Notes: a model not told the origin generated them from the letters alone. Counted from the stretch's first letter, positions 1-64,000 are shown. The stretch: DNA of 64,000 nucleotides from Candidatus Obscuribacterales bacterium (GCA_019745505.1 JAIETE010000046.1:1-64000), one strand, 5' to 3'. Numbers and translations are program-made.

Positions 1-698
1 TCCTCCGAGACAGCACTATCGAATTGACCGCCTTTCCAATCACCTAAGAGCTTATCGACGCCCAGACCGGCAGCATTCAATTGATTCTCTATTTCGCGAC
101 TGCTCGAAAATCTGAGATGGCTGCTCGACAGAAGCGTTTCACCTTCAAATTGATACTTCAATTCGAAAGCCATTATGTTGTCGTCCATCCGAAGGAATTT
201 TCTCGACTCGACGACGGTCTGATCGGGAAGGTGGATTTCCATCTCATAATTCCATTTGCCAGGCCATTCTATAGATGGATTTCTCGACTCGAATACAAAT
301 TGCCCGCCTGTGTTCAAAAGTTTTTTGACTGCGCAAAAGGTGCTGTGCACATCGGCGTCTTCCAAGAGCACTTGAAACGCATGTCCGGTCATTATGATCA
401 GATCAAAAGTTTTCTTCGACTGGAAAGTCTGTGCAAAAGACTGCACCCACTCTACTTTGGCACCATTGGGCTTGCGCCTCGCCACATCAAGCATCGCAGC
501 GGATGGATCGACTCCGGTGACCGCATGTCCCCTTTCGGCGTAAGCATCGCAGAGAAGACCGGTACCGCATCCTAAATCAAGAATCTTCCGAGGCAGCTCA
601 CCTGCCAGTGCCAGATAGAAGTCTCTGTCTTCGGACCAGCCGCTATCGAGGTCGTATATTGCAGCAAGTCGCGGATTCTCATAATGATTGTCTGGCAC
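1..698 (-). CDS. class I SAM-dependent methyltransferase (3' end outside window)
   Basis: Open minus-strand frame starting at a GTG at 698 (AAGAGA just upstream) and running off the left edge, so the C-terminus is missing. Around residue 38 it has the SAM-binding motif I, ILDLGCGTG, then an acidic strand end (VTGVDPS) and AAMLDVARR, followed by DLIIMTGHAFQVL as the post-motif region. This is the usual order in small-molecule class I methyltransferases of the Methyltransf_25 type. The second half (FVFESRNPSIEWPGKW and following) is the beta-rich part seen in this group. The substrate cannot be read from the sequence. It appears to be a single gene, divergent from nothing nearby; the gene at 867-2180 lies upstream on the same strand behind a terminator. 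Confidence 0.85.
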   Translation of the reverse strand, partial: MPDNHYENPRLAAIYDLDSGWSEDRDFYLALAGELPRKILDLGCGTGLLCDAYAERGHAVTGVDPSAAMLDVARRKPNGAKVEWVQSFAQTFQSKKTFDLIIMTGHAFQVLLEDADVHSTFCAVKKLLNTGGQFVFESRNPSIEWPGKWNYEMEIHLPDQTVVESRKFLRMDDNIMAFELKYQFEGETLLSSSHLRFSSSREIENQLNAAGLGVDKLLGDWKGGQFDSAVSE

Positions 699-779
699 TT
701 CTCTTGCACCTTTTATACTCTTGCGTCAGGCGATATGTTCGGCATTCTATTGCGATTTCAAAACACTTTCAATCAAGGG

Positions 780-825
780 AAAAGTAACAGGCGCCCTATC
801 TGCCGTTAGACAGATTGAGCGCCTG
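780..825 (-). terminator. intrinsic terminator of the WNRG-repeat protein gene
   Basis: On the minus strand CAGGCGC pairs with GCGCCTG (788-794 and 819-825). A second inner pairing is ATCTG/CAGAT. A T-rich run (TTACTTTT) follows at 780-787. It lies 42 nt after the stop codon of the 867-2180 gene. Confidence 0.7.
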
Positions 826-866
826 CTGCAGTCCGAAGTAGATGGACCGCTACCTATATATGAGAT

Positions 867-2180
867 CTAGTTTTGCGGGCGATTGGAGCCGAAACCATCC
901 CATTTGCGTCCAGCGCCATCACCAGTTCTGTCGCCGCGACCGCCCCAGCCTCCGCGTCCGCTCGTCGAGCCCGCACCTGCGCTTGGAGTAACTCCAGCCG
1001 GTGGTGTGCTACCAGCCGTCGGCGTGCTCGCGCCGCCGCTTCCTGAGCTGGCAGGAGGGCTGCCCGCAGTGGGCTGGGTGCTGCCGGCACTGGCCGGATT
1101 AGTCTGCGCAGGCGCTGTCGCGCCAGGTGGAGTACTTTGCGGAGCTGACCCCGTACTCGGAGTCAAGCTTGTAGAGGGGCGAGAGGCGTCATTGCGACTC
1201 CAATCAGGTCTTCCTGAATTGCCTCGGCTCCAATCCGGTCGATCATTGCTTCCGCGATTCCAATCAGGTCTTCCAGAATTTCCACGATTCCACTCCGGCC
1301 CGCTCGAATTGCCTCGGTTCCAATCACCATGTGTACTATTCTCGCCACGATTCCAGTCCGGTCTGTTCGAGTCTCCGCGATTCCAATTGCCGTGCTCGCC
1401 AGATTCACCTGGACGCCAGCCGTCGCGGACACCGTCCGGACGATTGCCCGGGAAATTGGATGAAGCAGGAAAAGATGATGTCCCAGGTCGCTTCCACCAA
1501 CTGTCTTTCCAACTGTTGCCGTTCGAATTCCAGTTGCGATAGTGCGAATTTTCGTCATCGTGCATTTGAGTCGTAATATCTCTGTCGAGCTGAGTCAACA
1601 TAGACATCAGCGAGTTACGCTCATAGGAGCTAAAGCCACCAATTCTGTATTGCTGCTGCGCTCTGTCGATGTTGTCGTATGCCGACGAGAGTTGAGACAG
1701 TTCCGAACGCGTAATGCGGCCGGAGGCGCGCCCCCTGTCGATGCGCTCTCTCAAGCTGTTTTGATAGGCATCGATTTCTTGATTGAAACTGTTGGCGCCG
1801 GAATTATCCGCTTGCCACCAGTTTTTACGCCAGGATCTTCTCGAGGGATCCCACATTTGATATCTCGCGTTAACATCGTCTTTCAAATAACCTGTGAGCT
1901 GTTTGTCGAGATTTGTTAGCGAGGTCATCATATTCTGGCGGACCATCGGATTCATTGGTCTATTTCCAAGACCACGACGAATCATCTCAACATTGTTGTA
2001 CAGCGATTGAACAGAATTGTAATTGGCTTGGGTCAATTGCCCTGTCTGGCGGCCGAGCGCAATGCGCCGAGCCAGATCTTGAGAGTAAGCTGCGATGTCC
2101 GCGTCCACCGCAGCTTGCGCCGACGCAATTGTAATAGTCGCAGGAATTGTCACAGCCAATGCAATGAGCTTTTTCCACAT
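867..2180 (-). CDS. exported protein with duplicated N-terminal domain and WNRG decapeptide repeats
   Basis: 437 residues; I do not recognise a family. Residues 1-24 form a Sec signal peptide (KK, hydrophobic core, ASAQA). Residues 26-122 and 133-229 are two copies of one helical domain: both contain Y-x(5)-R-x-x-x-G-R-x-x-G-x-[IL]-[TR], then a helix rich in Asn/Asp, and end in W-[RK]-[KD]-[NS]-WW. Residues 261-330 are seven 10-residue repeats of the type RGNSGRPDWN, followed by a Ser/Thr/Pro/Ala-rich stretch and a Gly/Arg-rich tail. This suggests a secreted or surface-attached protein with a flexible, aromatic and Arg-rich stalk. The start has a good AGGAGA site. It has its own terminator and about 220 nt of free upstream DNA, so it is probably monocistronic. 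Confidence 0.75.
   Translation of the reverse strand: MWKKLIALAVTIPATITIASAQAAVDADIAAYSQDLARRIALGRQTGQLTQANYNSVQSLYNNVEMIRRGLGNRPMNPMVRQNMMTSLTNLDKQLTGYLKDDVNARYQMWDPSRRSWRKNWWQADNSGANSFNQEIDAYQNSLRERIDRGRASGRITRSELSQLSSAYDNIDRAQQQYRIGGFSSYERNSLMSMLTQLDRDITTQMHDDENSHYRNWNSNGNSWKDSWWKRPGTSSFPASSNFPGNRPDGVRDGWRPGESGEHGNWNRGDSNRPDWNRGENSTHGDWNRGNSSGPEWNRGNSGRPDWNRGSNDRPDWSRGNSGRPDWSRNDASRPSTSLTPSTGSAPQSTPPGATAPAQTNPASAGSTQPTAGSPPASSGSGGASTPTAGSTPPAGVTPSAGAGSTSGRGGWGGRGDRTGDGAGRKWDGFGSNRPQN
1191..1400 (-). repeat. seven 30-bp in-frame tandem repeats encoding RGxxxRPDWN
   Basis: The stretch reads as diverged 30-bp units (on the plus strand ...CGATTCCAATC...), each encoding a decapeptide with invariant W-[NS]-R. 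The sequence drift between units indicates an old tandem expansion kept in frame. Confidence 0.8.
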
Positions 2181-2400
2181 AGTATTGATTTCTCCTATTT
2201 GCCTCTGGCATGACGATGGAGGGAGTCAATAGTTACCGCTACTGACATCGAAAACTGGGTGTCTAATTTTAGAACAGATTAAGGCTGATTTCGGGTGATC
2301 TAAGGATTCCATCTGCAACCGCATAGAGCCTCAATCAATGCTTCATCCGGGCTGCCTATAGCAACCTGAGACGGCGCATCAGCCGGGTATGTTCCGCAGA

Positions 2401-5028
2401 CTACCCTTGAATCTTCAAAACTGCCACAGCGCAGGGCGGGTGCCGCAAAACATAATTTATCGTATGTCCGATGAAGAGACCTTTGCCGATTTTGGGCTCT
2501 GCGCCTAAGACTATCAGGTCGATGTCATGCTGCTGAGCGGTAAGTATCGCAGCCTGCGCCGGATGTGCGCTTGTCTGCACGAGAATCGATTTGAACTCTA
2601 CATCAAGAGCATCGGCTAATTCCTTCAACGTGTTTGTGATTTCATTCGTCACATTGCGCTCGATCTGCTTTCCACTCTGCGTTGCTTCACTATAGAGATC
2701 GTTAGCTTCGGATTCTTGAATGCAAAGGCAGAAAACTTTCGCATTCAATGATTTCGCCAGCGAGATACCGAATTCGGCGGCTGCAATCGATTGCTCGTTG
2801 CCGCTGACAGGAATCAAGACTTCCTTTATCTCGCGCGGCCTCGTCGGGTCGGGTTCGTACACCACCAGCACGCGAGTAGATGTATTGAGGATGACTCCGT
2901 CTACGAGGTGACCGAAAACGTACTCGGCGTCGCCAGGGGGTTCGTCAGTCGCCATAACTATCAAGTCATAGCCTCGGTTTCCTTCTTCGGATATAACCTT
3001 AAGCGGATCCGCCGACGTAACGGTGCTTTCGAAAACACTGACGTGCCTGGTGTCTACTGCCTCTCGTATACTCGAGAAAGGCTTATCGCTCGCACCGGTC
3101 GGCCGCTTTACCCAGAGCGCAGTCGTCTCCACCACTTGCGATTGGCCGATACTATTCAGAAGCTTGGCAATAAAGGCATTTCTGCCGCGTCCAGAGGTCG
3201 GCCAGAGCACTCGTCTTATGCTACTGAGTATGGTGCGCGAACGTCTTTCTTCACGCTTCATTTTCTCGACTTCTTCGTCGGTGATCTTGACTTTGCCCAT
3301 AGTCAATTTCATAAGAGGTGCGGAAACACCAGTGGAAAAGAGAGCAATGAAAATTATTACCGCATACATGTCCTGGCTGATTATTTCCAACGACAAACCG
3401 AGCATGGCAAGAATTAAGCCCAGCGAGCCTTTGGTGTTTGCGCCGACACCGACGGCGAGAGACTCCCAGATTCCATAGCCGGCAATACGCCCTGCAGCAA
3501 CGCAGGAGGTGAGTTTTACGACGATTGTGGCTAGGGAAAGCAAGGCCGTTATCGCAAGGAGCTTAGGTTCCAAAAGCGAACTCAAATTTACGTTGAGACC
3601 GCTGGATGCGAAAAACACCGGCGCGAAAAAAGCCATCGTAACGATTTCCAATGGGCGCACCACTTTGTGATTGACCACAGGTGTCTGAGATAGGATTACA
3701 CCGGCGGCAAATGCCCCCAGTACGATGTGAACGCCCAGCGCTTGTGTCGCTGCGGCGCACGCGAGGAGCAGAACGACCATGCCCGTGATCAAACCGTCAC
3801 TGTTGGAGACGTGATCATTGACCCAACGCAATACGGTGAAAAATACCGGCCTTCCAAAATACATCACGGCAAGAAATGCCATTGTTCCAAATATCGCAAC
3901 CAAAACGGGATTGCCGGCTTCACTGGCAGAACCGGATAAAACCACGATTACTGCGAGCAACAAGCAGCAAAGAAGATCGTGCGCCAGGGAGGTGGCAATG
4001 ATCAACTGACCGACGGTGAGCTTGAGCATCTTCATGTCCATAAGGACCTTAGCGACTACAGGCACAGAAGATGCCGCAAAGACTGTTCCAAGAAAAACTG
4101 CAAAAGCCAGCTTGTTTTGAGCTTCACCAAGCAATTCACCGGAAAGCAGCATCGACAAGCCGGCACCAACCAGAAGCGGTCCAAGCAAACCAATGATTCC
4201 GAAACACAAAAGCGGCTTACCAAGCCGCTTGAGCATGGCTATATCTGTTTCCATTCCGGTGAGCATCAGCAAGAAAGAAACACCAATCCAAGAAATAACT
4301 TCGATCAGTTTCGACTGAGAACCATCACGCGGAAAGAGTTGAGATGAGAGATCCGGAAACAGCGCTCCAAAAAACGTCGGTCCAAGCAATAAGCCCGCAA
4401 AAATTTGTCCGATGATCGCTGGTTGACCGAGACGGACGAACAGCTCACCGCATACCAGTGAGGTAAACAGCAAAAGCGTGATTTCTATGAAAAGAAGCAG
4501 AACTGCGTGCTCGCTCAGATTATTGCTGGCATGACTCTTCTTCGGCTTCTCGACCGGAGCAGTCGGGGTCGTGCTGCCTTTTGCAGCCGATGTCGAAGAA
4601 GAATTAGAACTTGCAGCAGCAGCAGCGTCCGACTGTTTCTTCTCTAAATCTCGAGCATGCGTTATGTATCGCCTGAGCTTTTCGCACCAGTCAATCGCCA
4701 GGTTTGTCTGAGACTTTCCGGCTTCGTCGGCGTCCGCCTTGGTCACACTGCAAAGAACTTTGTCCTTCAGGTAAATGACGGGCACTCCGTCCATGCCTAC
4801 TTTGACATTGAGATCTTCGAGATCCGCTTGTGAGTCGTCAATCACACCTTGAATTGTGTCCATGACCAATTGACTGCGCTCAACTGCAGATAAGATTTTT
4901 GTGTTGGAAACAGCAAAAACCTTATCGTTGCCGACGTAAACATCACAAAACTCATCTGCGGCAAATACACAGGGCGTGCAAAAGGCGAAGAAGGCAGCGA
5001 TGACAAAGGCGAGAAACTTCACCTGCAT
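2401..5028 (-). CDS. CPA2-type cation:proton antiporter with extracytoplasmic N-domain and C-terminal Usp domains
   Basis: Start at 5028 is preferred: GAAGAAGGAAAG precedes the ATG and the protein then begins with a clear signal peptide ending ...VFAADEF. Residues about 25-130 form an extracytoplasmic domain with two Cys. A Ser/Ala/Lys linker leads into about 12 membrane helices of the Na_H_Exchanger family (motifs LGQPAIIGQIFAGLLLGP, ASSVPVVAKVL, ALGVHIVLGAFAAGVI, GANTKGSLGLILA). The C-terminal 280 residues hold two universal stress protein domains. The last one keeps the nucleotide-binding signature LGAEPKIGKGLFIGHT. Probable role: K+/H+ or Na+/H+ exchange in the inner membrane with ATP/AMP-type sensing by Usp. 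The ion specificity is not determinable here. Confidence 0.85.
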   Translation of the reverse strand: MQVKFLAFVIAAFFAFCTPCVFAADEFCDVYVGNDKVFAVSNTKILSAVERSQLVMDTIQGVIDDSQADLEDLNVKVGMDGVPVIYLKDKVLCSVTKADADEAGKSQTNLAIDWCEKLRRYITHARDLEKKQSDAAAAASSNSSSTSAAKGSTTPTAPVEKPKKSHASNNLSEHAVLLLFIEITLLLFTSLVCGELFVRLGQPAIIGQIFAGLLLGPTFFGALFPDLSSQLFPRDGSQSKLIEVISWIGVSFLLMLTGMETDIAMLKRLGKPLLCFGIIGLLGPLLVGAGLSMLLSGELLGEAQNKLAFAVFLGTVFAASSVPVVAKVLMDMKMLKLTVGQLIIATSLAHDLLCCLLLAVIVVLSGSASEAGNPVLVAIFGTMAFLAVMYFGRPVFFTVLRWVNDHVSNSDGLITGMVVLLLACAAATQALGVHIVLGAFAAGVILSQTPVVNHKVVRPLEIVTMAFFAPVFFASSGLNVNLSSLLEPKLLAITALLSLATIVVKLTSCVAAGRIAGYGIWESLAVGVGANTKGSLGLILAMLGLSLEIISQDMYAVIIFIALFSTGVSAPLMKLTMGKVKITDEEVEKMKREERRSRTILSSIRRVLWPTSGRGRNAFIAKLLNSIGQSQVVETTALWVKRPTGASDKPFSSIREAVDTRHVSVFESTVTSADPLKVISEEGNRGYDLIVMATDEPPGDAEYVFGHLVDGVILNTSTRVLVVYEPDPTRPREIKEVLIPVSGNEQSIAAAEFGISLAKSLNAKVFCLCIQESEANDLYSEATQSGKQIERNVTNEITNTLKELADALDVEFKSILVQTSAHPAQAAILTAQQHDIDLIVLGAEPKIGKGLFIGHTINYVLRHPPCAVAVLKIQG

Positions 5029-5052
5029 TTCTTTCCTTCTTCTCCATGTTAA

Positions 5053-5101
5053 AGCCGCAACTCTCCTCAAAGCTTAGCAGGAGAGAGCCCAAGCTGCGGC
5101 T
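5053..5101 (-). terminator. long hairpin after the M3 peptidase gene
   Basis: AGCCGCA pairs with TGCGGCT and CTCTCCT with AGGAGAG, all within 5053-5101. On the minus strand TTTAAC follows, so the T-run is short. It sits between the M3 peptidase stop and the antiporter start and probably ends the peptidase transcript. Confidence 0.5.
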
Positions 5102-5130
5102 CCGCGCAAAGAATTCTCAAAAGATATCCG

Positions 5131-7272
5131 TTAGCTGACGGGAAATCCTCTGTCTCTCATGAGAGCATTGGTGTCAACATCGCGACCTCTGAAATTGCGG
5201 AAAGCAACATCGGGTGCAACAGAATTGCCGACACTGAAAATAGTGTCTCTGAAGCGATCGCATGTTTTGCGATCGTAGAAGCTGCCTGCCTCTATGAAAG
5301 CTTCCGAAGCATCTGCCGACATGGTATCCGCCCATATGTATGAATAGTAGCCGGAGGCATAGCCATCATCCGAGAATATATGCCCAAACGCTGTCGGGCG
5401 GTGGCGCATGACTATCTCTTTCGGGCATCCGATTTCGGTCATCGTGACCTTCTCGAACTCATCCGGATCAATTGTCTTATCCGGTGTTGCTGCCAGGTGA
5501 ATCTTCATATCGTAAATAGCCGACGCCAAGTATTCCGTTGTGGAAAAACCCTGGTTGAACGTCTTCGCCTTTTCGATCTTAGCGATCAGTTCTTCCGGAA
5601 TAGGCTTTCCGGTCTTGCAATGCAGGGCAAACTTGCTCAGCACTTCCCGAGTCAAAAGCCAACGCTCATTGACTTGGCTGGGAAACTCTACAAAATCGCG
5701 CTTCACGCTTGTCCCTGCCAGAGAGGGATAATTCACATTTGACTGCAATCCGTGCAAAGCATGCCCGAATTCGTGGAACAGGGTATTTGCATCGTCCCAG
5801 GAAATGAGAGTCGGCTCCCCGGCCTTTCCCTTCATGTAATTGCAGTTGTTTGAAACAATCGGAGTGATGTTGTCTTTGAACTTTTCTTGTGTGCGATATT
5901 CGCTCATCCACGCGCCCGAGTTTTTGCCGTCGCGTGCATAGGGATCGAAATACCAGAGTCCAATTTGTTTGCCGTCGCGCTGAACTTCGTAAACAGTGAC
6001 ATCAGGATGCACGACCGGCAATCCATCGACTTTTACCATATCCAGTCCGTACACTTGTTTTGCGGCCCAGAACATTCCCTCGCGGATTTTGTCCAACTGC
6101 AGATACTGTTTCACTTCATTTTGATCGATATCGTATTTCGCCTTGCGAACCTTCTCCGCATAAAAACGATAATCCCACGGCTCGATAGTGATATTTGCAC
6201 CTTCCGCATCAGCTATCTTCTGCATGTCGGCGACTTCTTCCTTGACGCGATTCGTAGAGGCAGCCCAGACGCGCATCATCAATTTCATGGCATTCTCAGG
6301 TGTTTTTGCCATGCAGTCATCAAGACTCCAATCAGCATGCGTGTTGAAGCCAAGAATGCGAGCACGCTCGGTGCGCAGCTTTAAAATTTCACCGATATTC
6401 TTTTTGTTGTCGTTGGCATCATTATTGTCCCCGCGGCGCGTCCACATGCGCCAGCCTTTTTCGCGCAAATCACGGCGTGTGGAGAAAGTGAGAAATGGTT
6501 CCATGGAAGAGCGGGTATTTGTGATCACCCACTTGCCTTTCATTTTGTGCGATTCGGCAGACGCGGCAGCCGCCTCGCGCAAGCTGTCGGAAAGTCCGGC
6601 GAGATCGGCTTCATTCTCGAGTACAAGCGTGTATTTCTCTTCGTCAGCCAACTGATTGTGGCGGAAATTCGTGAAAATGGTGGCAAGCTTTTCGTTGATC
6701 TCGCGCAAGCGCTTTTTCTTTTCCGCATCGAGCCCTGCTCCCTGCCGAGTGAAGAGCTTGTAGTAGACCTCGACAAGGCGCTTTTGCTCATTGGTCAAGT
6801 CTGACTTTTCGCGCGCTTCGTATACGGTCTTTATACGCTGGAAAAGCTCGTCGTTTTGAATCACCTCATCGTCGAATTTCGCAAACAAGGGAGTCATTTC
6901 AGTTTCGATAGCCTGCATCGGCTTATCGTTCATTGTCGAGGTATAAATGCCGAAAAAGCGGCTGGCGTTGCTAAGCGGTCTGCCGGCGTCTTCGAAGGCA
7001 ACTATCGTGTTTTCGAAGGTGGGCGCATCTTTCTGGCTCGTGATCGCCTTAATTTGCTCACGCTTGAGATCCATTCCTTTCAGAATCGAAGGTTTGAAGT
7101 CGGATATCTTGACGAGGTCAAACTTCGGAAAACCATTGTGGTCGCCGGTCCATGTGGCGAGAAGGGGTCCCAGGGTGACGGTCTCGGCCAAACCCTTCGT
7201 CAAACTCATAGCGAATCCTCCACTCAGCATGACAACAGCGGCGCTGCCTTTCAGGAATGTTCTTCTGTTCAT
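5131..7272 (-). CDS. M3 family metallopeptidase (Dcp-like), Tat-exported
   Basis: Start at 7272 gives MNRRTFLKGSA, a twin-arginine signal followed by a hydrophobic core; the longer frame only adds non-homologous residues. About 713 residues, the usual size for peptidyl-dipeptidase Dcp / oligopeptidase A. The zinc site HEFGHALHG lies near residue 487, with the downstream Glu expected in the following helix and the C-terminal Y-S-Y-I-W-A-D region typical of M3. It should hydrolyse short peptides (dipeptides from the C-terminus if truly Dcp-like) in the periplasm. Tat export implies folding and metal loading before transport. It is upstream of the antiporter gene on the same strand but separated by a hairpin. 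Confidence 0.9.
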   Translation of the reverse strand: MNRRTFLKGSAAVVMLSGGFAMSLTKGLAETVTLGPLLATWTGDHNGFPKFDLVKISDFKPSILKGMDLKREQIKAITSQKDAPTFENTIVAFEDAGRPLSNASRFFGIYTSTMNDKPMQAIETEMTPLFAKFDDEVIQNDELFQRIKTVYEAREKSDLTNEQKRLVEVYYKLFTRQGAGLDAEKKKRLREINEKLATIFTNFRHNQLADEEKYTLVLENEADLAGLSDSLREAAAASAESHKMKGKWVITNTRSSMEPFLTFSTRRDLREKGWRMWTRRGDNNDANDNKKNIGEILKLRTERARILGFNTHADWSLDDCMAKTPENAMKLMMRVWAASTNRVKEEVADMQKIADAEGANITIEPWDYRFYAEKVRKAKYDIDQNEVKQYLQLDKIREGMFWAAKQVYGLDMVKVDGLPVVHPDVTVYEVQRDGKQIGLWYFDPYARDGKNSGAWMSEYRTQEKFKDNITPIVSNNCNYMKGKAGEPTLISWDDANTLFHEFGHALHGLQSNVNYPSLAGTSVKRDFVEFPSQVNERWLLTREVLSKFALHCKTGKPIPEELIAKIEKAKTFNQGFSTTEYLASAIYDMKIHLAATPDKTIDPDEFEKVTMTEIGCPKEIVMRHRPTAFGHIFSDDGYASGYYSYIWADTMSADASEAFIEAGSFYDRKTCDRFRDTIFSVGNSVAPDVAFRNFRGRDVDTNALMRDRGFPVS

Positions 7273-7412
7273 GGGCACCTTGATTAAACGGTAATTGCAA
7301 GCAGGGGCTATTTTCTCACGACTGTGAAACTGCTGCCACATTCACGCGGGACAGGTTAAATCCGGCTTTTTGCTCTGAGCGAGGCTGTTATGCGGCGAGC
7401 AGGATATTCGCG

Positions 7413-8648
7413 CTAGCTCGACAACAACAAATTCAACTCTTTGGCAGTCTTATCAGCGGGATTCTCATTGATCCATTTTTGAGCGGCTTTTCTCACAATC
7501 GTGTTCTTGCCGTCCAGCTTCAGCAGCTCGAGAATCACTTCAGGACTCCTGCTACCGGGTTGAGAGTGAATTTCAACGGCCTTCGAAATCAACTCTTCAT
7601 CAGGCGCAACTCGCAACAGAAGTGCATGCAGCCATGACGGCTGATAGTGATCTTGCAAAGCCTCTTTGGCAAGACGGATGGTTTCGCTGTCGGCGCAAAC
7701 CTCTAAAAGTGCGCCGGACAGAACCGCGGTTCGATCTTCCGGCGACTGGCTTTTCAAAATCTCTTTCGCATAAGTCACTAGTTCCGGCTCTATCTTCTCG
7801 CCCAGAGAATGCGACGCGGTAAGTATCCCCGCAAGCGCCATATAAGATCCTTCTTGTTTTTGATGACTTAAAAACCAATCTTTAGCCGCATGAATTTGAT
7901 CGGCAGTTTGCTCAATCAAAAGCACTTCATAGTAGAGTCTGCCGGCATTGCGATACTCTGAATTTCTAGCCAACCAATGACCGGCAGTCGTCGCCACTCT
8001 CGAACGCAACTCTTTATGAGCTTCGGAGAGCCCGCGCATCATATTCATGTAGACGAGCCAAATGTCAGAAGCTTTGTCCTGATTAACTTCTATCCAACGC
8101 AGGACTTCACTCAACACACTGGAGTCTCTCGAGTAAAGTGCAATGAATGATACTTCTACCGACAGGCTTGAGTTGTAGCGATTGATTTCCAGCCATCGAA
8201 GAATCAGCGGATCAACCTCTGCTTTTGTTTTTTCGTGGGCTTGCAATTTGCTCCACACATGACTGTTCGGCTCAGCGGCAAAACGCTTCTCGATTGCATC
8301 AAACAGCTTGGGCGAAGCCTTCGACAAATGCGCAAAAGCTCTAACGATAAGAATTAGCGCCCCAACGTCCGGGTATGTTTTCACATAAGAGGTAGCGAGA
8401 TACATCGCATCATTGCTTTCGTAATTCTGCAGCCACTTTCCGACCAGTCTCGGCGCACTCTCGACTCGAGGAAATAATTTGATCCATTTGCGAGCATACG
8501 GCAGCAATGCTTTGTCATCGCGAATTTCCATTAGATCCATAATGAGTTTGCCGGTGCTCTCTTCCATCTCGCCGGCACGAAGTTTGGCAAAACCTTCCTC
8601 GTAAAAGATTTCGTTGGCTTCTCTGTTCTTATCTATGACGCTAGCCAA
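7413..8648 (-). CDS. helical-repeat (HEAT/TPR-like) cytoplasmic protein
   Basis: 411 residues, no signal peptide and no membrane segment. The whole chain looks like repeated helix pairs of 30-40 residues with conserved Trp/Leu positions (RKWIKLFPR, GKWLQNYES, LRWLEINR, LRWIEVNQD, GHWLARNSE, QKWINENP), that is an alpha-solenoid. It starts 9 nt after the TetR gene stop on the same strand, so it is probably in the TetR transcript and under its control. Function unknown; a scaffold or interaction protein is likely. Confidence 0.75.
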   Translation of the reverse strand: MASVIDKNREANEIFYEEGFAKLRAGEMEESTGKLIMDLMEIRDDKALLPYARKWIKLFPRVESAPRLVGKWLQNYESNDAMYLATSYVKTYPDVGALILIVRAFAHLSKASPKLFDAIEKRFAAEPNSHVWSKLQAHEKTKAEVDPLILRWLEINRYNSSLSVEVSFIALYSRDSSVLSEVLRWIEVNQDKASDIWLVYMNMMRGLSEAHKELRSRVATTAGHWLARNSEYRNAGRLYYEVLLIEQTADQIHAAKDWFLSHQKQEGSYMALAGILTASHSLGEKIEPELVTYAKEILKSQSPEDRTAVLSGALLEVCADSETIRLAKEALQDHYQPSWLHALLLRVAPDEELISKAVEIHSQPGSRSPEVILELLKLDGKNTIVRKAAQKWINENPADKTAKELNLLLSS

Positions 8649-8657
8649 AATAGTTTC

Positions 8658-9257
8658 CTAGGGAGCCGACATCATTGCCAAGAAAGACTTGATATTCTCT
8701 TTCATCACTTGCGGGCGTTTATGCACCTTGGTCAAAACAATCGTGCCGTTCATGCTGGCCAGCAAAACCTGCGCCGCGAGCTTCGCCGATACATCGGAGC
8801 GAAACTCGCCCTGCTGTATCCCCTCTTGAATCACATCGGCAAAGCACTGTTGATAGCGATCGAAATACTCCGAAATGCGCTCGCGAAAAGCGGGCACGAA
8901 ATCGCTTGTTTCCGTAGCCAGATTTACGAATGGACAACCCTTATTGCAGCACTCCGATTCAATCATTTCAGCCATTCCTTTGAGAAACTTCTCCAGTCTC
9001 TTGCGAGGGCTGAGGGCCTTATTCAGAAGGATCGGATCCGACATCGAAAAGAAAGCATCGGTCATCGAGTCCAGAGCGGCAAGACAGAGGTCTTCTTTAG
9101 ATTTGAAATGGTAGTAGAAATTACTCTTGCTGACACCGGCAGCTTCAAGAATGCTGTTGATGCCCATCGCTTCAAAACCACGCGAAGACATCAGCTCAAT
9201 CGTTGCCTCAATGAGCTTCTGCCGGCTGCCACTGGTAGCGTCTGTAGTTGTGGACAT
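8658..9257 (-). CDS. TetR/AcrR family transcriptional regulator
   Basis: ATG at 9257 is preferred over the TTG two codons upstream. About 199 residues. The N-terminal HTH reads RQKLIEATIELMSSRGFEAMG, SILEAAGVSKSNFYYHFKSKEDL, the canonical TetR_N pattern. The rest is the ligand-binding helical domain, with Cys pairs (SECCNKGC) in the middle that could sense electrophiles or metals (inference). It is divergent from the gene at 9493. Dyad sequences containing ACCGGT lie in the shared intergenic region, so autoregulation and control of the divergent gene are likely. Confidence 0.9.
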   Translation of the reverse strand: MSTTTDATSGSRQKLIEATIELMSSRGFEAMGINSILEAAGVSKSNFYYHFKSKEDLCLAALDSMTDAFFSMSDPILLNKALSPRKRLEKFLKGMAEMIESECCNKGCPFVNLATETSDFVPAFRERISEYFDRYQQCFADVIQEGIQQGEFRSDVSAKLAAQVLLASMNGTIVLTKVHKRPQVMKENIKSFLAMMSAP

Positions 9258-9267
9258 ATACAACTCT

Positions 9268-9278
9268 AGAACCGTTCT
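9268..9278. promoter_or_regulatory. AGAACCGTTCT dyad over the TetR gene leader
   Basis: An 11-bp dyad with 5-bp arms 11 nt upstream of the regulator start codon. It resembles the AGACCGGTC-type boxes on the other side of the intergenic region, so it is a plausible autoregulatory operator. Confidence 0.45.
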
Positions 9279-9404
9279 GTCCTAAGTATATCTTAATTGA
9301 GCCAAGGATCAAGGGGCGAATCCCGAAACTGCCAGCCTGTGTAAAGTTGGGGGAACAATTCCAGGTTTTCCCATCCTCTAATGGTATCCATTTTGGGCCT
9401 TGAT

Positions 9405-9449
9405 TAGGACCGACCGGTATGATTCAATCATTAGTACAGACCGGTCCTA
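9405..9449. promoter_or_regulatory. paired ACCGGT operator-like sites upstream of the 9493 gene
   Basis: TAGGACCG at 9405-9412 is the inverted repeat of CGGTCCTA at 9442-9449, and GACCGGT occurs twice (9412-9418, 9439-9445). TetR proteins of the LmrA/YxaF/NemR kind bind AGACCGGTCT-like sequences, which these resemble. Confidence 0.55.
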
Positions 9450-9492
9450 TCTACCAAATTGATAAGCCTATTTAAGAAGGAGAGAAATCCAA

Positions 9493-9804
9493 ATGAGCAG
9501 TTCATGCGAGCAAACCCAGGGTTCTGGCGCCTGTGCAGAAACAGCAGCACATCACGCAAGCGAAGGGGAGTGTTGCAATGCACCGGAAAAGTTGCTTTGC
9601 CTGGCGGACGAAGCCTGGAAAGAGGTTTTGAAAGACAAAATCAAACAGGAAATTGAAAAGAACGCAGGCGCAAAGCTTGATGCGCTCGCAAAATTAGTTG
9701 CAAACGCCAATCACCAGAAATGGACGCACTTGATCGAAGGCAAACAGAAGTGCGACGAATTCAAAAATCAAGTAAAGGAAGCTCTCTTCTCGCTATCCAA
9801 GTAG
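9493..9804 (+). CDS. small Cys-containing hypothetical protein, probable TetR target
   Basis: 103 residues behind a strong site (AAGAAGGAGAG). The first 35 residues contain five Cys (SSCEQ, GACAE, GECCN, LLCLADE), and one more lies near residue 88. The rest is a charged amphipathic helix (KDKIKQEIEKNAGAKLD). No signal peptide. I do not recognise the family. The Cys-rich head and the divergent TetR suggest a thiol- or metal-related stress response (inference). Confidence 0.65.
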   Translation: MSSSCEQTQGSGACAETAAHHASEGECCNAPEKLLCLADEAWKEVLKDKIKQEIEKNAGAKLDALAKLVANANHQKWTHLIEGKQKCDEFKNQVKEALFSLSK

Positions 9805-9850
9805 TTTCTTCTTGGAGCGATTGGATAGTTGCAGTTCTTCCAGTTCTCCC

Positions 9851-9897
9851 GGTCGGACTCCAGCAGAGAGAGCACCCCGGCTCTCTCGGGCTGGACC
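9851..9897 (+). promoter_or_regulatory. strong hairpin in the patatin gene leader
   Basis: GGTC..CCAGC..GAGAGAGC pairs with GCTCTCTC..GCTGG..GACC, giving a nearly continuous stem of about 18 bp with an ACCCCG loop. No T-run follows, so it is more likely an mRNA structure (stability or attenuation between the 9493 gene and the patatin) than a terminator. Confidence 0.5.
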
Positions 9898-9934
9898 GAT
9901 TGAGACCTCTGAAAGAGGAAGCGAGGATGGGACA

Positions 9935-11002
9935 ATGTCTATACAGAACTATCGAAATCAGCTTGCAGCAGCTCTTTCGCTAACAGCGATTCTGACCTTT
10001 AACACGCCGGTTTATGCGGCAAATGAAATCGCCTATCTGCCAAGCACATCTGCCTACACTCCCTCTGCGCCACTGCCTGCAGTGTCGGCAAGAAAGACTA
10101 GACCGACCATAGCGCTGGCACTGGGCGGTGGTGGCGTGAGGGGTGCAGCGCACGTCGGCGTTTTGAAAATTTTCGAGCGCGAGAACTTGCCTATCGACTT
10201 TATTGCAGGCAGCAGCATGGGTGCGATAGTTGGCGGCATGTACGCTGCCGGTGTTCCTCTCGAAACGATAGAACATATGTTTCTCGACCGCTCGCTGTTT
10301 AAAGCATTTGCGCCCCTGCCCGACTCCGTCAAAATGATGTCAATCCCGGCATCGGCATTAGTGCGCTCTGCAAAAATTGCATTAGGCATGAAGACTAATC
10401 TAATTGGATTGCATTCGAGCAATAACGTCGCCGCCTTCGTCAACAAGCATGTTGCGCCATATAGGCGCTCTATCGAACACAGCGAGATTCCATTTGTCGC
10501 GGTTGCGACCAACCTGCTGGACGGAAAGCCGATAACTCTGGAATATGGAAATCTCGGCAGAGCGCTGCAGGCTAGTTCGGCAATTCCTTTTTATGTTAAA
10601 CCGATTGCAATCGATGGCAAGCTTCTTGTCGATGGAGCATTACGCTCGAACGTGCCCACACTTCAGGCACGCCAGAGTCGTGCCGATATAGTCATTTCAG
10701 TAAATGTCGATGAGGATTTGCAGAAGATCTCGCCGGCCGAACTTACGCGCGCAACACCTTATGGAAATAGAGTCCTAAGCATTCTGCTCTCAGAGCTGGA
10801 TGGGCATCACACTGATTACGCAGATGTGGAGATTCACCCGACCTTGACTCCAATGCCTCTATACTCACGAAAGTCCCGGGATGCTGAGCGAGCAATGAAG
10901 GCAGGAGAGCAAGCAGCCGAAAATGCAATGCAGCAGATCCGTGCCATTCTCAACACAAAGCTGGCAAAAGACAATGACGGAGCTACCGTCGCAAACTTCT
11001 GA
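9935..11002 (+). CDS. patatin-like phospholipase, exported
   Basis: Start at 9935 (GAGGA upstream) gives a typical signal peptide, cut near VYAAN. The upstream in-frame codons are Ser/Arg-rich and cover the leader hairpin, so they are not coding. Patatin features in order: oxyanion loop GGGGVRG near residue 50, nucleophile elbow GSSMG near residue 80, and the Asp of the catalytic dyad in LLVDGALRSNVP near residue 235. The protein belongs to the RssA/NTE bacterial group. It should hydrolyse acyl esters of phospholipids or neutral lipids outside the cytoplasm. Length of about 355 residues is normal. Confidence 0.88.
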   Translation: MSIQNYRNQLAAALSLTAILTFNTPVYAANEIAYLPSTSAYTPSAPLPAVSARKTRPTIALALGGGGVRGAAHVGVLKIFERENLPIDFIAGSSMGAIVGGMYAAGVPLETIEHMFLDRSLFKAFAPLPDSVKMMSIPASALVRSAKIALGMKTNLIGLHSSNNVAAFVNKHVAPYRRSIEHSEIPFVAVATNLLDGKPITLEYGNLGRALQASSAIPFYVKPIAIDGKLLVDGALRSNVPTLQARQSRADIVISVNVDEDLQKISPAELTRATPYGNRVLSILLSELDGHHTDYADVEIHPTLTPMPLYSRKSRDAERAMKAGEQAAENAMQQIRAILNTKLAKDNDGATVANF

Positions 11003-11171
11003 ACGCTCCCCTCATGGGCATGGGAAAACTACGAACCCATGACCAAATTTAGTCACACTTTAGTTAGACATTGACCATAGTCTTTGAACAGAAGTGCACA
11101 GGGAATCTCGATATCAACTCGGCACGAAAAAACTAGACGTTTCGGCGCCGCAACACATAGAGTAATGAAGT

Positions 11172-11705
11172 ATGAACGAGAACATGTTCTTACGCGCTTC
11201 TCTGCCGGCTCAAATTGGCCACATTTCCACAAGAGAATCGCCTACACTTTTCGAATCCAATATTGCAGCGCTGCAGGCTCGAGAAAACCATGACGGGCTG
11301 GCCGACTATCGAACGCCAACCGCCGGACCGAGGGAAGCCATTCCTGCTACGTTGGACGGAGCCACACAGGCGCGTTTGATGCGGGACAAGACAGATAGCC
11401 CTCAGCCAGCAAAAACATCCGATTCAGATCCAAGCATCGGCCTTATAGCTGTTGAGATAGCCGCTGTAGCTGTCTTCGCAAGATTGGGATTGAAGCATCT
11501 CGCGAAAAACGGCATCACCTTCTTCGAAGGCGCAGGCGGCGCCGCAAAAAATTTAGCAAACAAGATCGATAAAGCACCCGGTACGATCTCGCCAACTACC
11601 ATTGCCGAACTGAACCCGACTCGATCTGCCGCTGCAAATCTCGAGCAGCACATACCTAGAATAAGAACATATGAAAGAGAAGGCGGCCCGCTGCGAGTGG
11701 GTTAG
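11172..11705 (+). CDS. hypothetical protein with one hydrophobic segment
   Basis: 177 residues, no recognised family. Residues about 88-110 (GLIAVEIAAVAVFARLGL) form one possible membrane helix, flanked by polar, Pro/Thr-rich arms. No strong ribosome binding site is visible, so start and reality of the gene are less certain. No credible competing frame covers the same span. Confidence 0.4.
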   Translation: MNENMFLRASLPAQIGHISTRESPTLFESNIAALQARENHDGLADYRTPTAGPREAIPATLDGATQARLMRDKTDSPQPAKTSDSDPSIGLIAVEIAAVAVFARLGLKHLAKNGITFFEGAGGAAKNLANKIDKAPGTISPTTIAELNPTRSAAANLEQHIPRIRTYEREGGPLRVG

Positions 11706-11819
11706 GCAGGTCTTTGCAAAACATTTGTAAATCGGCTTTCGCCTGAGAGTACAGTGCGTGGCAGCAGCCAGCGCATAACCAAGCGGAACGCCATCCCTCA
11801 GAAGAATATAAACTTTCAT
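11706..11819 (-). pseudogene. possible 5' remnant of a PTH2-like gene
   Basis: Minus-strand ATG at 11819 with AGGT upstream. The first 20 residues (KVYILLRDGVPLGYALAAA plus THC) look like the N-terminus of the small PTH2-type (peptidyl-tRNA hydrolase 2 fold) proteins. After that the resemblance stops, and the frame runs antisense into the 11172 gene. Most likely a decayed or frameshifted remnant; recognition is from memory of the family pattern only. Confidence 0.25.
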
Positions 11820-11834
11820 AGCACACCTACCTTT

Positions 11835-11858
11835 GCCGCAAGCGATATTGCTTGCGGC
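11835..11858 (+). terminator. perfect 9-bp hairpin in a convergent gap
   Basis: GCCGCAAGC/GCTTGCGGC with a 6-nt loop. A loose T-run (GAATTGTTTT) follows on the plus strand, so it could end transcripts from the 11172 side. The rest of 11706-12012 has a weaker CCCCT/AGGGG hairpin after rtcB and otherwise nothing I can support. Confidence 0.4.
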
Positions 11859-12012
11859 GACGAATTGTTTTCTACAAATGCGGACAGCATCGACCGCGAG
11901 GCACCAGATTTAGTGCCTGCGCGATCAGTTGCAGTTTCGCCCCTCTGTGCCTTGAAAGGGGTGTTTCGCGCTAGTCAGCGTTCAACACCAGGCCTCCGGC
12001 ACAGCTCTGGGC

Positions 12013-13254
12013 TCAACCTTTTACGCAGATGACCTGCTTCAAAGTATGAACAACATCAACCAGATCTTTCTGAGCTTCCATCACAGAGTCGATTGATTTG
12101 TATGCCATCGGTGTTTCGTCGATAACATCAATATCTTTTCGGCACTCGACTCCGGCTGTAGCTCTCTCGTGATCGGCGACAGAGAATTTCTTCTTCGCTT
12201 CGCCTCGAGACATGGCTCGACCGGCTCCATGCGAGCAGCTATTGAAGCTTTCCGGATTTCCCTTTCCTCTCACGATGTACGATCTGGTGCCCATAGATCC
12301 CGGGATGATTCCCAAGTCTCCTTCCTGCGCACGCACCGCACCCTTTCGCGTCACGTAGATGTCTTCACCATAGTGATGCTCAAGAGCAGCGTAATTGTGG
12401 TGGCAGTTTACGACTTCAGAAGTAATCTCGAAATCGGGCAGCTTGCACTTGCGCAAGGCCGCAATCACCGAATTCAGCATGACGTCTCTGTTAGTTTGCG
12501 CAAATTTCTGCGCCCACATCAACGCCTTCCAGTACTCGTTGAAATTGTCCGTGCCCTCAGGCAAGTATGAAAGGTCCTGGTCCGGCACATTGATGCACCA
12601 CTTTTGCATATCTTTCTTCGCAAGTTCGATGAAGTACTTACCGATTGAATTTCCGATTCCTCTGGAACCGGAGTGAAGCATAATCCAAACGGCATCATCT
12701 TCATCTAGGCAGATTTCAATGAAGTGATTGCCAGTGCCGAGCGAGCCAAGGTGCGTGATAGTGTTGCTACGCGCAAGCTTGGGATGCTTGTCCACTATTG
12801 TCTTGTGACCTTCCGCAAGATTAGACCACGCGTCTTCCACAGCTTTCGGCGCGTTTTTCCAGGCGCCTCTGTCGTTGGGTCCGCCGTTGTCGGTACGACC
12901 ATGCGGCACAGCTGCTTCGATGGCGTGTCTTACTGAGGCAAGGTCATCAGGCAAGTCGGATGCGCGTAAGCTTGTGCGTGCAGCGACCATGCCACAACCA
13001 ATATCGACTCCCACTCCAGCCGGAATAATCGCTTTCTTGGTAGGTATGACACTGCCGACGGTGGCGCCCATACCCCAGTGACAATCGGGCATGGCTGCGA
13101 CCCACCTGAAGATAAACGGCATCTTGGTGATATTGCTCAACTGCTTGCGTGCCTCTTCCTCAAGCTGCACCCCGCGGGTCCACATCTTGACTGGCACCAG
13201 GCCGTCAGTACGCATGATGTCGTATGTTTTATCTTTTGGTGTAAAAATCTCCAT
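12013..13254 (-). CDS. rtcB: RtcB-type RNA ligase (3'-phosphate/2',3'-cyclic phosphate to 5'-OH)
   Basis: 413 residues, close to E. coli RtcB. Family landmarks: MPDCHWGMGATVGSVI, GVGVDIGCGM (metal-binding Asp and Cys), LGSLGTGNHFIE, HSGSRGIGN, GSMGTRSYIV, and SHGAGRAMSR with the His that is guanylylated. The C-terminal block (DVIDETPMAYKSID, VVHTLKQVICVKG) is also standard. RtcB joins 2',3'-cyclic-phosphate or 3'-phosphate RNA to 5'-OH RNA using GTP and Mn2+, and acts in RNA repair or tRNA healing. Its start lies 53 nt downstream of the tRNA-Ser gene on the same strand. No rtcA or rtcR is present in the window. Confidence 0.95.
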   Translation of the reverse strand: MEIFTPKDKTYDIMRTDGLVPVKMWTRGVQLEEEARKQLSNITKMPFIFRWVAAMPDCHWGMGATVGSVIPTKKAIIPAGVGVDIGCGMVAARTSLRASDLPDDLASVRHAIEAAVPHGRTDNGGPNDRGAWKNAPKAVEDAWSNLAEGHKTIVDKHPKLARSNTITHLGSLGTGNHFIEICLDEDDAVWIMLHSGSRGIGNSIGKYFIELAKKDMQKWCINVPDQDLSYLPEGTDNFNEYWKALMWAQKFAQTNRDVMLNSVIAALRKCKLPDFEITSEVVNCHHNYAALEHHYGEDIYVTRKGAVRAQEGDLGIIPGSMGTRSYIVRGKGNPESFNSCSHGAGRAMSRGEAKKKFSVADHERATAGVECRKDIDVIDETPMAYKSIDSVMEAQKDLVDVVHTLKQVICVKG

Positions 13255-13307
13255 GACCGTGTCCTCTATTTGTCTTTACTTCACTGGTTCTTTTCCTGTA
13301 TTTTCCT

Positions 13308-13395
13308 CGGGAAGAGTGGGATTCGAACCCACGGACGCTCATAATCCGTCTACGTCTTAGCAGAACGTCGCTTTAAGCCACTCAGCCATCTTCCC
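13308..13395 (-). tRNA. tRNA-Ser (anticodon GCU)
   Basis: 88 nt, type II. Acceptor GGGAAGA/TCTTCCC with G as discriminator. D-arm GGCTGAGTGGCTTAAAGC. Anticodon stem ACGTT/GACGT around loop CTGCTAA (anticodon GCT). A long variable arm, then T-arm GTGGGTTCGAATCCCAC. CCA is not encoded. No intron. It reads AGC/AGU codons. It is the nearest upstream gene to rtcB on the same strand. Confidence 0.95.
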
Positions 13396-13412
13396 TCGAT
13401 TCGCATATATAG

Positions 13413-13560
13413 ATAAAACAAAAGCCCTCTCGTTTATGAAAGGGCTCGCTGAATGACTACAGATGCTTTTGATCAGTTACTTACGCCTGCGTCACTCCCA
13501 GCCCCGTCCAACGGTGCCATTCATTCTTTGTTCGCGACTAGGTGTAAATAATATGTCCAT
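13413..13560 (-). ncRNA. candidate small RNA upstream of tRNA-Ser
   Basis: The minus strand has TTGACA (13589-13594), a 16-bp spacer, GATAAT (13567-13572), about 110 nt without a credible reading frame, and a hairpin AGCCCT/AGGGCT (13423-13446) followed by TTTGTTTT. Together these define a possible transcript of about 148 nt. No family recognised. It overlaps the untranslated region in front of the deformylase gene on the other strand and ends before the tRNA. Confidence 0.35.
13423..13446 (-). terminator. intrinsic terminator, minus strand
   Basis: AGCCCT (13423-13428) pairs with AGGGCT (13441-13446), with one inner mismatch and a TTTA loop. The minus-strand continuation is TTTGTTTTATC. No protein gene on that strand ends here. 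Confidence 0.6.
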
Positions 13561-13657
13561 ACTCCCATTATCCGTTTTCAGGCTGCATTGTCAAGCCACC
13601 ACAACAGGTAAAATTCACACATCAAACCAAACCGACCTCACACTTGTAAAAACAGTC

Positions 13658-14236
13658 ATGCCGAATCCAATCGTTCAAACAGGTCACCCAGTACTACGTG
13701 CCGAGGCACGCGAACTTACTCGCGACGAAATCAAGTCGGCAGAAATTCGAGAATTGATCGAAATCATGCGTGAAGTGATGCGCGCAGCTCCAGGTGTTGG
13801 ACTGGCCGCACCGCAAATCGGCGAGTCCCTCAGGATTGCCGTAATCGAAGACGAAGCAGGCGAAAAAACAAAGATGAGCGAAGAAGAGCTCAATCTGCGA
13901 GAACGATATCCAGTGCCGTTTCATGTCTTGATCAATCCGATTCTCACGAATATTGGTGATGAAAAAGTTGATTTTTTTGAAGGTTGTCTGAGCGTGACAG
14001 GATTCGCGGCAAATGTCGCTCGATATAGAGAGGTCAACGTCAGAGCACTGAACGAGAAGGGCGAAGAAATATCTATCGACGCAAAAGGTTGGTACGCGCG
14101 AATTCTCCAGCATGAGATCGACCATCTCAATGGAATTCTCTACATCGACCGCATGTACTCAACTACATTCTCTACAGTTGAAAACAAAGCACGGTACTGG
14201 GACGCATTAGACCGAGCAAAACCATCCCCCGAGTAA
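13658..14236 (+). CDS. def: peptide deformylase
   Basis: Start at 13658 fits the family (proteins usually begin I-V-Q-x-G-x-P-V-L-R within a few residues of Met); an in-frame ATG at 13553 with a weak AGGT would add 35 unrelated residues and cannot be fully excluded. The three metal-site motifs are intact: GVGLAAPQIG, EGCLSV (Cys ligand), and QHEIDHLNG (two His ligands and the catalytic Glu). It removes the formyl group from nascent polypeptides at the ribosome. About 192 residues, normal length. The GNAT gene starts 3 nt after the stop, so the two are co-transcribed. Confidence 0.93.
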   Translation: MPNPIVQTGHPVLRAEARELTRDEIKSAEIRELIEIMREVMRAAPGVGLAAPQIGESLRIAVIEDEAGEKTKMSEEELNLRERYPVPFHVLINPILTNIGDEKVDFFEGCLSVTGFAANVARYREVNVRALNEKGEEISIDAKGWYARILQHEIDHLNGILYIDRMYSTTFSTVENKARYWDALDRAKPSPE

Positions 14237-14239
14237 ACA

Positions 14240-14800
14240 ATGCCAATTGAGTTAGTCAGACCGAGCAAATCGATTCTGCCTTCATATCTCGAAGCCCTGC
14301 GTGAAGGGGACTTCTGCAACATGGCTCTGGGAGCATTTGCAGATGAATCGGCAGAAGAAATTGCGAATGATCCGGATGAATACATTCGAAAAATCAGCGA
14401 TGAGTCAGCACGAAAAGTTGTGATGCCGGACGGCTCGGAATTCACTGTTGCAGAACATTCACTGCTCTGGCTGGTCGATGGAGATCGCTACTTGGGTTCC
14501 GTTTCACTCAGATTTTCAGGAGACAGGGAAGTGATCGAAGAGTTCGGTGGCCACATAGGTTTAGCAATAAGACCCGGGCTGCTGAATATAGGATACGGAG
14601 TAAAAGCTGCATCGCTTGCCTGGAAACTGGCCGGGGCTTACTTCAAAGAACGAGGAATAAACCAGATTTATGTCTCGTGCAATCCGCAGAATTCGGCATC
14701 TCGCCGGCTCATTGAGCACAACGGCGGGAGACTGATTCGAGAAATAAGAGACGCATTCGGAACAGGGGCAAGCCTGATCTTTGTAATAGACTTGCAATAG
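14240..14800 (+). CDS. GNAT family N-acetyltransferase
   Basis: 186 residues. The N-terminal half (EEIANDPDEYIRKI...WLVDGDRYLGSVSLRF) and the acetyl-CoA loop region (HIGLAIRPGLLNIGYGVKAASLAWKLA), followed by INQIYVSCNPQNSASRRLIEHNGGRL, match the YafP/acetyltransferase-3 branch of GNAT. Substrate unknown: amino groups of small molecules or proteins. Being 3 nt behind def suggests a role linked to protein N-termini, but that is inference. Confidence 0.85.
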   Translation: MPIELVRPSKSILPSYLEALREGDFCNMALGAFADESAEEIANDPDEYIRKISDESARKVVMPDGSEFTVAEHSLLWLVDGDRYLGSVSLRFSGDREVIEEFGGHIGLAIRPGLLNIGYGVKAASLAWKLAGAYFKERGINQIYVSCNPQNSASRRLIEHNGGRLIREIRDAFGTGASLIFVIDLQ

Positions 14801-14801
14801 C

Positions 14802-15704
14802 TCAGGGACCGTAAAAATCTACAAAGACGTCGGTGCTCTTCGTAAACATCGGCAATTTTTGAGTAATTCGCAATTTGTTGAGGGCTTTCAGCGCGTTTCT
14901 CTTATACTCATTTCTCATGGAAAAAACCGACGCGGGGCAATCCTTAACCACCGTAGTCACTTTTATTCCGGAAATCGAGAGCGTTTCGTCCACAGTGAAT
15001 TGAGCGCTGGCATTAAGCTCTGAGGCAATGAGAGTGGGCGACTGCCAAATTCTCCAGAGAGCTTCGCGCAACGGCACCACAAATTGCGCGACGTCTTCCG
15101 GTGCCGGTCGCTCATTTAGACGCGCGTCGCTAAATTTAACGATTACTCGAGACTGACTCTTGAATCCATCGGGTTCCACACTATTCAAACAGTCCCGCAA
15201 CTTTTCCATTGCGTCCTTATCCATATTGGTCTGATGCATGATTCTGTAGAGAGCCGGCGCCGCCTCTTCACCTCCTATATCGGCAATTCTGAACATGGCT
15301 TGATAGTATGCAGATTCGATAATTTTGTCGTAATGGTACACGCGCCGAACAAGCGGATCATCTTCGCGATTCATGATCGCCCATATCGCCAGCGTCGCCA
15401 AAGCATGAGGCTCGGTTTCCTGCGCAAGCAGTTTTTTCACTTGCTGCCTGATATGGTCTTCTTTCTTCTCAGTCCAATCAATATTATTCTCTTTTGCAAA
15501 AGCTGCTATTTTCGCCTCAATAGCACGCAAATACTTGTCACCATAAACAGCAACGAATTTTTTCTTGGTAACAGGTAAGGGTAAGTCGTACTTGCGCTCT
15601 TCGTCCTTAACTGCAAAGGACGGCGGTGCAAATATTGCTGAAGCAAACAGTGTCAAGGCGGACAAAGCAAGAGCGCGGCGGTGGCGCACAAAGGTAAAAA
15701 ACAT
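14802..15704 (-). CDS. exported protein with a TonB-C-like end
   Basis: Start at 15704 gives a signal peptide (RHRRALALSALTLF, cut after PPSFA); a TTG at 15740 is an alternative. About 300 residues. The middle is helical, with an IADIGGEEAAPALYRI stretch resembling a HEAT-type helix pair. The last 100 residues (AQFTVDETLSISGIKVTTV, then EYKRNALKALNKLRI, MFTKSTDVFVDFYGP) have the strand-helix-strand layout of TonB C-terminal modules that occur alone in exported proteins. Role unknown. Its stop is 1 nt from the convergent GNAT stop. Confidence 0.65.
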   Translation of the reverse strand: MFFTFVRHRRALALSALTLFASAIFAPPSFAVKDEERKYDLPLPVTKKKFVAVYGDKYLRAIEAKIAAFAKENNIDWTEKKEDHIRQQVKKLLAQETEPHALATLAIWAIMNREDDPLVRRVYHYDKIIESAYYQAMFRIADIGGEEAAPALYRIMHQTNMDKDAMEKLRDCLNSVEPDGFKSQSRVIVKFSDARLNERPAPEDVAQFVVPLREALWRIWQSPTLIASELNASAQFTVDETLSISGIKVTTVVKDCPASVFSMRNEYKRNALKALNKLRITQKLPMFTKSTDVFVDFYGP

Positions 15705-15840
15705 AATTGAATCGACAAATTTCAAGCAAGCGGATTCCAAAATCGATTAATCAGACTTTCAGGCATTCAAGCGTTAACTCAATGCATTCAATCAATGCAT
15801 GTATTTTACAGGGTTTATCCTCGCCGGCCCAAAAGCCAGC

Positions 15841-15870
15841 TTGACATGATTGCAAAACCCAGTATATAGT
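15841..15870 (+). promoter_or_regulatory. sigma-70-type promoter for the leader ORF and rsgA
   Basis: TTGACA at 15841-15846 and TATAGT at 15865-15870 (18 bp apart), or TATATA at 15863-15868 (16 bp). Transcription would start near 15877, 38 nt before the leader ORF. Confidence 0.65.
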
Positions 15871-15914
15871 GGCAGTCTAGATCAATCGCAGACCGCGAAG
15901 AAAGGAGGCGCTAT

Positions 15915-15995
15915 ATGGAAAATGTCATTGCTACACATGGATACGATGCTGTCTTCCGTTGCGCCATGTCTATTAGTCGCGCTGGAAATCGCTAA
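15915..15995 (+). CDS. 26-residue leader peptide candidate upstream of rsgA
   Basis: ATG at 15915 behind one of the best ribosome binding sites in the window (AAAGGAGGCGCTAT). It encodes MENVIATHGYDAVF plus RCAMSISRAGNR and stops at 15995. It lies between a good promoter and the rsgA hairpin. Too short for homology. Its position suggests translation of the leader influences rsgA expression, or it is simply a small protein. Confidence 0.5.
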   Translation: MENVIATHGYDAVFRCAMSISRAGNR

Positions 15996-16033
15996 GATAC
16001 GGCTTTAAGCATTGTGAATCGACGCTCGTGTCC

Positions 16034-16068
16034 TTTATTTGCACCTGGTGAAATGCACAGCAAATAAA
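16034..16068 (+). promoter_or_regulatory. hairpin directly before the rsgA ribosome binding site
   Basis: TTTATTTGC (16034-16042) pairs perfectly with GCAAATAAA (16060-16068). The rsgA Shine-Dalgarno (AAGGA) starts two bases later. A ribosome stalled or terminating upstream could alter this structure. Confidence 0.5.
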
Positions 16069-16081
16069 CAAGGATAAAGTC

Positions 16082-17089
16082 ATGCTGCCAAAAAATATTG
16101 CGGCTCTTGTTGAGCCGCCGTTCGAATGCGGGCGTATAGTCTCGCAAGATCGTGGCGCGTACATTGTTGCGACAGTCCACGGAGAAATGCGCGCTGAAGT
16201 TACAGGCTCATTTCGCTACTCTGCGCAAGTTGCCGTCGATTTTCCAATCGTTGGCGATTTTGTTGCTATGTCTATGAAAAGTGATATCGCAATGATTCAC
16301 AAACTGCTGCCGCGCAAAAATCTGTTTGCACGCCGAGGAATATACGGCAGCGACGAGTTACAGCCTATCGCCGCGAATCTAGACACCCTTTTCATAACGG
16401 TATCCGTCAACCGAGATTTCAACGTTCGCAGGCTGGAACGTTACATGGTTGCTGCAGCAGGATTCGATGTGCCTTGCGCTTTAGCTCTGACCAAAATCGA
16501 TCTGGTCGAAGAAGCCTCGGAATTCATCAATGCAGCAAAAGCCGTTGCCGGTAAAAACTCGGTGATTGCACTGTCCGCGCTGGGCGGGCAAGGATTGAAT
16601 GAACTAAATCCGTTTCTCGGACCGGACAAAACAATTGCCTTTGTCGGTTCGAGCGGAGTTGGAAAATCTACCCTGATTAACGCTCTGCTGCAAGAAGAAA
16701 GACTGGCAGTAAGCAGCATCAGCTCGCAAATTCAAAGGGGGCGTCACACCACAACAAGACGGTTGCTTTTGCAACGAGCCGACGGAACCTGCATCATCGA
16801 CACTCCAGGTATGAGGGAATTTGCACTGGCCGATGCCGAAAGCGGAGTAGACTCAGTTTTCAGCGAGGTCATGGAACTGGCTCTGGAATGCCGATTCAGG
16901 GACTGCAAACATCGAAGCGAGCCGGGTTGCGCTGTAAAAGAAGGAGTGGATGCGCAAACCTATTCAAGTTGGAATAAATTGGAAAAGGAAGCGGCCTATG
17001 AAACACGCAAGACAGATCGCTTCGCGGCGGAGGCCGAGAAGTCGAAATGGAAAGCAATACACAAAGCCAATCGGCAAAGAAGGAGGTAA
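16082..17089 (+). CDS. rsgA: RsgA (YjeQ) small-subunit biogenesis GTPase
   Basis: 335 residues. Circularly permuted GTPase order as expected: OB-fold N-domain (GEMRAEVTGSFRY, VVGDFVA-type strand), then G4 LTKIDL, G1 GSSGVGKSTLIN, G2/G3 RGRHTTTRRLLL and DTPGMREF. The C-terminal zinc finger is CRFRDCKHRSEPGC. It checks late 30S assembly by GTP hydrolysis on the ribosome. The tail is basic. Start supported by AAGGATAAAGTC. Probably expressed from 15841 with the leader ORF. Confidence 0.95.
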   Translation: MLPKNIAALVEPPFECGRIVSQDRGAYIVATVHGEMRAEVTGSFRYSAQVAVDFPIVGDFVAMSMKSDIAMIHKLLPRKNLFARRGIYGSDELQPIAANLDTLFITVSVNRDFNVRRLERYMVAAAGFDVPCALALTKIDLVEEASEFINAAKAVAGKNSVIALSALGGQGLNELNPFLGPDKTIAFVGSSGVGKSTLINALLQEERLAVSSISSQIQRGRHTTTRRLLLQRADGTCIIDTPGMREFALADAESGVDSVFSEVMELALECRFRDCKHRSEPGCAVKEGVDAQTYSSWNKLEKEAAYETRKTDRFAAEAEKSKWKAIHKANRQRRR

Positions 17090-17120
17090 GCGATGAGATG
17101 ACCTCCGCTGGCGAAGATCT

Positions 17121-17909
17121 CTAGCGCGCGGCAAGCAATTCCTGCGCGTTGAAATACTGGGCTGTCGTGCCGCCATCGACGACCAGCACTTGACCGGTAA
17201 TAAACGACGCCAGCGGCATTGATAGAAATGCAACGGCGGCGGAAACTTCCTCCGGCTTGCCTATGCGCTTGAGCATCGCCACATTTTCGACGGCAACGCG
17301 AAACTCCGGACTCTTCAAAATACCCTCGGTGAGAGGTGTTTCGATATAACCGGGAGCGATCGCGTTGACGCGAATTTTTTCCGGCGCCCACTCTTGGGCG
17401 AGCGCGCGAGTCGCTTGATTGAGAGCAGCCTTTGTGACGCCATACATCAAGCCGGAGCCGACGGTTCCTATACCGGCGATGGAGGTGATAAACACAACAT
17501 TGGCATCACTGCCTTTGAGAAGCCAGGGATGTGCGTCACGACACATGGCCAATGCGGAATTCAAATTGGTTTCGAGCAGAAGATCGAGCTCATCGCTCGA
17601 AAATTGCATAAACTTCTTACGAATATTGGTGCCGACATTATTGACTAGAATGTCCAGCTTGCCAATATTTCCGACTTCCTTGAATATATGAGAGCGTCCT
17701 TCCTCCGTTGTCACGTCTGCCGCGACCAGATGAACCCTATCTGCATAACGGCTGCCGCCCGAGGCCTTCTCGAGTTCGTCGAGTCCGCGCGCTACCATTA
17801 CGACCTCGGCACCCAGTTCCAGGAATTCCTGAGCGCAAGCTCGACCAATCCCTTTGGACGCTCCGGTAATAAGGGCCACTTTGCCTTCAAGTGTCCAACG
17901 TTTTGTCAT
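17121..17909 (-). CDS. SDR family oxidoreductase (tropinone-reductase/FabG-like)
   Basis: 262 residues, the classical length. NAD(P) motif GASKGIG near residue 16, NNVGTN strand motif, Ser in [12 protein letters not shown], active site YGVTK, and [19 protein letters not shown] preference is suggested by ARG at the end of beta-2. Substrate unknown: a ketone/alcohol pair. Monocistronic as far as visible. Confidence 0.9.
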
Positions 17910-17969
17910 TGCGAAACCTCCGGCTCTTTGGGGAGCCCTAGTATACGCAATTATTGGTGGGGAAAAATT

Positions 17970-18203
17970 CTATGAAACTCGAAACATGCACTTTGCCTGC
18001 TCCCGACAGGCATACGAATCACCAAAAGTACCGACGTTTTCGAGATGACTGGTCAATGCCGAAAGAACGGCATAAACCTCGGGGCTGTTTTGCCCATATG
18101 ACTCTTGCGCACTTTGGTAGGCCCGCTGGTAAAGCATACGCTGAAACTCGGGAGCAGCCTTTTGGGCCGCAGACAGCAGCATTTTATACTTTTCGATTCT
18201 CAT
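17970..18203 (-). CDS. small TPR-like protein
   Basis: 77 residues with an excellent ribosome binding site (AAGGAG, 8 nt before ATG). The sequence SYGQNSPEVYAVLSALTSHLENVG has the YG-x-x-[SH]-PE-V-A-x-x-L-x-x-L-A pattern of TPR_12/kinesin-light-chain-type repeats, with one and a half repeats only. A similar pattern (AYGAQSKEAAIQMSGLC) occurs in the protein at 19127. Probably a protein-protein interaction module. Confidence 0.6.
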   Translation of the reverse strand: MRIEKYKMLLSAAQKAAPEFQRMLYQRAYQSAQESYGQNSPEVYAVLSALTSHLENVGTFGDSYACREQAKCMFRVS

Positions 18204-18336
18204 AGCGGGTCTCCTTATGCCTCCAACATTTCAACCTTCTCAGAGATATGTGAGGAATCTGTGAAGATCCCCAATGACGGCGAAGATGGGCATTTTGTTT
18301 CGTCCGGTCCCGGCGTTTGAGCCCCAAAAGAGACGA

Positions 18337-18789
18337 TTAGTAATCGGGCTTTGCCCCACTGGCAATTTTTGCGCGCCTGTCATTAGCCTTTCTCCAATCC
18401 CACGGCGCTATTACATGCGCAGACTTCCAGAGCCCGATTTTGTGCTTGCGTGCGTCCAGCTCAAGCCTGCGAAGCTTATTGTCGGTCGGAGCAAAGGAGC
18501 GGAACCACCAGGCGGCACCACGACCAACCATTGATTGATTGACCGACCTTTTACCCACATAGATCTTGCCGACCGTTCTTCCATATCGATCTTTGCCGTG
18601 CGACTCGATTCGAATCTTCTTCTTGGAAGTCAGCTTAGCCAGAAGATTCCTCGACTCAATTCCATAGGGTTGGGCAATCTCCGGTGCATCAATACCTTCC
18701 AATCGAATCGTGCGTCCGTCGGAAAGTTTCAACGTGTCGCCATCATGCACGGAAACCACCAGTGCAAGACTGATGAGCAGCACTTTCAT
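18337..18789 (-). CDS. thermonuclease-like (SNase) exported nuclease
   Basis: About 150 residues from the ATG at 18789, with a short signal-like hydrophobic start (KVLLISLALVVSV). SNase fold motifs: VHDGDTLKL, RLEGIDAPEIAQPYG (catalytic Arg and Ca2+ Asp), KDRYGRTVGKIYV with the second catalytic Arg, and GLWKS. The catalytic Glu position falls in the GIDAPE/KDRYGR region as usual. It should cleave DNA/RNA in a Ca2+-dependent way outside the cytoplasm. Confidence 0.85.
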   Translation of the reverse strand: MKVLLISLALVVSVHDGDTLKLSDGRTIRLEGIDAPEIAQPYGIESRNLLAKLTSKKKIRIESHGKDRYGRTVGKIYVGKRSVNQSMVGRGAAWWFRSFAPTDNKLRRLELDARKHKIGLWKSAHVIAPWDWRKANDRRAKIASGAKPDY

Positions 18790-18807
18790 TTTGCACAAAC
18801 TTTCTAG

Positions 18808-18824
18808 GTGGATTAATAATCCAC
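18808..18824. promoter_or_regulatory. 17-bp perfect dyad upstream of the nuclease gene
   Basis: GTGGATTAATAATCCAC is self-complementary around one base and sits 19 nt upstream of the nuclease start. It is a candidate operator. The rest of the 18825-19126 gap shows no gene or clear element. Confidence 0.4.
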
Positions 18825-19126
18825 TGAAGCGATCTGTCCCAATTCACCAGGAGCTAGTTTTTGTAAGAACAAATCCTTCTTTCTAGATTTTGCCGTTGCA
18901 GTCTTCGGTGCTGGTCGATACCCCAATCGTCAAATTCATCGCCGGCGCTTCGCAAGCAGTTTATGGGGATCGAGTGTCTTATCACCGGCAACCAGCAGCA
19001 CCACTGCATTGTCGAGTGTAGAGTCGCACCAGCAGCCTGTCAAGACCGATTTTTAATGCCGCACTTTGAACTTTCCAGGGCAAATCTACGTACTTGCCTG
19101 TAACGACAAAGAGCGAGGTGATTGTC

Positions 19127-19771
19127 ATGAATAGAAAACTGAAAGCTCTGTTTCCCTTTCCTTTCAAGATTCTCGGTGGTGCCCGTGTGAAAATCGACGA
19201 GATGCTCTGTGAAAAGCCAACCTGGCAATTACACTTCGAAAAGGCTCAGCAAATCTACTACTCCAGACGAGGCAAACGAAAGGAGGGCTACGCGCAATTT
19301 GAAGCACACGCATTGAAGGCTCTTGCAATCTCGAAGGATGAGGAAAACCTTGCGGCGGCAGCTAGAACACTCTCTCTAATTTCAAAATTTCAGTATGAAA
19401 TAGGTCATGCGGACTGTATCAAAACATTGAAAGAATCAATAGTCGCGGCAAAATCAGCATACGGAGCGCAGAGCAAGGAAGCGGCGATTCAAATGTCCGG
19501 GCTCTGCCTCAAGCTGGAGGAATTGGGGCTAAATGAGGAGGCCGATGAGATAGCCTGGCAGGCATTCGAGATGATCGAGAAAAATACATCCTTCAGCGAA
19601 AAACTCTCCCTGAACGACGCAGTCATAGAAATTGCGCTCGCGGCAAAAGACACGCAAACGGCAATTGAAGCGGCATACAGAGGTATCAGGTTGACCAAAT
19701 TGAATGTGGACCCACAATCGATGGAATATCGAAAGAGGCTTGAATATTATCACTCCATCATTGCGTCTTAG
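19127..19771 (+). CDS. TPR-like repeat protein
   Basis: Start at 19127 chosen because GCGAGGTG precedes it and the earlier start would be a TTG. About 214 residues. Several helix-turn-helix repeats (AQFEAHALKALAISKDEEN, AKSAYGAQSKEAAIQMSG, LGLNEEADEIAWQAFEMIE, DTQTAIEAAYRGIRL) form a TPR array. The N-terminus has a Phe/Pro-rich hydrophobic patch but no clear signal peptide. Function unknown. Confidence 0.65.
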   Translation: MNRKLKALFPFPFKILGGARVKIDEMLCEKPTWQLHFEKAQQIYYSRRGKRKEGYAQFEAHALKALAISKDEENLAAAARTLSLISKFQYEIGHADCIKTLKESIVAAKSAYGAQSKEAAIQMSGLCLKLEELGLNEEADEIAWQAFEMIEKNTSFSEKLSLNDAVIEIALAAKDTQTAIEAAYRGIRLTKLNVDPQSMEYRKRLEYYHSIIAS

Positions 19772-19906
19772 CGCGCGATTGCAGCAATTGCGCTCGGTCA
19801 AAGGCATTCCCAATCCGATAGCGATGCCCTACAATCGTAAATTCTTGGATTGCGACAGACACTTGGAATCCAGACAAATTAAACCCTGCAGCAAACGGAT
19901 TACCTG

Positions 19907-22069
19907 ATGCGGAAATCAATTCGACCGATCGCTTGGATCATGCTTTTCCTCCTGACCGGCAGCACCTATTTTGGTGGCAGCTTACCTGCACATGCAGATT
20001 CGACAGGAAAGGCACAATCCGACGCCAACAGCGTCGATTCCGATGCAGACGGCAACGTTAGCAATTTAGCGCCCGAACCAATCCTTCACCCGCTGGATCC
20101 CCTGACGAAATCCGAACTTGCTGATTCAGTGCTGATCTTGAAAGAGTCCGGCAAATTTGGAAAAAATGTTTCGCTAGTTTCTCTCACTCTAGTTGAGCCG
20201 GAGAAGCAAATCGTCCTGAATTTCAAACACGGAGATCCTATCGAACGCAAGTCGATTGCTGTCCTCTACGGAATGGATAACAACCAGACGCATGAAGTTA
20301 TTACCGATCTGAACAACAAAAAAATCGCCTCCGATATTCTGCGCAAGAATATTCAGCCAATGCAGTTGGAAGAAGACACTCCTGTCGGCATTGATATTCT
20401 AAAGGCGAATTCCGCCTGGATGAAAGGTCTGGAGCGGCGCGGCATCAAGGATATGACCAACGTGCATATGGAGATGTTCGTCGTCGGCAACCCGGTCGAC
20501 ATTAACAATCCCCAAAACGACAGACTGCTGCGCGCCTACCCCTTCTATCGAGCGGTAGGGGACAACTCGTTCGGAGAACCAATCGAAGGTTTGTCAGCAC
20601 TCGTCAATTTGACAAAGAAAAGTGCCGAAGTGCGTGACGCGAAAGACATCATTCCTTTAGCCGGGATCTCCTCCAATTATTTGAATCCGCGATATGTGGG
20701 CAAGTTGCGCCCGCCCTGCAAGCCACTGATCACATCGCAGCCGGACGGTCCTTCGTTCTCTATCAACGGGCATGAGATCAACTGGCAGAAATGGCGCTTC
20801 CGCTACGAATTAGACTCGCGCGAAGGACTGGTTCTTCATTGCATAGGTTACGAAGACGAAGGAAGAGTTCGTCCGATCATGCATCGCCTTGCCGTCTCTG
20901 AAGTTTCGGTTCCGTATGGTGCGCCGGGAAAGGACTGGGTATGGCGCTCCCCAATCGACGAGGGCGAATACGGACTGGGTCGTTTGACCACAACACTGCG
21001 CCCCGGACATGAAGTTCCGGGTTACGCAAAAACAATCGACGAACCGTATGCAAATAGTGTCGGCACTATCAAAATCAAACCCGGCGCTCTGGCAATTTGG
21101 GAGCAAGATGGTGGCATTCTCTGGGAGCACCACGATGACGATGCCGATAGAACATCAACGCGCCGTGGACGCCAACTCGTAATCGCGCACATGTTTACGC
21201 TAGGAAATTACGACTATTTTTCGCAGTACTTTTTCAATCAAGACGGCTCTATCGACGTCAAAGTAACTCTCAACGGAGACGTCCTTGCCCAGGGCGTGCC
21301 CGATAAAGAATGCCGGGTTTGCGCTCAAGAACCCGATGAGGAAGGCCGGATAATTGCAAAAGGAGCGGAGCGGTACGGAACATTACTGGCGCCGAATATC
21401 GTCGGTATCAATCACCAGCACTTCTTCTGCTTTCGAATGGACTTCGATGTCGACGGCACTAAAAACAATCTCTACGAGCTGAACGTCAAGCCGCTCGGTG
21501 AAAGTCGCGGTCATCTGGAACAGAACACCTTCACACTGGAACGCACTCTGCTGCGTCGCGAAGAAGAAGCAGCAAGGGATCTGAATGAAGTTCAAAACCG
21601 CTGCTGGAAAGTCGTAAACCAGAATGCTAGCCGCTACCTGGGTCACTTCCCCGGCTACTTGATTGAGCCGAGCACGAATGCCTATCCTTATAGCCACCCG
21701 GACTCATACAACAGAAAGAGAGCCGGTTTTCTGCAGCACCATTTCTGGGCAACCCGGTACAAGCCTGATGAAATTTTCGCTGCCGGAGACTATCCAGCCT
21801 CCAGCGTAGGTGGAGAAGGCCTGCCGGTGTGGGTGAGTTCGGACTCCATCGACAACGAAGATATCGTCTGCTGGTATACCGTCGGCTTGACCCACACTCC
21901 GCGGGTTGAAGATTGGCCGGTAATGCCTTCGGCAACGATGGGATTCAAAATCATGCCGGAATCATTCTTCAAGCGCAATCCATCGCTCGACATTGCCGAA
22001 CCGGAAACCCCGGCTCCAAAAGAAAAGAAATCGGACAAACCGAAAAAAGCAAAATCGGCAAAAAACTAG
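19907..22069 (+). CDS. copper amine oxidase, exported
   Basis: 720 residues with a signal peptide (IRPIAWIMLFLLTGS). The copper amine oxidase core is complete: the catalytic-base Asp in IDEGEYGLG (near residue 350); the topaquinone Tyr in GNYDYFSQYF (near 434); copper ligands His-x-His in NHQHFFCFRMDFDVDG (near 503/505); and the third His in THTPRVEDWPVMP (near 663). It should oxidise primary amines to aldehydes with release of NH3 and H2O2, outside the cytoplasm. The C-terminal tail is Lys-rich. It is followed by the uricase gene in the same direction, 206 nt away, with a hairpin in between. Confidence 0.95.
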   Translation: MRKSIRPIAWIMLFLLTGSTYFGGSLPAHADSTGKAQSDANSVDSDADGNVSNLAPEPILHPLDPLTKSELADSVLILKESGKFGKNVSLVSLTLVEPEKQIVLNFKHGDPIERKSIAVLYGMDNNQTHEVITDLNNKKIASDILRKNIQPMQLEEDTPVGIDILKANSAWMKGLERRGIKDMTNVHMEMFVVGNPVDINNPQNDRLLRAYPFYRAVGDNSFGEPIEGLSALVNLTKKSAEVRDAKDIIPLAGISSNYLNPRYVGKLRPPCKPLITSQPDGPSFSINGHEINWQKWRFRYELDSREGLVLHCIGYEDEGRVRPIMHRLAVSEVSVPYGAPGKDWVWRSPIDEGEYGLGRLTTTLRPGHEVPGYAKTIDEPYANSVGTIKIKPGALAIWEQDGGILWEHHDDDADRTSTRRGRQLVIAHMFTLGNYDYFSQYFFNQDGSIDVKVTLNGDVLAQGVPDKECRVCAQEPDEEGRIIAKGAERYGTLLAPNIVGINHQHFFCFRMDFDVDGTKNNLYELNVKPLGESRGHLEQNTFTLERTLLRREEEAARDLNEVQNRCWKVVNQNASRYLGHFPGYLIEPSTNAYPYSHPDSYNRKRAGFLQHHFWATRYKPDEIFAAGDYPASSVGGEGLPVWVSSDSIDNEDIVCWYTVGLTHTPRVEDWPVMPSATMGFKIMPESFFKRNPSLDIAEPETPAPKEKKSDKPKKAKSAKN

Positions 22070-22111
22070 GCCGCGGTTATCGAGACTTTCCTCAATTGCA
22101 TGCCGAATCGC

Positions 22112-22128
22112 TCCTGATTAAATCAGGA
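22112..22128 (+). terminator. weak terminator-like hairpin after the amine oxidase gene
   Basis: TCCTGATT pairs perfectly with AATCAGGA around one base; only ATTTG follows. It could be a partial terminator or a 3'-end stabiliser. Confidence 0.4.
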
Positions 22129-22195
22129 ATTTGACGGCGTTCTACCTTGACACAACATTGACTATAGCGGGAAGATTGGCAGCTATTGAAAGGTA

Positions 22196-22225
22196 CCGTT
22201 TAACTGACTTCGGTTGGTGAAACGG
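22196..22225 (+). promoter_or_regulatory. UUCG-capped hairpin in the uricase leader
   Basis: CCGTTT pairs with AAACGG, and the inner CTGAC(TTCG)GTTGG places a C-UUCG-G tetraloop on top. This is a very stable RNA fold about 50 nt before the uricase start. Regulatory role is inference. Confidence 0.45.
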
Positions 22226-22275
22226 CGGTAGCCCGTTAGTTCTTTGTGTGGAGCGGTCCTGAGGAGGGCAAACCG

Positions 22276-23157
22276 ATGAGCGTGGGAACGGCAAACGAAA
22301 AAGCATTCGCCAGCACTCTTGTCAAGAATTCTTACGGCAAGAGCCTTGTGCGCCTGACCAAAATCAATCGGTCCGGAAAAATTCCTACTTGGAAAGAGAT
22401 TACAGTTGAAATAGAACTTGCCGGTCCAGAATTCGGTGGATGCTACTACGAAGGCGACAACAGCAAAATCGTCGCCACTGATTCAATGAAAAACACCGTC
22501 TACGTCATCGGTGCAAGAAACGATCTGAACAGTATCGAAGAGTACGGTCTGGCCCTTGCCAAACACTTTCTGGATGACTACAAACACGTAGACGAAGCGA
22601 ATATCAGAATCAGCGAAGACATCTGGTCTCAGATCCCCATTGAAGGCGGTGTGCACCCGACATCGTTCGTCAAAGCCCAAAGTGATTTGCGTTGCGCTCA
22701 CATTTGGATGACGAGAAAGGAAACAAAAATCACCTCCGGCATCGACAATCTGATTGTTGCCAAAATCACCAACTCAGAATTCGCCGGTCATATCCAGGAT
22801 GCCTACACAACTCTAAAGGACACGCACGACAGAATTTTCGGCACAAAAGTAGAAGCGAAATGGGTCTGGAAAAACCACAAAGCGGACTTTAATGCCGGAT
22901 ACGAAGCGGCCAGAAAAATCATGCTGGAAACCTTCGCTCATCATCACAGCCTCTCAGCCCAGCAAACTTTATTTGCTATGGGAGATGCGGTAATCGCAAA
23001 AGTAAGTGATATCGAGGAAATCTCATTGACCTTGCCAAATCTGCACCGCATTCCGTTCAACCTGGAACCCTTGGGAATGGACAACAAGAACGAAATCTTC
23101 GTGAACACCAGCGAACCACACGGCACCATTAGAGGAACAATGGCTCGCAAGAAGTAA
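22276..23157 (+). CDS. uricase (cofactor-independent urate oxidase)
   Basis: 293 residues from the ATG at 22276 (GAGGAGGG upstream). Two T-fold halves: NSYGKSLVRLTKINR at the start, TDSMKNTVYVIGA (the Thr/Asp of the active site), SIEEYGLALAKHFL, a second half with FVKAQSDLRCAHIW, and the C-terminal signature NLHRIPFNLEPLGMDN followed by NEIFVNTSEPHG. It converts urate and O2 to 5-hydroxyisourate and H2O2. No other purine-degradation gene lies nearby. The leader holds a UUCG hairpin. Confidence 0.95.
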   Translation: MSVGTANEKAFASTLVKNSYGKSLVRLTKINRSGKIPTWKEITVEIELAGPEFGGCYYEGDNSKIVATDSMKNTVYVIGARNDLNSIEEYGLALAKHFLDDYKHVDEANIRISEDIWSQIPIEGGVHPTSFVKAQSDLRCAHIWMTRKETKITSGIDNLIVAKITNSEFAGHIQDAYTTLKDTHDRIFGTKVEAKWVWKNHKADFNAGYEAARKIMLETFAHHHSLSAQQTLFAMGDAVIAKVSDIEEISLTLPNLHRIPFNLEPLGMDNKNEIFVNTSEPHGTIRGTMARKK

Positions 23158-23172
23158 TTAAGTTCGTCAGCT

Positions 23173-24069
23173 TTATTTGCAGGCGTACGCAGACTTCAAG
23201 GTTTCGATATCGAGTTTGGACATTTTGAAAAGAGCGAGCATCAAGTTATCGCATCGCTTCCGATCGCCGCCCTGCATCATTTCTATCAATACCGTAGGGA
23301 CAATCTGCCAAGACACTCCGAATTGGTCGACCAACCAGCCACACTGACTAGGTCTTCCACCTTCGCATAATTTCGACCAGAAATTATCGATCTCTTCTTG
23401 CGTATTGCAATTCACGATAAATGAGACACCCTCGGTGAAATTGAATGCATGTTCTATCGGGCTGTCGAAAGCCATAAACTGCTCTCCATTCAGCTCGAAG
23501 ATCGCGTGCTTGACTAAATTTACAGGTCCTTCGCCTGCCTCGAATTTGTGCGCCGCGACGACTTTCGAATTTGCGAAAATTGAAATATAGTGCGCCATCG
23601 CTCGCTCAGCCGTGCCGTTTGTATCTCCCTGAAACATGATGCACGGCGTAATCTTCTGAGCGGAATCATCGACGTTAAGGCGCCAGGAGACACCATACTT
23701 GTCGTTCACCCAGCCGAATTTTTCGCTGAAGGGATACTGGTCCAGAGGCATGAGCACATCACCACCTGCCGCCAATTTATTGAACAGCTCATCGCATTCG
23801 GCGACAGATGTGCAGCTGACGTGCAGCGAGATAGAAGGATTGGGCTTAAACATCGGGCCGCCGTTGAGCAGCATTATCTCAAGCCCTTCGATATCCAACT
23901 CCAATGCCATCAGGCTGTCCTTGGTTCGATTTGCCATCTTTGCGTTGACATCGCTGTAGTTCGTAGAGCGAAGACGCTTGATGTTTTTGAAAACAGTTTG
24001 ATAGAACGCAAAAGCCTCTTCGCCCTGATCATCAAACCACAGGCAGACTCCAAAATCCTTCACCGGCAC
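23173..24069 (-). CDS. tandem VOC (PhnB-like) domain protein
   Basis: 298 residues made of two PhnB/glyoxalase-type halves. The first (CLWFDDQGEEAFAFYQTVF) and second (CIMFQGDTNGTAERAMAHY) repeat the same opening. Both end with the conserved G-W-[VL]-[ND]-[DQ]-[KF][YF]GVSW (GWVNDKYGVSWRL, GWLVDQFGVSWQI). This two-domain layout is typical of proteins annotated as 3-demethylubiquinone methyltransferase-like, but no methyltransferase motif is present. Metal ligands are not obvious, so a catalytic role is uncertain. It begins 7 nt after glnS on the same strand, so the two are co-transcribed. Confidence 0.85.
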   Translation of the reverse strand: MPVKDFGVCLWFDDQGEEAFAFYQTVFKNIKRLRSTNYSDVNAKMANRTKDSLMALELDIEGLEIMLLNGGPMFKPNPSISLHVSCTSVAECDELFNKLAAGGDVLMPLDQYPFSEKFGWVNDKYGVSWRLNVDDSAQKITPCIMFQGDTNGTAERAMAHYISIFANSKVVAAHKFEAGEGPVNLVKHAIFELNGEQFMAFDSPIEHAFNFTEGVSFIVNCNTQEEIDNFWSKLCEGGRPSQCGWLVDQFGVSWQIVPTVLIEMMQGGDRKRCDNLMLALFKMSKLDIETLKSAYACK

Positions 24070-24076
24070 CTCGCAA

Positions 24077-25795
24077 TTACTTCTTCTGTGCCTTCGCCCA
24101 TGAATCCTTCAGCGTCACGATGCGATTGAATACAAGAGCGCCCGGCTTCGTATCTTTCGCATCGACAACAAAATATCCTTGACGCTCGAATTGAAATCTG
24201 TCGCCTGCTTGTGATTCTCCCAGGCTTCTTTCCAACTTGCAGCCTTTAAGAACTTGCAGGGCATTCGGATTTATGGCATTGAGAAACTCACTGTCCTTGC
24301 CGGTAGGAGGGGCTTCCACCGAAAGCAGACGATCGTAGAGGCGAACTTCCGCGTCCACTGCGTGACGTGCACTCACCCAGTGAATCGTTCCTTTCACCTT
24401 GCGACCGACAGGATTATTGCCCAGAGTATCCGGATCATAAGTGCAGCGCACTTCAATTACGTTGCCATCGGCATCTTTCACTACATCGGTGCACTTCACA
24501 CAGTAGGCGTAGCGCAAACGCACTTCTTGCCCCGGAGCCAGGCGGAAATAGTCCTTAGGCGGCTCCAACATGAAGTCATCTTGCTCGATGTAAATCTCTT
24601 TGCAGAAAGGCACTTTTCGCGAACCTTCCTTCGGAACATCATGAGGCCAGTAAGAAGCATCCAACTCTTCTACTTTGTCATCAGGATATCCTTCAATTAC
24701 GACTTTCAACGGTTTTAGAACCGCCATCACGCGTGGTGCCTTTTGATTCAGATCGTCTCTGATACAAAACTCCAGTTGAGCCATATCCACGGTGCTGTTT
24801 GCCTTCGCCACACCAACCGTCGCGCAGAATGCACGAATCGCTTCCGGCGTGATGCCGCGGCGGCGCATACCGGCAATCGTAGGAAGGCGGGGATCATCCC
24901 ATCCATCAACGTGCTTGCCTTCGACCAGCTCGAGCAATCGACGTTTGCTCATCACTGTATAGTTCAGATTCAAACGGGCAAATTCATACTGATGCGGGCG
25001 GCTGGGAAACTTTGCATAATCCATCAAATTATCGATGACCCAGTCATACAACTCGCGATTGTTTTCAAACTCAAGCGTGCAGATGCTGTGCGTGATGCCT
25101 TCCAAAGCATCAGAAATTGGATGCGCATAATCGTACATCGGGTAGATGCACCACTTATCACCGGTCATGTGGTGTGGGGTGTGACGAATGCGATAAAGCA
25201 TCGGGTCGCGCATCTTCATGTTGGCATTCGCCATGTCGATCTTGCCGCGCAAAACATGCTCGCCATCTTTGAATTCGCCCTTGCGCATGCGGCGGAACAA
25301 ATCCAAATTCTCTTCGACAGAACGATCGCGATAAGGGCTGTTTGTCCCCGGAGTCTTCACGTCACCGCGGTACTGTTTGGTTTCTGCATCACTCAAACTG
25401 CAAACATACGCTTTGCCCGTTTCAATCAAATGCTCAGCGTACTCGTACATTTTTTCAAAGTAATCACTCGCGTGAAAAAATCCGCTCCACTCAAAACCGA
25501 GCCAGCGAACATCATCCTGAATGCCTTCCTCAAACAAAGTATCTTCTTTGGCAGGGTCGGTATCGTCGAAGCGCAAGTTGCAACCGCTGCCACTGCCTGG
25601 CAACTTCTCCGAATATTCGATTCCGAGTCCAAAATTTAAGCAAATGGACTTGGCATGTCCTATATGCAAGAAACCGTTCGGCTCTGGAGGGAAGCGAGTC
25701 AACACCTTCTTATGGCGCTGGGCTTGCAGGTCGTCATTGATGATTTCTCTGATGAAATCAGTGGATTTCGCGGGTGCAGGTGCGGAAGAACTCAC
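24077..25795 (-). CDS. glnS: glutaminyl-tRNA synthetase
   Basis: 572 residues (E. coli 554). Class I motifs: [16 protein letters not shown] (HIGH) and [11 protein letters not shown] (KMSKS variant). GlnRS-specific blocks include [24 protein letters not shown], and the C-terminal beta-barrel anticodon domain ([33 protein letters not shown]). It charges tRNA-Gln directly. The VOC gene is 7 nt downstream. Confidence 0.95.
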
Positions 25796-25918
25796 GGATT
25801 GGTCCCCTGTGATGCGAGAAATATGCTTTAGGAAAGGCTATTTTACCCTTAAAGGCAGAGCCAGGCAGGGAAAAGCGGCCAAAAGTAACAGCACGTTTCT
25901 TGAAAACCGCACTAAGCG

Positions 25919-25941
25919 AAACAGGTCACGACAACCTGTTT
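25919..25941 (-). terminator. hairpin after the TPR/PDZ gene
   Basis: AAACAGGT pairs perfectly with ACCTGTTT across a 7-nt loop, 24 nt past the stop of the 25965-28811 gene; the T-run on the minus strand is only TTT, within the stem end. Confidence 0.5.
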
Positions 25942-25964
25942 GCAACCTCTGGCGGACCGCCGGC

Positions 25965-28811
25965 TCATCGCTTTTTGACGGGGGACAAAGGATGTTTTTG
26001 GGCTGGCGCCTTCTCCGCACCAGCCGATTTTCCCGCCCTCTGCTGGAGCAAATTCTGATACATGCTGGGCGGAATATTATTGTTTTGGAATAGTCGCTTC
26101 AGCATCTCTTCGGGCGGCAGATTTTGCTTTTGCAACTCGACAGCCTGCTTCATCATGTTGTCCTTCAAGTCTGACAAAGATTGAACAGCCTTTTGTCTTT
26201 TAGCTTTGTCCAGAGCGGTTTCGTAAACTAACGGCTCGAAATATATGCCCAGCGAATTATTGTGGACGGTTTGCCGCTTAACTTCTTTGTACGCATTTCC
26301 GTCCCAGACTATTAGAGTTTGAATCGGCGTCGTCGCCATATTACGCGCAAAGTCCGCTTGCTTGCCGTTTTCCACTGCGTATCCATTTATGGCAACGATT
26401 ACGGCATCCTCCTTAATGACAGGATCAGCAGATCTCCAGTCGGCACGCGTCACTTTCATTCCTTGGGTCGGCTTCGTCGCGTAATCGGCAAGCTTTACCC
26501 TTTTCATGCCGGCAGGGAAGAACTTTTTCGCAAGCTGCTCACCGCCCTCTGCATACTTTGGATTCTTTCCTGAATTGCGAAGCATGAAAGCAGCGAGAAA
26601 CTGCTCGGCGTCATATCGACTGGCAATTTTGCGATAGTCCTCTTCGGCGGCTCTAAGATTCCCTTCTCGCTCGAAGTATCGCGCTTCGGCCTGCAATCCC
26701 ATATTGGAATAGACCCGAGCGGCAAATTCTGCCAGCTCTCGCGCCTTTTCCTTCTGCCCATGCTCGGCTCTATAGCGAATCAGCCAATCGCTGGAATTAG
26801 CCACGTTTACTCCATCTTGATTCACCGCGACCATCTTCTCGAAATATTTTGCAGCTTGCTCGGGTCTATCATGCAACACGCAATACCAGCCAAGACTGGA
26901 ATACTGATCGGGGTCTTCTTCCGCCAATTTTTCCGCTAAAGGAATGTATTTGTCGGGGTTTGGAATCTCTGCATGAGCGATGATGGACATCGCATGAACA
27001 TCGAAATCCGCGAGCGGACCGAATGCTTCTCGAGCCTGTTCGCTCGTAGGAGTCTTTCCATATTTTTTCTCGAGCCAGGCTATCGCAATCGGGGGAAAAT
27101 ACGGACTCAGCTTCTTCAATTCAGTGAGCTCAGCCAGGTCGAGTTTTTGGTTCTTCAAGTCAGGACAATAGTAGAAAACAGTCCCCATAGGCATGGGCGG
27201 ATTGAACCAGAGTTCAGGCTGCAACAAACTTGCATTGGGAGCCAATTTGCCCGCAGTAGTAGTGATCGTTGTCCAGTTGTAGGAGGTTACAAGCTCGGGG
27301 TGGTTCACTACCAGATTCTGGAAATCAGCGAACATTTTGTCCCGCTCTGCTTCTTCGAGATTGAATCGAGCGCAAACAAGAGGAAGAATATTCAATTGGG
27401 CGAAAAGAGATCGAGCACGCGAAGCTGTTTGTTTTGCTAATTGATCCACTCCATACATTCTGGCATTGAACAGATACTCGGAAGAGATTGCATTAGAAAG
27501 ATGCCTGCTGTGAAATGCCGCCACATCGTCCCAGCTCAATACGGTCAAAGGCTGCGCACCACCGTCGGCGATGAAACATCTGGTCGATGCCAGATTCAAT
27601 TCCGGGATCAGATTCTGAACATCTTCGCGATTGCTTCCTTTGTAGGCGTTATAACTTTTCAAAAAATCCCGCAGCTCAGCCGAGACAATGCCGGCTTGAA
27701 TGGCATGGCCCGTTTGCACTGACTTACGACCGGAATCGAGAATGCGCATCCACTGAATCGGCAACGAACCATGCTTGCGCATCACTTTATTCATAGTCTC
27801 TTCGATGCCGCGAGTCTGAGAAAAGCGCAAACCATACTGATTCTCTTCTAAGGGCGTCGCTTCAGACTCGACGTAATAACGCCAATTGGCAGTGCCGCGA
27901 ATCTTCAGTGCGCGAAGGACGGACTTTTCAGTCGCAGTCAACTGCTGTTTTTCGAGTTCTTCTATCATCGGCACAGCCACACCATCGCGGCAAGACATAC
28001 TCTCCAGCGCGATATTGGCGATTTGCCCGACAGAGCTGAGCTTGTCATTGTTCAAAGCTCTCGCCAGAGTTAGATGGGCACTCATTCTTGATAGTGGTGC
28101 GCGAGTATCGCTGAACAATCCGCAAATCTCCAGCATATTGAAGACGGCTTGAAGCATGGCCGCCTGTTCGTGAAGTGAGGGATCCAGCGGATTTCGAGAG
28201 AGCTCCTCAGACAGTCGAATATTTTCCTTGAACAATGCTTCGAAATTGGCCTGAGATACGTTCTTCATGAAGTCATCAGGGATTACCGATGGTGATGCCG
28301 GCGACAACTTGAGTTTTTCTATCAGCTTTTTTGCAAGCGGCTCATAGTTTTTCGCAGACCACGCGTAATCCTGCAAATTGAACTTGTACTCGTCAGGTGC
28401 TTCGCCTCTGAATGCATAATTGAACGAATAGGAATTTGCTGCGAGATCGACAGTACTGGTCTTGAAATCGAGATCTTTTGCGGCAAACTTCGAATCGGTT
28501 TTCCAGTATTTGGCATAACCCAACATTTCCGCAACATCGTGCCCCGTCGAATCGACAATCCATTCTTGCTCATTTTTAAATTTCCACTCTTTCGGCAGCA
28601 CGGCCGCTTGCTCCGTGAAAGCGGTCGCCGAAGGACTCTGAGCTAAAAACCGGGTGCCTGAAGATTTTTCTTTCTGCACAAAATCAGGAGCCAAGCCAAG
28701 CGCGGGAGAAACCGCCAGATTAACGGCAATTCCAGACAGGACAAGGAAATGACGAGGAAACTTATAAACAGCAGAATTTCCGGATTCCTTAAATGACGAG
28801 GTCCTTTTCAT
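25965..28811 (-). CDS. large exported or membrane-anchored TPR protein with C-terminal PDZ-like domain
   Basis: 948 residues with GGAGA before the ATG. Residues about 18-42 (FPRHFLVLSGIAVNLAVSP) are a signal peptide or anchor. The N-terminal third has an aromatic YSFNYAFRGEAPDEYKFNL segment. The central part is helical, with TPR units around residues 620-760 (YIPLAEKLAEEDPDQYSSL, YCVLHDRPEQAAKYFEKM, AEFAARVYSNMGLQAEARY). Residues about 800-870 resemble a PDZ fold (VKEDAVIVAINGYAVENGK-type sequence: DAVIVAINGYAVENGKQ). The last 80 residues are charged. No catalytic residues are apparent. Function unknown; a periplasmic scaffold is plausible. Confidence 0.7.
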   Translation of the reverse strand: MKRTSSFKESGNSAVYKFPRHFLVLSGIAVNLAVSPALGLAPDFVQKEKSSGTRFLAQSPSATAFTEQAAVLPKEWKFKNEQEWIVDSTGHDVAEMLGYAKYWKTDSKFAAKDLDFKTSTVDLAANSYSFNYAFRGEAPDEYKFNLQDYAWSAKNYEPLAKKLIEKLKLSPASPSVIPDDFMKNVSQANFEALFKENIRLSEELSRNPLDPSLHEQAAMLQAVFNMLEICGLFSDTRAPLSRMSAHLTLARALNNDKLSSVGQIANIALESMSCRDGVAVPMIEELEKQQLTATEKSVLRALKIRGTANWRYYVESEATPLEENQYGLRFSQTRGIEETMNKVMRKHGSLPIQWMRILDSGRKSVQTGHAIQAGIVSAELRDFLKSYNAYKGSNREDVQNLIPELNLASTRCFIADGGAQPLTVLSWDDVAAFHSRHLSNAISSEYLFNARMYGVDQLAKQTASRARSLFAQLNILPLVCARFNLEEAERDKMFADFQNLVVNHPELVTSYNWTTITTTAGKLAPNASLLQPELWFNPPMPMGTVFYYCPDLKNQKLDLAELTELKKLSPYFPPIAIAWLEKKYGKTPTSEQAREAFGPLADFDVHAMSIIAHAEIPNPDKYIPLAEKLAEEDPDQYSSLGWYCVLHDRPEQAAKYFEKMVAVNQDGVNVANSSDWLIRYRAEHGQKEKARELAEFAARVYSNMGLQAEARYFEREGNLRAAEEDYRKIASRYDAEQFLAAFMLRNSGKNPKYAEGGEQLAKKFFPAGMKRVKLADYATKPTQGMKVTRADWRSADPVIKEDAVIVAINGYAVENGKQADFARNMATTPIQTLIVWDGNAYKEVKRQTVHNNSLGIYFEPLVYETALDKAKRQKAVQSLSDLKDNMMKQAVELQKQNLPPEEMLKRLFQNNNIPPSMYQNLLQQRAGKSAGAEKAPAQKHPLSPVKKR

Positions 28812-28975
28812 GGCGTCTCCATTTCATGTTCAGGTGTCGCTTGCATCAGGCAAATCGACTTATAGTTACGCAACGTTTACTATACCCCCAGACAAGTCAG
28901 ACAACCTTATAAATAGGCTCTCGACAACAATTGTTAGCGTCATGCCGGTGTGATTTAATGATGCTTCGCGCCTAA

Positions 28976-31510
28976 ATGAATTCTTCTATGAAAACCACTG
29001 CCTCGAAAAATACACAGCACAAAGACGGATTCGTCGAGGTTCGTGGCGCCAGACAGAACAATTTGCGTGGCATTGACGTCGATATCCCGCGCAATGCATT
29101 TGTAGTCTTTACCGGAGTTTCCGGATCGGGAAAATCTTCGATTGCCTTCGGAACAATTTTTGCCGAAGCGCAACGGCGCTATTTTGATTCTATTGCTCCA
29201 TATGCTCGCCGATTGATTGCACAGCTGCCGGCACCAAAGGTCACGGAGATTCGCGGATTGCCTCCGGCTGTTGCTTTGCAACAACGGCGCGGGGAGCCGA
29301 CCGCGCGTTCGTCGGTGGGGACAATTACTAATTTGTCCAACTCGCTGCGTATGCTTTTTTCCCGCGCCGGCAACTATCCCAAGGGTGCCACCCAAAGACT
29401 GGATTCGGATGCATTTTCTCCAAACACACATACCGGTGCATGCCCTGATTGCCATGGTATAGGAATTCTGCACACGGTAAGCGAAGAATCGCTGGTGCCG
29501 GACGACAACCTCAGTATCAAAGAAGGGGCGGTAGCAGCCTGGCCCGGCGCCTGGCAAGGAAAGAATTACCGCGACATATTGAATGTGCTCGGCTATGACG
29601 TCAATAAACCCTGGAAGGAACTAAAAAAGAAAGACCGCGACTGGATTCTCTTCACCGAAGAAAAACCAGTCGTCACGGTTCATGCAGAACGCGAAGCGCA
29701 TCGAATTCAACGCCCATATCAAGGCACATACATGAGCGCCGCGGTATATGTTCGGCACACTTTCACCACCACTCAGAGCGCCACCCTGAGAAAGCGCGTC
29801 GCCCGCTTCATGGAAAAATCGCCATGCACCTCATGCCAGGGCAAACGGCTGAGAGCCGAAGCGCTTGCTGTTAAGTTTGGCGGCTTCGATATTGCGCAAC
29901 TTTCACAGATGCCACTTTCTGAGCTTTCCTGCATCCTGCAAAAAGAACTCGATTCGAAAAAGCCGGCTTCACGCGGCATCGATGAAACTGCGGCAAACCA
30001 AGAAGTGGCAAAAATGATAGTCGCAGATCTGAAAGACAGAATAACTTTGCTCAGCGAATTGGGTCTGGACTATCTATCACTGGATCGCTCCACACCCACG
30101 CTTTCAGCAGGAGAACTGCAAAGACTGAGATTGACGACTCAGCTGAAATCAGGACTATTCGGCGTTGTATATGTTCTCGACGAGCCTTCAGCCGGACTGC
30201 ATCCAGCCGATACGGAAGCACTGCTGAAAACACTGATGCAATTGAAAGAAGACGGCAATTCACTTTTCGTTGTGGAGCACGAGATGGATCTTGTGCGCGC
30301 CGCCGACTGGATCGTAGATGTTGGTCCTCATGCAGGAGATAAAGGTGGTGCCCTCCTCTACAGCGGATCTATAGATGGTCTTGCGCAGGCAAAAGACTCT
30401 CTGACACGACAATATGTCTTCGATGAAAATTCTCGAAGCAAGAGAAAACCGATCACTCCGAAAGGCTGGATGAAGCTAAGCGCCATCAACAGGCACAATC
30501 TCAAAGACCTGGAAATCGAGCTGCCGCTCTCGGTGTTGACGGTGGTGACCGGAATTTCAGGAAGCGGCAAATCGACTCTGATCAGCCAGGTGCTGGCCGA
30601 TACGCTCAGTGCCGCTCTGGGAAACCAAAAATCCGAAGAAGAAGTGGAAGAGGATGCCGAAGAGCTGGAAGAAGAAATTGAAGAACAGCGCCCGGCAAAA
30701 ATCGATGGAATCGAAAACATCAAGCGACTGGTGTGCGTAGATCAAAAACCAATCGGCAGAACTCCTCGCTCGAACCTGGCGACGTACACAGGTCTATTTG
30801 ACTTCATACGCAAAAAATTCGCATCCACGCCGCAAGCGAAAGCGCGGGCCTACAATGCCGGACGATTCTCATTCAATGTGGATGGCGGTCGCTGTACTAC
30901 GTGCGAGGGAGAAGGCTTTGTCTCAGTCGAGCTGCTATTCCTTCCAAGCGTGTATAGCCCTTGCGCTGCATGCGGCGGCACTCGGTACAATGAAGAGACG
31001 CTGGCGATAAAGTATCGCGACAAGAACATCGCAGACGTTCTGGATATGACTGTCGATGCAGCAAGCGAATTTTTCACCGAACTTCCGGCAGTCGAACGCG
31101 CGCTTAAAACATTGCGCGATGTAGGTTTGGGATATTTGAAACTCGGCCAACCGGCGACGGAATTGTCCGGAGGCGAAGCACAGCGCATCAAGCTGGCTAC
31201 AGAGTTGCAGCGAGTGCAGACGGGCAACACCGTTTACCTGCTCGACGAGCCTACGACAGGATTGCATCCAGCCGATGTGGAAAAACTGATGGTCCTTATG
31301 CACGCACTCGTCGATGCGGGCAACACCGTCATTGTCGTCGAACACGACATGGACGTAGTCGCTTCGGCCGATTGGGTAATCGACCTGGGACCGGGCGCCG
31401 GGGCTTTGGGAGGAAAGGTGACAGCAAAAGGAACACCGGAAAAGGTGTCCAGAGTACCGACCAGCCGAACCGCGCCATTTCTGGCGAAAAAGCTTCAAAC
31501 CCTCAAGTGA
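28976..31510 (+). CDS. UvrA2-type ABC-family excinuclease subunit paralogue
   Basis: 844 residues, about 100 shorter than UvrA. First ATP site: Walker A GVSGSGKSS near residue 47 and signature LSAGELQRLRL; second: GISGSGKST near 522 and signature LSGGEAQRIKLATEL with DEPTTGLHPAD. Zinc Cys pairs are present (CPDCHGIG, CTSCQGKRL; CTTCEGEGF with CAACGGTRY). The stretch between the first Walker A and first zinc module is short, and the UvrB-binding domain appears to be missing, as in UvrA2/DrrC-type proteins linked to tolerance of DNA-intercalating drugs. An acidic linker (EEEVEEDAEELEEEIEEQ) is inserted after the second Walker A. Confidence 0.9.
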   Translation: MNSSMKTTASKNTQHKDGFVEVRGARQNNLRGIDVDIPRNAFVVFTGVSGSGKSSIAFGTIFAEAQRRYFDSIAPYARRLIAQLPAPKVTEIRGLPPAVALQQRRGEPTARSSVGTITNLSNSLRMLFSRAGNYPKGATQRLDSDAFSPNTHTGACPDCHGIGILHTVSEESLVPDDNLSIKEGAVAAWPGAWQGKNYRDILNVLGYDVNKPWKELKKKDRDWILFTEEKPVVTVHAEREAHRIQRPYQGTYMSAAVYVRHTFTTTQSATLRKRVARFMEKSPCTSCQGKRLRAEALAVKFGGFDIAQLSQMPLSELSCILQKELDSKKPASRGIDETAANQEVAKMIVADLKDRITLLSELGLDYLSLDRSTPTLSAGELQRLRLTTQLKSGLFGVVYVLDEPSAGLHPADTEALLKTLMQLKEDGNSLFVVEHEMDLVRAADWIVDVGPHAGDKGGALLYSGSIDGLAQAKDSLTRQYVFDENSRSKRKPITPKGWMKLSAINRHNLKDLEIELPLSVLTVVTGISGSGKSTLISQVLADTLSAALGNQKSEEEVEEDAEELEEEIEEQRPAKIDGIENIKRLVCVDQKPIGRTPRSNLATYTGLFDFIRKKFASTPQAKARAYNAGRFSFNVDGGRCTTCEGEGFVSVELLFLPSVYSPCAACGGTRYNEETLAIKYRDKNIADVLDMTVDAASEFFTELPAVERALKTLRDVGLGYLKLGQPATELSGGEAQRIKLATELQRVQTGNTVYLLDEPTTGLHPADVEKLMVLMHALVDAGNTVIVVEHDMDVVASADWVIDLGPGAGALGGKVTAKGTPEKVSRVPTSRTAPFLAKKLQTLK

Positions 31511-31681
31511 AGCCGGCAGCCCCAAAGCACATTCGAGACATACATCCGCCATATATCCTGCTAATACACGCGCCCGAAAGATTGCAGTTTGCGCGTAAAC
31601 TCGCATTCTTGACTCTACATACTTCCGGACCTCTGATAGAATCATGGTTTCGTAATCGTGTATAGACCGAGGTCTTCCACT

Positions 31682-32548
31682 GTGACAAAGCGCACCACCA
31701 AATCCAACGTTTTTCTGATTCGCCGCGAAGCGGTCGGGGCACCGAAAGCGCCCGAAGAATTGAAACTGGCGCAGAAGAAAGTTTCTCAAGCGCGCTCCGA
31801 AGACGGAAAGAAGCGCCTGACTCTAGCCAAAGAAGCGCTTGAAATTTTTCCTGACTGCGCCGAAGCGCACACGCTGATTGCGGAGGAAACAGCCGAGCGT
31901 CCTGCACGCATGAAACATTACAGAAAAGCCATTGCTGCCGCCGAAAAAATGCTGGGCACTGATTGGGAACGCCGCTACAGAGGCAGCTTCTGGCTCTCGA
32001 GCGAAACCAGGCCGCTGATGCATGCGATGGCAATGCTGGCAATCGACCTCCAGTGGGAAGATCAAATCGACGAAGCGCTGGAAATTTATCGCAAGCTCAT
32101 GGAGTGGAACCCCGCGGACCATCAGGGCGTGCACTATCAGTTCGCCGCCTGCTTGCTGGAAGCCAATAAAGGAGATGAGCTCGAGCGGCTGCTTGCCAAA
32201 CACGAGGACGAAGCAAGCGCAGTTTTGAGTTATACAAAAGCACTTCATCTGTTCAGAAAATATGGTGAGTCGGAAAAAACAAACCAGTATTTGATAAAAG
32301 CATTTCAGGTAAATAACCATGTGCCGATTTATCTGGCTGAAGTTTTGCCACTGCCGGAGACAGCTCCCAGCACGATCGGCTTTGGCGACGAGCGGGAAGC
32401 CGAGGCGTATGTAATGGATTGCGGCTATCTGTGGGCGGATATAAAGGGCGCCGAAAAGTGGATGGCAGAAACACTAGCTTCCGAACTGGAGAAAACCTAT
32501 CCGGACAGAGAGCTGGCCGAGAAAGCCATCAAGAAATTGAAAAGCTGA
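31682..32548 (+). CDS. TPR protein of the ST7/SEC-C-associated type
   Basis: About 288 residues. The GTG at 31682 has GAGG at a good distance; a GTG at 31658 is the alternative. Pattern: EALEIFPDCAEAHTLIAEETAE, YRKAIAAAEKMLGTDW, then SSETRPLMHAMAMLAIDLQ and EIYRKLMEWNPADHQGVHY. The last two blocks (RPYM-x-A-R...L-NP-D-N-x-G-[IV]-RY in relatives) match the bacterial TPR proteins similar to eukaryotic ST7. No signal peptide. Function unknown. The RNase HI gene follows within 9 nt, so the two are co-transcribed. Confidence 0.75.
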   Translation: MTKRTTKSNVFLIRREAVGAPKAPEELKLAQKKVSQARSEDGKKRLTLAKEALEIFPDCAEAHTLIAEETAERPARMKHYRKAIAAAEKMLGTDWERRYRGSFWLSSETRPLMHAMAMLAIDLQWEDQIDEALEIYRKLMEWNPADHQGVHYQFAACLLEANKGDELERLLAKHEDEASAVLSYTKALHLFRKYGESEKTNQYLIKAFQVNNHVPIYLAEVLPLPETAPSTIGFGDEREAEAYVMDCGYLWADIKGAEKWMAETLASELEKTYPDRELAEKAIKKLKS

Positions 32549-32556
32549 GTTGTGAC

Positions 32557-33351
32557 ATGACTTTAGCAGCATCATCGATTCTCATTTACACAGACGGAGC
32601 CTGTACCGGCAACCCAGGTCCCGGCGGATGGGCGTGCATTGTATCTCTGCCCGACGGCTCAGTGCACGAACTCGGCGGAGGCGTGAAAGATACCACCAAC
32701 AACCGCATGGAATTGGCAGCAGCAATTCGCGCCCTGGCCATGCTGGAATTGAAAGAACCGACGCCCATAGTTCTCTACACGGATTCCTCCTACGTCATCA
32801 AAGGCATAACTCAATGGATCTGGGGCTGGCGCTCGCGCGGCTGGAAGAGCGCGGACGGAAAAGATGTCGCCAACCGCGAACTCTGGGAAGAACTCCTGCG
32901 GCAAGTAACCAGGCTCAAACCGTCCAATGTTGAATGGCGATATGTACGAGGTCATTCAGGATATGCCGGAAATGAGCGTTGCGACGAAATTGCAGTCTCA
33001 TTTGCGAAGAACAAACCCGAACAACTTTATGTAGGGCCTCGTGATGGATACTTTATCGATCTCAGCGAGCTACCTGATGCCGAACCGGTACCGGAACAGA
33101 AGAAATCCTCCGGCACCGGCGGCGGTACCAGCTTCGGGAACAAAAACGGATCGGGAAGCTCAGGCAGCACCGGTCCGGCGACCTATCTCAGTTATCACAA
33201 CGGAGTACTGCAGCGACACAGAACATGGGCCGAATGCGAACGCCGCGTCAAAGGTCAGTCCGGAGCAAAATTCAAGAAGGCGAAATCCCCCAGCGAAGAA
33301 AAGGAAATTATCAAAAGCTGGGGGCTGGATCCGCAAATTCGAATTGAATAG
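32557..33351 (+). CDS. rnhA: RNase HI with C-terminal hybrid-binding (viroplasmin-like) domain
   Basis: Start at 32557 (9 nt after the previous stop). Residues 1-150 are RNase HI with all four acidic catalytic residues: YTDGACTGNPGPGGW, NNRMELAAAI, YTDSSYVIKG, and GNERCDEIA; VRGHSG carries the conserved His. A Gly/Ser-rich linker (residues about 185-210) leads to a 50-residue domain YLSYHNGVLQRHRTWAECER, RVKGQSGAKFKKA, the hybrid-binding domain usually at the N-terminus of eukaryotic-type RNase H1. It removes RNA from RNA:DNA hybrids. Confidence 0.93.
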   Translation: MTLAASSILIYTDGACTGNPGPGGWACIVSLPDGSVHELGGGVKDTTNNRMELAAAIRALAMLELKEPTPIVLYTDSSYVIKGITQWIWGWRSRGWKSADGKDVANRELWEELLRQVTRLKPSNVEWRYVRGHSGYAGNERCDEIAVSFAKNKPEQLYVGPRDGYFIDLSELPDAEPVPEQKKSSGTGGGTSFGNKNGSGSSGSTGPATYLSYHNGVLQRHRTWAECERRVKGQSGAKFKKAKSPSEEKEIIKSWGLDPQIRIE

Positions 33352-33352
33352 T

Positions 33353-33877
33353 TCAGCCCAATGTTTTCAGGTAAGCATCCAAATTATCGAACATACCGCT
33401 GTATCCGCCATTCATAGATTCGAAACCATCCTCGAAAGTTTTGCGCTCCGTCTGGCTTGCATTGATCGGAAATGCCTCCAGAGCCAACTTGGTTTTCGTT
33501 CCTTGCGATTCAAAAGTGTAGATGCACAAAGTTTGCTTAGGCCAATCAGGAGCCATCGGATGGCAGCCATCGCCGCCTTCGGGATCAGAAAATGAGCTCA
33601 CGAACACCAATCTTTCCGGTGGAGCGATCTCTCTAATTATCCATTTTCCCCACATTTCAAAGCCGTTCGGCACAGCCATTTTGTAGAGAAAAACGCCGCC
33701 GGGTTTCGGTTCAAATTTTTCGATTGTAAGAGCAAATCCTTTCGGGCCCCACCAGTGCGCAAGGTGCTCGCGCTCAGTAAACAATTTGAAAACAAGCTCT
33801 CTTGGCGCATCAATGACACGATCTTGCTTGAAAACAATTTCCGGCACAAACGGAACGGGTCCTTCGCTATTTGGCAT
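33353..33877 (-). CDS. SRPBCC (AHSA1-like) domain protein
   Basis: 174 residues from the ATG at 33877, which overlaps the ArsR stop by 11 nt; the upstream in-frame codons are just the ArsR tail in another frame. AHSA1 features: VFKQDRVIDAPRELVFKLFT, HLAHWWGPKGF, GGVFLYKMAVPNGFEMWGKW, and the C-terminal helix KTFEDGFESMNGGYSGMFD. This family has a hydrophobic ligand pocket; the ligand is unknown. It is regulated together with the ArsR gene. Confidence 0.9.
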   Translation of the reverse strand: MPNSEGPVPFVPEIVFKQDRVIDAPRELVFKLFTEREHLAHWWGPKGFALTIEKFEPKPGGVFLYKMAVPNGFEMWGKWIIREIAPPERLVFVSSFSDPEGGDGCHPMAPDWPKQTLCIYTFESQGTKTKLALEAFPINASQTERKTFEDGFESMNGGYSGMFDNLDAYLKTLG

Positions 33878-34253
33878 CACTCTTTCCTCTTTGGTCTTTG
33901 TCTTGCTCTTTATCTTTTTTCGCTTCTCGACTTTGCAGTTCGGCGAGATACTCCTCAAGCCGCTCCATGCTGTCTTCCCAGAACCTTCTGTATTGCTCGA
34001 CCCAATCTGCAGCTTGCTGAAGCGGTCTTGCTTCAAGTCGGCACGGACGCCACTGCGCATCTCGACTGCGCGAGATCAGCCCAGCCCGCTCGAGGACTTT
34101 CAAATGCTTCGTAATGGCAGGAAGGCTCATTTCAAAAGGCTCTGCCAATTCAGTGACGGAAGACTCACCGGTGGACAGACGCTCAAGAATGGCTCGCCTG
34201 GTGGGATCCGCAAGGGCTGCAAATGTAGCGCTGAGCTGGTCGGGGGATTTCAA
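33867..34253 (-). CDS. ArsR family transcriptional regulator
   Basis: 128 residues, TTG start at 34253 (AGG upstream). Winged helix: LSATFAALADPTRRAILERL, SVTELAEPFEMSLPAITKHLKVLERAGLI, the standard pattern of the metal-independent ArsR group paired with SRPBCC genes. No Cys metal site. The C-terminus is a long Lys/Asp/Glu-rich tail. A 30-bp dyad lies directly upstream. Confidence 0.92.
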   Translation of the reverse strand: MKSPDQLSATFAALADPTRRAILERLSTGESSVTELAEPFEMSLPAITKHLKVLERAGLISRSRDAQWRPCRLEARPLQQAADWVEQYRRFWEDSMERLEEYLAELQSREAKKDKEQDKDQRGKSDAK

Positions 34254-34259
34254 CGTACT

Positions 34260-34289
34260 TTACCTATTAGTTAATTAACCTACTGGTAA
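34260..34289. promoter_or_regulatory. 30-bp dyad, probable ArsR operator
   Basis: TTACCTATTAGTTAA is followed by TTAACCTACTGGTAA: arms of 15 bp, 11 of 15 positions symmetric, centred on GTTAATTAAC. It covers the region immediately in front of the arsR start codon. Confidence 0.65.
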
Positions 34290-34419
34290 AATATCATCTA
34301 AAGCCAGCCATGTCAAGCCGGACGGGACTTTCGCTCGAAGACCGAAAAATCGCCCCAACGACAAACCCATCCTTTATATATACATTCACACCCTTTATGC
34401 CGGATGCCCAGACATGCCG

Positions 34420-36897
34420 CTATTTGATAGAAATAGTCACGGGGTCGCTGACATACCCGATCATCTTTCCACTCTTATCAAAAGCGGCAATTCTAACGTC
34501 ATACTCTCCAGGCATTTTGAAATCTTCACGCCACAATTCCATTTCACCCTTCAAGCCTTCGAGAGAATATTTCTTCAAACTATTCGGCGACAAAACATCT
34601 TGCCTGTAAGTTGAATTGAAGTATTCGTAATATTCAAAAGGCTTCGAAATTTCGACCATCACATGATTTGCCTCGCGAATCTTCGTCGCGTCAAAATCGA
34701 GTATCAAAGATTCGCTCGACTTGGGAGCAAGAGTGCCATTCGGTTGCCTTATCCATTTATCCTTCGAGGCATACAATTTGGGAATTTCATTCTCCAGATT
34801 GAGAAAACGGACCGACACTAATTCTGTATTGGGAGGCGAAACTGTCAATTGCAGATCGCAGAGCTTGCCAAACAGAATCCAGCTTGAAATCTCTGAGAGA
34901 TGAAAGCGATACTTGTGCGGCTTTCCATCTGCTTCCAAAAAGCAAGTCAGTGAACTGGCCAAACCGTCAGTATCATCAACTCGCCAGAGCGAACGAGCGC
35001 CATCAGGCGTCTTGTAGGCATTGAGAATTCCACACTTACGGCCCTCCGTCTCCCTGGTCCAGGACAGCATCATGGAAGGCTCTATACCGCCTGTATTCTC
35101 TGCGGCGACACAGGAAGCCGTTACCTCCAGACAATCAATCGAACCTTTTTTCATAGGCTGCGCAGTAGTCAATGAATAAACCGTAACGCTGGGTACTTTG
35201 GTGACAGGCTGCAAACTCACATCGACAGAACAAGCTGAATCAGGCAGACCGCCATCCGAAAAATAATCCGAGGGAATCGGGCAAATTTCTTTCTTGTCAC
35301 CGTCGAAGCCGAAGGCGATAGTGCCAGGCTCTTGCAGATTAGCCAGCAAAGCACTTTTGTTTACCAGGTCGAGATTGAAAATATGCGCCTTCAGAGTGGC
35401 AATCTTTTCGCTGAGATCTTTTTGAAAAAGTGGTGGCATCAAACAGCCGCGCAAATTCACAAAAGTCGGATATAGAGGAAGATGCTCATAAGTTGCAGCG
35501 GCATTTAAGAAAAGCAGCCGCTTCGCTGTTGGATTCTTTACTGCAAATGCGGCAATTCCCTTTTCGATCGAAACCTCATTGCGATTTGCTTGAATCCAAA
35601 GTTCTGATGATTTGAAAGACAGTGCAGAAAGAAGCAGACTGTAGACTGCCAGTATCCCGATTGAAAATTTCTGCAGTTTTTTTTCTGCAGCATTCTTCAT
35701 AGAAGTAGGAATAACAAACAAGGCAAAAAGAATGCATAGAGGAACACTTACAAGATAGAAGTGACGACCACCGGGAAGACCGCCTGCAGCGTACCAAACC
35801 CTTGCCACAAGCGCGAATGCCATGATGAGCCAGCCGACAAGAAACAGAATCGGTCGCCAGACTCCCCAGTCACGAATAACAGAAAAACGCAGAACACTTG
35901 CAAATACAATTGCCACGTAGAGACCGATTAGCGTTCTAAATGCGGAATCGAGTTCGATCATTTGCGGCAAAGAGATAGGCACGAAGACACCGCGCAAAAG
36001 CTGCCAATTCAACAAACCCGTCAGCCATATCGCATCCAGCGCCACTGATCCGAATCCGTGGTAACCGCCATAGAAAGTGCCCAGCGCCAGAGCTCTAACA
36101 AACATATAGAGAGTAAGTAGGAGCCAATAAATTCTGGTCGCCTTGATCGCCGCCGAGATCGCTTTTGTCCAGGGAATCACCCTTAGATTGGAGCAAAACG
36201 AATACCACAGCAAAACGGCTGGAATAGTGACTCCAACTTCTTTCGATAGAAGCGCAAAAGAGAAAGCCAGCAAGCTCAAAACACGCGCCGCCCTGCCATG
36301 CTTATTCTCAATTTCCAGAGAGTTTAGAAATAGAATGAATGCGGACAGGTAGAAAAAAGTACAAACACTGTCGACCCTTCCGCAAAGCCACACTACAGAC
36401 TCTGCATGAAGCGGATGCGCAGCGAACAAAGCCCCGGCAAGCAAAGGAATCGAAATTCCATCAAAGTCGGCAAGCCCTTTCAGCAACTTTCTTGCAAGAA
36501 TGAAGGTCAAAACCGTGCACGATGCGTGAATCGCTAAACACGTAATATGCCAACCAACTGTATTCTGATTCCACACAACAACGTCGAAAACAAGCGGAAG
36601 CAGCATCATCGGTCGATAGTGCAATCCCCATAGCGGCTCTTGCATCCAACAACTCGCGAAATTCTGCAAAAGCATTAATGGATTGCTGTGCAGATAGTTA
36701 TAGATATACGTGTATTGCTGTCCGTCATCACTCAAAAAACCGGCAAAGAGCGACGGAGCGAAAGAAACGAAAGCCAGAACAACCAGAAAAGAGGAAGCCA
36801 TCGCATCCCTCTTTCCGAACTTAATTGACAACGTTTCAGACATCTCGAAAAATCGTTGTTCCTGCCCACCGCTGACGAATTCAACTGAGGCCTTCAT
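34420..36897 (-). CDS. GT-C-fold membrane glycosyltransferase (TMTC/PMT-like)
   Basis: About 825 residues; start ATG 36897 or 36843 (neither has a strong ribosome site). About ten membrane helices in residues 30-440. The loop FLSDDGQQYTYIYNYL carries the DD-type acidic motif of GT-C enzymes, and HPLHAESVVWLCGRVD matches the HP-x-H-x-E-x-V-x-W-x-x-G-R-x-D motif of TMTC-type O-mannosyltransferase relatives. The C-terminal 390 residues are soluble and beta-rich. It probably transfers a sugar from a polyprenyl phosphate donor at the outer face of the membrane; acceptor unknown. Confidence 0.8.
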   Translation of the reverse strand: MKASVEFVSGGQEQRFFEMSETLSIKFGKRDAMASSFLVVLAFVSFAPSLFAGFLSDDGQQYTYIYNYLHSNPLMLLQNFASCWMQEPLWGLHYRPMMLLPLVFDVVVWNQNTVGWHITCLAIHASCTVLTFILARKLLKGLADFDGISIPLLAGALFAAHPLHAESVVWLCGRVDSVCTFFYLSAFILFLNSLEIENKHGRAARVLSLLAFSFALLSKEVGVTIPAVLLWYSFCSNLRVIPWTKAISAAIKATRIYWLLLTLYMFVRALALGTFYGGYHGFGSVALDAIWLTGLLNWQLLRGVFVPISLPQMIELDSAFRTLIGLYVAIVFASVLRFSVIRDWGVWRPILFLVGWLIMAFALVARVWYAAGGLPGGRHFYLVSVPLCILFALFVIPTSMKNAAEKKLQKFSIGILAVYSLLLSALSFKSSELWIQANRNEVSIEKGIAAFAVKNPTAKRLLFLNAAATYEHLPLYPTFVNLRGCLMPPLFQKDLSEKIATLKAHIFNLDLVNKSALLANLQEPGTIAFGFDGDKKEICPIPSDYFSDGGLPDSACSVDVSLQPVTKVPSVTVYSLTTAQPMKKGSIDCLEVTASCVAAENTGGIEPSMMLSWTRETEGRKCGILNAYKTPDGARSLWRVDDTDGLASSLTCFLEADGKPHKYRFHLSEISSWILFGKLCDLQLTVSPPNTELVSVRFLNLENEIPKLYASKDKWIRQPNGTLAPKSSESLILDFDATKIREANHVMVEISKPFEYYEYFNSTYRQDVLSPNSLKKYSLEGLKGEMELWREDFKMPGEYDVRIAAFDKSGKMIGYVSDPVTISIK

Positions 36898-37008
36898 TCG
36901 GCAGCAGCGTGAAATCCTCAATAGGATAACTCAGAAACTCAGCTAATTTCTTCCCGAAATGGAACATTGCCGAAACAAGCGCACTCTTTAGCGCATGACC
37001 TCTAAGCT

Positions 37009-37443
37009 TCACACAGTGACTGCGACTTGCGCCTCCGCTCTGCTCACAGCATATTCAGCCACAACATAAATCTCATCAACAAAGGAAAGCAAACTGGCGG
37101 CTACAGCAACTTCGTCCAGACCCAGCTTCTTGCTTACCATACTGACGATTCCGGAAAATGCAGCGGGCAGCTGCTCCTCAACTTCACGAACGGCCTTTGG
37201 ATCGCTCGAAGTAGCCAGTTGCGCCATAACCTCGAGACCAAAACCCATATTCTGGCATGCCGCACCAACTTCAGTCTGTGCTTGCTTCGTCAACCCGATT
37301 GCCACAAGTGCACGTGAAATCAGTATGGAATCCTGACAGGCTAGTAATTTTTCTGACTGAGCAATTACTTTCTGCAGTCTGGGAATTAGAGGCTTTAGCA
37401 TTTCGATTTTGGATTGTACTTGCATAGATGTCTCTGCATTCAT
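37009..37443 (-). CDS. hypothetical all-helical protein
   Basis: 144 residues with a good site (TAGGAGAGAAAG). All-alpha, two Cys, no signal peptide, no membrane helix. No family recognised. It follows the Gly-rich protein gene by 43 nt on the same strand, so the two probably form an operon. Confidence 0.65.
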   Translation of the reverse strand: MNAETSMQVQSKIEMLKPLIPRLQKVIAQSEKLLACQDSILISRALVAIGLTKQAQTEVGAACQNMGFGLEVMAQLATSSDPKAVREVEEQLPAAFSGIVSMVSKKLGLDEVAVAASLLSFVDEIYVVAEYAVSRAEAQVAVTV

Positions 37444-37486
37444 TTCTTTCTCTCCTAAGTCGTTGTTCGCTTACGCCGTGCGCACC

Positions 37487-38281
37487 CTAGAATCCAAAAA
37501 GCTTTTTGATGCCGCCGCCAATGGCTTTGATACCACCACCGATGGCGCCACCAAGCTCCTTCACTCCCCTGCCGAGCAAGCCTCCAACTTCACCGAAAGC
37601 ATTAGCAACACCACCGAATACCTTACCTACTAATTTATCGAGTCCAAGATTCATAAGAACCGCAACGCCTGCCCCGAGCGGCCCGCCGAATGCAAAACCA
37701 CCGGCAAGACTGGACAGCATTCCACCGACACCTTCATGCCCCCGGCCAAATAGACCTCCCGCGATTCCGCCCAGAGGACCCAGCCAGTTTCCGACACTGC
37801 CAAGAATCCCGCCAAGCGGTCCACCAATATCACCGATGTGGCTGAAGAGACCTCCGACCGGACTGCTAAGGTGTCCCAGTATGCCGCCCACCTCCTCTGC
37901 ACCACCGAAAAGTCCGTAACTTGTGAGCGTTTCAGGACCACTGAGCAAGTTAGACATAAAACCGAAGCTGTCTCCAAAGCTTCCACTCAAAATGCCATCT
38001 GAGCTCAGTGGATTCTTCAGGAAAGAAGAGTGGAAATCCATTCCCAGAATGTCTCGAGGTGCCGGAATATCAAACCCTCTCGACAGTGGAAGTTTGTCTA
38101 AAATCGACGTGCTCGATTCAAACGGATCACTGAAATCCAGACTTTCAGGAAGTATGCTGGAAATACGGGAGGGATTGAACTGGACTCCATCTTTCAGAAG
38201 ACCGACCGGATTGAAATCGAGATCTAGATCACTGGGTCCCGGTAGACCGGAGAAAACATTTTCGAGCGAAAATTTGCCCAC
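37487..38281 (-). CDS. glycine-rich hydrophobic repeat protein
   Basis: The GTG at 38281 has GGAGG nine bases upstream; the ATG at 38290 directly abuts that GGAGG and is less likely. About 264 residues. The first 110 are Leu/Pro/Ser-rich without a signal peptide; residues 120-264 are Gly-rich with hydrophobic steps (GGLFSHIGDIGGPLGGILG, GGLLGRGVKELGGAIGGGIK) and end in KAIGGGIKKLFGF, a cationic amphipathic end. Such sequences occur in secreted or membrane-interacting proteins. Function unknown. Confidence 0.6.
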   Translation of the reverse strand: MGKFSLENVFSGLPGPSDLDLDFNPVGLLKDGVQFNPSRISSILPESLDFSDPFESSTSILDKLPLSRGFDIPAPRDILGMDFHSSFLKNPLSSDGILSGSFGDSFGFMSNLLSGPETLTSYGLFGGAEEVGGILGHLSSPVGGLFSHIGDIGGPLGGILGSVGNWLGPLGGIAGGLFGRGHEGVGGMLSSLAGGFAFGGPLGAGVAVLMNLGLDKLVGKVFGGVANAFGEVGGLLGRGVKELGGAIGGGIKAIGGGIKKLFGF

Positions 38282-38293
38282 AACAAGCATCCT
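38280..38293 (-). promoter_or_regulatory. self-complementary ribosome binding site
   Basis: CCTCCGGAGG on the minus strand just upstream of the 38281 start contains the Shine-Dalgarno within a perfect 10-bp palindrome. The site could therefore be masked by pairing, within or between mRNAs. Confidence 0.35.
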
Positions 38294-38672
38294 CCGGAGG
38301 AGAGATAGAAACGAGCCGGCAAATGCAGCTGGGGCATCGCCAGAACAGCAAGCACAAGAGCAACTGAATGCCCTTCACGGCAGCATTACTTGAAAGGTTT
38401 ATGGCTCAATACTAAGGAGTCGTCTTAGATCCGACACAGCCATCTTAGCGCCCAATAATGACGAAGTCGTGATCAACCGCAATACCTTACCGCACAAGGC
38501 TTTCCAGTCCCGAAAGCACAGAGGGGTAGCCCCTTTTGGCTATATAAAACTTGCTAGATGGGGTGCTAAAATCGAAGTTGCAAGGTCCCCAGATATCCCC
38601 GGTTTGCTGTTCGTTGGAGCCTCATCGCTCATGACCGAGTCGAATTCAGCCGAGCAGATACCGGAGCAACGA

Positions 38673-40358
38673 ATGGGCAATAGCGCCAGCATGGTGAAAA
38701 GACAGTCTGTTGGCAAGGTTCTTTGGTGCGCATTTGCGCTGGCCGGCTGCTGTATCGCTGTCACTCAATTGCTGTTTCCCGCTCATTTCGAGACAGTTGA
38801 CGACATCAATTTTACGCTTCTTCTTTCAGGGGTAGGGCTCTCGCATTCGCCGACGTACTCGACCTGGTTTACCAATGTCCTTATCACTTATCCTCTGATG
38901 TGCTTGTACAAAGCTCTGCCTGATATTCCCTGGTATTCCATATATCTATTTTCCTCTCTGCTATTTGGTTTCTCCATTATTGCCGCGGTCTTGATGCTGC
39001 GTTTCAATCGTGGGGTAGGAACGACACTTTTCCTTATCTACTATGTTCTGGTCGGCGCATTTATCGTCAATGGGCTCCAATACACAAGCACCACGGCACT
39101 GCTGACTCAGGCAGCTTTTTTGCTCGCCTGCTGCCTTCCGCTTACAATGCGCTTTTCGTCAAACAAATACCCGCAATGGGCTATTGTCGCCGCCGTGGTG
39201 GCAACGGTCTTTGCCGCGATGATGAGATTCGAGCCATTCATGCTCATCATCTTGTATTGCCTGATTACTGCAGTGGCCGTTGCACCGTGGAATATGAGGC
39301 TCATCAAGCGTAATTCGCTACCAATCATTTGCTTTGCTGTTTCAGTGCTTCTGGGAGTAGGGCTGAAATTTGCCAACAATTTCTACTATGACAGCCAGCC
39401 GGCTTATGCAGGCATTCGCGAGTTCTTCAAGCCATTTAGCGACATTGCCGATTCAGACCGCATGTATCCGGGTGGTGTCAAACTCAGCGAAAATGACTTT
39501 GCTCTGGTGAAGCAGTTCTTTGTGGCGGATAGAGAGGTTTTTACCACCGAACTGCTCTCTCAGGCAGCACAGAAGGCGGAATTGCCATTCACCACCGGAA
39601 AACTTCTCTGGACTCTCGAGTCAGAGATTTTGCCGCTGGCTCTTTTGTGCTTGATTCTCTTGCCTCTTCTCGACACTCGCATAATCAGCAAGTTCGGTCT
39701 GTTGATTTGGTTTGCAGGATTATCATCACTAATTCTGTATCTGTCATTCTGGATGAAGATGCCACCAAGACTCCATCTTGCATTAATGACCTGTGCGATG
39801 ACAACTCTATTTGTTTTTACGGATAGACAAAAACTAAAACGCATCATCCAAAAGCTCCAGCATGAAGCAAACCCCAAGAAGGCGCTCATATCGATAGCAC
39901 TGTGCTCAGTCGCAGTCTGGTTCACATATTCGACGATCAGCGAATTGCAGCGCGACTTGCATTATTACAACGAAAAGCTGGCGAGAATAACCCAGGCGAT
40001 TCAGCGACTCAATCCACAACCCGGGCATCTCTACATAGTGTTAGGAACAGCTGCTCCATATCAATATATGCGTCCGTTTCAAAATCTACGCAAGTATTTT
40101 TCGCGTTTCGATATCTATAGAACCAGTTTGTGGGGCATTCTGCCGAGTGGCTATAACATGCTGGAAAATCATGGAATCAGCAGTCTCTATGATGCATGCA
40201 AATCACAAAACGTGTATTTCGTCAGCGACCAGAAGACCAACCAACTCTTTGCAGACTTTTGCGCGGAGCATTACAAATACAGACCATTGTTTATCTGCGT
40301 CTTCGCTGATCCCAGTGCGGACTTCGAAGTCTACCGAATCAAATTCAAACCGATATAA
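38673..40358 (+). CDS. polytopic membrane protein, GT-C-like
   Basis: Start at 38673 (CCGGAG at 7 nt) is preferred; 38631 is possible. About 561 residues with about ten membrane helices. The first extracytoplasmic loop has FETVDDINFTLLLSG, the acidic DD pair and layout of GT-C enzymes. The last 130 residues are soluble (HLYIVLGTAAPYQYMRPFQ). The 38291-38672 gap shows no other gene. It ends 1 nt before the stop of the convergent acyltransferase. Confidence 0.65.
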   Translation: MGNSASMVKRQSVGKVLWCAFALAGCCIAVTQLLFPAHFETVDDINFTLLLSGVGLSHSPTYSTWFTNVLITYPLMCLYKALPDIPWYSIYLFSSLLFGFSIIAAVLMLRFNRGVGTTLFLIYYVLVGAFIVNGLQYTSTTALLTQAAFLLACCLPLTMRFSSNKYPQWAIVAAVVATVFAAMMRFEPFMLIILYCLITAVAVAPWNMRLIKRNSLPIICFAVSVLLGVGLKFANNFYYDSQPAYAGIREFFKPFSDIADSDRMYPGGVKLSENDFALVKQFFVADREVFTTELLSQAAQKAELPFTTGKLLWTLESEILPLALLCLILLPLLDTRIISKFGLLIWFAGLSSLILYLSFWMKMPPRLHLALMTCAMTTLFVFTDRQKLKRIIQKLQHEANPKKALISIALCSVAVWFTYSTISELQRDLHYYNEKLARITQAIQRLNPQPGHLYIVLGTAAPYQYMRPFQNLRKYFSRFDIYRTSLWGILPSGYNMLENHGISSLYDACKSQNVYFVSDQKTNQLFADFCAEHYKYRPLFICVFADPSADFEVYRIKFKPI

Positions 40359-40359
40359 C

Positions 40360-41499
40360 TCAAACTCGGCTGGGTATCAGCTTATTGCGTAATTTATTTA
40401 TGGGTGATTCGAAGAGATACCACGATGCTGAAGCTAAGAGTGCCGTGCTGACAAAACCAATGGCGATCTTTTCCGGCAGCGGAAAATCGATCAACAAGTA
40501 CAAGATCGGCAGGTGAAATAGGTACATGCCATAACTAATTTGCCCGAGATGAACCATCACCCTGTTGGACAGAGACTTGCAGATAAACTGATTGCGAGTG
40601 CGCCAGAGAGAATAGAAGAAAATTGCCAGAGCCGCCGAATCAATAAAAATGAGCGTATGCGGCAATGCCTTATCGACAGACTGAATTGCTATCAGCGCAA
40701 TGTTGAGAACTAAGGCAACCAGAAAGAGCCGCGTTTCATCTTTCTTCTTCAGCGTCATATCAAAATATCCGGCTATGGCACCGAAGAGCAGACACTGTCC
40801 AGAGGAAGGCATCAACAATTTCCATTTGTAACCAGGAAACATGGTGGCACATGCCGTATGAACAACAAACGTCAAAGCTAAAAGGGAGACGATCAACTTG
40901 AGGCGGTGCTTCTTTGGCGTAAACAAAAAAGCAAGTGGAAACAATAAGTAGAATTGCTCCTCTACGGCAAGGCTCCAAAGATGGCACACTGGACCTTGCA
41001 TTTGATTGATCAAGAAAAGATAGATATTCGATACATACGTAAAAAACGGCAAAGGCTCAGGCAACCATCCACAGATGAGCAAAACCGCCAGGGTCAAATA
41101 ATAGATTGGAAAAATTCTCAGTGTGCGCCGAAGCCAAAACTCGCGCACATCACTCCAGGTTTTTCCGGTGTCGCTGCCGACCAGAATTCGAGTGATCAAA
41201 AATCCGCTCAAGACCAGGTACGCATAGAACCCAAAGCTGCTAGCCGAATTAACCAGCCCGCTGCCCCAATAATTACTGATATGAGAGGTGCTCACATGAC
41301 CGGCATAAACCGAAATGAACATAAACGCACGCATCGTGTCGAAGTGCAAGCGACGCGACAGCAATTGATCAGCGGCAATCGCACGAGGGTAAGACTGCTG
41401 CTCGACAGTCGATTCCAAAACAGGTGAAACTGCCGCCACATGATGTTTATCATCGAGCAAAGCAGAATTATTCGAATCCGCAAATTTTCCGGAAATCAT
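40360..41499 (-). CDS. acyltransferase 3 family (OafA/YrhL) membrane protein
   Basis: ATG at 41499 preferred (a GTG lies at 41532). About 379 residues, ten membrane helices. Family landmarks: the His in FDTMRAFMFISVYAGHV, the RXXR-type LRRTLRIFPIYYLTL, and SLAVEEQFYLLFPL; late helices with GQISYGMYLFHLPIL. It transfers acyl groups to surface polysaccharide or lipid sugars across the inner membrane. Neighbouring glycosyltransferases support a role in glycan decoration. Confidence 0.92.
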   Translation of the reverse strand: MISGKFADSNNSALLDDKHHVAAVSPVLESTVEQQSYPRAIAADQLLSRRLHFDTMRAFMFISVYAGHVSTSHISNYWGSGLVNSASSFGFYAYLVLSGFLITRILVGSDTGKTWSDVREFWLRRTLRIFPIYYLTLAVLLICGWLPEPLPFFTYVSNIYLFLINQMQGPVCHLWSLAVEEQFYLLFPLAFLFTPKKHRLKLIVSLLALTFVVHTACATMFPGYKWKLLMPSSGQCLLFGAIAGYFDMTLKKKDETRLFLVALVLNIALIAIQSVDKALPHTLIFIDSAALAIFFYSLWRTRNQFICKSLSNRVMVHLGQISYGMYLFHLPILYLLIDFPLPEKIAIGFVSTALLASASWYLFESPINKLRNKLIPSRV

Positions 41500-41771
41500 C
41501 GCTGCGGCGCCAACCTCAATCGATCGAACCACAAAGCGGCATTAGAAGCAACTAATACCCGTCACCCCACCCGCGGCGGCTCCCACGGACAGGCGATCAT
41601 AGCACTTGTCGGGAGGAAGCCAGAACAGCCAGACTCTCAGAAAACGCCGATCCGCTGAACTTATTTTCACCGTCCGGTGACCAAATGCACAGGGCGGTAT
41701 CATTGTCGAGATTCTTATCTTGTGCTCATCTCCGAAACAGTGGATTTGCCGCCGCTTACGGCAAAAGTGTC

Positions 41772-43277
41772 ATGCAGGTCGACAATCTCACAACTGCAAA
41801 AGCCCCCTCATCAAAGATACAAAAGCCTCATCCGCTGACGACCTTTGCGCTGTTTTCGGCAATCTTTTTAGTCACCTATTTTCCTTGTTTTCAGAACAGC
41901 TACGGACTTCTGGACGACTACTATCTGCTTTTCCTCACTCTCACAAAGGGGGCATGGTGTCCTGAGATTGTCGGCAGCATGATGTCTCAAGGGCGCCCGC
42001 TGAATCTTCCTTTCATCGCCGCCGCCTTCTCATCGCTTCACGGCATCAGCGACCTGGTCTATCTTCGCTTGATAGCGACCTTAGGCATCGCACTGCTGGC
42101 GACGCTCTTTTTCAGGCACGCAATGCACGTCGGCTGGAACAGGGCACAGTCATTTGTGCTCTCATTGCTCGTTTTCTCCCAGCTTCCGTTTCAAGTTCTG
42201 GCAGGCTGGAGTCTGGTTGGTTTTCTCGGGGCAATTCGCATTCCGCTTGCATATGTGTCCTTTTTTCTGGCTAAGTATGCAGCCGAAAAGCCGCTCAAGT
42301 CGCCAACCTTTGCTGCACTGTATTTGGCGACAGTATTTGCTCTCACCGCATCCATGGCGATGCACCAGACGACTGCGATGTTCTTCTGGATCGGAATGGC
42401 TCAAGATGCTCTTTCGCCGAAGAAGTGGGATATTTCAAGGCGTCTGGTCGCGATCGCATTTTCGGCATTCGGCATTGCCTGCACGCTTGAATATGCCATC
42501 TGCGCTTGGGGTAAATCCGCTTATTCCGCCTATTTGCTGACAGACAGAGACCATCTCTCCTTCGATGTCCTGGAGAAAATTCAGTGGTTCATTACAGAAC
42601 CGCTAACCAACAGCCTCAACTTCAACAATCTGGCTGCAAGCCCACTGATTGCCTTAGCGATGGCAACAACAATCGCGACCGGTCTGTTCCTTTTCATCAA
42701 AACACTCGAGCCGAAAGAACGGCTCAAAGAGCGGGTCTTCCTCCTTCTGGCATTACCGGTTCTGTGTTACACACCCAATCTCATAGTTGCCGAATCGTGG
42801 GCAAGTTACCGAACGCTGTATGCACTCTCCGCCCTTATGGTGCTGTATTTTTTCTGTGCAATTCAGGGAATTTCGCAAAAGTTTGCAGTGAGCAAGAATA
42901 TTGTCACCGGGGCACTTTTTGCCGCCGCGCTAGTCTCGCTGGGCTGTGCAAACCAGAACGTAGCCACCTACCTTGCAGAACCACAAAGCAAAGAATTGGC
43001 GCTTCTTCGCTATCGATTGAACCTGAAACAACCCTTGCTGAATCATCTCAACGAGCAGCTGACACCGCCGGCGGACAAGGGGCCTTTCGACATTTGGAAG
43101 TACGACAGCAAGATGCTGGCACCCAGCTGGTATGAATTCCTGGCACCTGCCGCCTATTACGACGAATTCGGTCGCGCCTCCAGCGCCCGCCCATATGTCG
43201 CCAAAGCAATGGTCGGCCTGCTGCAAATGGAAACCCGGCGCCCGGTGGAGAAGAACGCTGCTCCGGAGGACAAATGA
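41772..43277 (+). CDS. polytopic membrane protein, GT-C-like
   Basis: About 501 residues from the ATG at 41772. Ten or so membrane helices. The first loop YGLLDDYYLLFL again has the acidic DD of GT-C-type enzymes, and SMMSQGRPLNLPFIA resembles the following short helix in that group. The C-terminal 90 residues are soluble. Together with 34420 and 38673 it forms a local set of three similar membrane proteins. Donor and acceptor unknown. Confidence 0.65.
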   Translation: MQVDNLTTAKAPSSKIQKPHPLTTFALFSAIFLVTYFPCFQNSYGLLDDYYLLFLTLTKGAWCPEIVGSMMSQGRPLNLPFIAAAFSSLHGISDLVYLRLIATLGIALLATLFFRHAMHVGWNRAQSFVLSLLVFSQLPFQVLAGWSLVGFLGAIRIPLAYVSFFLAKYAAEKPLKSPTFAALYLATVFALTASMAMHQTTAMFFWIGMAQDALSPKKWDISRRLVAIAFSAFGIACTLEYAICAWGKSAYSAYLLTDRDHLSFDVLEKIQWFITEPLTNSLNFNNLAASPLIALAMATTIATGLFLFIKTLEPKERLKERVFLLLALPVLCYTPNLIVAESWASYRTLYALSALMVLYFFCAIQGISQKFAVSKNIVTGALFAAALVSLGCANQNVATYLAEPQSKELALLRYRLNLKQPLLNHLNEQLTPPADKGPFDIWKYDSKMLAPSWYEFLAPAAYYDEFGRASSARPYVAKAMVGLLQMETRRPVEKNAAPEDK

Positions 43278-43415
43278 GACGCGATTTAACCACCCCATTT
43301 TTTACGCCAAAAGGACAGCCGCTTCATCCCCTTTCAGCCGTTGGGGTGTAAGATTTAGGATTGTCATGCTAGTCAGGCCCGGCGCACTTTGGGCGAGCCG
43401 GATTAGCGAGCACTA

Positions 43416-44438
43416 ATGGTGACGAAATTGCTTCATCCACCGCTCGAAACAACCTCGACAAACGCCGATCACAAATTTGCTGATCGGTGCGCCGCGGATG
43501 TGCGCAATTTCAAGTACAGCGTCGTGGTTCCCGTATTCAACGGAGCCGACAAAATAGATGAGCTCTTTAGCAGAATCGCCGGCACCTTCGACTCCCGCCA
43601 GTGCCGCTATGAAATCGTCATAGTCAACGACGGCAGCACGGACAACACCTGGGATGTTATCAAATCAGCCGCAGCAAAAAATTCGAATGTAGTTGCGATC
43701 GATTTGACACGCAATTTCGGTCAGCATCCGGCCGTGCTTTGCGGTCTTTCAAACAGCTCGGGCGACTACATGCTCACCATTGATGCGGACTTGCAGAATC
43801 CGCCCGAAGAGCTTTTCAAACTGATCGAGCCGGCGGTCGAAAAGAAGCTGGAATTGATCTTTGCCAAGTTCACCAAGAAGCAGCACGCCCTGTACAGAAA
43901 TATCGGCAGCAGAATAATCAGCCGGCTGAACGAACTTATTTTTGCCAAGCCGAAGAACCTCAATATTTCAAACGTGAGATTGATGAGCAAGGAGCTGGTG
44001 GCTCGAATGTGCCGGCACAAAACAGCTTTTCCATACATCAACGGGCTGGCATTAGTCTGCTCCGATCCGTCCAAAAGAGCGAATGTCACGGTTGAGCATC
44101 ACAAGCGAATCGGCAGTGAATCAACATACACGCCGTTGCGCATTGCCAAACTAGTTTGCACGATCATTTTCAACTATCCTGAACTGCCAAGACTGATCGC
44201 GAATATCGGATACGGAACAGCCTGGTTCAGCACCGTGCTCGGAACTGTCTTCATCGCCAAGCACTATATGCTCGGTTCTTCACTGCCCGAGTTCGCACCG
44301 GTTATGGGGATTATGGCCTTCTGCAACGCATTGCTGGCGCTGCTGGTGGGCGTGCTCGGGCAATACGCCCAGAAGGTGATGGAAACCCTGTCCATGAACT
44401 CCAGCTACGCAATCGGAAGCATCATAAAAGGTGAGTAG
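43416..44438 (+). CDS. GT2 glycosyltransferase, DPM1/ArnC-like with C-terminal membrane helices
   Basis: 340 residues. GT-A core: YSVVVPVFNGADKIDELF, IVIVNDGSTDNTW, NFGQHPAVLCGL, and DADLQNPPEELFKLI (the DxD-like metal site). Two C-terminal helices (IGYGTAWFSTVLGTVFIA, MGIMAFCNALLALLVGVLG) anchor it to the membrane. It should make polyprenyl-phosphate sugars or transfer to them, supplying the GT-C proteins nearby. The next gene starts inside its last codons. Confidence 0.9.
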   Translation: MVTKLLHPPLETTSTNADHKFADRCAADVRNFKYSVVVPVFNGADKIDELFSRIAGTFDSRQCRYEIVIVNDGSTDNTWDVIKSAAAKNSNVVAIDLTRNFGQHPAVLCGLSNSSGDYMLTIDADLQNPPEELFKLIEPAVEKKLELIFAKFTKKQHALYRNIGSRIISRLNELIFAKPKNLNISNVRLMSKELVARMCRHKTAFPYINGLALVCSDPSKRANVTVEHHKRIGSESTYTPLRIAKLVCTIIFNYPELPRLIANIGYGTAWFSTVLGTVFIAKHYMLGSSLPEFAPVMGIMAFCNALLALLVGVLGQYAQKVMETLSMNSSYAIGSIIKGE

Positions 44439-45210
44439 ACATTTCTTCATCGCCGGCGCACAAAGATCCGGCACCACCTATCTGCATACGATTCTCACCG
44501 AACACCCGGAAATAGAATTGAATCAACCATGGTGGCCGGAACCAAAATTCTTTTTGAATGAGGATGCCCCCTCCCGCATCGACGAATATCTGAAAAAGTA
44601 CTATTTCAGGAACGACGAGCCTCTGCACGGTGAAAAATCAGTTTGTTATATGGAACACACTGAAGTCATCGAACGCATCGCCCGCTCATTTCCGGACGCA
44701 CGCATAATATTCATTTTGCGCGATCCTGTGGACAGAGCTATTTCAAATTACTGGTACAGCTTCGGCAACCAATTAGAAAATGCCACCATTGAGCAGGCGC
44801 TCATGGACGAATCATTCGCGGAGCGACCGTACGACAAAGCGAAGATAATAGGCTGCCCACCCTATTACTATTTGCGCCGCGGAAAATATTCAGGATATCT
44901 GGATAAATACCTCGAATACTTCGACCGCAGTCAAATCAAGATCTTGGTGTCCGAAGTGTTCTTCAACAACGCAAGAGCAATCAGTGATTTGTTCGAGTTT
45001 CTCAATATAAAATCGGACTTCTCGCCTCCTTCGATGGCACGCAAGGTGAATTCCTATTTGCCGAGTGACAAAGATATGAGCGGGTCTCAAGTAGAAAAAT
45101 TCCTGACAAATTACTATGCAGAATCGGTTGCCGACCTGACAAAACGATATGGCGTCGACACCAGTCATTGGAAGTCCGCAAAGCTATTGCGCAACACGGC
45201 GACTAGCTAA
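44431..45210 (+). CDS. PAPS-dependent sulfotransferase
   Basis: 259 residues, GTG start overlapping the GT2 stop by 8 nt, indicating translational coupling. PAPS motifs: 5'-phosphosulfate loop FIAGAQRSGTTYL at residues 6-18 and 3'-phosphate site IIFILRDPVDRAISNYW near residues 92-108. The catalytic base region is GEKSVCYMEH. It should sulfate a carbohydrate, probably the product of the neighbouring glycosyltransferases. Confidence 0.92.
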   Translation: MSRHFFIAGAQRSGTTYLHTILTEHPEIELNQPWWPEPKFFLNEDAPSRIDEYLKKYYFRNDEPLHGEKSVCYMEHTEVIERIARSFPDARIIFILRDPVDRAISNYWYSFGNQLENATIEQALMDESFAERPYDKAKIIGCPPYYYLRRGKYSGYLDKYLEYFDRSQIKILVSEVFFNNARAISDLFEFLNIKSDFSPPSMARKVNSYLPSDKDMSGSQVEKFLTNYYAESVADLTKRYGVDTSHWKSAKLLRNTATS

Positions 45211-45251
45211 TCGAGTTAAGAGGCATTCAGTGCACAAACACGAATACGATA

Positions 45252-46868
45252 ATGACTGACGCAGCATCCCTAACCGCTGGCGAAAAGACACAGACAAGAT
45301 CAGTCTGGGCGCCCTTGAAGCACCCGGCATTCCGCATTCTCATGATCGGCAACGTCGCCATTTTGCTCGGTGGATGGATGCAGGACATCGCAGTCGCATG
45401 GTTGATGACGACTCTGGCACCGGAACCGATGATGGTGGCACTACTGCAGACGGCGATTTATTTGCCGTTCGTTCTGCTCTCGCTGCCGGCGGGCGCTATC
45501 GCTGACATTTTCAATAGAAGAACAGTGCTACTGTGCGCTCAAGTTTGGGTATTCATTGGGGTTATCATTCTCGGACTACTCACCCTCAACGGGGCTATGA
45601 CATCCTGGCTGCTCCTGCTTCTCTTATTCCTGGTCGGCTTGGGATGGGCGATGTATTCCCCGGCTTGGAACGCCCTGGCACCGGAATTAGTACCGCGAGA
45701 AGAGCTGGAGAATGCAATTGCGCTTAACGCCGCCAGCTTCAATTTTTGCAGAGGCATAGGCGCCGCAATTGGTGGTGTCGTCGTGAGCAGCTCCGGCCCG
45801 GGCACTGCAATTTTAATCAACGCCGCCTCGATGATCGCCATGCTATCAGCACTCCTCTGGTGGCGTCCGGCTCCCAAAGAGAGCTATCAACCGGCAGAAC
45901 GTGTCGTAGGGGCGATAAAGGCTGGGATGCGCTATGTTCGCCACTCAGACGCTTTGCGAGCAGTTATCATTAAGACAATCGTTTTTGTCGCCTGTGCCAG
46001 CGCCGTTTGGTCCTTCCTGCCACTTATGGCAAAACAACAATATGGTCTCAACGCCGCACAATATGGGATCGTTCTCAGCCTCTTCGGCATCGGTAATCTT
46101 TTGGGCGCGACGATAATTCCCATTGCTAGAAAGCATTTGTCCATGGACCTGCTTTTCATGATCAGCGCACTCATTTTCGCAGCTGCTATGGGCGCACTGC
46201 CCTTCATTCACAATTTTGCTCTTGCTTGCGTGACTATGTTTTTTGCTGGTTTGGTCTGGATCATGGTCAACGCCGCTCTCAACGCCGGTGTTTTGACTTC
46301 GGTTCCCGCATGGGTGCGTGCTCGCGCGATCGCTGTTTTTCTCCTTACTTTCCAGGGCTGCCTTGCCGGTGGCAGCTTGTTCTGGGGAACATTCGCTTCA
46401 TACACCAGCATGCCAATTGCCCTTTTGACTGCCGCAGCGCTGCTGACAGTCGGCACATTCTGCTCGGCTCCATTCAAAGTCGTTGCTTCAGAGAAAAGCG
46501 ACCTTCGCACACCGCGCGCTCCCGAACCAAATGTCATCAAAGAACCACACCCTGATCACGGACCTGTTCTCGTCACAGTCGAGTATCTGATCGACCCGCA
46601 GAGCATGTCCGATTTTCGGCAGACAATGGCGGCTCTCGAGGTGCTGCGCCGACGCAATGGAGCGTATCAGTGGTATCTATTCGGCGACCTTGCCAAAGCC
46701 GGAAGATATGTAGAAACATTTTTTGTTGAAAATTGGGGGGAGTATCTGCGCCACACTCAACGCGGAACAGTTGATGATAATAATGCCGAAAAGAGAGCCA
46801 ACCAATTCCATCTCGGCGACGGACCGCCCCCCATCTCGCACATGCTTGCCGAGAAGCGCCGCAGCTAG
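45252..46868 (+). CDS. MFS transporter of the EntS-like (MFS_3) group
   Basis: 538 residues. Twelve membrane helices: SVWAPLKHPAFRILMIGNV, WLMTTLAPEPMMVALLQTA, LPFVLLSLPAGAIADIFNRR (motif A), and NALAPELVPREELENAIALN, the family signature. The C-terminal 110 residues (VTVEYLIDPQSMSDFRQTM, GAYQWYLFGDLAKAGRYVETFF) are the soluble extension common in PF05977 proteins. Probably exports a small molecule such as a siderophore or drug. It is 41 nt downstream of the sulfotransferase. Confidence 0.9.
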   Translation: MTDAASLTAGEKTQTRSVWAPLKHPAFRILMIGNVAILLGGWMQDIAVAWLMTTLAPEPMMVALLQTAIYLPFVLLSLPAGAIADIFNRRTVLLCAQVWVFIGVIILGLLTLNGAMTSWLLLLLLFLVGLGWAMYSPAWNALAPELVPREELENAIALNAASFNFCRGIGAAIGGVVVSSSGPGTAILINAASMIAMLSALLWWRPAPKESYQPAERVVGAIKAGMRYVRHSDALRAVIIKTIVFVACASAVWSFLPLMAKQQYGLNAAQYGIVLSLFGIGNLLGATIIPIARKHLSMDLLFMISALIFAAAMGALPFIHNFALACVTMFFAGLVWIMVNAALNAGVLTSVPAWVRARAIAVFLLTFQGCLAGGSLFWGTFASYTSMPIALLTAAALLTVGTFCSAPFKVVASEKSDLRTPRAPEPNVIKEPHPDHGPVLVTVEYLIDPQSMSDFRQTMAALEVLRRRNGAYQWYLFGDLAKAGRYVETFFVENWGEYLRHTQRGTVDDNNAEKRANQFHLGDGPPPISHMLAEKRRS

Positions 46869-46894
46869 GAATGCAGCGAATGCAACAGATCAGG

Positions 46895-46963
46895 ACTTAG
46901 GGTTCACCCTAAGTGGTGGGTGCGCTTACTCCCAGCACGGGGAATCGCGTTTTGTGATTTAAT
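46895..46963 (+). promoter_or_regulatory. kinase gene promoter with inverted-repeat operator
   Basis: ACTTAGGGTTCACCCTAAGT at 46895-46914 has perfect 9-bp arms around TC. TTTAAT at 46958-46963 is a plausible -10. The operator centre lies about 58 bp before the end of the -10, a class-I-activator position. A close match precedes the GTPase gene at the same spacing. Confidence 0.6.
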
Positions 46964-47032
46964 CGAAATAGAGCCTCAAAAGCTCCACTGGCATTTGGCG
47001 GAAAATCTAGACAGAAAAACCAGGAGGACGGC

Positions 47033-48577
47033 GTGGTTCAGATCCCCATGCCATACGACCGGAACCGGGCGGGTCTTTTGCCGCCCTCACTGCAGCTATT
47101 GCTTTCAGAACCGACGCAGCTGCTGTCCGCCCCTGTGCGCGGTTTGGTGCAAGACGAATTCGCCGCACTAAATGCTCTGATTTACGAACTAGGTGCGCGC
47201 TGGTCCAAAGAGGCACGCGACATCAAATTCGATTTCGAGTTTCGAGCCGTTGAGCAAGAGAGAAGCAGAGTTGCAAAAGAGCTGCACGATGAAATCTTGC
47301 CGAATCTCGCCCGCCTCATCCGGTTCGTTCAATCACAAACAGACAAGAGCATTGGTGAAACATTAGTAGACGAACTTCATGCCACAGTCTCTGCATTCAG
47401 AGATTTGCTCGGGGAGCTGCATCCGGTCGATCTCGAAGAGCTGGGACTGACAGCGGCGCTATCGAACATCTGCAAGAGATATGCGCGCATGACGCAACGC
47501 TTCGTAGTGTTCGTCGAAGACAGCGAAACCTGCAATCTGTCGAGCCTGCAGCAGCTTTGCGCCTATCGAGCCGTTCAATCCGTTTTGAGAATGTTTGCAG
47601 AATCGCAAAACGACATACTTCTCTTGAAACACGACTATGCCGATTCGACCAACATAATTTCGATAAGATGCATCGACAAGAGCGTGCTGGATGCAGAGTG
47701 GCTCTCTTCTGAAAAACCGGAATTCATCGTATTCGACTCATGGTGCGCAATGGCCGGCGCGACTGTCGATTATGGAGTGAGCAGACAGTTCAATGAATTT
47801 CCCTGCGATCTTATCATTCGAATTGCAGAAACAACCCAAGAAAGAGAAGAGGTTCGACAAGCGCTCGGACAATTCACGCAAGCACGCCTGCACGAATTGA
47901 ACAGCATCCTTGCTCATGCAAAGGAAGAATGGACCAATCTCATTCTGAAGGACCGCCCGCTGTTTGAAAGCCTTGCCATCGAAACGGAAAGGCAACGAAT
48001 ATCTTCGGAAATCAACCGATTGATTATTCCTCATCTAGATAACATCAGCCATATCGTCACACTTTCCGCGAATCAAACCTTGATTCACGATGTAAGCGAG
48101 AAGATGAAAGCAATCGCCAACAGTGTTGCCGGCGTAATGTCGGAACTTCATCCACGGCTGCTGGCGCAAGCAGGATTGGTCCCTTCCATAAAGACACTAG
48201 TCGACCGCTTCAGACGCGCAAGCTTGATTGAAACCACTCTCGATTCGGACGCCTTTTGCGACCACCTGGACATATCACTGGATGCAAAATTCGCTATCTA
48301 CCGGGTAACACAAGAGGCGCTGAATAATGTAGAGAAACATTCAGGCGCGTCGCACGCGCACGTATCCGTAAAACATGCGGACGATGAACTGATCATCTGC
48401 ATCGAGGATAACGGTAAGGGTCTTCAAGTCCCGAAAAGCACATTATCCAGGGGTTTGAAAATCATCAAAGAAAGAGCCAATGGCATCGGTGCAAAAGTCA
48501 CATGGCAAAAGGCGCCGCACTTCGAATCCGGCACACTCGTCAAAATCTCGCTTGCAAACTCGGGAGGGCAAGGGTAA
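47033..48577 (+). CDS. soluble histidine kinase with tandem duplicated DHp/ATPase halves
   Basis: 514 residues, GTG start behind AGGAGG; no membrane helix. Copy 1 (about 70-265): H-box EQERSRVAKELHDEILPNL with His85, GELHPVDLEELGLTAAL, then a degraded ATPase half (N-box YRAVQSVLRMFAESQND, no DxGxG). Copy 2 (about 310-514): the same helix ETERQRISSEINRLIIPHL but Asn328 in place of His, SELHPRLLAQAGL, and an intact ATPase: YRVTQEALNNVEKHSGA and EDNGKGL near 459-464. One polypeptide thus keeps one phosphorylatable His and one ATP site, in different copies. HisKA_3/NarX-DegS type; the likely partner is the regulator at 49279. Confidence 0.9.
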   Translation: MVQIPMPYDRNRAGLLPPSLQLLLSEPTQLLSAPVRGLVQDEFAALNALIYELGARWSKEARDIKFDFEFRAVEQERSRVAKELHDEILPNLARLIRFVQSQTDKSIGETLVDELHATVSAFRDLLGELHPVDLEELGLTAALSNICKRYARMTQRFVVFVEDSETCNLSSLQQLCAYRAVQSVLRMFAESQNDILLLKHDYADSTNIISIRCIDKSVLDAEWLSSEKPEFIVFDSWCAMAGATVDYGVSRQFNEFPCDLIIRIAETTQEREEVRQALGQFTQARLHELNSILAHAKEEWTNLILKDRPLFESLAIETERQRISSEINRLIIPHLDNISHIVTLSANQTLIHDVSEKMKAIANSVAGVMSELHPRLLAQAGLVPSIKTLVDRFRRASLIETTLDSDAFCDHLDISLDAKFAIYRVTQEALNNVEKHSGASHAHVSVKHADDELIICIEDNGKGLQVPKSTLSRGLKIIKERANGIGAKVTWQKAPHFESGTLVKISLANSGGQG

Positions 48578-48590
48578 AGCACAAATACGA

Positions 48591-48657
48591 TTAGGGTGTA
48601 CCCCAAGTCACTTTTGAGGAGGAGCACAGTCCGCAGGCAAAGCCAGGTTGAAATAAT
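48591..48657 (+). promoter_or_regulatory. GTPase gene promoter with second copy of the operator
   Basis: TTAGGGTGTACCCCAAGT at 48591-48608 repeats the 46895 operator with one arm mismatch. AATAAT at 48652-48657, followed by CG as at the first promoter, is the candidate -10. Operator centre to end of -10 is about 58 bp, as upstream. Confidence 0.6.
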
Positions 48658-48684
48658 CGCAATGTAGGTCCAGGAGAGCTTCAC

Positions 48685-49263
48685 ATGGCGATAATCAACT
48701 TTCTGACAAAGGAAATTCACTGCAAACTCGTGTATTACGGCACCGGACTCGGTGGCAAAACGGCAAATCTGAAATTCATATACAGCTCGTTGGCAGCAGA
48801 GACCAGGGGAGAATTTGTAAGTTTGGCTACAGCAACGGAAAGAACTCTATTCTTCGATTATATGGGACTTGAGCTTGGTCAGGTTCAAAACTTCACCACT
48901 CGTTTTTCGATGTATACGGTGCCCGGACAAGTGGAATACAATGCCAGTCGAAAATTGATTTTGAACGGTGCTGACGGAATTATCTTTGTTGCTGATTCCG
49001 ATCCAATGCGAAGGCAAGAAAACATCTCCGCGTTGAGAAACATGGTCGACAATCTGTCTACTTACGGTCTGACTATACATTCCGTTCCTGTAGTAATCCA
49101 ATACAACAAAAGAGATCTCACCAACGCAATGCCACTGAGCATAATGGAAGACGATCTCAACCCCTACCAATTTCCTTCCTTCGAATCAGTGGCTGCAGAC
49201 GGACCAGGAGTCTTTGCAACACTTAAACAAGCGAGCAAGCTTGTTCTGAACAGACTGCAATAA
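48685..49263 (+). CDS. MglA-like small Ras-family GTPase
   Basis: 192 residues. P-loop GTGLGGKTANL (residues 19-29; MglA-type GxGxxGKT[TS]N), switch region ATATERTLFFDYMGLELG, G3-like YTVPGQVEYNASRKL (the MglA PGQ variant), and G4 QYNKRDL. Cytoplasmic. MglA proteins are polarity or motility switches acting with a Roadblock GAP (MglB); no MglB gene is nearby. Here it lies between a histidine kinase and a response regulator (16 nt to the latter), which suggests GTPase output or input of that two-component system. Confidence 0.92.
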   Translation: MAIINFLTKEIHCKLVYYGTGLGGKTANLKFIYSSLAAETRGEFVSLATATERTLFFDYMGLELGQVQNFTTRFSMYTVPGQVEYNASRKLILNGADGIIFVADSDPMRRQENISALRNMVDNLSTYGLTIHSVPVVIQYNKRDLTNAMPLSIMEDDLNPYQFPSFESVAADGPGVFATLKQASKLVLNRLQ

Positions 49264-49278
49264 AAAGGTGAAACAAGA

Positions 49279-50016
49279 ATGTTGGCACAAATCGAAGAAC
49301 GCAAAACGGAGCTGGAACTATTGGGAATTGTCATAGCCGACGATCAGGAGCGCGAACGAATTTGGCTGCGAGAATTGCTGGCTAAGCACTTCTGCAATCG
49401 AGCCCCGATATACGAAGCGGAAGACGGTCAAAAGGCTCTAGAACTCGTTAGAGCGCATAAGCCGCCGGTTGTTTTTCTCGACATTGAGATGCCGGTGCTT
49501 TCAGGGATAAAATCAGCGGAGAGCATATTGAATGAACTTCCGCAGACAGGCGTGATCATTCTATCCAATCACTCGGACGAAATCTTCGTGCGCAAGTTAT
49601 GGAAGCTGGTGCCTCCCGACGGTGCGTTCGGATATGTCCTCAAAGACTCAACAGACCAGCAGGTAATCGATGCCGCAAAAGCAGTAATCGGCGGTGACTG
49701 CTGGATACATCCTCGAATACAGAGAATCGTTCGACGCACCGAAAGTGGTGCCACCGGTTTGACAGATGCAGAATTCGAAGTCTTGGTTTGTATTGCAATC
49801 GGATTTACCGACAAGGCGATCGCTCGCAGACTTTATATTACGGAAAAGGCTGTACAGGCTCGCCTGAAATGCCTTTACAGCAAACTAGGCATTCCTATAA
49901 AGGGCGCATCGGAGGAAGACGAATACAATCATCGCTGCCGTGCGCTAAACCTGTCCTTTCGACGCGGTCTCATCAATAGAGCGGAACTGGCAGATTGGGA
50001 AGAGCAGGTCTGGTGA
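49279..50016 (+). CDS. NarL/LuxR-type response regulator
   Basis: 245 residues. REC domain with acidic pair Asp21/Asp22, phospho-acceptor Asp68 in VVFLDIEMP, and Lys in YVLKDS. DNA-binding HTH_LuxR at about 163-208 (GLTDAEFEVLVCIAIGFTD, AIARRLYITEKAVQARLKCL). A 35-residue C-terminal extension follows. It is in the GTPase transcript and is the natural binder of the two AGGGTnnACCC operators, given that NarL-family proteins bind short inverted repeats. Its stop is 2 nt from the convergent hydrolase gene. Confidence 0.92.
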   Translation: MLAQIEERKTELELLGIVIADDQERERIWLRELLAKHFCNRAPIYEAEDGQKALELVRAHKPPVVFLDIEMPVLSGIKSAESILNELPQTGVIILSNHSDEIFVRKLWKLVPPDGAFGYVLKDSTDQQVIDAAKAVIGGDCWIHPRIQRIVRRTESGATGLTDAEFEVLVCIAIGFTDKAIARRLYITEKAVQARLKCLYSKLGIPIKGASEEDEYNHRCRALNLSFRRGLINRAELADWEEQVW

Positions 50017-50018
50017 AT

Positions 50019-51680
50019 TTACATTGCCGTCGAACGCTGCATTACATCAGGCAATTGCTTCTGCTGCCAGGGTGGTGCTCCATCCAACCCGGAGTGTGCT
50101 CGCAACCAATTCGTCACTCCCTCCAGCATCATAGGAAAGAACTGCTGGTTCTCGAAAATCAAATGCTCCTTGAAACCCATGATAATGAGAGTTTTGTCCT
50201 TGGACTTAATGGCATCGTACAACTCAATCGTACTAGATGGCTTCACTAAGGGATCCGCGCCGCCTTGCACGATCAACACCGGCTTATCGAGCTGCTGGAC
50301 CTTCTCTTTGGTGCTCTTCATGAAAGAATCGAATTTTATCAACTCGTCCGTTCCAAGTTTGAAACGGGCTTCGCGATCTTGCTTCCACTCATCGACGAGT
50401 CTTTCATCATTGCTGACCTTCTCGATAACATCTTTGGTGATGTCATAGTCGCTTTTGGCACCGACAATCACTTTCCATGCCACCTTCATCTTTGTTTTGG
50501 TGCCATTGTATCGATCCGCAGCAGGGACAGAGGAAATGACACCAACCGCGTCCTTGCAGCTGAGCGCAGATTGAAGAGCAATGGCACCACCCATTGATTC
50601 GCCCAGCAAGAATATTGGAACATCAGGGTAATTCCTCTTCATCATCGCCGCGACATGCGAGATGTCAGACTCGCACAATTCAAAATTCACTTTTGGTCTA
50701 TCCAGCTTGCACCATGAGCCGAAGCCGCGAACATCTAAAGCAAATACCGTCACACCCCTGTTGGCCATCGCTTTTCCGAAAGCTTCGTAAGCCGACTTGT
50801 GCAGTCCCATGCCATGAATGCACAGCAAAGTCGCCCAGGGCTTTGCACCGCCCGGCGGTTCCCAAGAAATTGCCGGCGCAGACTCCGGCTCTACTTCCAG
50901 CGCATCCCACAAATCGAGTGAGACTTGAGATACGTTGTGATCTTGTTTTCGAAATCCGGCATTCTTTATTAGAGGTTGAAAAATATCGGATGAGATATCG
51001 AAATATTTGTCAGCCTCGGCTTTCCTGCCTAATTGCTCATAAGCATCGCGCAAACTTACCGCCGTCCAACCGAGCGAAAGATCGTTGGTTGCCTTCTGGT
51101 AATCAAAAAGTGCCTTAAAAACTTCAATCGCTTTGACATAGTCTTTCTCGCGCATGTATGCATCGCCCAACCCTCTCAAGACCTTCTTCTTAAGAGGAGA
51201 GTTCGGCTCTAAATACTGCAGCAATTTGGCGGCCGCTTCATAATGCTGAATAGCAGGAGCCACCCTTCCTTCGATAATTTCGCAATCACCGAGATGTTTG
51301 TGCAAACCAACCAATCTAGCCTTCTGATTCGGTGCAGTATCGGACAACAAGCTGATTGCTTGGTTCAAATGCATAGCCGCTGACTTGAAGTCTTCTTCGG
51401 CAAATTCACATGCCGCCAATTTCGAGGCTGCTTCAGATGCTGAGTTTTTGTCGGTCTGGATCAGCTTATCCAACCTCTCCGTCAAGGCTTTCTTGGCGCT
51501 TGCAATAGCCGGTTTGTACACAGCATCAAATGCCACCGGTGGGTTCTCAGACGGCAGCTCGGAACTTGCACCGGCAAGCTCTCCTTCAGCCGAGACTGGA
51601 AGCGCCTGCAGGGCCAATAGTGTTGAAACTGCAGCCAGAGAAAGTTTTCTCATTTTTCCCCAGCTTGATACAACCGACAT
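50019..51680 (-). CDS. exported TPR-alpha/beta hydrolase fusion (lysophospholipase/monoacylglycerol-lipase-like)
   Basis: 553 residues; ATG at 51680 behind GGGAG. Signal peptide through VSAEG. Residues 55-240 form TPR units (AACEFAEEDFKSAAMHLNQA, LGDCEIIEGRVAPAIQHYEA, LGDAYMREKDYVKAIEVF). Residues 280-535 are a Hydrolase_4 domain: LLCIHGMGLH oxyanion strand, nucleophile Ser in LLGESMGGAIAL, Asp in VQGGADPLVKP, and His in FKEHLIFE. It should hydrolyse acyl esters in the periplasm; the TPR part may dock it to partners. Confidence 0.88.
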   Translation of the reverse strand: MSVVSSWGKMRKLSLAAVSTLLALQALPVSAEGELAGASSELPSENPPVAFDAVYKPAIASAKKALTERLDKLIQTDKNSASEAASKLAACEFAEEDFKSAAMHLNQAISLLSDTAPNQKARLVGLHKHLGDCEIIEGRVAPAIQHYEAAAKLLQYLEPNSPLKKKVLRGLGDAYMREKDYVKAIEVFKALFDYQKATNDLSLGWTAVSLRDAYEQLGRKAEADKYFDISSDIFQPLIKNAGFRKQDHNVSQVSLDLWDALEVEPESAPAISWEPPGGAKPWATLLCIHGMGLHKSAYEAFGKAMANRGVTVFALDVRGFGSWCKLDRPKVNFELCESDISHVAAMMKRNYPDVPIFLLGESMGGAIALQSALSCKDAVGVISSVPAADRYNGTKTKMKVAWKVIVGAKSDYDITKDVIEKVSNDERLVDEWKQDREARFKLGTDELIKFDSFMKSTKEKVQQLDKPVLIVQGGADPLVKPSSTIELYDAIKSKDKTLIIMGFKEHLIFENQQFFPMMLEGVTNWLRAHSGLDGAPPWQQKQLPDVMQRSTAM

Positions 51681-51775
51681 GATTTACGCTCCCAAAACCT
51701 TTTGACCGCCTTGCAACCACTAGAAGGCTAAAAGGGTGCCTAGTTTAGCACCTTTGCCGGAGCGCCGTAGATTGC

Positions 51776-52921
51776 CTAATCCAAATCCGGCATATCATAG
51801 CTGTTGAGTGTGTGAAAATTCTTCATCAGCACTTGCGGCGGCATTTTACTGAATACAAGATCTCGTGCGGCGGCAATGAGCGGGTTGCTGGTCATCGAAG
51901 CCTTCATCGCTTTTCGTGATTGGGTAACGAAATTCGCGGTTCGTGCCTTGCGAAGATTTTCATACTTGCGCAAACCAATGGGAATTGAAGACGCTTCCTT
52001 CAGTGAAGCACCAAGGGCGATACTATCCTCCAGAGCCTGGCATCCGCCCTGACCCATAAAAGGCACCATAGGATGTGCGGCATCTCCCAGCAGGGTGATA
52101 CCATCCTTACCCCAATTGAAGGTAGGTTTTCGATCGTATAGATCGTGGGTCAGAAGCGCTTCTTGAGCGGTTGCATTGATCAATTGAGGGATTGGATCTG
52201 TCCAGTTTCCGAACAATTCAAGAACATCTTTTTTGCTCGTTCGCGCTCCAGCACCTTTCTTGTCCGCAACGGCACCAAACCAGTAAACGCGCCCTTGCCC
52301 AATGCGCATAGCTCCGAATTGCAAACCCGATCCTAATATCAACAAGCCGCTGTCGGACGGCAATCCTTCGAACTCGCCAGTGACGACTCCCCGCCATGCG
52401 AAGCAATTCGCGAATTGTGGATCACCGTCTTTGAGATATTGTTTGCGAACTGCAGAATGCAGTCCATCTGCGCCGACCAGCAAATCACCCGAAGCAAAAG
52501 AGCCGCCCGGAAAGCGAGCCGTCACTTTACCATTGTCGTCAAAGCTTGTCAGAGGCATGCCGAGATGAATTTTATCGGCGCCCAACTTATTCACAAGCGC
52601 ATGCTGCAAATCAGCTCGATGAATCGCAATCGCTTCTTTCTCCAGCCCGACGTCTTTCAAATCCATCTCCACGAGGACTTTCCCATTCGGGGTCATATAC
52701 TTTCCATGCCTTCCAAAGCTGCCGGCGGACGCAACAGCGTCGTAAACATCGAGCTTTCGCAAAACATTAATCGCATTAGGATAGAGCACGATGCCGGCGC
52801 CGACTTCTTTCAGCTCCTGGGACTTCTCGTAGACTTCGACTTCGAATCCGACGCGCTGAAGGGCAAGCGCGGCTGAAAGTCCGCCCAATCCGGCACCAAT
52901 AACAATCGCGGTCCGTGCCAT
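51776..52921 (-). CDS. FAD-dependent monooxygenase (UbiH/salicylate hydroxylase-like)
   Basis: 381 residues. FAD motif GAGLGGLSAALALQRVGFEVEVYEKS written as GxGxxG at residues 9-14 and Glu at the end of beta-2, GVVTGEFEGLP-type middle sheet, DLLVGADGLHSAVR (the second FAD motif DG), and LLGDAAHPMVPFMGQGGCQALED (GD motif). Group A flavin hydroxylases use NAD(P)H and O2 to hydroxylate or epoxidise aromatic or isoprenoid substrates. Substrate unknown. Monocistronic. Confidence 0.9.
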   Translation of the reverse strand: MARTAIVIGAGLGGLSAALALQRVGFEVEVYEKSQELKEVGAGIVLYPNAINVLRKLDVYDAVASAGSFGRHGKYMTPNGKVLVEMDLKDVGLEKEAIAIHRADLQHALVNKLGADKIHLGMPLTSFDDNGKVTARFPGGSFASGDLLVGADGLHSAVRKQYLKDGDPQFANCFAWRGVVTGEFEGLPSDSGLLILGSGLQFGAMRIGQGRVYWFGAVADKKGAGARTSKKDVLELFGNWTDPIPQLINATAQEALLTHDLYDRKPTFNWGKDGITLLGDAAHPMVPFMGQGGCQALEDSIALGASLKEASSIPIGLRKYENLRKARTANFVTQSRKAMKASMTSNPLIAAARDLVFSKMPPQVLMKNFHTLNSYDMPDLD

Positions 52922-53046
52922 TTAATCTAGCCCATTAGTCCACCGGTCTCCCCGCATCATTTCTACCATGACAAATCAGATTCAAGTAGGTTTTCGGCCA
53001 AGGCTTTAGTGGTAGTTACCATTTATAGAACCTATCAGAGGCTTAA

Positions 53047-54954
53047 ATGAACGGATTTATTCGTGCGCGCAGTTGCCTGACTATGACCATGGTAACTCTG
53101 GCAATCTCGATTAGTTTGGCAGCCTACGGGGCACCCCAAAAATCAGAGAAAGACGCTACCGCAAGGAAGACTGCAGCCAAGCAGTCGCCAGCCAAGGCAT
53201 CCCCCGCCCCCCCGTCCAGCGACAAAGGTTCGCACTCGAAAGGTTCGGGTTCTCATTCCTCAAACTCTAAGAATGACAACCGCATTGTCTTGAATGCCAT
53301 GCGAAAGGAGTTGGACCGCTCATTGAAGCATCTCAAAAACGCAGGCAATGCACCTCTTTACTTTCTGGCGTACCGAATCTACGACACCGAGACAGTGGAC
53401 ATCAAGGGAACTTTCGGCGGTCTTTTGGGTGCCGAACGCCCAAGAAAAACTCGAGTCGTGGACATTGACCTGAGGGTCGGCTCTCCCGAACGGGACAGCA
53501 GTCACCCGGTCAGAGGTGGCGGCTTTGATATCGGCAGCATGTTCTCCGGTGGCTCCCCTTTCAAATTCACGCCGATGGAGGACAACGAGGATGCTTTGCG
53601 TGTCGCGCTCTGGTCTTTGACAGACAAGGAGTTCAAGTCAGCGCAAAAGAAATACATGATGGTTCTGGCAAACAAAGATGTGAAAGTGGAGGAGGAAGAT
53701 AATTCCGCCGACTTCTCGCTCGAGACGCCCCAGAAGGATTTGAAAGTCAGCGAATCACTGAATATTGATAGAAAGCTGTGGGATGATCGAATCAGACGCC
53801 TCTCGAAAATCTATCGTTCTTACCCCGGCATCGAAGATGCTGCCGTAGAATTTACAGCCACCAAAACTACACGCTATCTGGTGACGAGTGAAGGCACGGA
53901 AATTCAAGACGAACGCATACAATACCGCGTTTTCACCACAGCCAAGACTGTTGCATCAGACGGAATGAGGCTTGCGCTGTATGACGGTGTCGAGGCTCCA
54001 ACTCTGGCTGATGTCCCGGACGAAGCACACCTGGAAAAAATGGTGGCAAATGTCGCCAAAGATCTCGTTGCATTGCGAAACGCTCCGGTGGCTGAGCCAT
54101 ATGTTGGTCCGGCTATTTTGAAAGCAAAAGCATCAGGTGTATTTTTCCACGAGACGTTCGGACACCGAATCGAAGGTCACAGACAGAAGAGTGAAGACGA
54201 AGGAAGAACTTTTGCGAAAAAAGTCGGACAGCAGATCATGCCGGAATTCGTTACGGTAAGCGACGATCCGACGCGTGTCAGATTCGGTACGAAAGCGCTC
54301 AACGGGCACTACAAGTTTGACGATGAAGGCGTACCAGGCACAAAAGTCACTTTAGTGGATAAAGGCGTTTTGAAAACATTTTTGATGGGTCGCTCGCCCA
54401 TTAAAGACTTCGCGACATCAAATGGACATGGACGTTGCTCACCGGGAAGAGATCCGGTAGCACGGCAGGCTAATCTGATTATCGACAGTGCCAAACGAGT
54501 CCCTTATCCAAAGCTTCGAGAATTGCTGATCGAGGAAGTAAAAAAACAAGGCAAACCATACGGACTGATCTTCGACGAAATTGCCGGTGGTTTTACAATG
54601 ACTCAATCGGTTTTGCCGCAAGTCTACAAACTGCTGCCGCTGCGAGTATGGAAAGTCTACCCGGATGGTAAGCCGGATCAGCTAATGCGAGGGGCGGATC
54701 TGGTAGGAACTCCTTTAGCATCGCTGGAGCGCATTTTGTGCGGTGCGGATGACGATGATACTTTCAATGGTACGTGCGGGGCAGAATCCGGATGGGTTCC
54801 CGTGTCAGCTACCTCTCCCAGTTTATTGGTCGGAACAATTGAAGTCGAACGCCAGCACAAGGCACAAGACAAGCCGCCGTTATTGCCCTCCCCAATGTCC
54901 GAACCGGACAAAGAGACGAAATCCGAGTCTTCATCGAAAGGAGCGGCAAAATGA
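53047..54954 (+). CDS. TldD-like metalloprotease, exported
   Basis: 635 residues with a signal peptide (MTMVTLAISISLAAYGAP) and a Lys/Ser/Pro-rich linker. The TldD core carries VFFHETFGHRIEGH near residue 365, the HExxxH zinc motif of the TldD/PmbA family, and the C-terminal domain (GFTMTQSVLPQVYKLLPLRV, LVGTPLASLERI, CGAESGWVPVSATSPSLLV). TldD is normally a cytoplasmic partner of TldE. Here the signal peptide predicts export. The stop overlaps the next start as ATGA, so the pair is translationally coupled. Confidence 0.9.
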   Translation: MNGFIRARSCLTMTMVTLAISISLAAYGAPQKSEKDATARKTAAKQSPAKASPAPPSSDKGSHSKGSGSHSSNSKNDNRIVLNAMRKELDRSLKHLKNAGNAPLYFLAYRIYDTETVDIKGTFGGLLGAERPRKTRVVDIDLRVGSPERDSSHPVRGGGFDIGSMFSGGSPFKFTPMEDNEDALRVALWSLTDKEFKSAQKKYMMVLANKDVKVEEEDNSADFSLETPQKDLKVSESLNIDRKLWDDRIRRLSKIYRSYPGIEDAAVEFTATKTTRYLVTSEGTEIQDERIQYRVFTTAKTVASDGMRLALYDGVEAPTLADVPDEAHLEKMVANVAKDLVALRNAPVAEPYVGPAILKAKASGVFFHETFGHRIEGHRQKSEDEGRTFAKKVGQQIMPEFVTVSDDPTRVRFGTKALNGHYKFDDEGVPGTKVTLVDKGVLKTFLMGRSPIKDFATSNGHGRCSPGRDPVARQANLIIDSAKRVPYPKLRELLIEEVKKQGKPYGLIFDEIAGGFTMTQSVLPQVYKLLPLRVWKVYPDGKPDQLMRGADLVGTPLASLERILCGADDDDTFNGTCGAESGWVPVSATSPSLLVGTIEVERQHKAQDKPPLLPSPMSEPDKETKSESSSKGAAK

Positions 54955-56711
54955 GATATTTGAAGCAACTTGTAATTCCAGTAACGCTAATCTCAATCGT
55001 TTCCACCTTTTCAAATACCGCTCTGGCTCAGGATGATATCGTCTTCAAAGCGATGAAAGACGAGATGAATCGCTCGATGAAAGAGCTGAAAATAAAAGGA
55101 CATGAATCTCCTTACTTCATTTCATACACGATCAAAGACAAAGATCTAATGAGAATCACCGGCTCCTTCGGCGCCATCGATTCAAAGAATATTGAACGCG
55201 ACCGAGATCTGAATGTGGAGTTGCGCGTAGGCGATTATGACCTGGACAATACAAGATTTTCGGATGGTGGTCTTTTCGGCGCAATTTTGGGCGGACGAAT
55301 GTCGCGCGGCGAGTCAATCACCGTTGATGATGATTACAAGGTTCTGCGCCAGTCGATATGGAGCGAAACAGACGACGCCTACAAAGGTGCCATTGAAAAG
55401 CTGGAAGCAAAAAAGGCTTTCTTGCAACAGAATATCGTAAAGGATCGACCGGCCGACTTTTCGAAAGAACCTGCACTAACTTCTTTGGAGCCGCCGGTGA
55501 AAGTGCAGTGCGATGAAACGAAGTGGAGCAACATAGTGCGCCAGCTCTCCGCTGTGTACAAAGATTATCCAAAAGTAGATCAGTCCTTGGTAATGTTCGG
55601 ACTGGACACGCTCAATCGCTGGTTCGTCAACAGCGAGGGAACCAAGACATTCTCAGCCAGACCGGAATATGTCTTGCTTGTCACAGCTTCTGCGCGCGCA
55701 GATGACGGTTATGTTGTTTGCGACAGCGAGGTCTTTGTAGGGCGCACGGAAGCTGATTTTCCGACGCTGCCCGAACTCGAAAAACGCTTGCGGGCGATGG
55801 GAGAGCGGCTGACCAATTCGATCAAGGCACCGCTTCTGGAAGACTACGATGGCCCGGTACTTTTTGAAGGCGAAGCAGCCGGAGAGTTCTTCTCGCAGAC
55901 GCTTGGACAAAATTTCGGCAATCCGATCGAACCGCTTGGTGGCGGCATCGCATCGATGATGGGCAGCACGAACCCGCTAAAGGATAAATTCGGGCAACGT
56001 GTACTACCAACCTTCATGTCTGTTGTTGATGATCCCTCCGCAACCGAATTCAAAGGTACAAAACTCTTTGGTGGCATGAATATAGATCACGAAGGGGTGA
56101 AGACAGAAAAGCTTACACTGATCGATAAGGGAATTCTCAAAACATTCTGTTCCACAAGAACTCCAAGTCGCTATGTCAAACAGAGCAACGGTCATTCGCG
56201 TTACGGCAATGCAAGCACGACGAATCTGTTTGTGAACACTGAAACCACAACCAGCAAAGACCAGATGTATAAAAAATTGCGGGAGCTTGGAAAACAGGAA
56301 GGTCTGAAATCTGTTCTTGTCGTAAGGCGCGTGCAGAACCTGTTTACGTCCGTCCTCGACCCCAAATCAATCCTCATGGGCATGTTGGGTTCGATGCGCA
56401 AACAATCAGGTTTCAGCTTGCTTCCAGCATCACTTGTCTATCAAGTCGATGTTGAAACGGGTGCAGAGACGCTCGCGCGAATCACGCCATTCAATGGAGT
56501 TGGATTGAGCACCTTGCGCGATATTGTGGCAACAGGTGATGACTCAACCGCTTATCCAATTCTTTTGCCGACTGTATCTCAGGGTGACGCGTTGAGCATC
56601 GTCGCACCATCCGTGCTCATCAAAGAAATCGATACACAGAAAGCCGACAAAAATACGGAAAAAGCTCCAATTCTTCCAAATCCATACTTCGAGCAAAAGG
56701 CCGCGAAGTAA
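54951..56711 (+). CDS. TldE/PmbA-like non-catalytic partner, exported
   Basis: 586 residues, signal peptide cut near ALAQDD. Aligned with its neighbour it has VLFEGEAAGEFFSQTLGQNF where the neighbour has VFFHETFGHRI: the zinc His and Glu are replaced (SQTLGQ), as in TldE. Other parts run parallel (VFKAMKDEMNRSMKELK vs VLNAMRKELDRSLKHLK; TRTPSRYVKQSNGHSRYGNA vs GRSPIKDFATSNGHGRC). It should form an inactive half of a TldD-TldE type heterodimer that gates access to the active subunit. Confidence 0.88.
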   Translation: MRYLKQLVIPVTLISIVSTFSNTALAQDDIVFKAMKDEMNRSMKELKIKGHESPYFISYTIKDKDLMRITGSFGAIDSKNIERDRDLNVELRVGDYDLDNTRFSDGGLFGAILGGRMSRGESITVDDDYKVLRQSIWSETDDAYKGAIEKLEAKKAFLQQNIVKDRPADFSKEPALTSLEPPVKVQCDETKWSNIVRQLSAVYKDYPKVDQSLVMFGLDTLNRWFVNSEGTKTFSARPEYVLLVTASARADDGYVVCDSEVFVGRTEADFPTLPELEKRLRAMGERLTNSIKAPLLEDYDGPVLFEGEAAGEFFSQTLGQNFGNPIEPLGGGIASMMGSTNPLKDKFGQRVLPTFMSVVDDPSATEFKGTKLFGGMNIDHEGVKTEKLTLIDKGILKTFCSTRTPSRYVKQSNGHSRYGNASTTNLFVNTETTTSKDQMYKKLRELGKQEGLKSVLVVRRVQNLFTSVLDPKSILMGMLGSMRKQSGFSLLPASLVYQVDVETGAETLARITPFNGVGLSTLRDIVATGDDSTAYPILLPTVSQGDALSIVAPSVLIKEIDTQKADKNTEKAPILPNPYFEQKAAK

Positions 56712-56715
56712 TCAA

Positions 56716-57096
56716 CTACTGCTTAGCCTTCTCACCAACAAAAGTAGAAATTACTTCTATCTTTCCGAGAATGTTTCTATTGAATTCGTCAAGCTGCTCA
56801 GCGGGAATCCAGTATTCCTGATGCACATCAGCCGCACCAACTACTTGGACTTCGAAATTCGCTAAGTACTCACTATTGACTTCAAACCTGGTGACATATC
56901 CTACATATCCTGAGGCTTCATCCTTCGTATTCCAGTCACGCGCAATCTGGGTTGCGTATTCCTCATTCATGACTGGATAAAAGATTGGCTGAAAATAGAG
57001 CCGTGGAGGAAAGGCTAAGAACTGAGACTGAGCAATGAGTTCCAATTCCTTGGCACCGACAGGTCTGTATAGAGTAGTCGTCTTAGGTCCAGGCAT
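56716..57096 (-). CDS. ADP-ribosylation/crystallin-J1-annotated small protein
   Basis: 126 residues. LYRPVGAKELELIAQSQFLAF, PPRLYFQPIFYPVMNEEYA and IARDWNTKDEASGYVGYVTRF match a widespread bacterial family usually labelled ADP-ribosylation/crystallin J1, although it is too short for an ADP-ribosylglycohydrolase and lacks its metal motifs. Cytoplasmic. Biochemical role unknown. Convergent with the TldE gene (4 nt between stops). Confidence 0.75.
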   Translation of the reverse strand: MPGPKTTTLYRPVGAKELELIAQSQFLAFPPRLYFQPIFYPVMNEEYATQIARDWNTKDEASGYVGYVTRFEVNSEYLANFEVQVVGAADVHQEYWIPAEQLDEFNRNILGKIEVISTFVGEKAKQ

Positions 57097-57120
57097 AATT
57101 CACCAGCTAAAACGAAGTAG

Positions 57121-58032
57121 TTAACTTAGTCCTGCATTTTCTGCAGCAAATTGTGCAATTGCGCATGGGTCCATGTCCCCTTTCCCCTGTCCGATAGAAC
57201 CGAGAAAAGCATTTTCGATTGCAAACAGAAGCGGCATGGGTACTTGCGATTCAATCGCAGCAGCGACCGCAAGCCTGGTATCTTTTTCCTGCAATTTCAC
57301 TGTAAATGCACCACCTGCAAATCTCTCATCGGCAATAATCGTTCCGTACTTTTCATAGATTGGAGATTGGAAAAAATCCTTTGCAACGATCTCCAAAAAC
57401 TTATGATGATCAACTCCATTTTTGCGAACAAGTGCAAACGCTTCGCCAAATGTTTCAATCATTGAGCTGAGCATGAAATTAGCCGCCAGCTTGATGGTCG
57501 CTGCTTGTACCGGACTTTCGCCCACAACGTGGGTGACTCTACCTATCGCGTCAAACACTGGTTGACATCTCTCAATAGCAGCCTTGTCTCCTGAAGCCAT
57601 CACGACAAGCTCACCTCGCTCTGCGACGTCAGGCCGCCCCATGACTGGAGCAGAGATTAAAGTCTTTCCCCGAGCGGAATACTCTCGCTCCATCCGCCTA
57701 ACCAGTTGAACACCAATTGTGCTCATGGAAACATGAATACAGTTTTGCGCCTGATGTTCTAACAATCCATCAACAGCGCCAAGCTCTTTGTGAATTCCGG
57801 ACAATTCTCCAAACACGATACTCTCAACAGCAGCATCATCGGATAGCATCGTGATCACAACGTCTCCCTGAGCCGCACCGGCTGGGTCATGCGAAAACAT
57901 CGCACCGTCTTCCATCAGTGGATGCGCTTTCTCTTCAGTTCGATTGTAGACCGTCACCTCATGACCCGCAGCAAGGAGGTGCGACGCCATAGCGAAACCC
58001 ATGCTGCCGAGCCCAATTACACCAACTTCCAT
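57121..58032 (-). CDS. 3-hydroxyisobutyrate-dehydrogenase-family oxidoreductase
   Basis: Start at 58032 is supported by GGAGG and by the family N-terminus. About 303 residues. NAD(P) loop EVGVIGLGSMGFAMASHLL, the next strand VTVYNRT, substrate region VSMSTIG and ISAPVMGRPDVAERGELVV, and the catalytic Lys in AATIKLAANFMLSSM. YNRT at the end of beta-2 favours NADPH. Related enzymes reduce glyoxylate, succinic semialdehyde or tartronate semialdehyde. It starts 21 nt downstream of the terminator of small RNA copy A. Confidence 0.9.
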   Translation of the reverse strand: MEVGVIGLGSMGFAMASHLLAAGHEVTVYNRTEEKAHPLMEDGAMFSHDPAGAAQGDVVITMLSDDAAVESIVFGELSGIHKELGAVDGLLEHQAQNCIHVSMSTIGVQLVRRMEREYSARGKTLISAPVMGRPDVAERGELVVMASGDKAAIERCQPVFDAIGRVTHVVGESPVQAATIKLAANFMLSSMIETFGEAFALVRKNGVDHHKFLEIVAKDFFQSPIYEKYGTIIADERFAGGAFTVKLQEKDTRLAVAAAIESQVPMPLLFAIENAFLGSIGQGKGDMDPCAIAQFAAENAGLS

Positions 58033-58052
58033 GACGCCTCCAAAACCGGCAC

Positions 58053-58265
58053 AAACAAAAATGTCACCCAGATTGCTCTGCGGTGACATTCTTACTACTG
58101 CCTGACTGCTCATTGCATATGAGCTCAGTATTTCATCACGCTTCAGTCAGTCCTTCACGTGGTGCGGGCTTCTTGCTACGGTTTCCGATCGACGCCGATC
58201 TAGTGTTTCCGCAAAGCCCCTCGGCTCAAAGCACTCAACAATTAAGTGACGTGCTCACCGTTGAT
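58053..58265 (-). ncRNA. array small RNA, copy A (diverged)
   Basis: Minus-strand unit: -35 TTGAAC (58294-58299), 16-bp spacer, -10 TAAACT (58272-58277), start near 58265, and intrinsic terminator AATGTCACC/GGTGACATT (58060-58068, 58082-58090) followed by TTTTGTTTGT. Internal hairpins: GCTCA/TGAGC in 58108-58124, GATCG/CGATC in 58187-58200, and long-range CTGACTG (58102-58108) with CAGTCAG (58144-58150). No frame shared with the other copies is open; for example the plus-strand frame open in B-D is stopped by TGA at 58084. Its stems differ from copies B-D by compensatory pairs. Confidence 0.75.
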
Positions 58266-58398
58266 GCATTTAGTTTACCGCGTTCAGACATACGTTCAAC
58301 TACCCCAGAAGACATTTAAAGATCTGCTTTGGGTCCATCAAAGAACCACTCTAGACATAGAATTCGCCATTCGCATCGCGTTAACAAGCGCCGGATCA
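58053..58398 (-). repeat. 347-bp-class repeat unit A
   Basis: Small RNA A plus its promoter and the conserved block CGTTAACAAGCGCCGGATCA (58379-58398). Beyond the block the sequence is unrelated to the other copies. The minus-strand frame through the block reads ...LYILWFVVAYSILAGFAEYI then DPALVNAMRMANSMS. Confidence 0.85.
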
Positions 58399-58579
58399 AT
58401 GTACTCAGCAAAGCCGGCGAGGATCGAATATGCAACAACAAACCAAAGGATATACAACGGGACGCGATCCCGATATCGCCCACGCCCACTGACTTCCCAA
58501 GCTTGCCTTTTTCAAGCTGGAACTTTTGCCACTGGCGCTCAGTCTTGCCCTTGTACCGAAAAATGGAGTATCAAAAATC

Positions 58580-58663
58580 ATGGGTAAGGCATTCATATTG
58601 TGGATTTGCGGGGTTCCGACCGGCATTATCGCTCTGCTCTGGTTGTTCGGATTTTTGCACTAA
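58580..58663 (+). CDS. 27-residue small membrane protein
   Basis: MGKAFILWICGVP followed by TGIIALLWLFGFLH: two short hydrophobic stretches separated by a turn. GGAG lies 11 nt upstream. It resembles other bacterial small membrane proteins with an LLWLFG end. It is the only credible gene between repeat copies A and B. The flanks 58399-58579 and 58664-58786 show nothing else on the plus strand. Confidence 0.5.
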   Translation: MGKAFILWICGVPTGIIALLWLFGFLH

Positions 58664-58786
58664 GCAAGAGAAAATACTGATCGCAGAAGAAGACGGCAGC
58701 AGTATTGAAGGTTCATTTCTTGTACTAAAACGTTTTGCAAAACGGTGCATGCAGATTGATGCAACCGCGAGGACAAACTCGTCAAC

Positions 58787-58999
58787 AAACAAAAATACCA
58801 GCCAGATTGCTCTGCGCTGGTATTCTTACTACTGCCTGACTGCTCTTTGCATTAGAGCTCAGTATTTCATCACGCTTCAGTCAGTCCTTCACGTGGTGCG
58901 GGCTTCTTGCTACGGTTTCCGGTTGACGCCAACCTGAAGTTTCCACAAAGCCCCTCGGCTCAAAGCACTCAACACTTAAGTGACGTGCTCACCGGTTAT
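58787..58999 (-). ncRNA. array small RNA, copy B
   Basis: -35 TTGATC (59028-59033), 16-bp spacer, -10 TATACT (59006-59011), start near 58999, and terminator AATACCAGC/GCTGGTATT (58794-58802, 58816-58824) followed by TTTGTTTG. Hairpins GCTCT/AGAGC (58842-58858) and GGTTG/CAACC (58921-58934). Same length as copy A, with no insertions or deletions between -10 and terminator. Confidence 0.8.
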
Positions 59000-59133
59000 G
59001 GGATTAGTATATCGCGCTCACACATACGATCAACTACCCCAGTGATCATTTTACGATTACATTCTTGGCATTACAAAGATGCCCTTCAGACATAGCGATC
59101 ACCATTAGAGACGCGTTAACAAGCGCCGGATCA
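58787..59133 (-). repeat. 347-bp repeat unit B
   Basis: Small RNA B, promoter and the invariant 20-bp block at 59114-59133. The minus-strand frame through the block reads LIVVMVNVSV, DPALVNASLMVIAMS, EGHLCNAKNVIVK and stop. Confidence 0.85.
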
Positions 59134-59228
59134 ACAGACACGTTCACCATCACCACGATCAGTTCTAAAAAGAGGACTTCGAAACAAAAAAGGGAACATT
59201 CATATATGTCGACAACCGGAGACAAGCC

Positions 59229-59894
59229 TTGAAATTACGAATCTTTGTCATGTTTGTCAGTCTGTGGACATTGTCCAGTGCCGCGTTTGCGCAAAACTGG
59301 CGAACACCCAATCCAAATCAACCAAATGGCTATCGAGCTACCGAAGCCGCTTACCACTTTCACGGAAGCTACAAGGAACCTTCAAGTCCTTCCAATGGAT
59401 ATCGAGCAACAGAAGCGAGAAGTCGAGCCGGAATGAATTGCTTTGCGCCGCCATCTTCGCCGGAAAAAAGCGAGGGGGGACGCTGGGGCGGCAGCGAGAA
59501 CAGGCGCTGGGGAAACGCTACAGGAAGCAGCTTTCAGAATGCCGCAGTAATGCAAAACAGGCAAGAGGAATGGAACGAGTTTTACAAACGCCGCTTTGAA
59601 GCAACTGAACAAGGCGGATACAACAACGCGATGCAAGCAGAACAACCACGCGCCGAGCAGAGATTCGCCGACCCACAGCAGTTTACGAACACCTATCCGG
59701 CAGCGACTGCGATCGGTAACAATTTCAACGGATATGCGCAGCCGGGTGAGAGTTTCGGCTCCGCTCAAGCAATGCGAGCCGCAGTCGGAGCAAGCGCCGT
59801 AAGGCGAATGTTGAGAAATGGCGACGAGGGTTCATTCAACCGCGTCTACAACAGCAATAGCGGTGGATTCAACAGAATCTACGCCAGTGAGTAG
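59229..59894 (+). CDS. exported low-complexity hypothetical protein
   Basis: 221 residues. TTG start with GGAG seven bases before it; an ATG at 59250 would shorten the signal peptide. Signal peptide (LRIFVMFVSLWTLSSAAFA). The mature protein is rich in Asn, Gly, Arg and aromatic residues and contains duplicated segments (NGYRATEA twice, GSFNRVYNS and GGFNRIYAS near the end). No family recognised. It sits between repeat copies B and C, and its stop is 19 nt from copy C. Confidence 0.65.
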   Translation: MKLRIFVMFVSLWTLSSAAFAQNWRTPNPNQPNGYRATEAAYHFHGSYKEPSSPSNGYRATEARSRAGMNCFAPPSSPEKSEGGRWGGSENRRWGNATGSSFQNAAVMQNRQEEWNEFYKRRFEATEQGGYNNAMQAEQPRAEQRFADPQQFTNTYPAATAIGNNFNGYAQPGESFGSAQAMRAAVGASAVRRMLRNGDEGSFNRVYNSNSGGFNRIYASE

Positions 59895-59912
59895 CGATAA
59901 GCAGAACAGAGC

Positions 59913-60125
59913 AAACAAAAATACCAGCCAGATTGCTCTGCGCTGGTATTCTTACTACTGCCTGACTGCTCTTTGCATTAGAGCTCAGTATTTCATCACG
60001 CTTCAGTCAGTCCTTCACGTGGTGCGGGCTTCTTGCTACGGTTTCCGGTTGACGCCAACCTGAAGTTTCCACAAAGCCCCTCGGCTCAAAGCACTCAACA
60101 CTTAAGTGACGTGCTCACCGGTTAT
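59913..60125 (-). ncRNA. array small RNA, copy C
   Basis: -35 TTGATC (60154-60159), 16-bp spacer, -10 TAGACT (60132-60137), start near 60125, terminator stem 59920-59928/59942-59950 with TTTTGTTTG after it. Sequence nearly identical to B and D in the transcribed part. Its promoter has the weakest -10 of the four. Confidence 0.8.
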
Positions 60126-60259
60126 GCAATTAGTCTATCGCCTTTGCGCATACGATCAACTACCCCATTGATCATTTAACGATGATATTCTTGGCATTAT
60201 CGAGATGCGCATTAGACATAGCAAACGCTTCGCCGGATTCGTTAACAAGCGCCGGATCA
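59913..60259 (-). repeat. 347-bp repeat unit C
   Basis: Small RNA C, promoter and the 20-bp block at 60240-60259. C and D are the most similar pair, including the sequence between the promoter and the block. Confidence 0.85.
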
Positions 60260-60315
60260 ACAAGCAGAGGTAAAGTCACAGCGATCGCAATTTCGACATT
60301 TCGAAGGGTAGTCAA
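60172..60315 (-). CDS. 47-residue candidate peptide upstream of small RNA C
   Basis: TTG start with AGGTG seven bases upstream. Sequence MTTLRNVEIAIAVTLPLLV, then DPALVNESGEAFAMSNAHL and DNAKNIIVK. The part from DPALVN to the stop is shared with copy D (and in part with B) and shows third-position differences against B (TCT/TCC, CTT/CTC, GTA/GTT), which is compatible with coding. It may be a small protein or the preserved end of a lost gene. Confidence 0.35.
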   Translation of the reverse strand: MTTLRNVEIAIAVTLPLLVDPALVNESGEAFAMSNAHLDNAKNIIVK

Positions 60316-60368
60316 AAATAAGCACCTAGTTGGAAAAATCCAAAAACTCAAAGAGGCCGAATCTTGAG

Positions 60369-61325
60369 ATGAGCAATACCTTTTCTCTAAGAAGTAGTTG
60401 GAATCTACAGTGGAAAATATTGACACTAAAGGCGACGCGAGAAGAGTTGTTAAACCTCAAGCCGGAGCTACTGCTCTGGGGGGTGCCCGTTACTCTCATG
60501 GCGGGGATTGGACGCGCCTGGGACAATCCGGCGGAAGAACTATTGATGCGCAGTGGATTACCATCCGTTGCTTACATCTTTGTTCTATCTGCATTTCTAT
60601 ACTTCTTTATTGCTCTACTTAGACCAAAGAATTGGTCGTATCGCAGACTGCTCATCCTTGTATCAATGACGGCTCTGCCTGGACTGTTATACGCGATTCC
60701 GCTGGAGATGATTCTGAAGCCCGGCGATGCGGCAGCAGGCAACACTATTCTACTTTTCATCGTGGCGGTCTGGCGCGTTGTCATCCTTGGTTATTTCCTG
60801 GCGAAGACTACGGACATGCGCTTTGCCCATCTAGTAGTGGCTTTGTTCCTGCCACTCTTCTTGATCATCAATTTACTCATTACTCAAGAAAAATTCGAAA
60901 AGACTTTCTCCGCGATGGGTGGAATCAGAAAATACCTCGTAATATCGGACGAAAGTGCTTTCAGCCAATGGAAAGAGAGCGAGGAAGCGCAGAGAAAACT
61001 CGCTGCTGCCAGAGGAGAGTTGTATCTCTCCAGATACTCGACTCCGGTGCCGTATCAAACGGACAATAACAAGACGGGCGAAACCATTTTTCTTCAAGGC
61101 GGTTTCAGAGAAAACGCTCCCATCCCGCCTGGTCTAAGAGAAATTCCCTGGGATGATCCACATTATTTGCCGCCTAGCCCGGTTATGTTTTTCATTCGTC
61201 CACTGGGAACAATAAGTTGGTATGCGGCTCCCGTACTGTTGATTTACTATGTGGGTGCGGTTATTGGTGGAATCATCGAACGAATCAAACATCGCCGAAA
61301 GTGCGATGCCGATAAACCCGAGTAG
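60369..61325 (+). CDS. polytopic membrane protein of unknown function
   Basis: About 318 residues from the ATG at 60369. About five or six membrane helices (PELLLWGVPVTLMAGIG, VAYIFVLSAFLYFFIALL, LILVSMTALPGLLYAIPL, AGNTILLFIVAVWRVVIL, VVALFLPLFLIINLLI) and one near the C-terminus (APVLLIYYVGAVIGGII). A soluble loop of about 100 residues lies between the fifth and the last helix. No family recognised. It occupies the interval between repeat copies C and D; its stop is 11 nt before copy D. Confidence 0.7.
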   Translation: MSNTFSLRSSWNLQWKILTLKATREELLNLKPELLLWGVPVTLMAGIGRAWDNPAEELLMRSGLPSVAYIFVLSAFLYFFIALLRPKNWSYRRLLILVSMTALPGLLYAIPLEMILKPGDAAAGNTILLFIVAVWRVVILGYFLAKTTDMRFAHLVVALFLPLFLIINLLITQEKFEKTFSAMGGIRKYLVISDESAFSQWKESEEAQRKLAAARGELYLSRYSTPVPYQTDNNKTGETIFLQGGFRENAPIPPGLREIPWDDPHYLPPSPVMFFIRPLGTISWYAAPVLLIYYVGAVIGGIIERIKHRRKCDADKPE

Positions 61326-61336
61326 CGAAGCGGCGC

Positions 61337-61549
61337 AAACAAAAATACCAGCCAGATTGCTCTGCGCTGGTATTCTTACTACTGCCTGACTGCTCTTTGC
61401 ATTAGAGCTCAGTATTTCATCACGCTTCAGTCAGTCCTTCACGTGGTGCGGGCTTCTTGCTACGGTTTCCGGTTGACGCCAACCTGAAGTTTCCACAAAG
61501 CCCCTCGGCTCAAAGCACTCAACACTTAAGTGACGTGCTCACCGGTTAT
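61337..61549 (-). ncRNA. array small RNA, copy D
   Basis: -35 TTGATC (61578-61583), 16-bp spacer, -10 TATACT (61556-61561), start near 61549, terminator stem 61344-61352/61366-61374 followed by TTTGTTTG. Same structure as B and C. Confidence 0.8.
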
Positions 61550-61683
61550 GTGATTAGTATATCGCGCCCACACATACGATCAACTACCCCAGTGATCATT
61601 TAACGATCGCATACTTGGCATTATCGAGATGCGCATTGGACATAGCAAACGCTTCGCCGGATTCGTTAACAAGCGCCGGATCA
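61337..61683 (-). repeat. 347-bp repeat unit D
   Basis: Small RNA D, promoter and the 20-bp block at 61664-61683. The minus-strand frame through it reads VRADSGYSMLFCAAAAN, DPALVNESGEAFAMSNAHL, DNAKYAIVK and stop. This frame is the same as that of the GH94 gene, one TAG upstream. Confidence 0.85.
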
Positions 61684-61757
61684 TTTGCAGCAGCAGCGCA
61701 GAAGAGCATCGAATATCCAGAATCAGCACGAACTATATACGGCACTTCGACGCGCTT

Positions 61758-64000
61758 CTACTTTGAATCAATTACAGGAAGATTACTCTCCAATGGTGGA
61801 ATTGTTCTTTCCTGGCAGCGACCGACGCTGATTACAACATTGTGATCTTGCCGATCATCCACGAGTGATATTGCTCCGTTGGACTGTTCTACACCGTCCA
61901 CCGAGACGGTTTGAGAATCATCACTATCGGCACGCTGCAACACAGTAATGTGATAAACAGTCTCACGATATCGGTAGTGAATTTTGTATTCACTCCACTC
62001 GGCCGGCAAACATGGTTTAAAGCGGAGTTTATCGACCTGCAGACGAATCCCTAAGATGGATTCGATGATCAACCGATACATCCAACTAGCCGACCCCGTA
62101 TACCATGTCCATCCGCCCCGCCCAGTGTGCGGTGAGACTCCGTACACGTCTGCCGCCACCACATACGGTTCCACTTTGTAGATTTGCGTACTATTTGGGT
62201 CTAGAGCATGATTGACTGGATTGATCATGGCAAACAGTTCCCAGGCACGTTTGCTATCACCCAATGCAGCAAACGCCATTGCCAGCCAGATTGCGGCATG
62301 AGTATACTGACCGCCATTCTCTCTGACACCGGGCACATAACCCTTTATGTATCCAGGATTCAATCCGGATTTGTCAAACGGCGGATCGAGAAGTTGAATA
62401 AGTGCACTTTTGTGACGCACCAAATGTGCATACGCCGAATCCATAGCTTTTCGAGAACGCTCGATTTCTCCGGCGCCTGAAAGAATCGACCAACTCTGGG
62501 AAATAGAGTCGATCTTGCATTCATCATTTGTAGCGGAACCAAGCGGTGTTCCATCGTCGAAATACGCACGACGATACCAATCTCCATCCCATCCGCTTCT
62601 AGACAGGTGCTGCCTTAACCGAGCCGCTTCAGCCTCGCATCTGTCGGCAAAAGTATCATCCTTCCTTGACCTGGCCAGCGGAATAAACCGGCGTAGTACC
62701 TCATAGAGGAAAAAGCCCAACCAGACGCTCTCGCCCTTGCCATGCTCACCGACAAGATTCATTCCGTCATTCCAATCGCCGGTTCCGATCAGAGGCAAGC
62801 CATGCTCGCCGAATTTTAGTCCATTGAGAATGGCTTTCTGACAGTGTTCGTACAAATTAGCTGTTTGCTGCGAACGCCCCGGCAGATCATAATATGAATC
62901 ATCTTGAGGATTGACAGCGCGACCAGTGAGAAAATGAGCCTGTTCGTCAAGTACGCCAGTGTCGCCGGTCATCATTACGTAGCGGCAGGCAGCCAGCGGC
63001 AACCACAAATAGTCGTCGGAGATGCGCGTGCGAACACCACGACCGCTGGGAGGATGCCACCAGTGTTGAACGTCGCCTTCCAAGAACTGCCGTGAAGCGC
63101 ACAACAACAGTTGCTTGCGCAAGCGGGACGGCTCGGCATGCACCAGCGCCATTGCATCCTGCAATTGGTCTCTGAAACCAAAAGCACCACCCGATTGATA
63201 ATAACCACTTCGAGCCCACAAACGACAAGCTATCGTCTGATACATCAGCCAGCCGTTTGCCAGCATGTTCAAGGCTGGATCGGGAGTTTGTACGTTCAGT
63301 GCACCCAGAGTATGCTTCCAGTATTGGCACAGTGTTTCATACGCATCATTGCGTGCTTTGATGCCGCGAAAACGATTGATCAAATTGCTGGTATCAGCCA
63401 AATCCTGACCTATACCCAGCCTGAAGACAACCTCTCTTTCTTGGCCATCCTGCAATTCGAGAGGAACTTGAACCGCACCACAAGGATCGAGCGAAGCTCC
63501 AACCTTGCCGGACAGCTTTTGCCTGCTCATAGCGGCAGGATTGCGCAAACTGCCATTACGACCAATAAACTCAGCTCTGTCCCCGGTGACACCACGGTTC
63601 GTTTCGTCGACATCAACGAAAGCAATCCTTTCGCCAAATTCTCGATTGTAGTGATTGCGAGCAAGAAGAGCACCGGTTTTCGAGTCAATTTCGGTGGTTA
63701 CATGCATTACTGTTTTCGGCTTCATTTCTCCGAACACCCACTCGAAATATGCAGTAGCAGACAACTTACGGGGACGGCCTGAGTTATTGCGAACCTTTAG
63801 TGCCGCAATTTTCACGGGCGCATCAAGAGCTACGAATACACACAATTCAGTGGTGATACCGCCCTCTGTATGCTCGAATACGCTGTAGCCAAAACCGTGA
63901 CGCGTTATATATGGAGTAGGGCCACGGACCGGCATGGGAGTGGGCGACCAGAAATAGCCGGTCTCCTCATCACGGACATAGAATGCCTCTCCGGAATCAT
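61758..64000 (-). CDS. GH94-type glycoside phosphorylase / cyclic-glucan-synthase C-terminal part (5' end outside window)
   Basis: The frame is open to the right edge; sequence upstream of the first internal Met (DSGEAFYVRDEETGYFWSP) is clearly coding, so at least 747 residues are present and the N-terminus is missing. Blocks typical of NdvB/ChvB and cellobiose phosphorylase-like GH94: PTPYITRHGFGYSVFEH, ARSGYYQSGGAFGFRDQLQD, HWWHPPSGRGVRTRISDDYLW, catalytic Asp in IGTGDWNDGMN, GYVPGVRENGGQYTHAAIW, and PHTGRGGWTWYTGSASWMYR. It acts on beta-linked glucans, either as a free phosphorylase or as the end of a large cyclic beta-1,2-glucan synthase. It ends 75 nt from repeat copy D. Confidence 0.9.
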   Translation of the reverse strand, partial: DSGEAFYVRDEETGYFWSPTPMPVRGPTPYITRHGFGYSVFEHTEGGITTELCVFVALDAPVKIAALKVRNNSGRPRKLSATAYFEWVFGEMKPKTVMHVTTEIDSKTGALLARNHYNREFGERIAFVDVDETNRGVTGDRAEFIGRNGSLRNPAAMSRQKLSGKVGASLDPCGAVQVPLELQDGQEREVVFRLGIGQDLADTSNLINRFRGIKARNDAYETLCQYWKHTLGALNVQTPDPALNMLANGWLMYQTIACRLWARSGYYQSGGAFGFRDQLQDAMALVHAEPSRLRKQLLLCASRQFLEGDVQHWWHPPSGRGVRTRISDDYLWLPLAACRYVMMTGDTGVLDEQAHFLTGRAVNPQDDSYYDLPGRSQQTANLYEHCQKAILNGLKFGEHGLPLIGTGDWNDGMNLVGEHGKGESVWLGFFLYEVLRRFIPLARSRKDDTFADRCEAEAARLRQHLSRSGWDGDWYRRAYFDDGTPLGSATNDECKIDSISQSWSILSGAGEIERSRKAMDSAYAHLVRHKSALIQLLDPPFDKSGLNPGYIKGYVPGVRENGGQYTHAAIWLAMAFAALGDSKRAWELFAMINPVNHALDPNSTQIYKVEPYVVAADVYGVSPHTGRGGWTWYTGSASWMYRLIIESILGIRLQVDKLRFKPCLPAEWSEYKIHYRYRETVYHITVLQRADSDDSQTVSVDGVEQSNGAISLVDDRQDHNVVISVGRCQERTIPPLESNLPVIDSK

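Follow-up and report, generated by a model that had tools for sequence, protein, structure and literature searches.

Within the 64,000-nt stretch of Candidatus Obscuribacterales DNA analysed here (the window; GCA_019745505.1, JAIETE010000046.1:1-64000), which derives from an uncultured non-photosynthetic cyanobacterial relative, four units of ~350 bp lie on the minus strand, each consisting of a promoter-like region, a predicted transcript of ~212 nt and an intrinsic terminator. An earlier sequence-only reading had described a 347-bp unit occurring four times in one orientation, which our alignment bears out (a 300-nt register at 82-100% identity, with a further 61 nt upstream), but which it could not match to any family it knew. 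This second statement is overturned, as all four copies belong to RF03041 (poplar-1 RNA, Rfam type sRNA) according to cmscan, with scores of 149.5-150.5 bits and E-values of 4e-34 to 7e-34, some 40 bits above the gathering cut-off of 110.5 bits, and with the full model (positions 1-141) covered. Homologues, which the reading had named as one form of support, were also recovered in related genomes. Poplar-1 is the only Rfam match of the window unit; no other family comes close and no riboswitch family is found even at E <= 10. The predicted RNAs, all on the minus strand, occupy 58057-58268 (copy 1; poplar-1 core 58091-58230, 149.5 bits), 58791-59002 (copy 2; core 58825-58964), 59917-60128 (copy 3; core 59951-60090) and 61341-61552 (copy 4; core 61375-61514), the latter three each scoring 150.5 bits, with borders placed from the -10 element, the conserved start region and the T-run. 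Terminators with T-runs are present in all four copies as reported (58057-58089, 58791-58823, 59917-59949 and 61341-61373), being the same element throughout with an 8-bp stem in copy 2, and the 16-nt spacer between the proposed -35 and the -10 is likewise exact in each copy. The 212 bp given between the -10 and the terminator stem needs correcting: this gap measures 182 nt, whereas the predicted transcript is ~212 nt long. No reading frame was said to be common to the copies, and indeed no sense frame is shared by 115 family copies, of which 1, 0 and 0 are fully open in the three sense frames and 8, 21 and 23 in the antisense frames. An Rfam E-value near 1e-34 and the covariation seen in 70 sequences show that the array is not a chance pattern; it comprises members of a known RNA family whose anatomy and distribution are new. 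Conservation and covariation also make it well supported that these are multicopy small RNA genes, each with a predicted promoter and terminator of its own, as the reading had proposed. The RNA itself looks compactly folded, unlike antisense sRNAs of the Qrr or LhrC type.

Copy 1 is situated just upstream of a minus-strand gene for a 6-phosphogluconate / 3-hydroxyisobutyrate dehydrogenase-like protein (57121-58031, start picked by eye; PF03446, 7.6e-39; PF14833, 9.4e-16), while copies 3 and 4 are convergent with plus-strand ORFs, both lacking a Pfam match: 59229-59894 separates copies 2 and 3 and has a signal-peptide-like N-terminus, and 60330-61325 separates copies 3 and 4 and contains hydrophobic stretches. 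These three copies conform to the earlier description, in which every copy faced the 3' end of a plus-strand gene or lay just upstream of a minus-strand gene, but copy 2 does not, there being no convincing gene directly behind it. A glycosyl hydrolase family 94 gene follows the array on the minus strand (61758-63935; PF17167, 2.6e-128). Also near the array are two adjacent paralogous PmbA/TldD-type metallopeptidase genes on the plus strand (53047-54954 and 54951-56711, PF19289 in both), and the sole tRNA of the window is a tRNA-Ser (gct) at 13308-13395 on the minus strand. Neighbouring Ser/Thr kinases were considered as a lead and set aside, as these genomes have about 95-146 kinase matches each.

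Eight poplar-1 copies were identified in the genome from which the window derives, four in the window and four more on other contigs. The family is present in 47 of 53 Obscuribacterales genomes at 1 to 14 copies each, and absent from 243 other genomes of the phylum and from 14 controls. Named records carrying the core pattern come from MAGs of Ca. Melainabacteria, Ca. Obscuribacter or Obscuribacterales, alongside some further records whose labels are vague or apparently wrong; four records labelled Actinobacteria (L061, L064, L075 and L076) carry poplar-1 and the label is probably wrong. Many MAG contigs begin or stop within a poplar-1 copy (in genomes G021, G020, G030 and G027; e.g. L159, L160, L163, L188 and L190), and since assemblies break inside copies, the counts per genome are probably too low. 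R1, a longer model that we built, recovers truncated copies missed by the present Rfam model, such as two partial ones where contigs of G027 begin; eleven genomes belonging to the class's other families gave no match to it. As printed, the Rfam model starts at UUUGAGCC and stops before the terminator, and is therefore without the 5' kink-turn hairpin, pseudoknot and terminator found here. Compared with that model, our computation adds likely borders for the gene and a control region conserved upstream of it, a kink-turn and a pseudoknot (both predicted), one-orientation arrays and a syntenic copy. Neither poplar-1 RNA nor RF03041 is mentioned in the literature searched, work on k-junctions included.

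Covariation was scanned by column over 125 sequences and the full structure was counted on 70 less redundant sequences. Column covariation reveals pairs missing in the Rfam consensus line, namely a closing pair that is C-G but becomes G-C or A-U, as well as the 5' hairpin and the pseudoknot. In the ten-helix structure, which includes these two elements and the terminator, 94.2% of cells are paired and 605 cells show double changes as opposed to 161 in shuffles, a count reached in none of 500 shuffles and far from the maximum of 101 obtained with slid controls. The Rfam helices (3, 4, 5, 6, 8 and 9 of this structure) are present and supported by covariation, with 87-99.7% of cells paired, as is the 8-bp terminator stem (98.4% paired, double changes in each of the eight pairs). 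The minimum-energy fold of a single sequence broadly agrees with the nested helices (z = -3.3). Invariant positions are located in junctions and internal loops with no single long open seed, and the first G of the GGAAAC strands, which are internal-loop positions, is incompletely conserved.

The 5' hairpin (P1) is a predicted kink-turn, having the strands CGG-U-GA and N3-GA-G-CCG at its base. In copy 2 (58956-58994, minus strand) this appears as a CGG/CCG stem with UGA (58991-58989) opposite UUU-GAG (58964-58959), and over the 70 sequences both GA steps are present in 64, the 3-nt loop in 68 and a 3b.3n G.U in all 70. Of six genomes with poplar-1 that were tested for a domain of the L7Ae type, which binds kink-turns, only one gave a match, so this motif may have a purely architectural role. 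The L7Ae-domain match resides in a 592-aa open frame (L184, genome G034) and is the only one among eight genomes tested. The pseudoknot joins the P5 loop to the strand after the next hairpin via six pairs, with 94% of cells paired and double changes in all six, one of the pairs being A-U in 39 sequences and G-C in 25. In copy 2 (58836-58884, minus strand), CUGACU of the P5 loop (58879-58884) pairs with AGUCAG (58836-58841). Among 31 held-out copies from genomes outside the model, automatic patterns, some of whose misses may be parsing failures, detected the kink-turn in 27, the pseudoknot with at least five exact pairs in 25, and the promoter element GGGGTAsT in 27.

Upstream of the RNAs, the predicted promoter regions on the minus strand (58272-58306, 59006-59040, 60132-60166 and 61556-61590 for copies 1 to 4) combine GGGGTAGTT (58298-58306, 59032-59040, 60158-60166 and 61582-61590) with a -10 reading TAAACT (58272-58277), TATACT (59006-59011), TAGACT (60132-60137) and TATACT (61556-61561), respectively. 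To establish which parts are conserved, 120 copies were aligned at the conserved GGTGAG and motif counts were compared with shuffled controls. GGGGTAsTT is found ~47-48 nt before GGTGAG in 106 of 120 copies (one shuffled). The -35 hexamer of the sequence-only reading (TTGATC or TTGAAC) is present at its exact spacing in the window, but it is the overlapping GGGGTAsTT that is conserved, whereas the hexamer at this place varies over the 106 copies (TTCACA, TTCCAT, TTGATC, TGGAAC and others) even though 16 or 17 nt separate it from the -10 in 103 of them; the hexamer is thus probably not the functional element. Further upstream, GCGCTTGTTAAY near -133 occurs in 50 of 120 copies (none shuffled) and TGCCAAG near -77 in 35 of 120 (four shuffled). 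In the window, copy 1 has the upstream element GCGCTTGTTAAC at 58380-58391, position-locked in 50 of 120 copies and none shuffled, and the upstream elements of copies 2 to 4 span 59064-59126, 60190-60252 and 61614-61676, all on the minus strand, with TGCCAAG at 59064-59070, 60190-60196 and 61614-61620 and GCGCTTGTTAAC at 59115-59126, 60241-60252 and 61665-61676. At least 200 nt separate upstream genes from the poplar-1 core in 107 of 112 copies; a zone of ~200 nt upstream of poplar-1 stays gene-free and is a conserved control region. We rejected the possibility that this region is a coding tail, suggested by a minus-strand DPALVN...VK* at copies 2-4 that resembles a protein C-terminus, because copy 1 interrupts the frame and because the blocks conserved over genera are short position-locked DNA elements. 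Nor did a regulon sharing the upstream element emerge: in two genomes, GAGCGCTTGTTAAY with up to one mismatch was in no excess over a reversed control, a weak test as the pattern is two mismatches off the variant in the window.

The copies in the window have diverged unevenly. Copies 2, 3 and 4 have 100% identical RNAs with promoters at 83-95%, -200 to -60 regions at 69-79% and downstream regions at 61-66% identity, and copy 1 represents a second RNA type at 91% identity. Identical RNAs amid diverged flanks indicate strong constraint, which points to an important job. The same flanks, with a dehydrogenase-like gene on one side and a GH94 gene on the other, are found in two related genomes, where they enclose one or three copies. 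Neighbours up to 6 kb apart make up 27 pairs in the same orientation and none in opposite orientation, as local duplication would give. Dense arrays, all in one orientation, were also seen on two contigs of genome G305, with five copies at L193 (C7) and four at L194 (C119) within about 4-5 kb. One copy is syntenic, lying close to dut, dapB, asd, dapA and rnj (RNase J) in 19 genomes that represent 13 genera; in several of them the locus opens with an M16 peptidase gene (Pfam names were checked on one locus, L136). The genes behind the RNA are on the same strand in 18 of 21 such places. Elsewhere, the downstream gene of 100 copies is on the same strand in 56 and on the opposite strand in 44 (p = 0.27).

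We considered several alternative explanations for these units. Compact kink-turn, pseudoknot and terminator elements together resemble riboswitch architecture, and the syntenic copy precedes same-strand genes including dut-dapB-asd-dapA-rnj, as expected if poplar-1 were a cis-acting riboswitch or attenuator in which an aptamer and terminator control the gene behind. Against this, an opposite-strand gene follows nearly half of the other copies, convergent genes lie opposite copies 3 and 4 of the window, and within the 75 strongest covarying column pairs the terminator columns covary only with one another, with no sign of an anti-terminator. The 56:44 strand ratio and the missing anti-terminator covariation make a cis role unlikely outside the syntenic locus, and as a general explanation we regard it as improbable. 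An ordinary base-pairing antisense sRNA of the Qrr/LhrC kind, regulating mRNAs in trans via an open loop, would account for the multicopy arrays, the individual promoters and terminators and the stand-alone position. This possibility is nevertheless doubtful, as the P5 loop is engaged in a pseudoknot and covaries with its partner strand, and what else is conserved and unpaired consists of short stretches in junctions or internal loops. In addition, PF17209 (Hfq) was unmatched in six genomes, although divergent cyanobacterial Hfq can escape this model, as did that of Synechococcus, which is divergent and was likewise unmatched as a control.

A lineage-specific 6S-like RNA binding RNA polymerase would be of similar size, stand-alone and structured, with dosage set via copy number. 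We consider this very unlikely because a separate single-copy 6S candidate (RF00013) is found above cut-off in G006 and slightly below it in G000, and because 6S RNA has a long-hairpin form to which a kink-turn and pseudoknot are ill suited. Lastly, dispersed and arrayed copies, together with the many MAG contigs ending inside poplar-1, could reflect a mobile or repetitive MITE-like DNA element rather than a functional RNA gene. This interpretation is largely refuted, leaving it barely credible, by the extensive compensatory changes, the syntenic copy in 13 genera, the uniform orientation of neighbours (27 of 27), the lack of matches in the viral contigs, plasmids and phages searched, and the absence of inverted-repeat pairs of at least 40 nt (the length range covered) at the window units. 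That the unit might prove to be a known insertion element or protein gene, raised in the sequence-only reading as grounds for abandoning it, is likewise not what we found, as it is an Rfam RNA family without a sense ORF common to the copies.

Family membership, fold, borders, multicopy arrays and control-region conservation are computed results; that poplar-1 is transcribed, acts in trans and is recognized by its fold instead of by base pairing with mRNA is inferred. Our preferred reading, to which we assign a probability of roughly 0.6, is that the tightly folded poplar-1 RNA stands alone and serves in trans in a regulatory or scaffold capacity, with each copy a complete transcription unit. 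It would probably act through a protein or ligand rather than by simple antisense pairing, and the missing open seed hints, if weakly, at such a fold-based mode of action. Trans action through the fold is favoured because a cis role is unlikely, 6S is separate, and neither CsrA nor Hfq was found (the model can miss cyanobacterial Hfq). Each unit would comprise the ~200-nt upstream control region, GGGGTAsTT in the -35 region, a TAnAcT-like -10, the ~212-nt RNA and a terminator with a covarying stem, and its expression may be set by factors binding the upstream elements. The transcript would fold up compactly, its 5' end forming the kink-turn hairpin, its two conserved GAAAC strands opposing each other across an internal loop and its P5 loop pairing with the 3' strand as a pseudoknot, and this fold may be recognized by a protein or small ligand. 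Several copies would raise the dose, and separate promoters would allow different inputs. More speculatively, and with rather low expectation, poplar-1 might constitute an order-specific class of riboswitch-like stand-alone RNA whose kink-turn/pseudoknot fold serves as a ligand sensor or as the binding site of a dedicated protein, acting in trans from several separately controlled genes.

Poplar-1 is one among many catalogued structured RNAs without known function, and its hosts are nearly all uncultured. It can now be placed in one order, in most of its genomes and at up to 14 copies, with likely borders, a control region and a testable kink-turn and pseudoknot fold. Among known systems, poplar-1 resembles the Qrr, LhrC and Sib RNAs in having several near-identical sRNA genes per genome, each with a predicted promoter and terminator, but these Rfam families are unmatched and its fold is compact and pseudoknotted where theirs has open seed loops. 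With CsrB/CsrC and RsmY/Z it shares possible protein binding and GGA triplets in unpaired parts; however, the GGA steps are not conserved as hairpin loops, and CsrA (PF02599) was not detected by Pfam in six genomes. Kink-turn riboswitches such as SAM-I similarly unite a kink-turn, pseudoknot and terminator in one compact RNA, from which poplar-1 differs in being without an Rfam riboswitch match and in not lying consistently upstream of same-strand genes.
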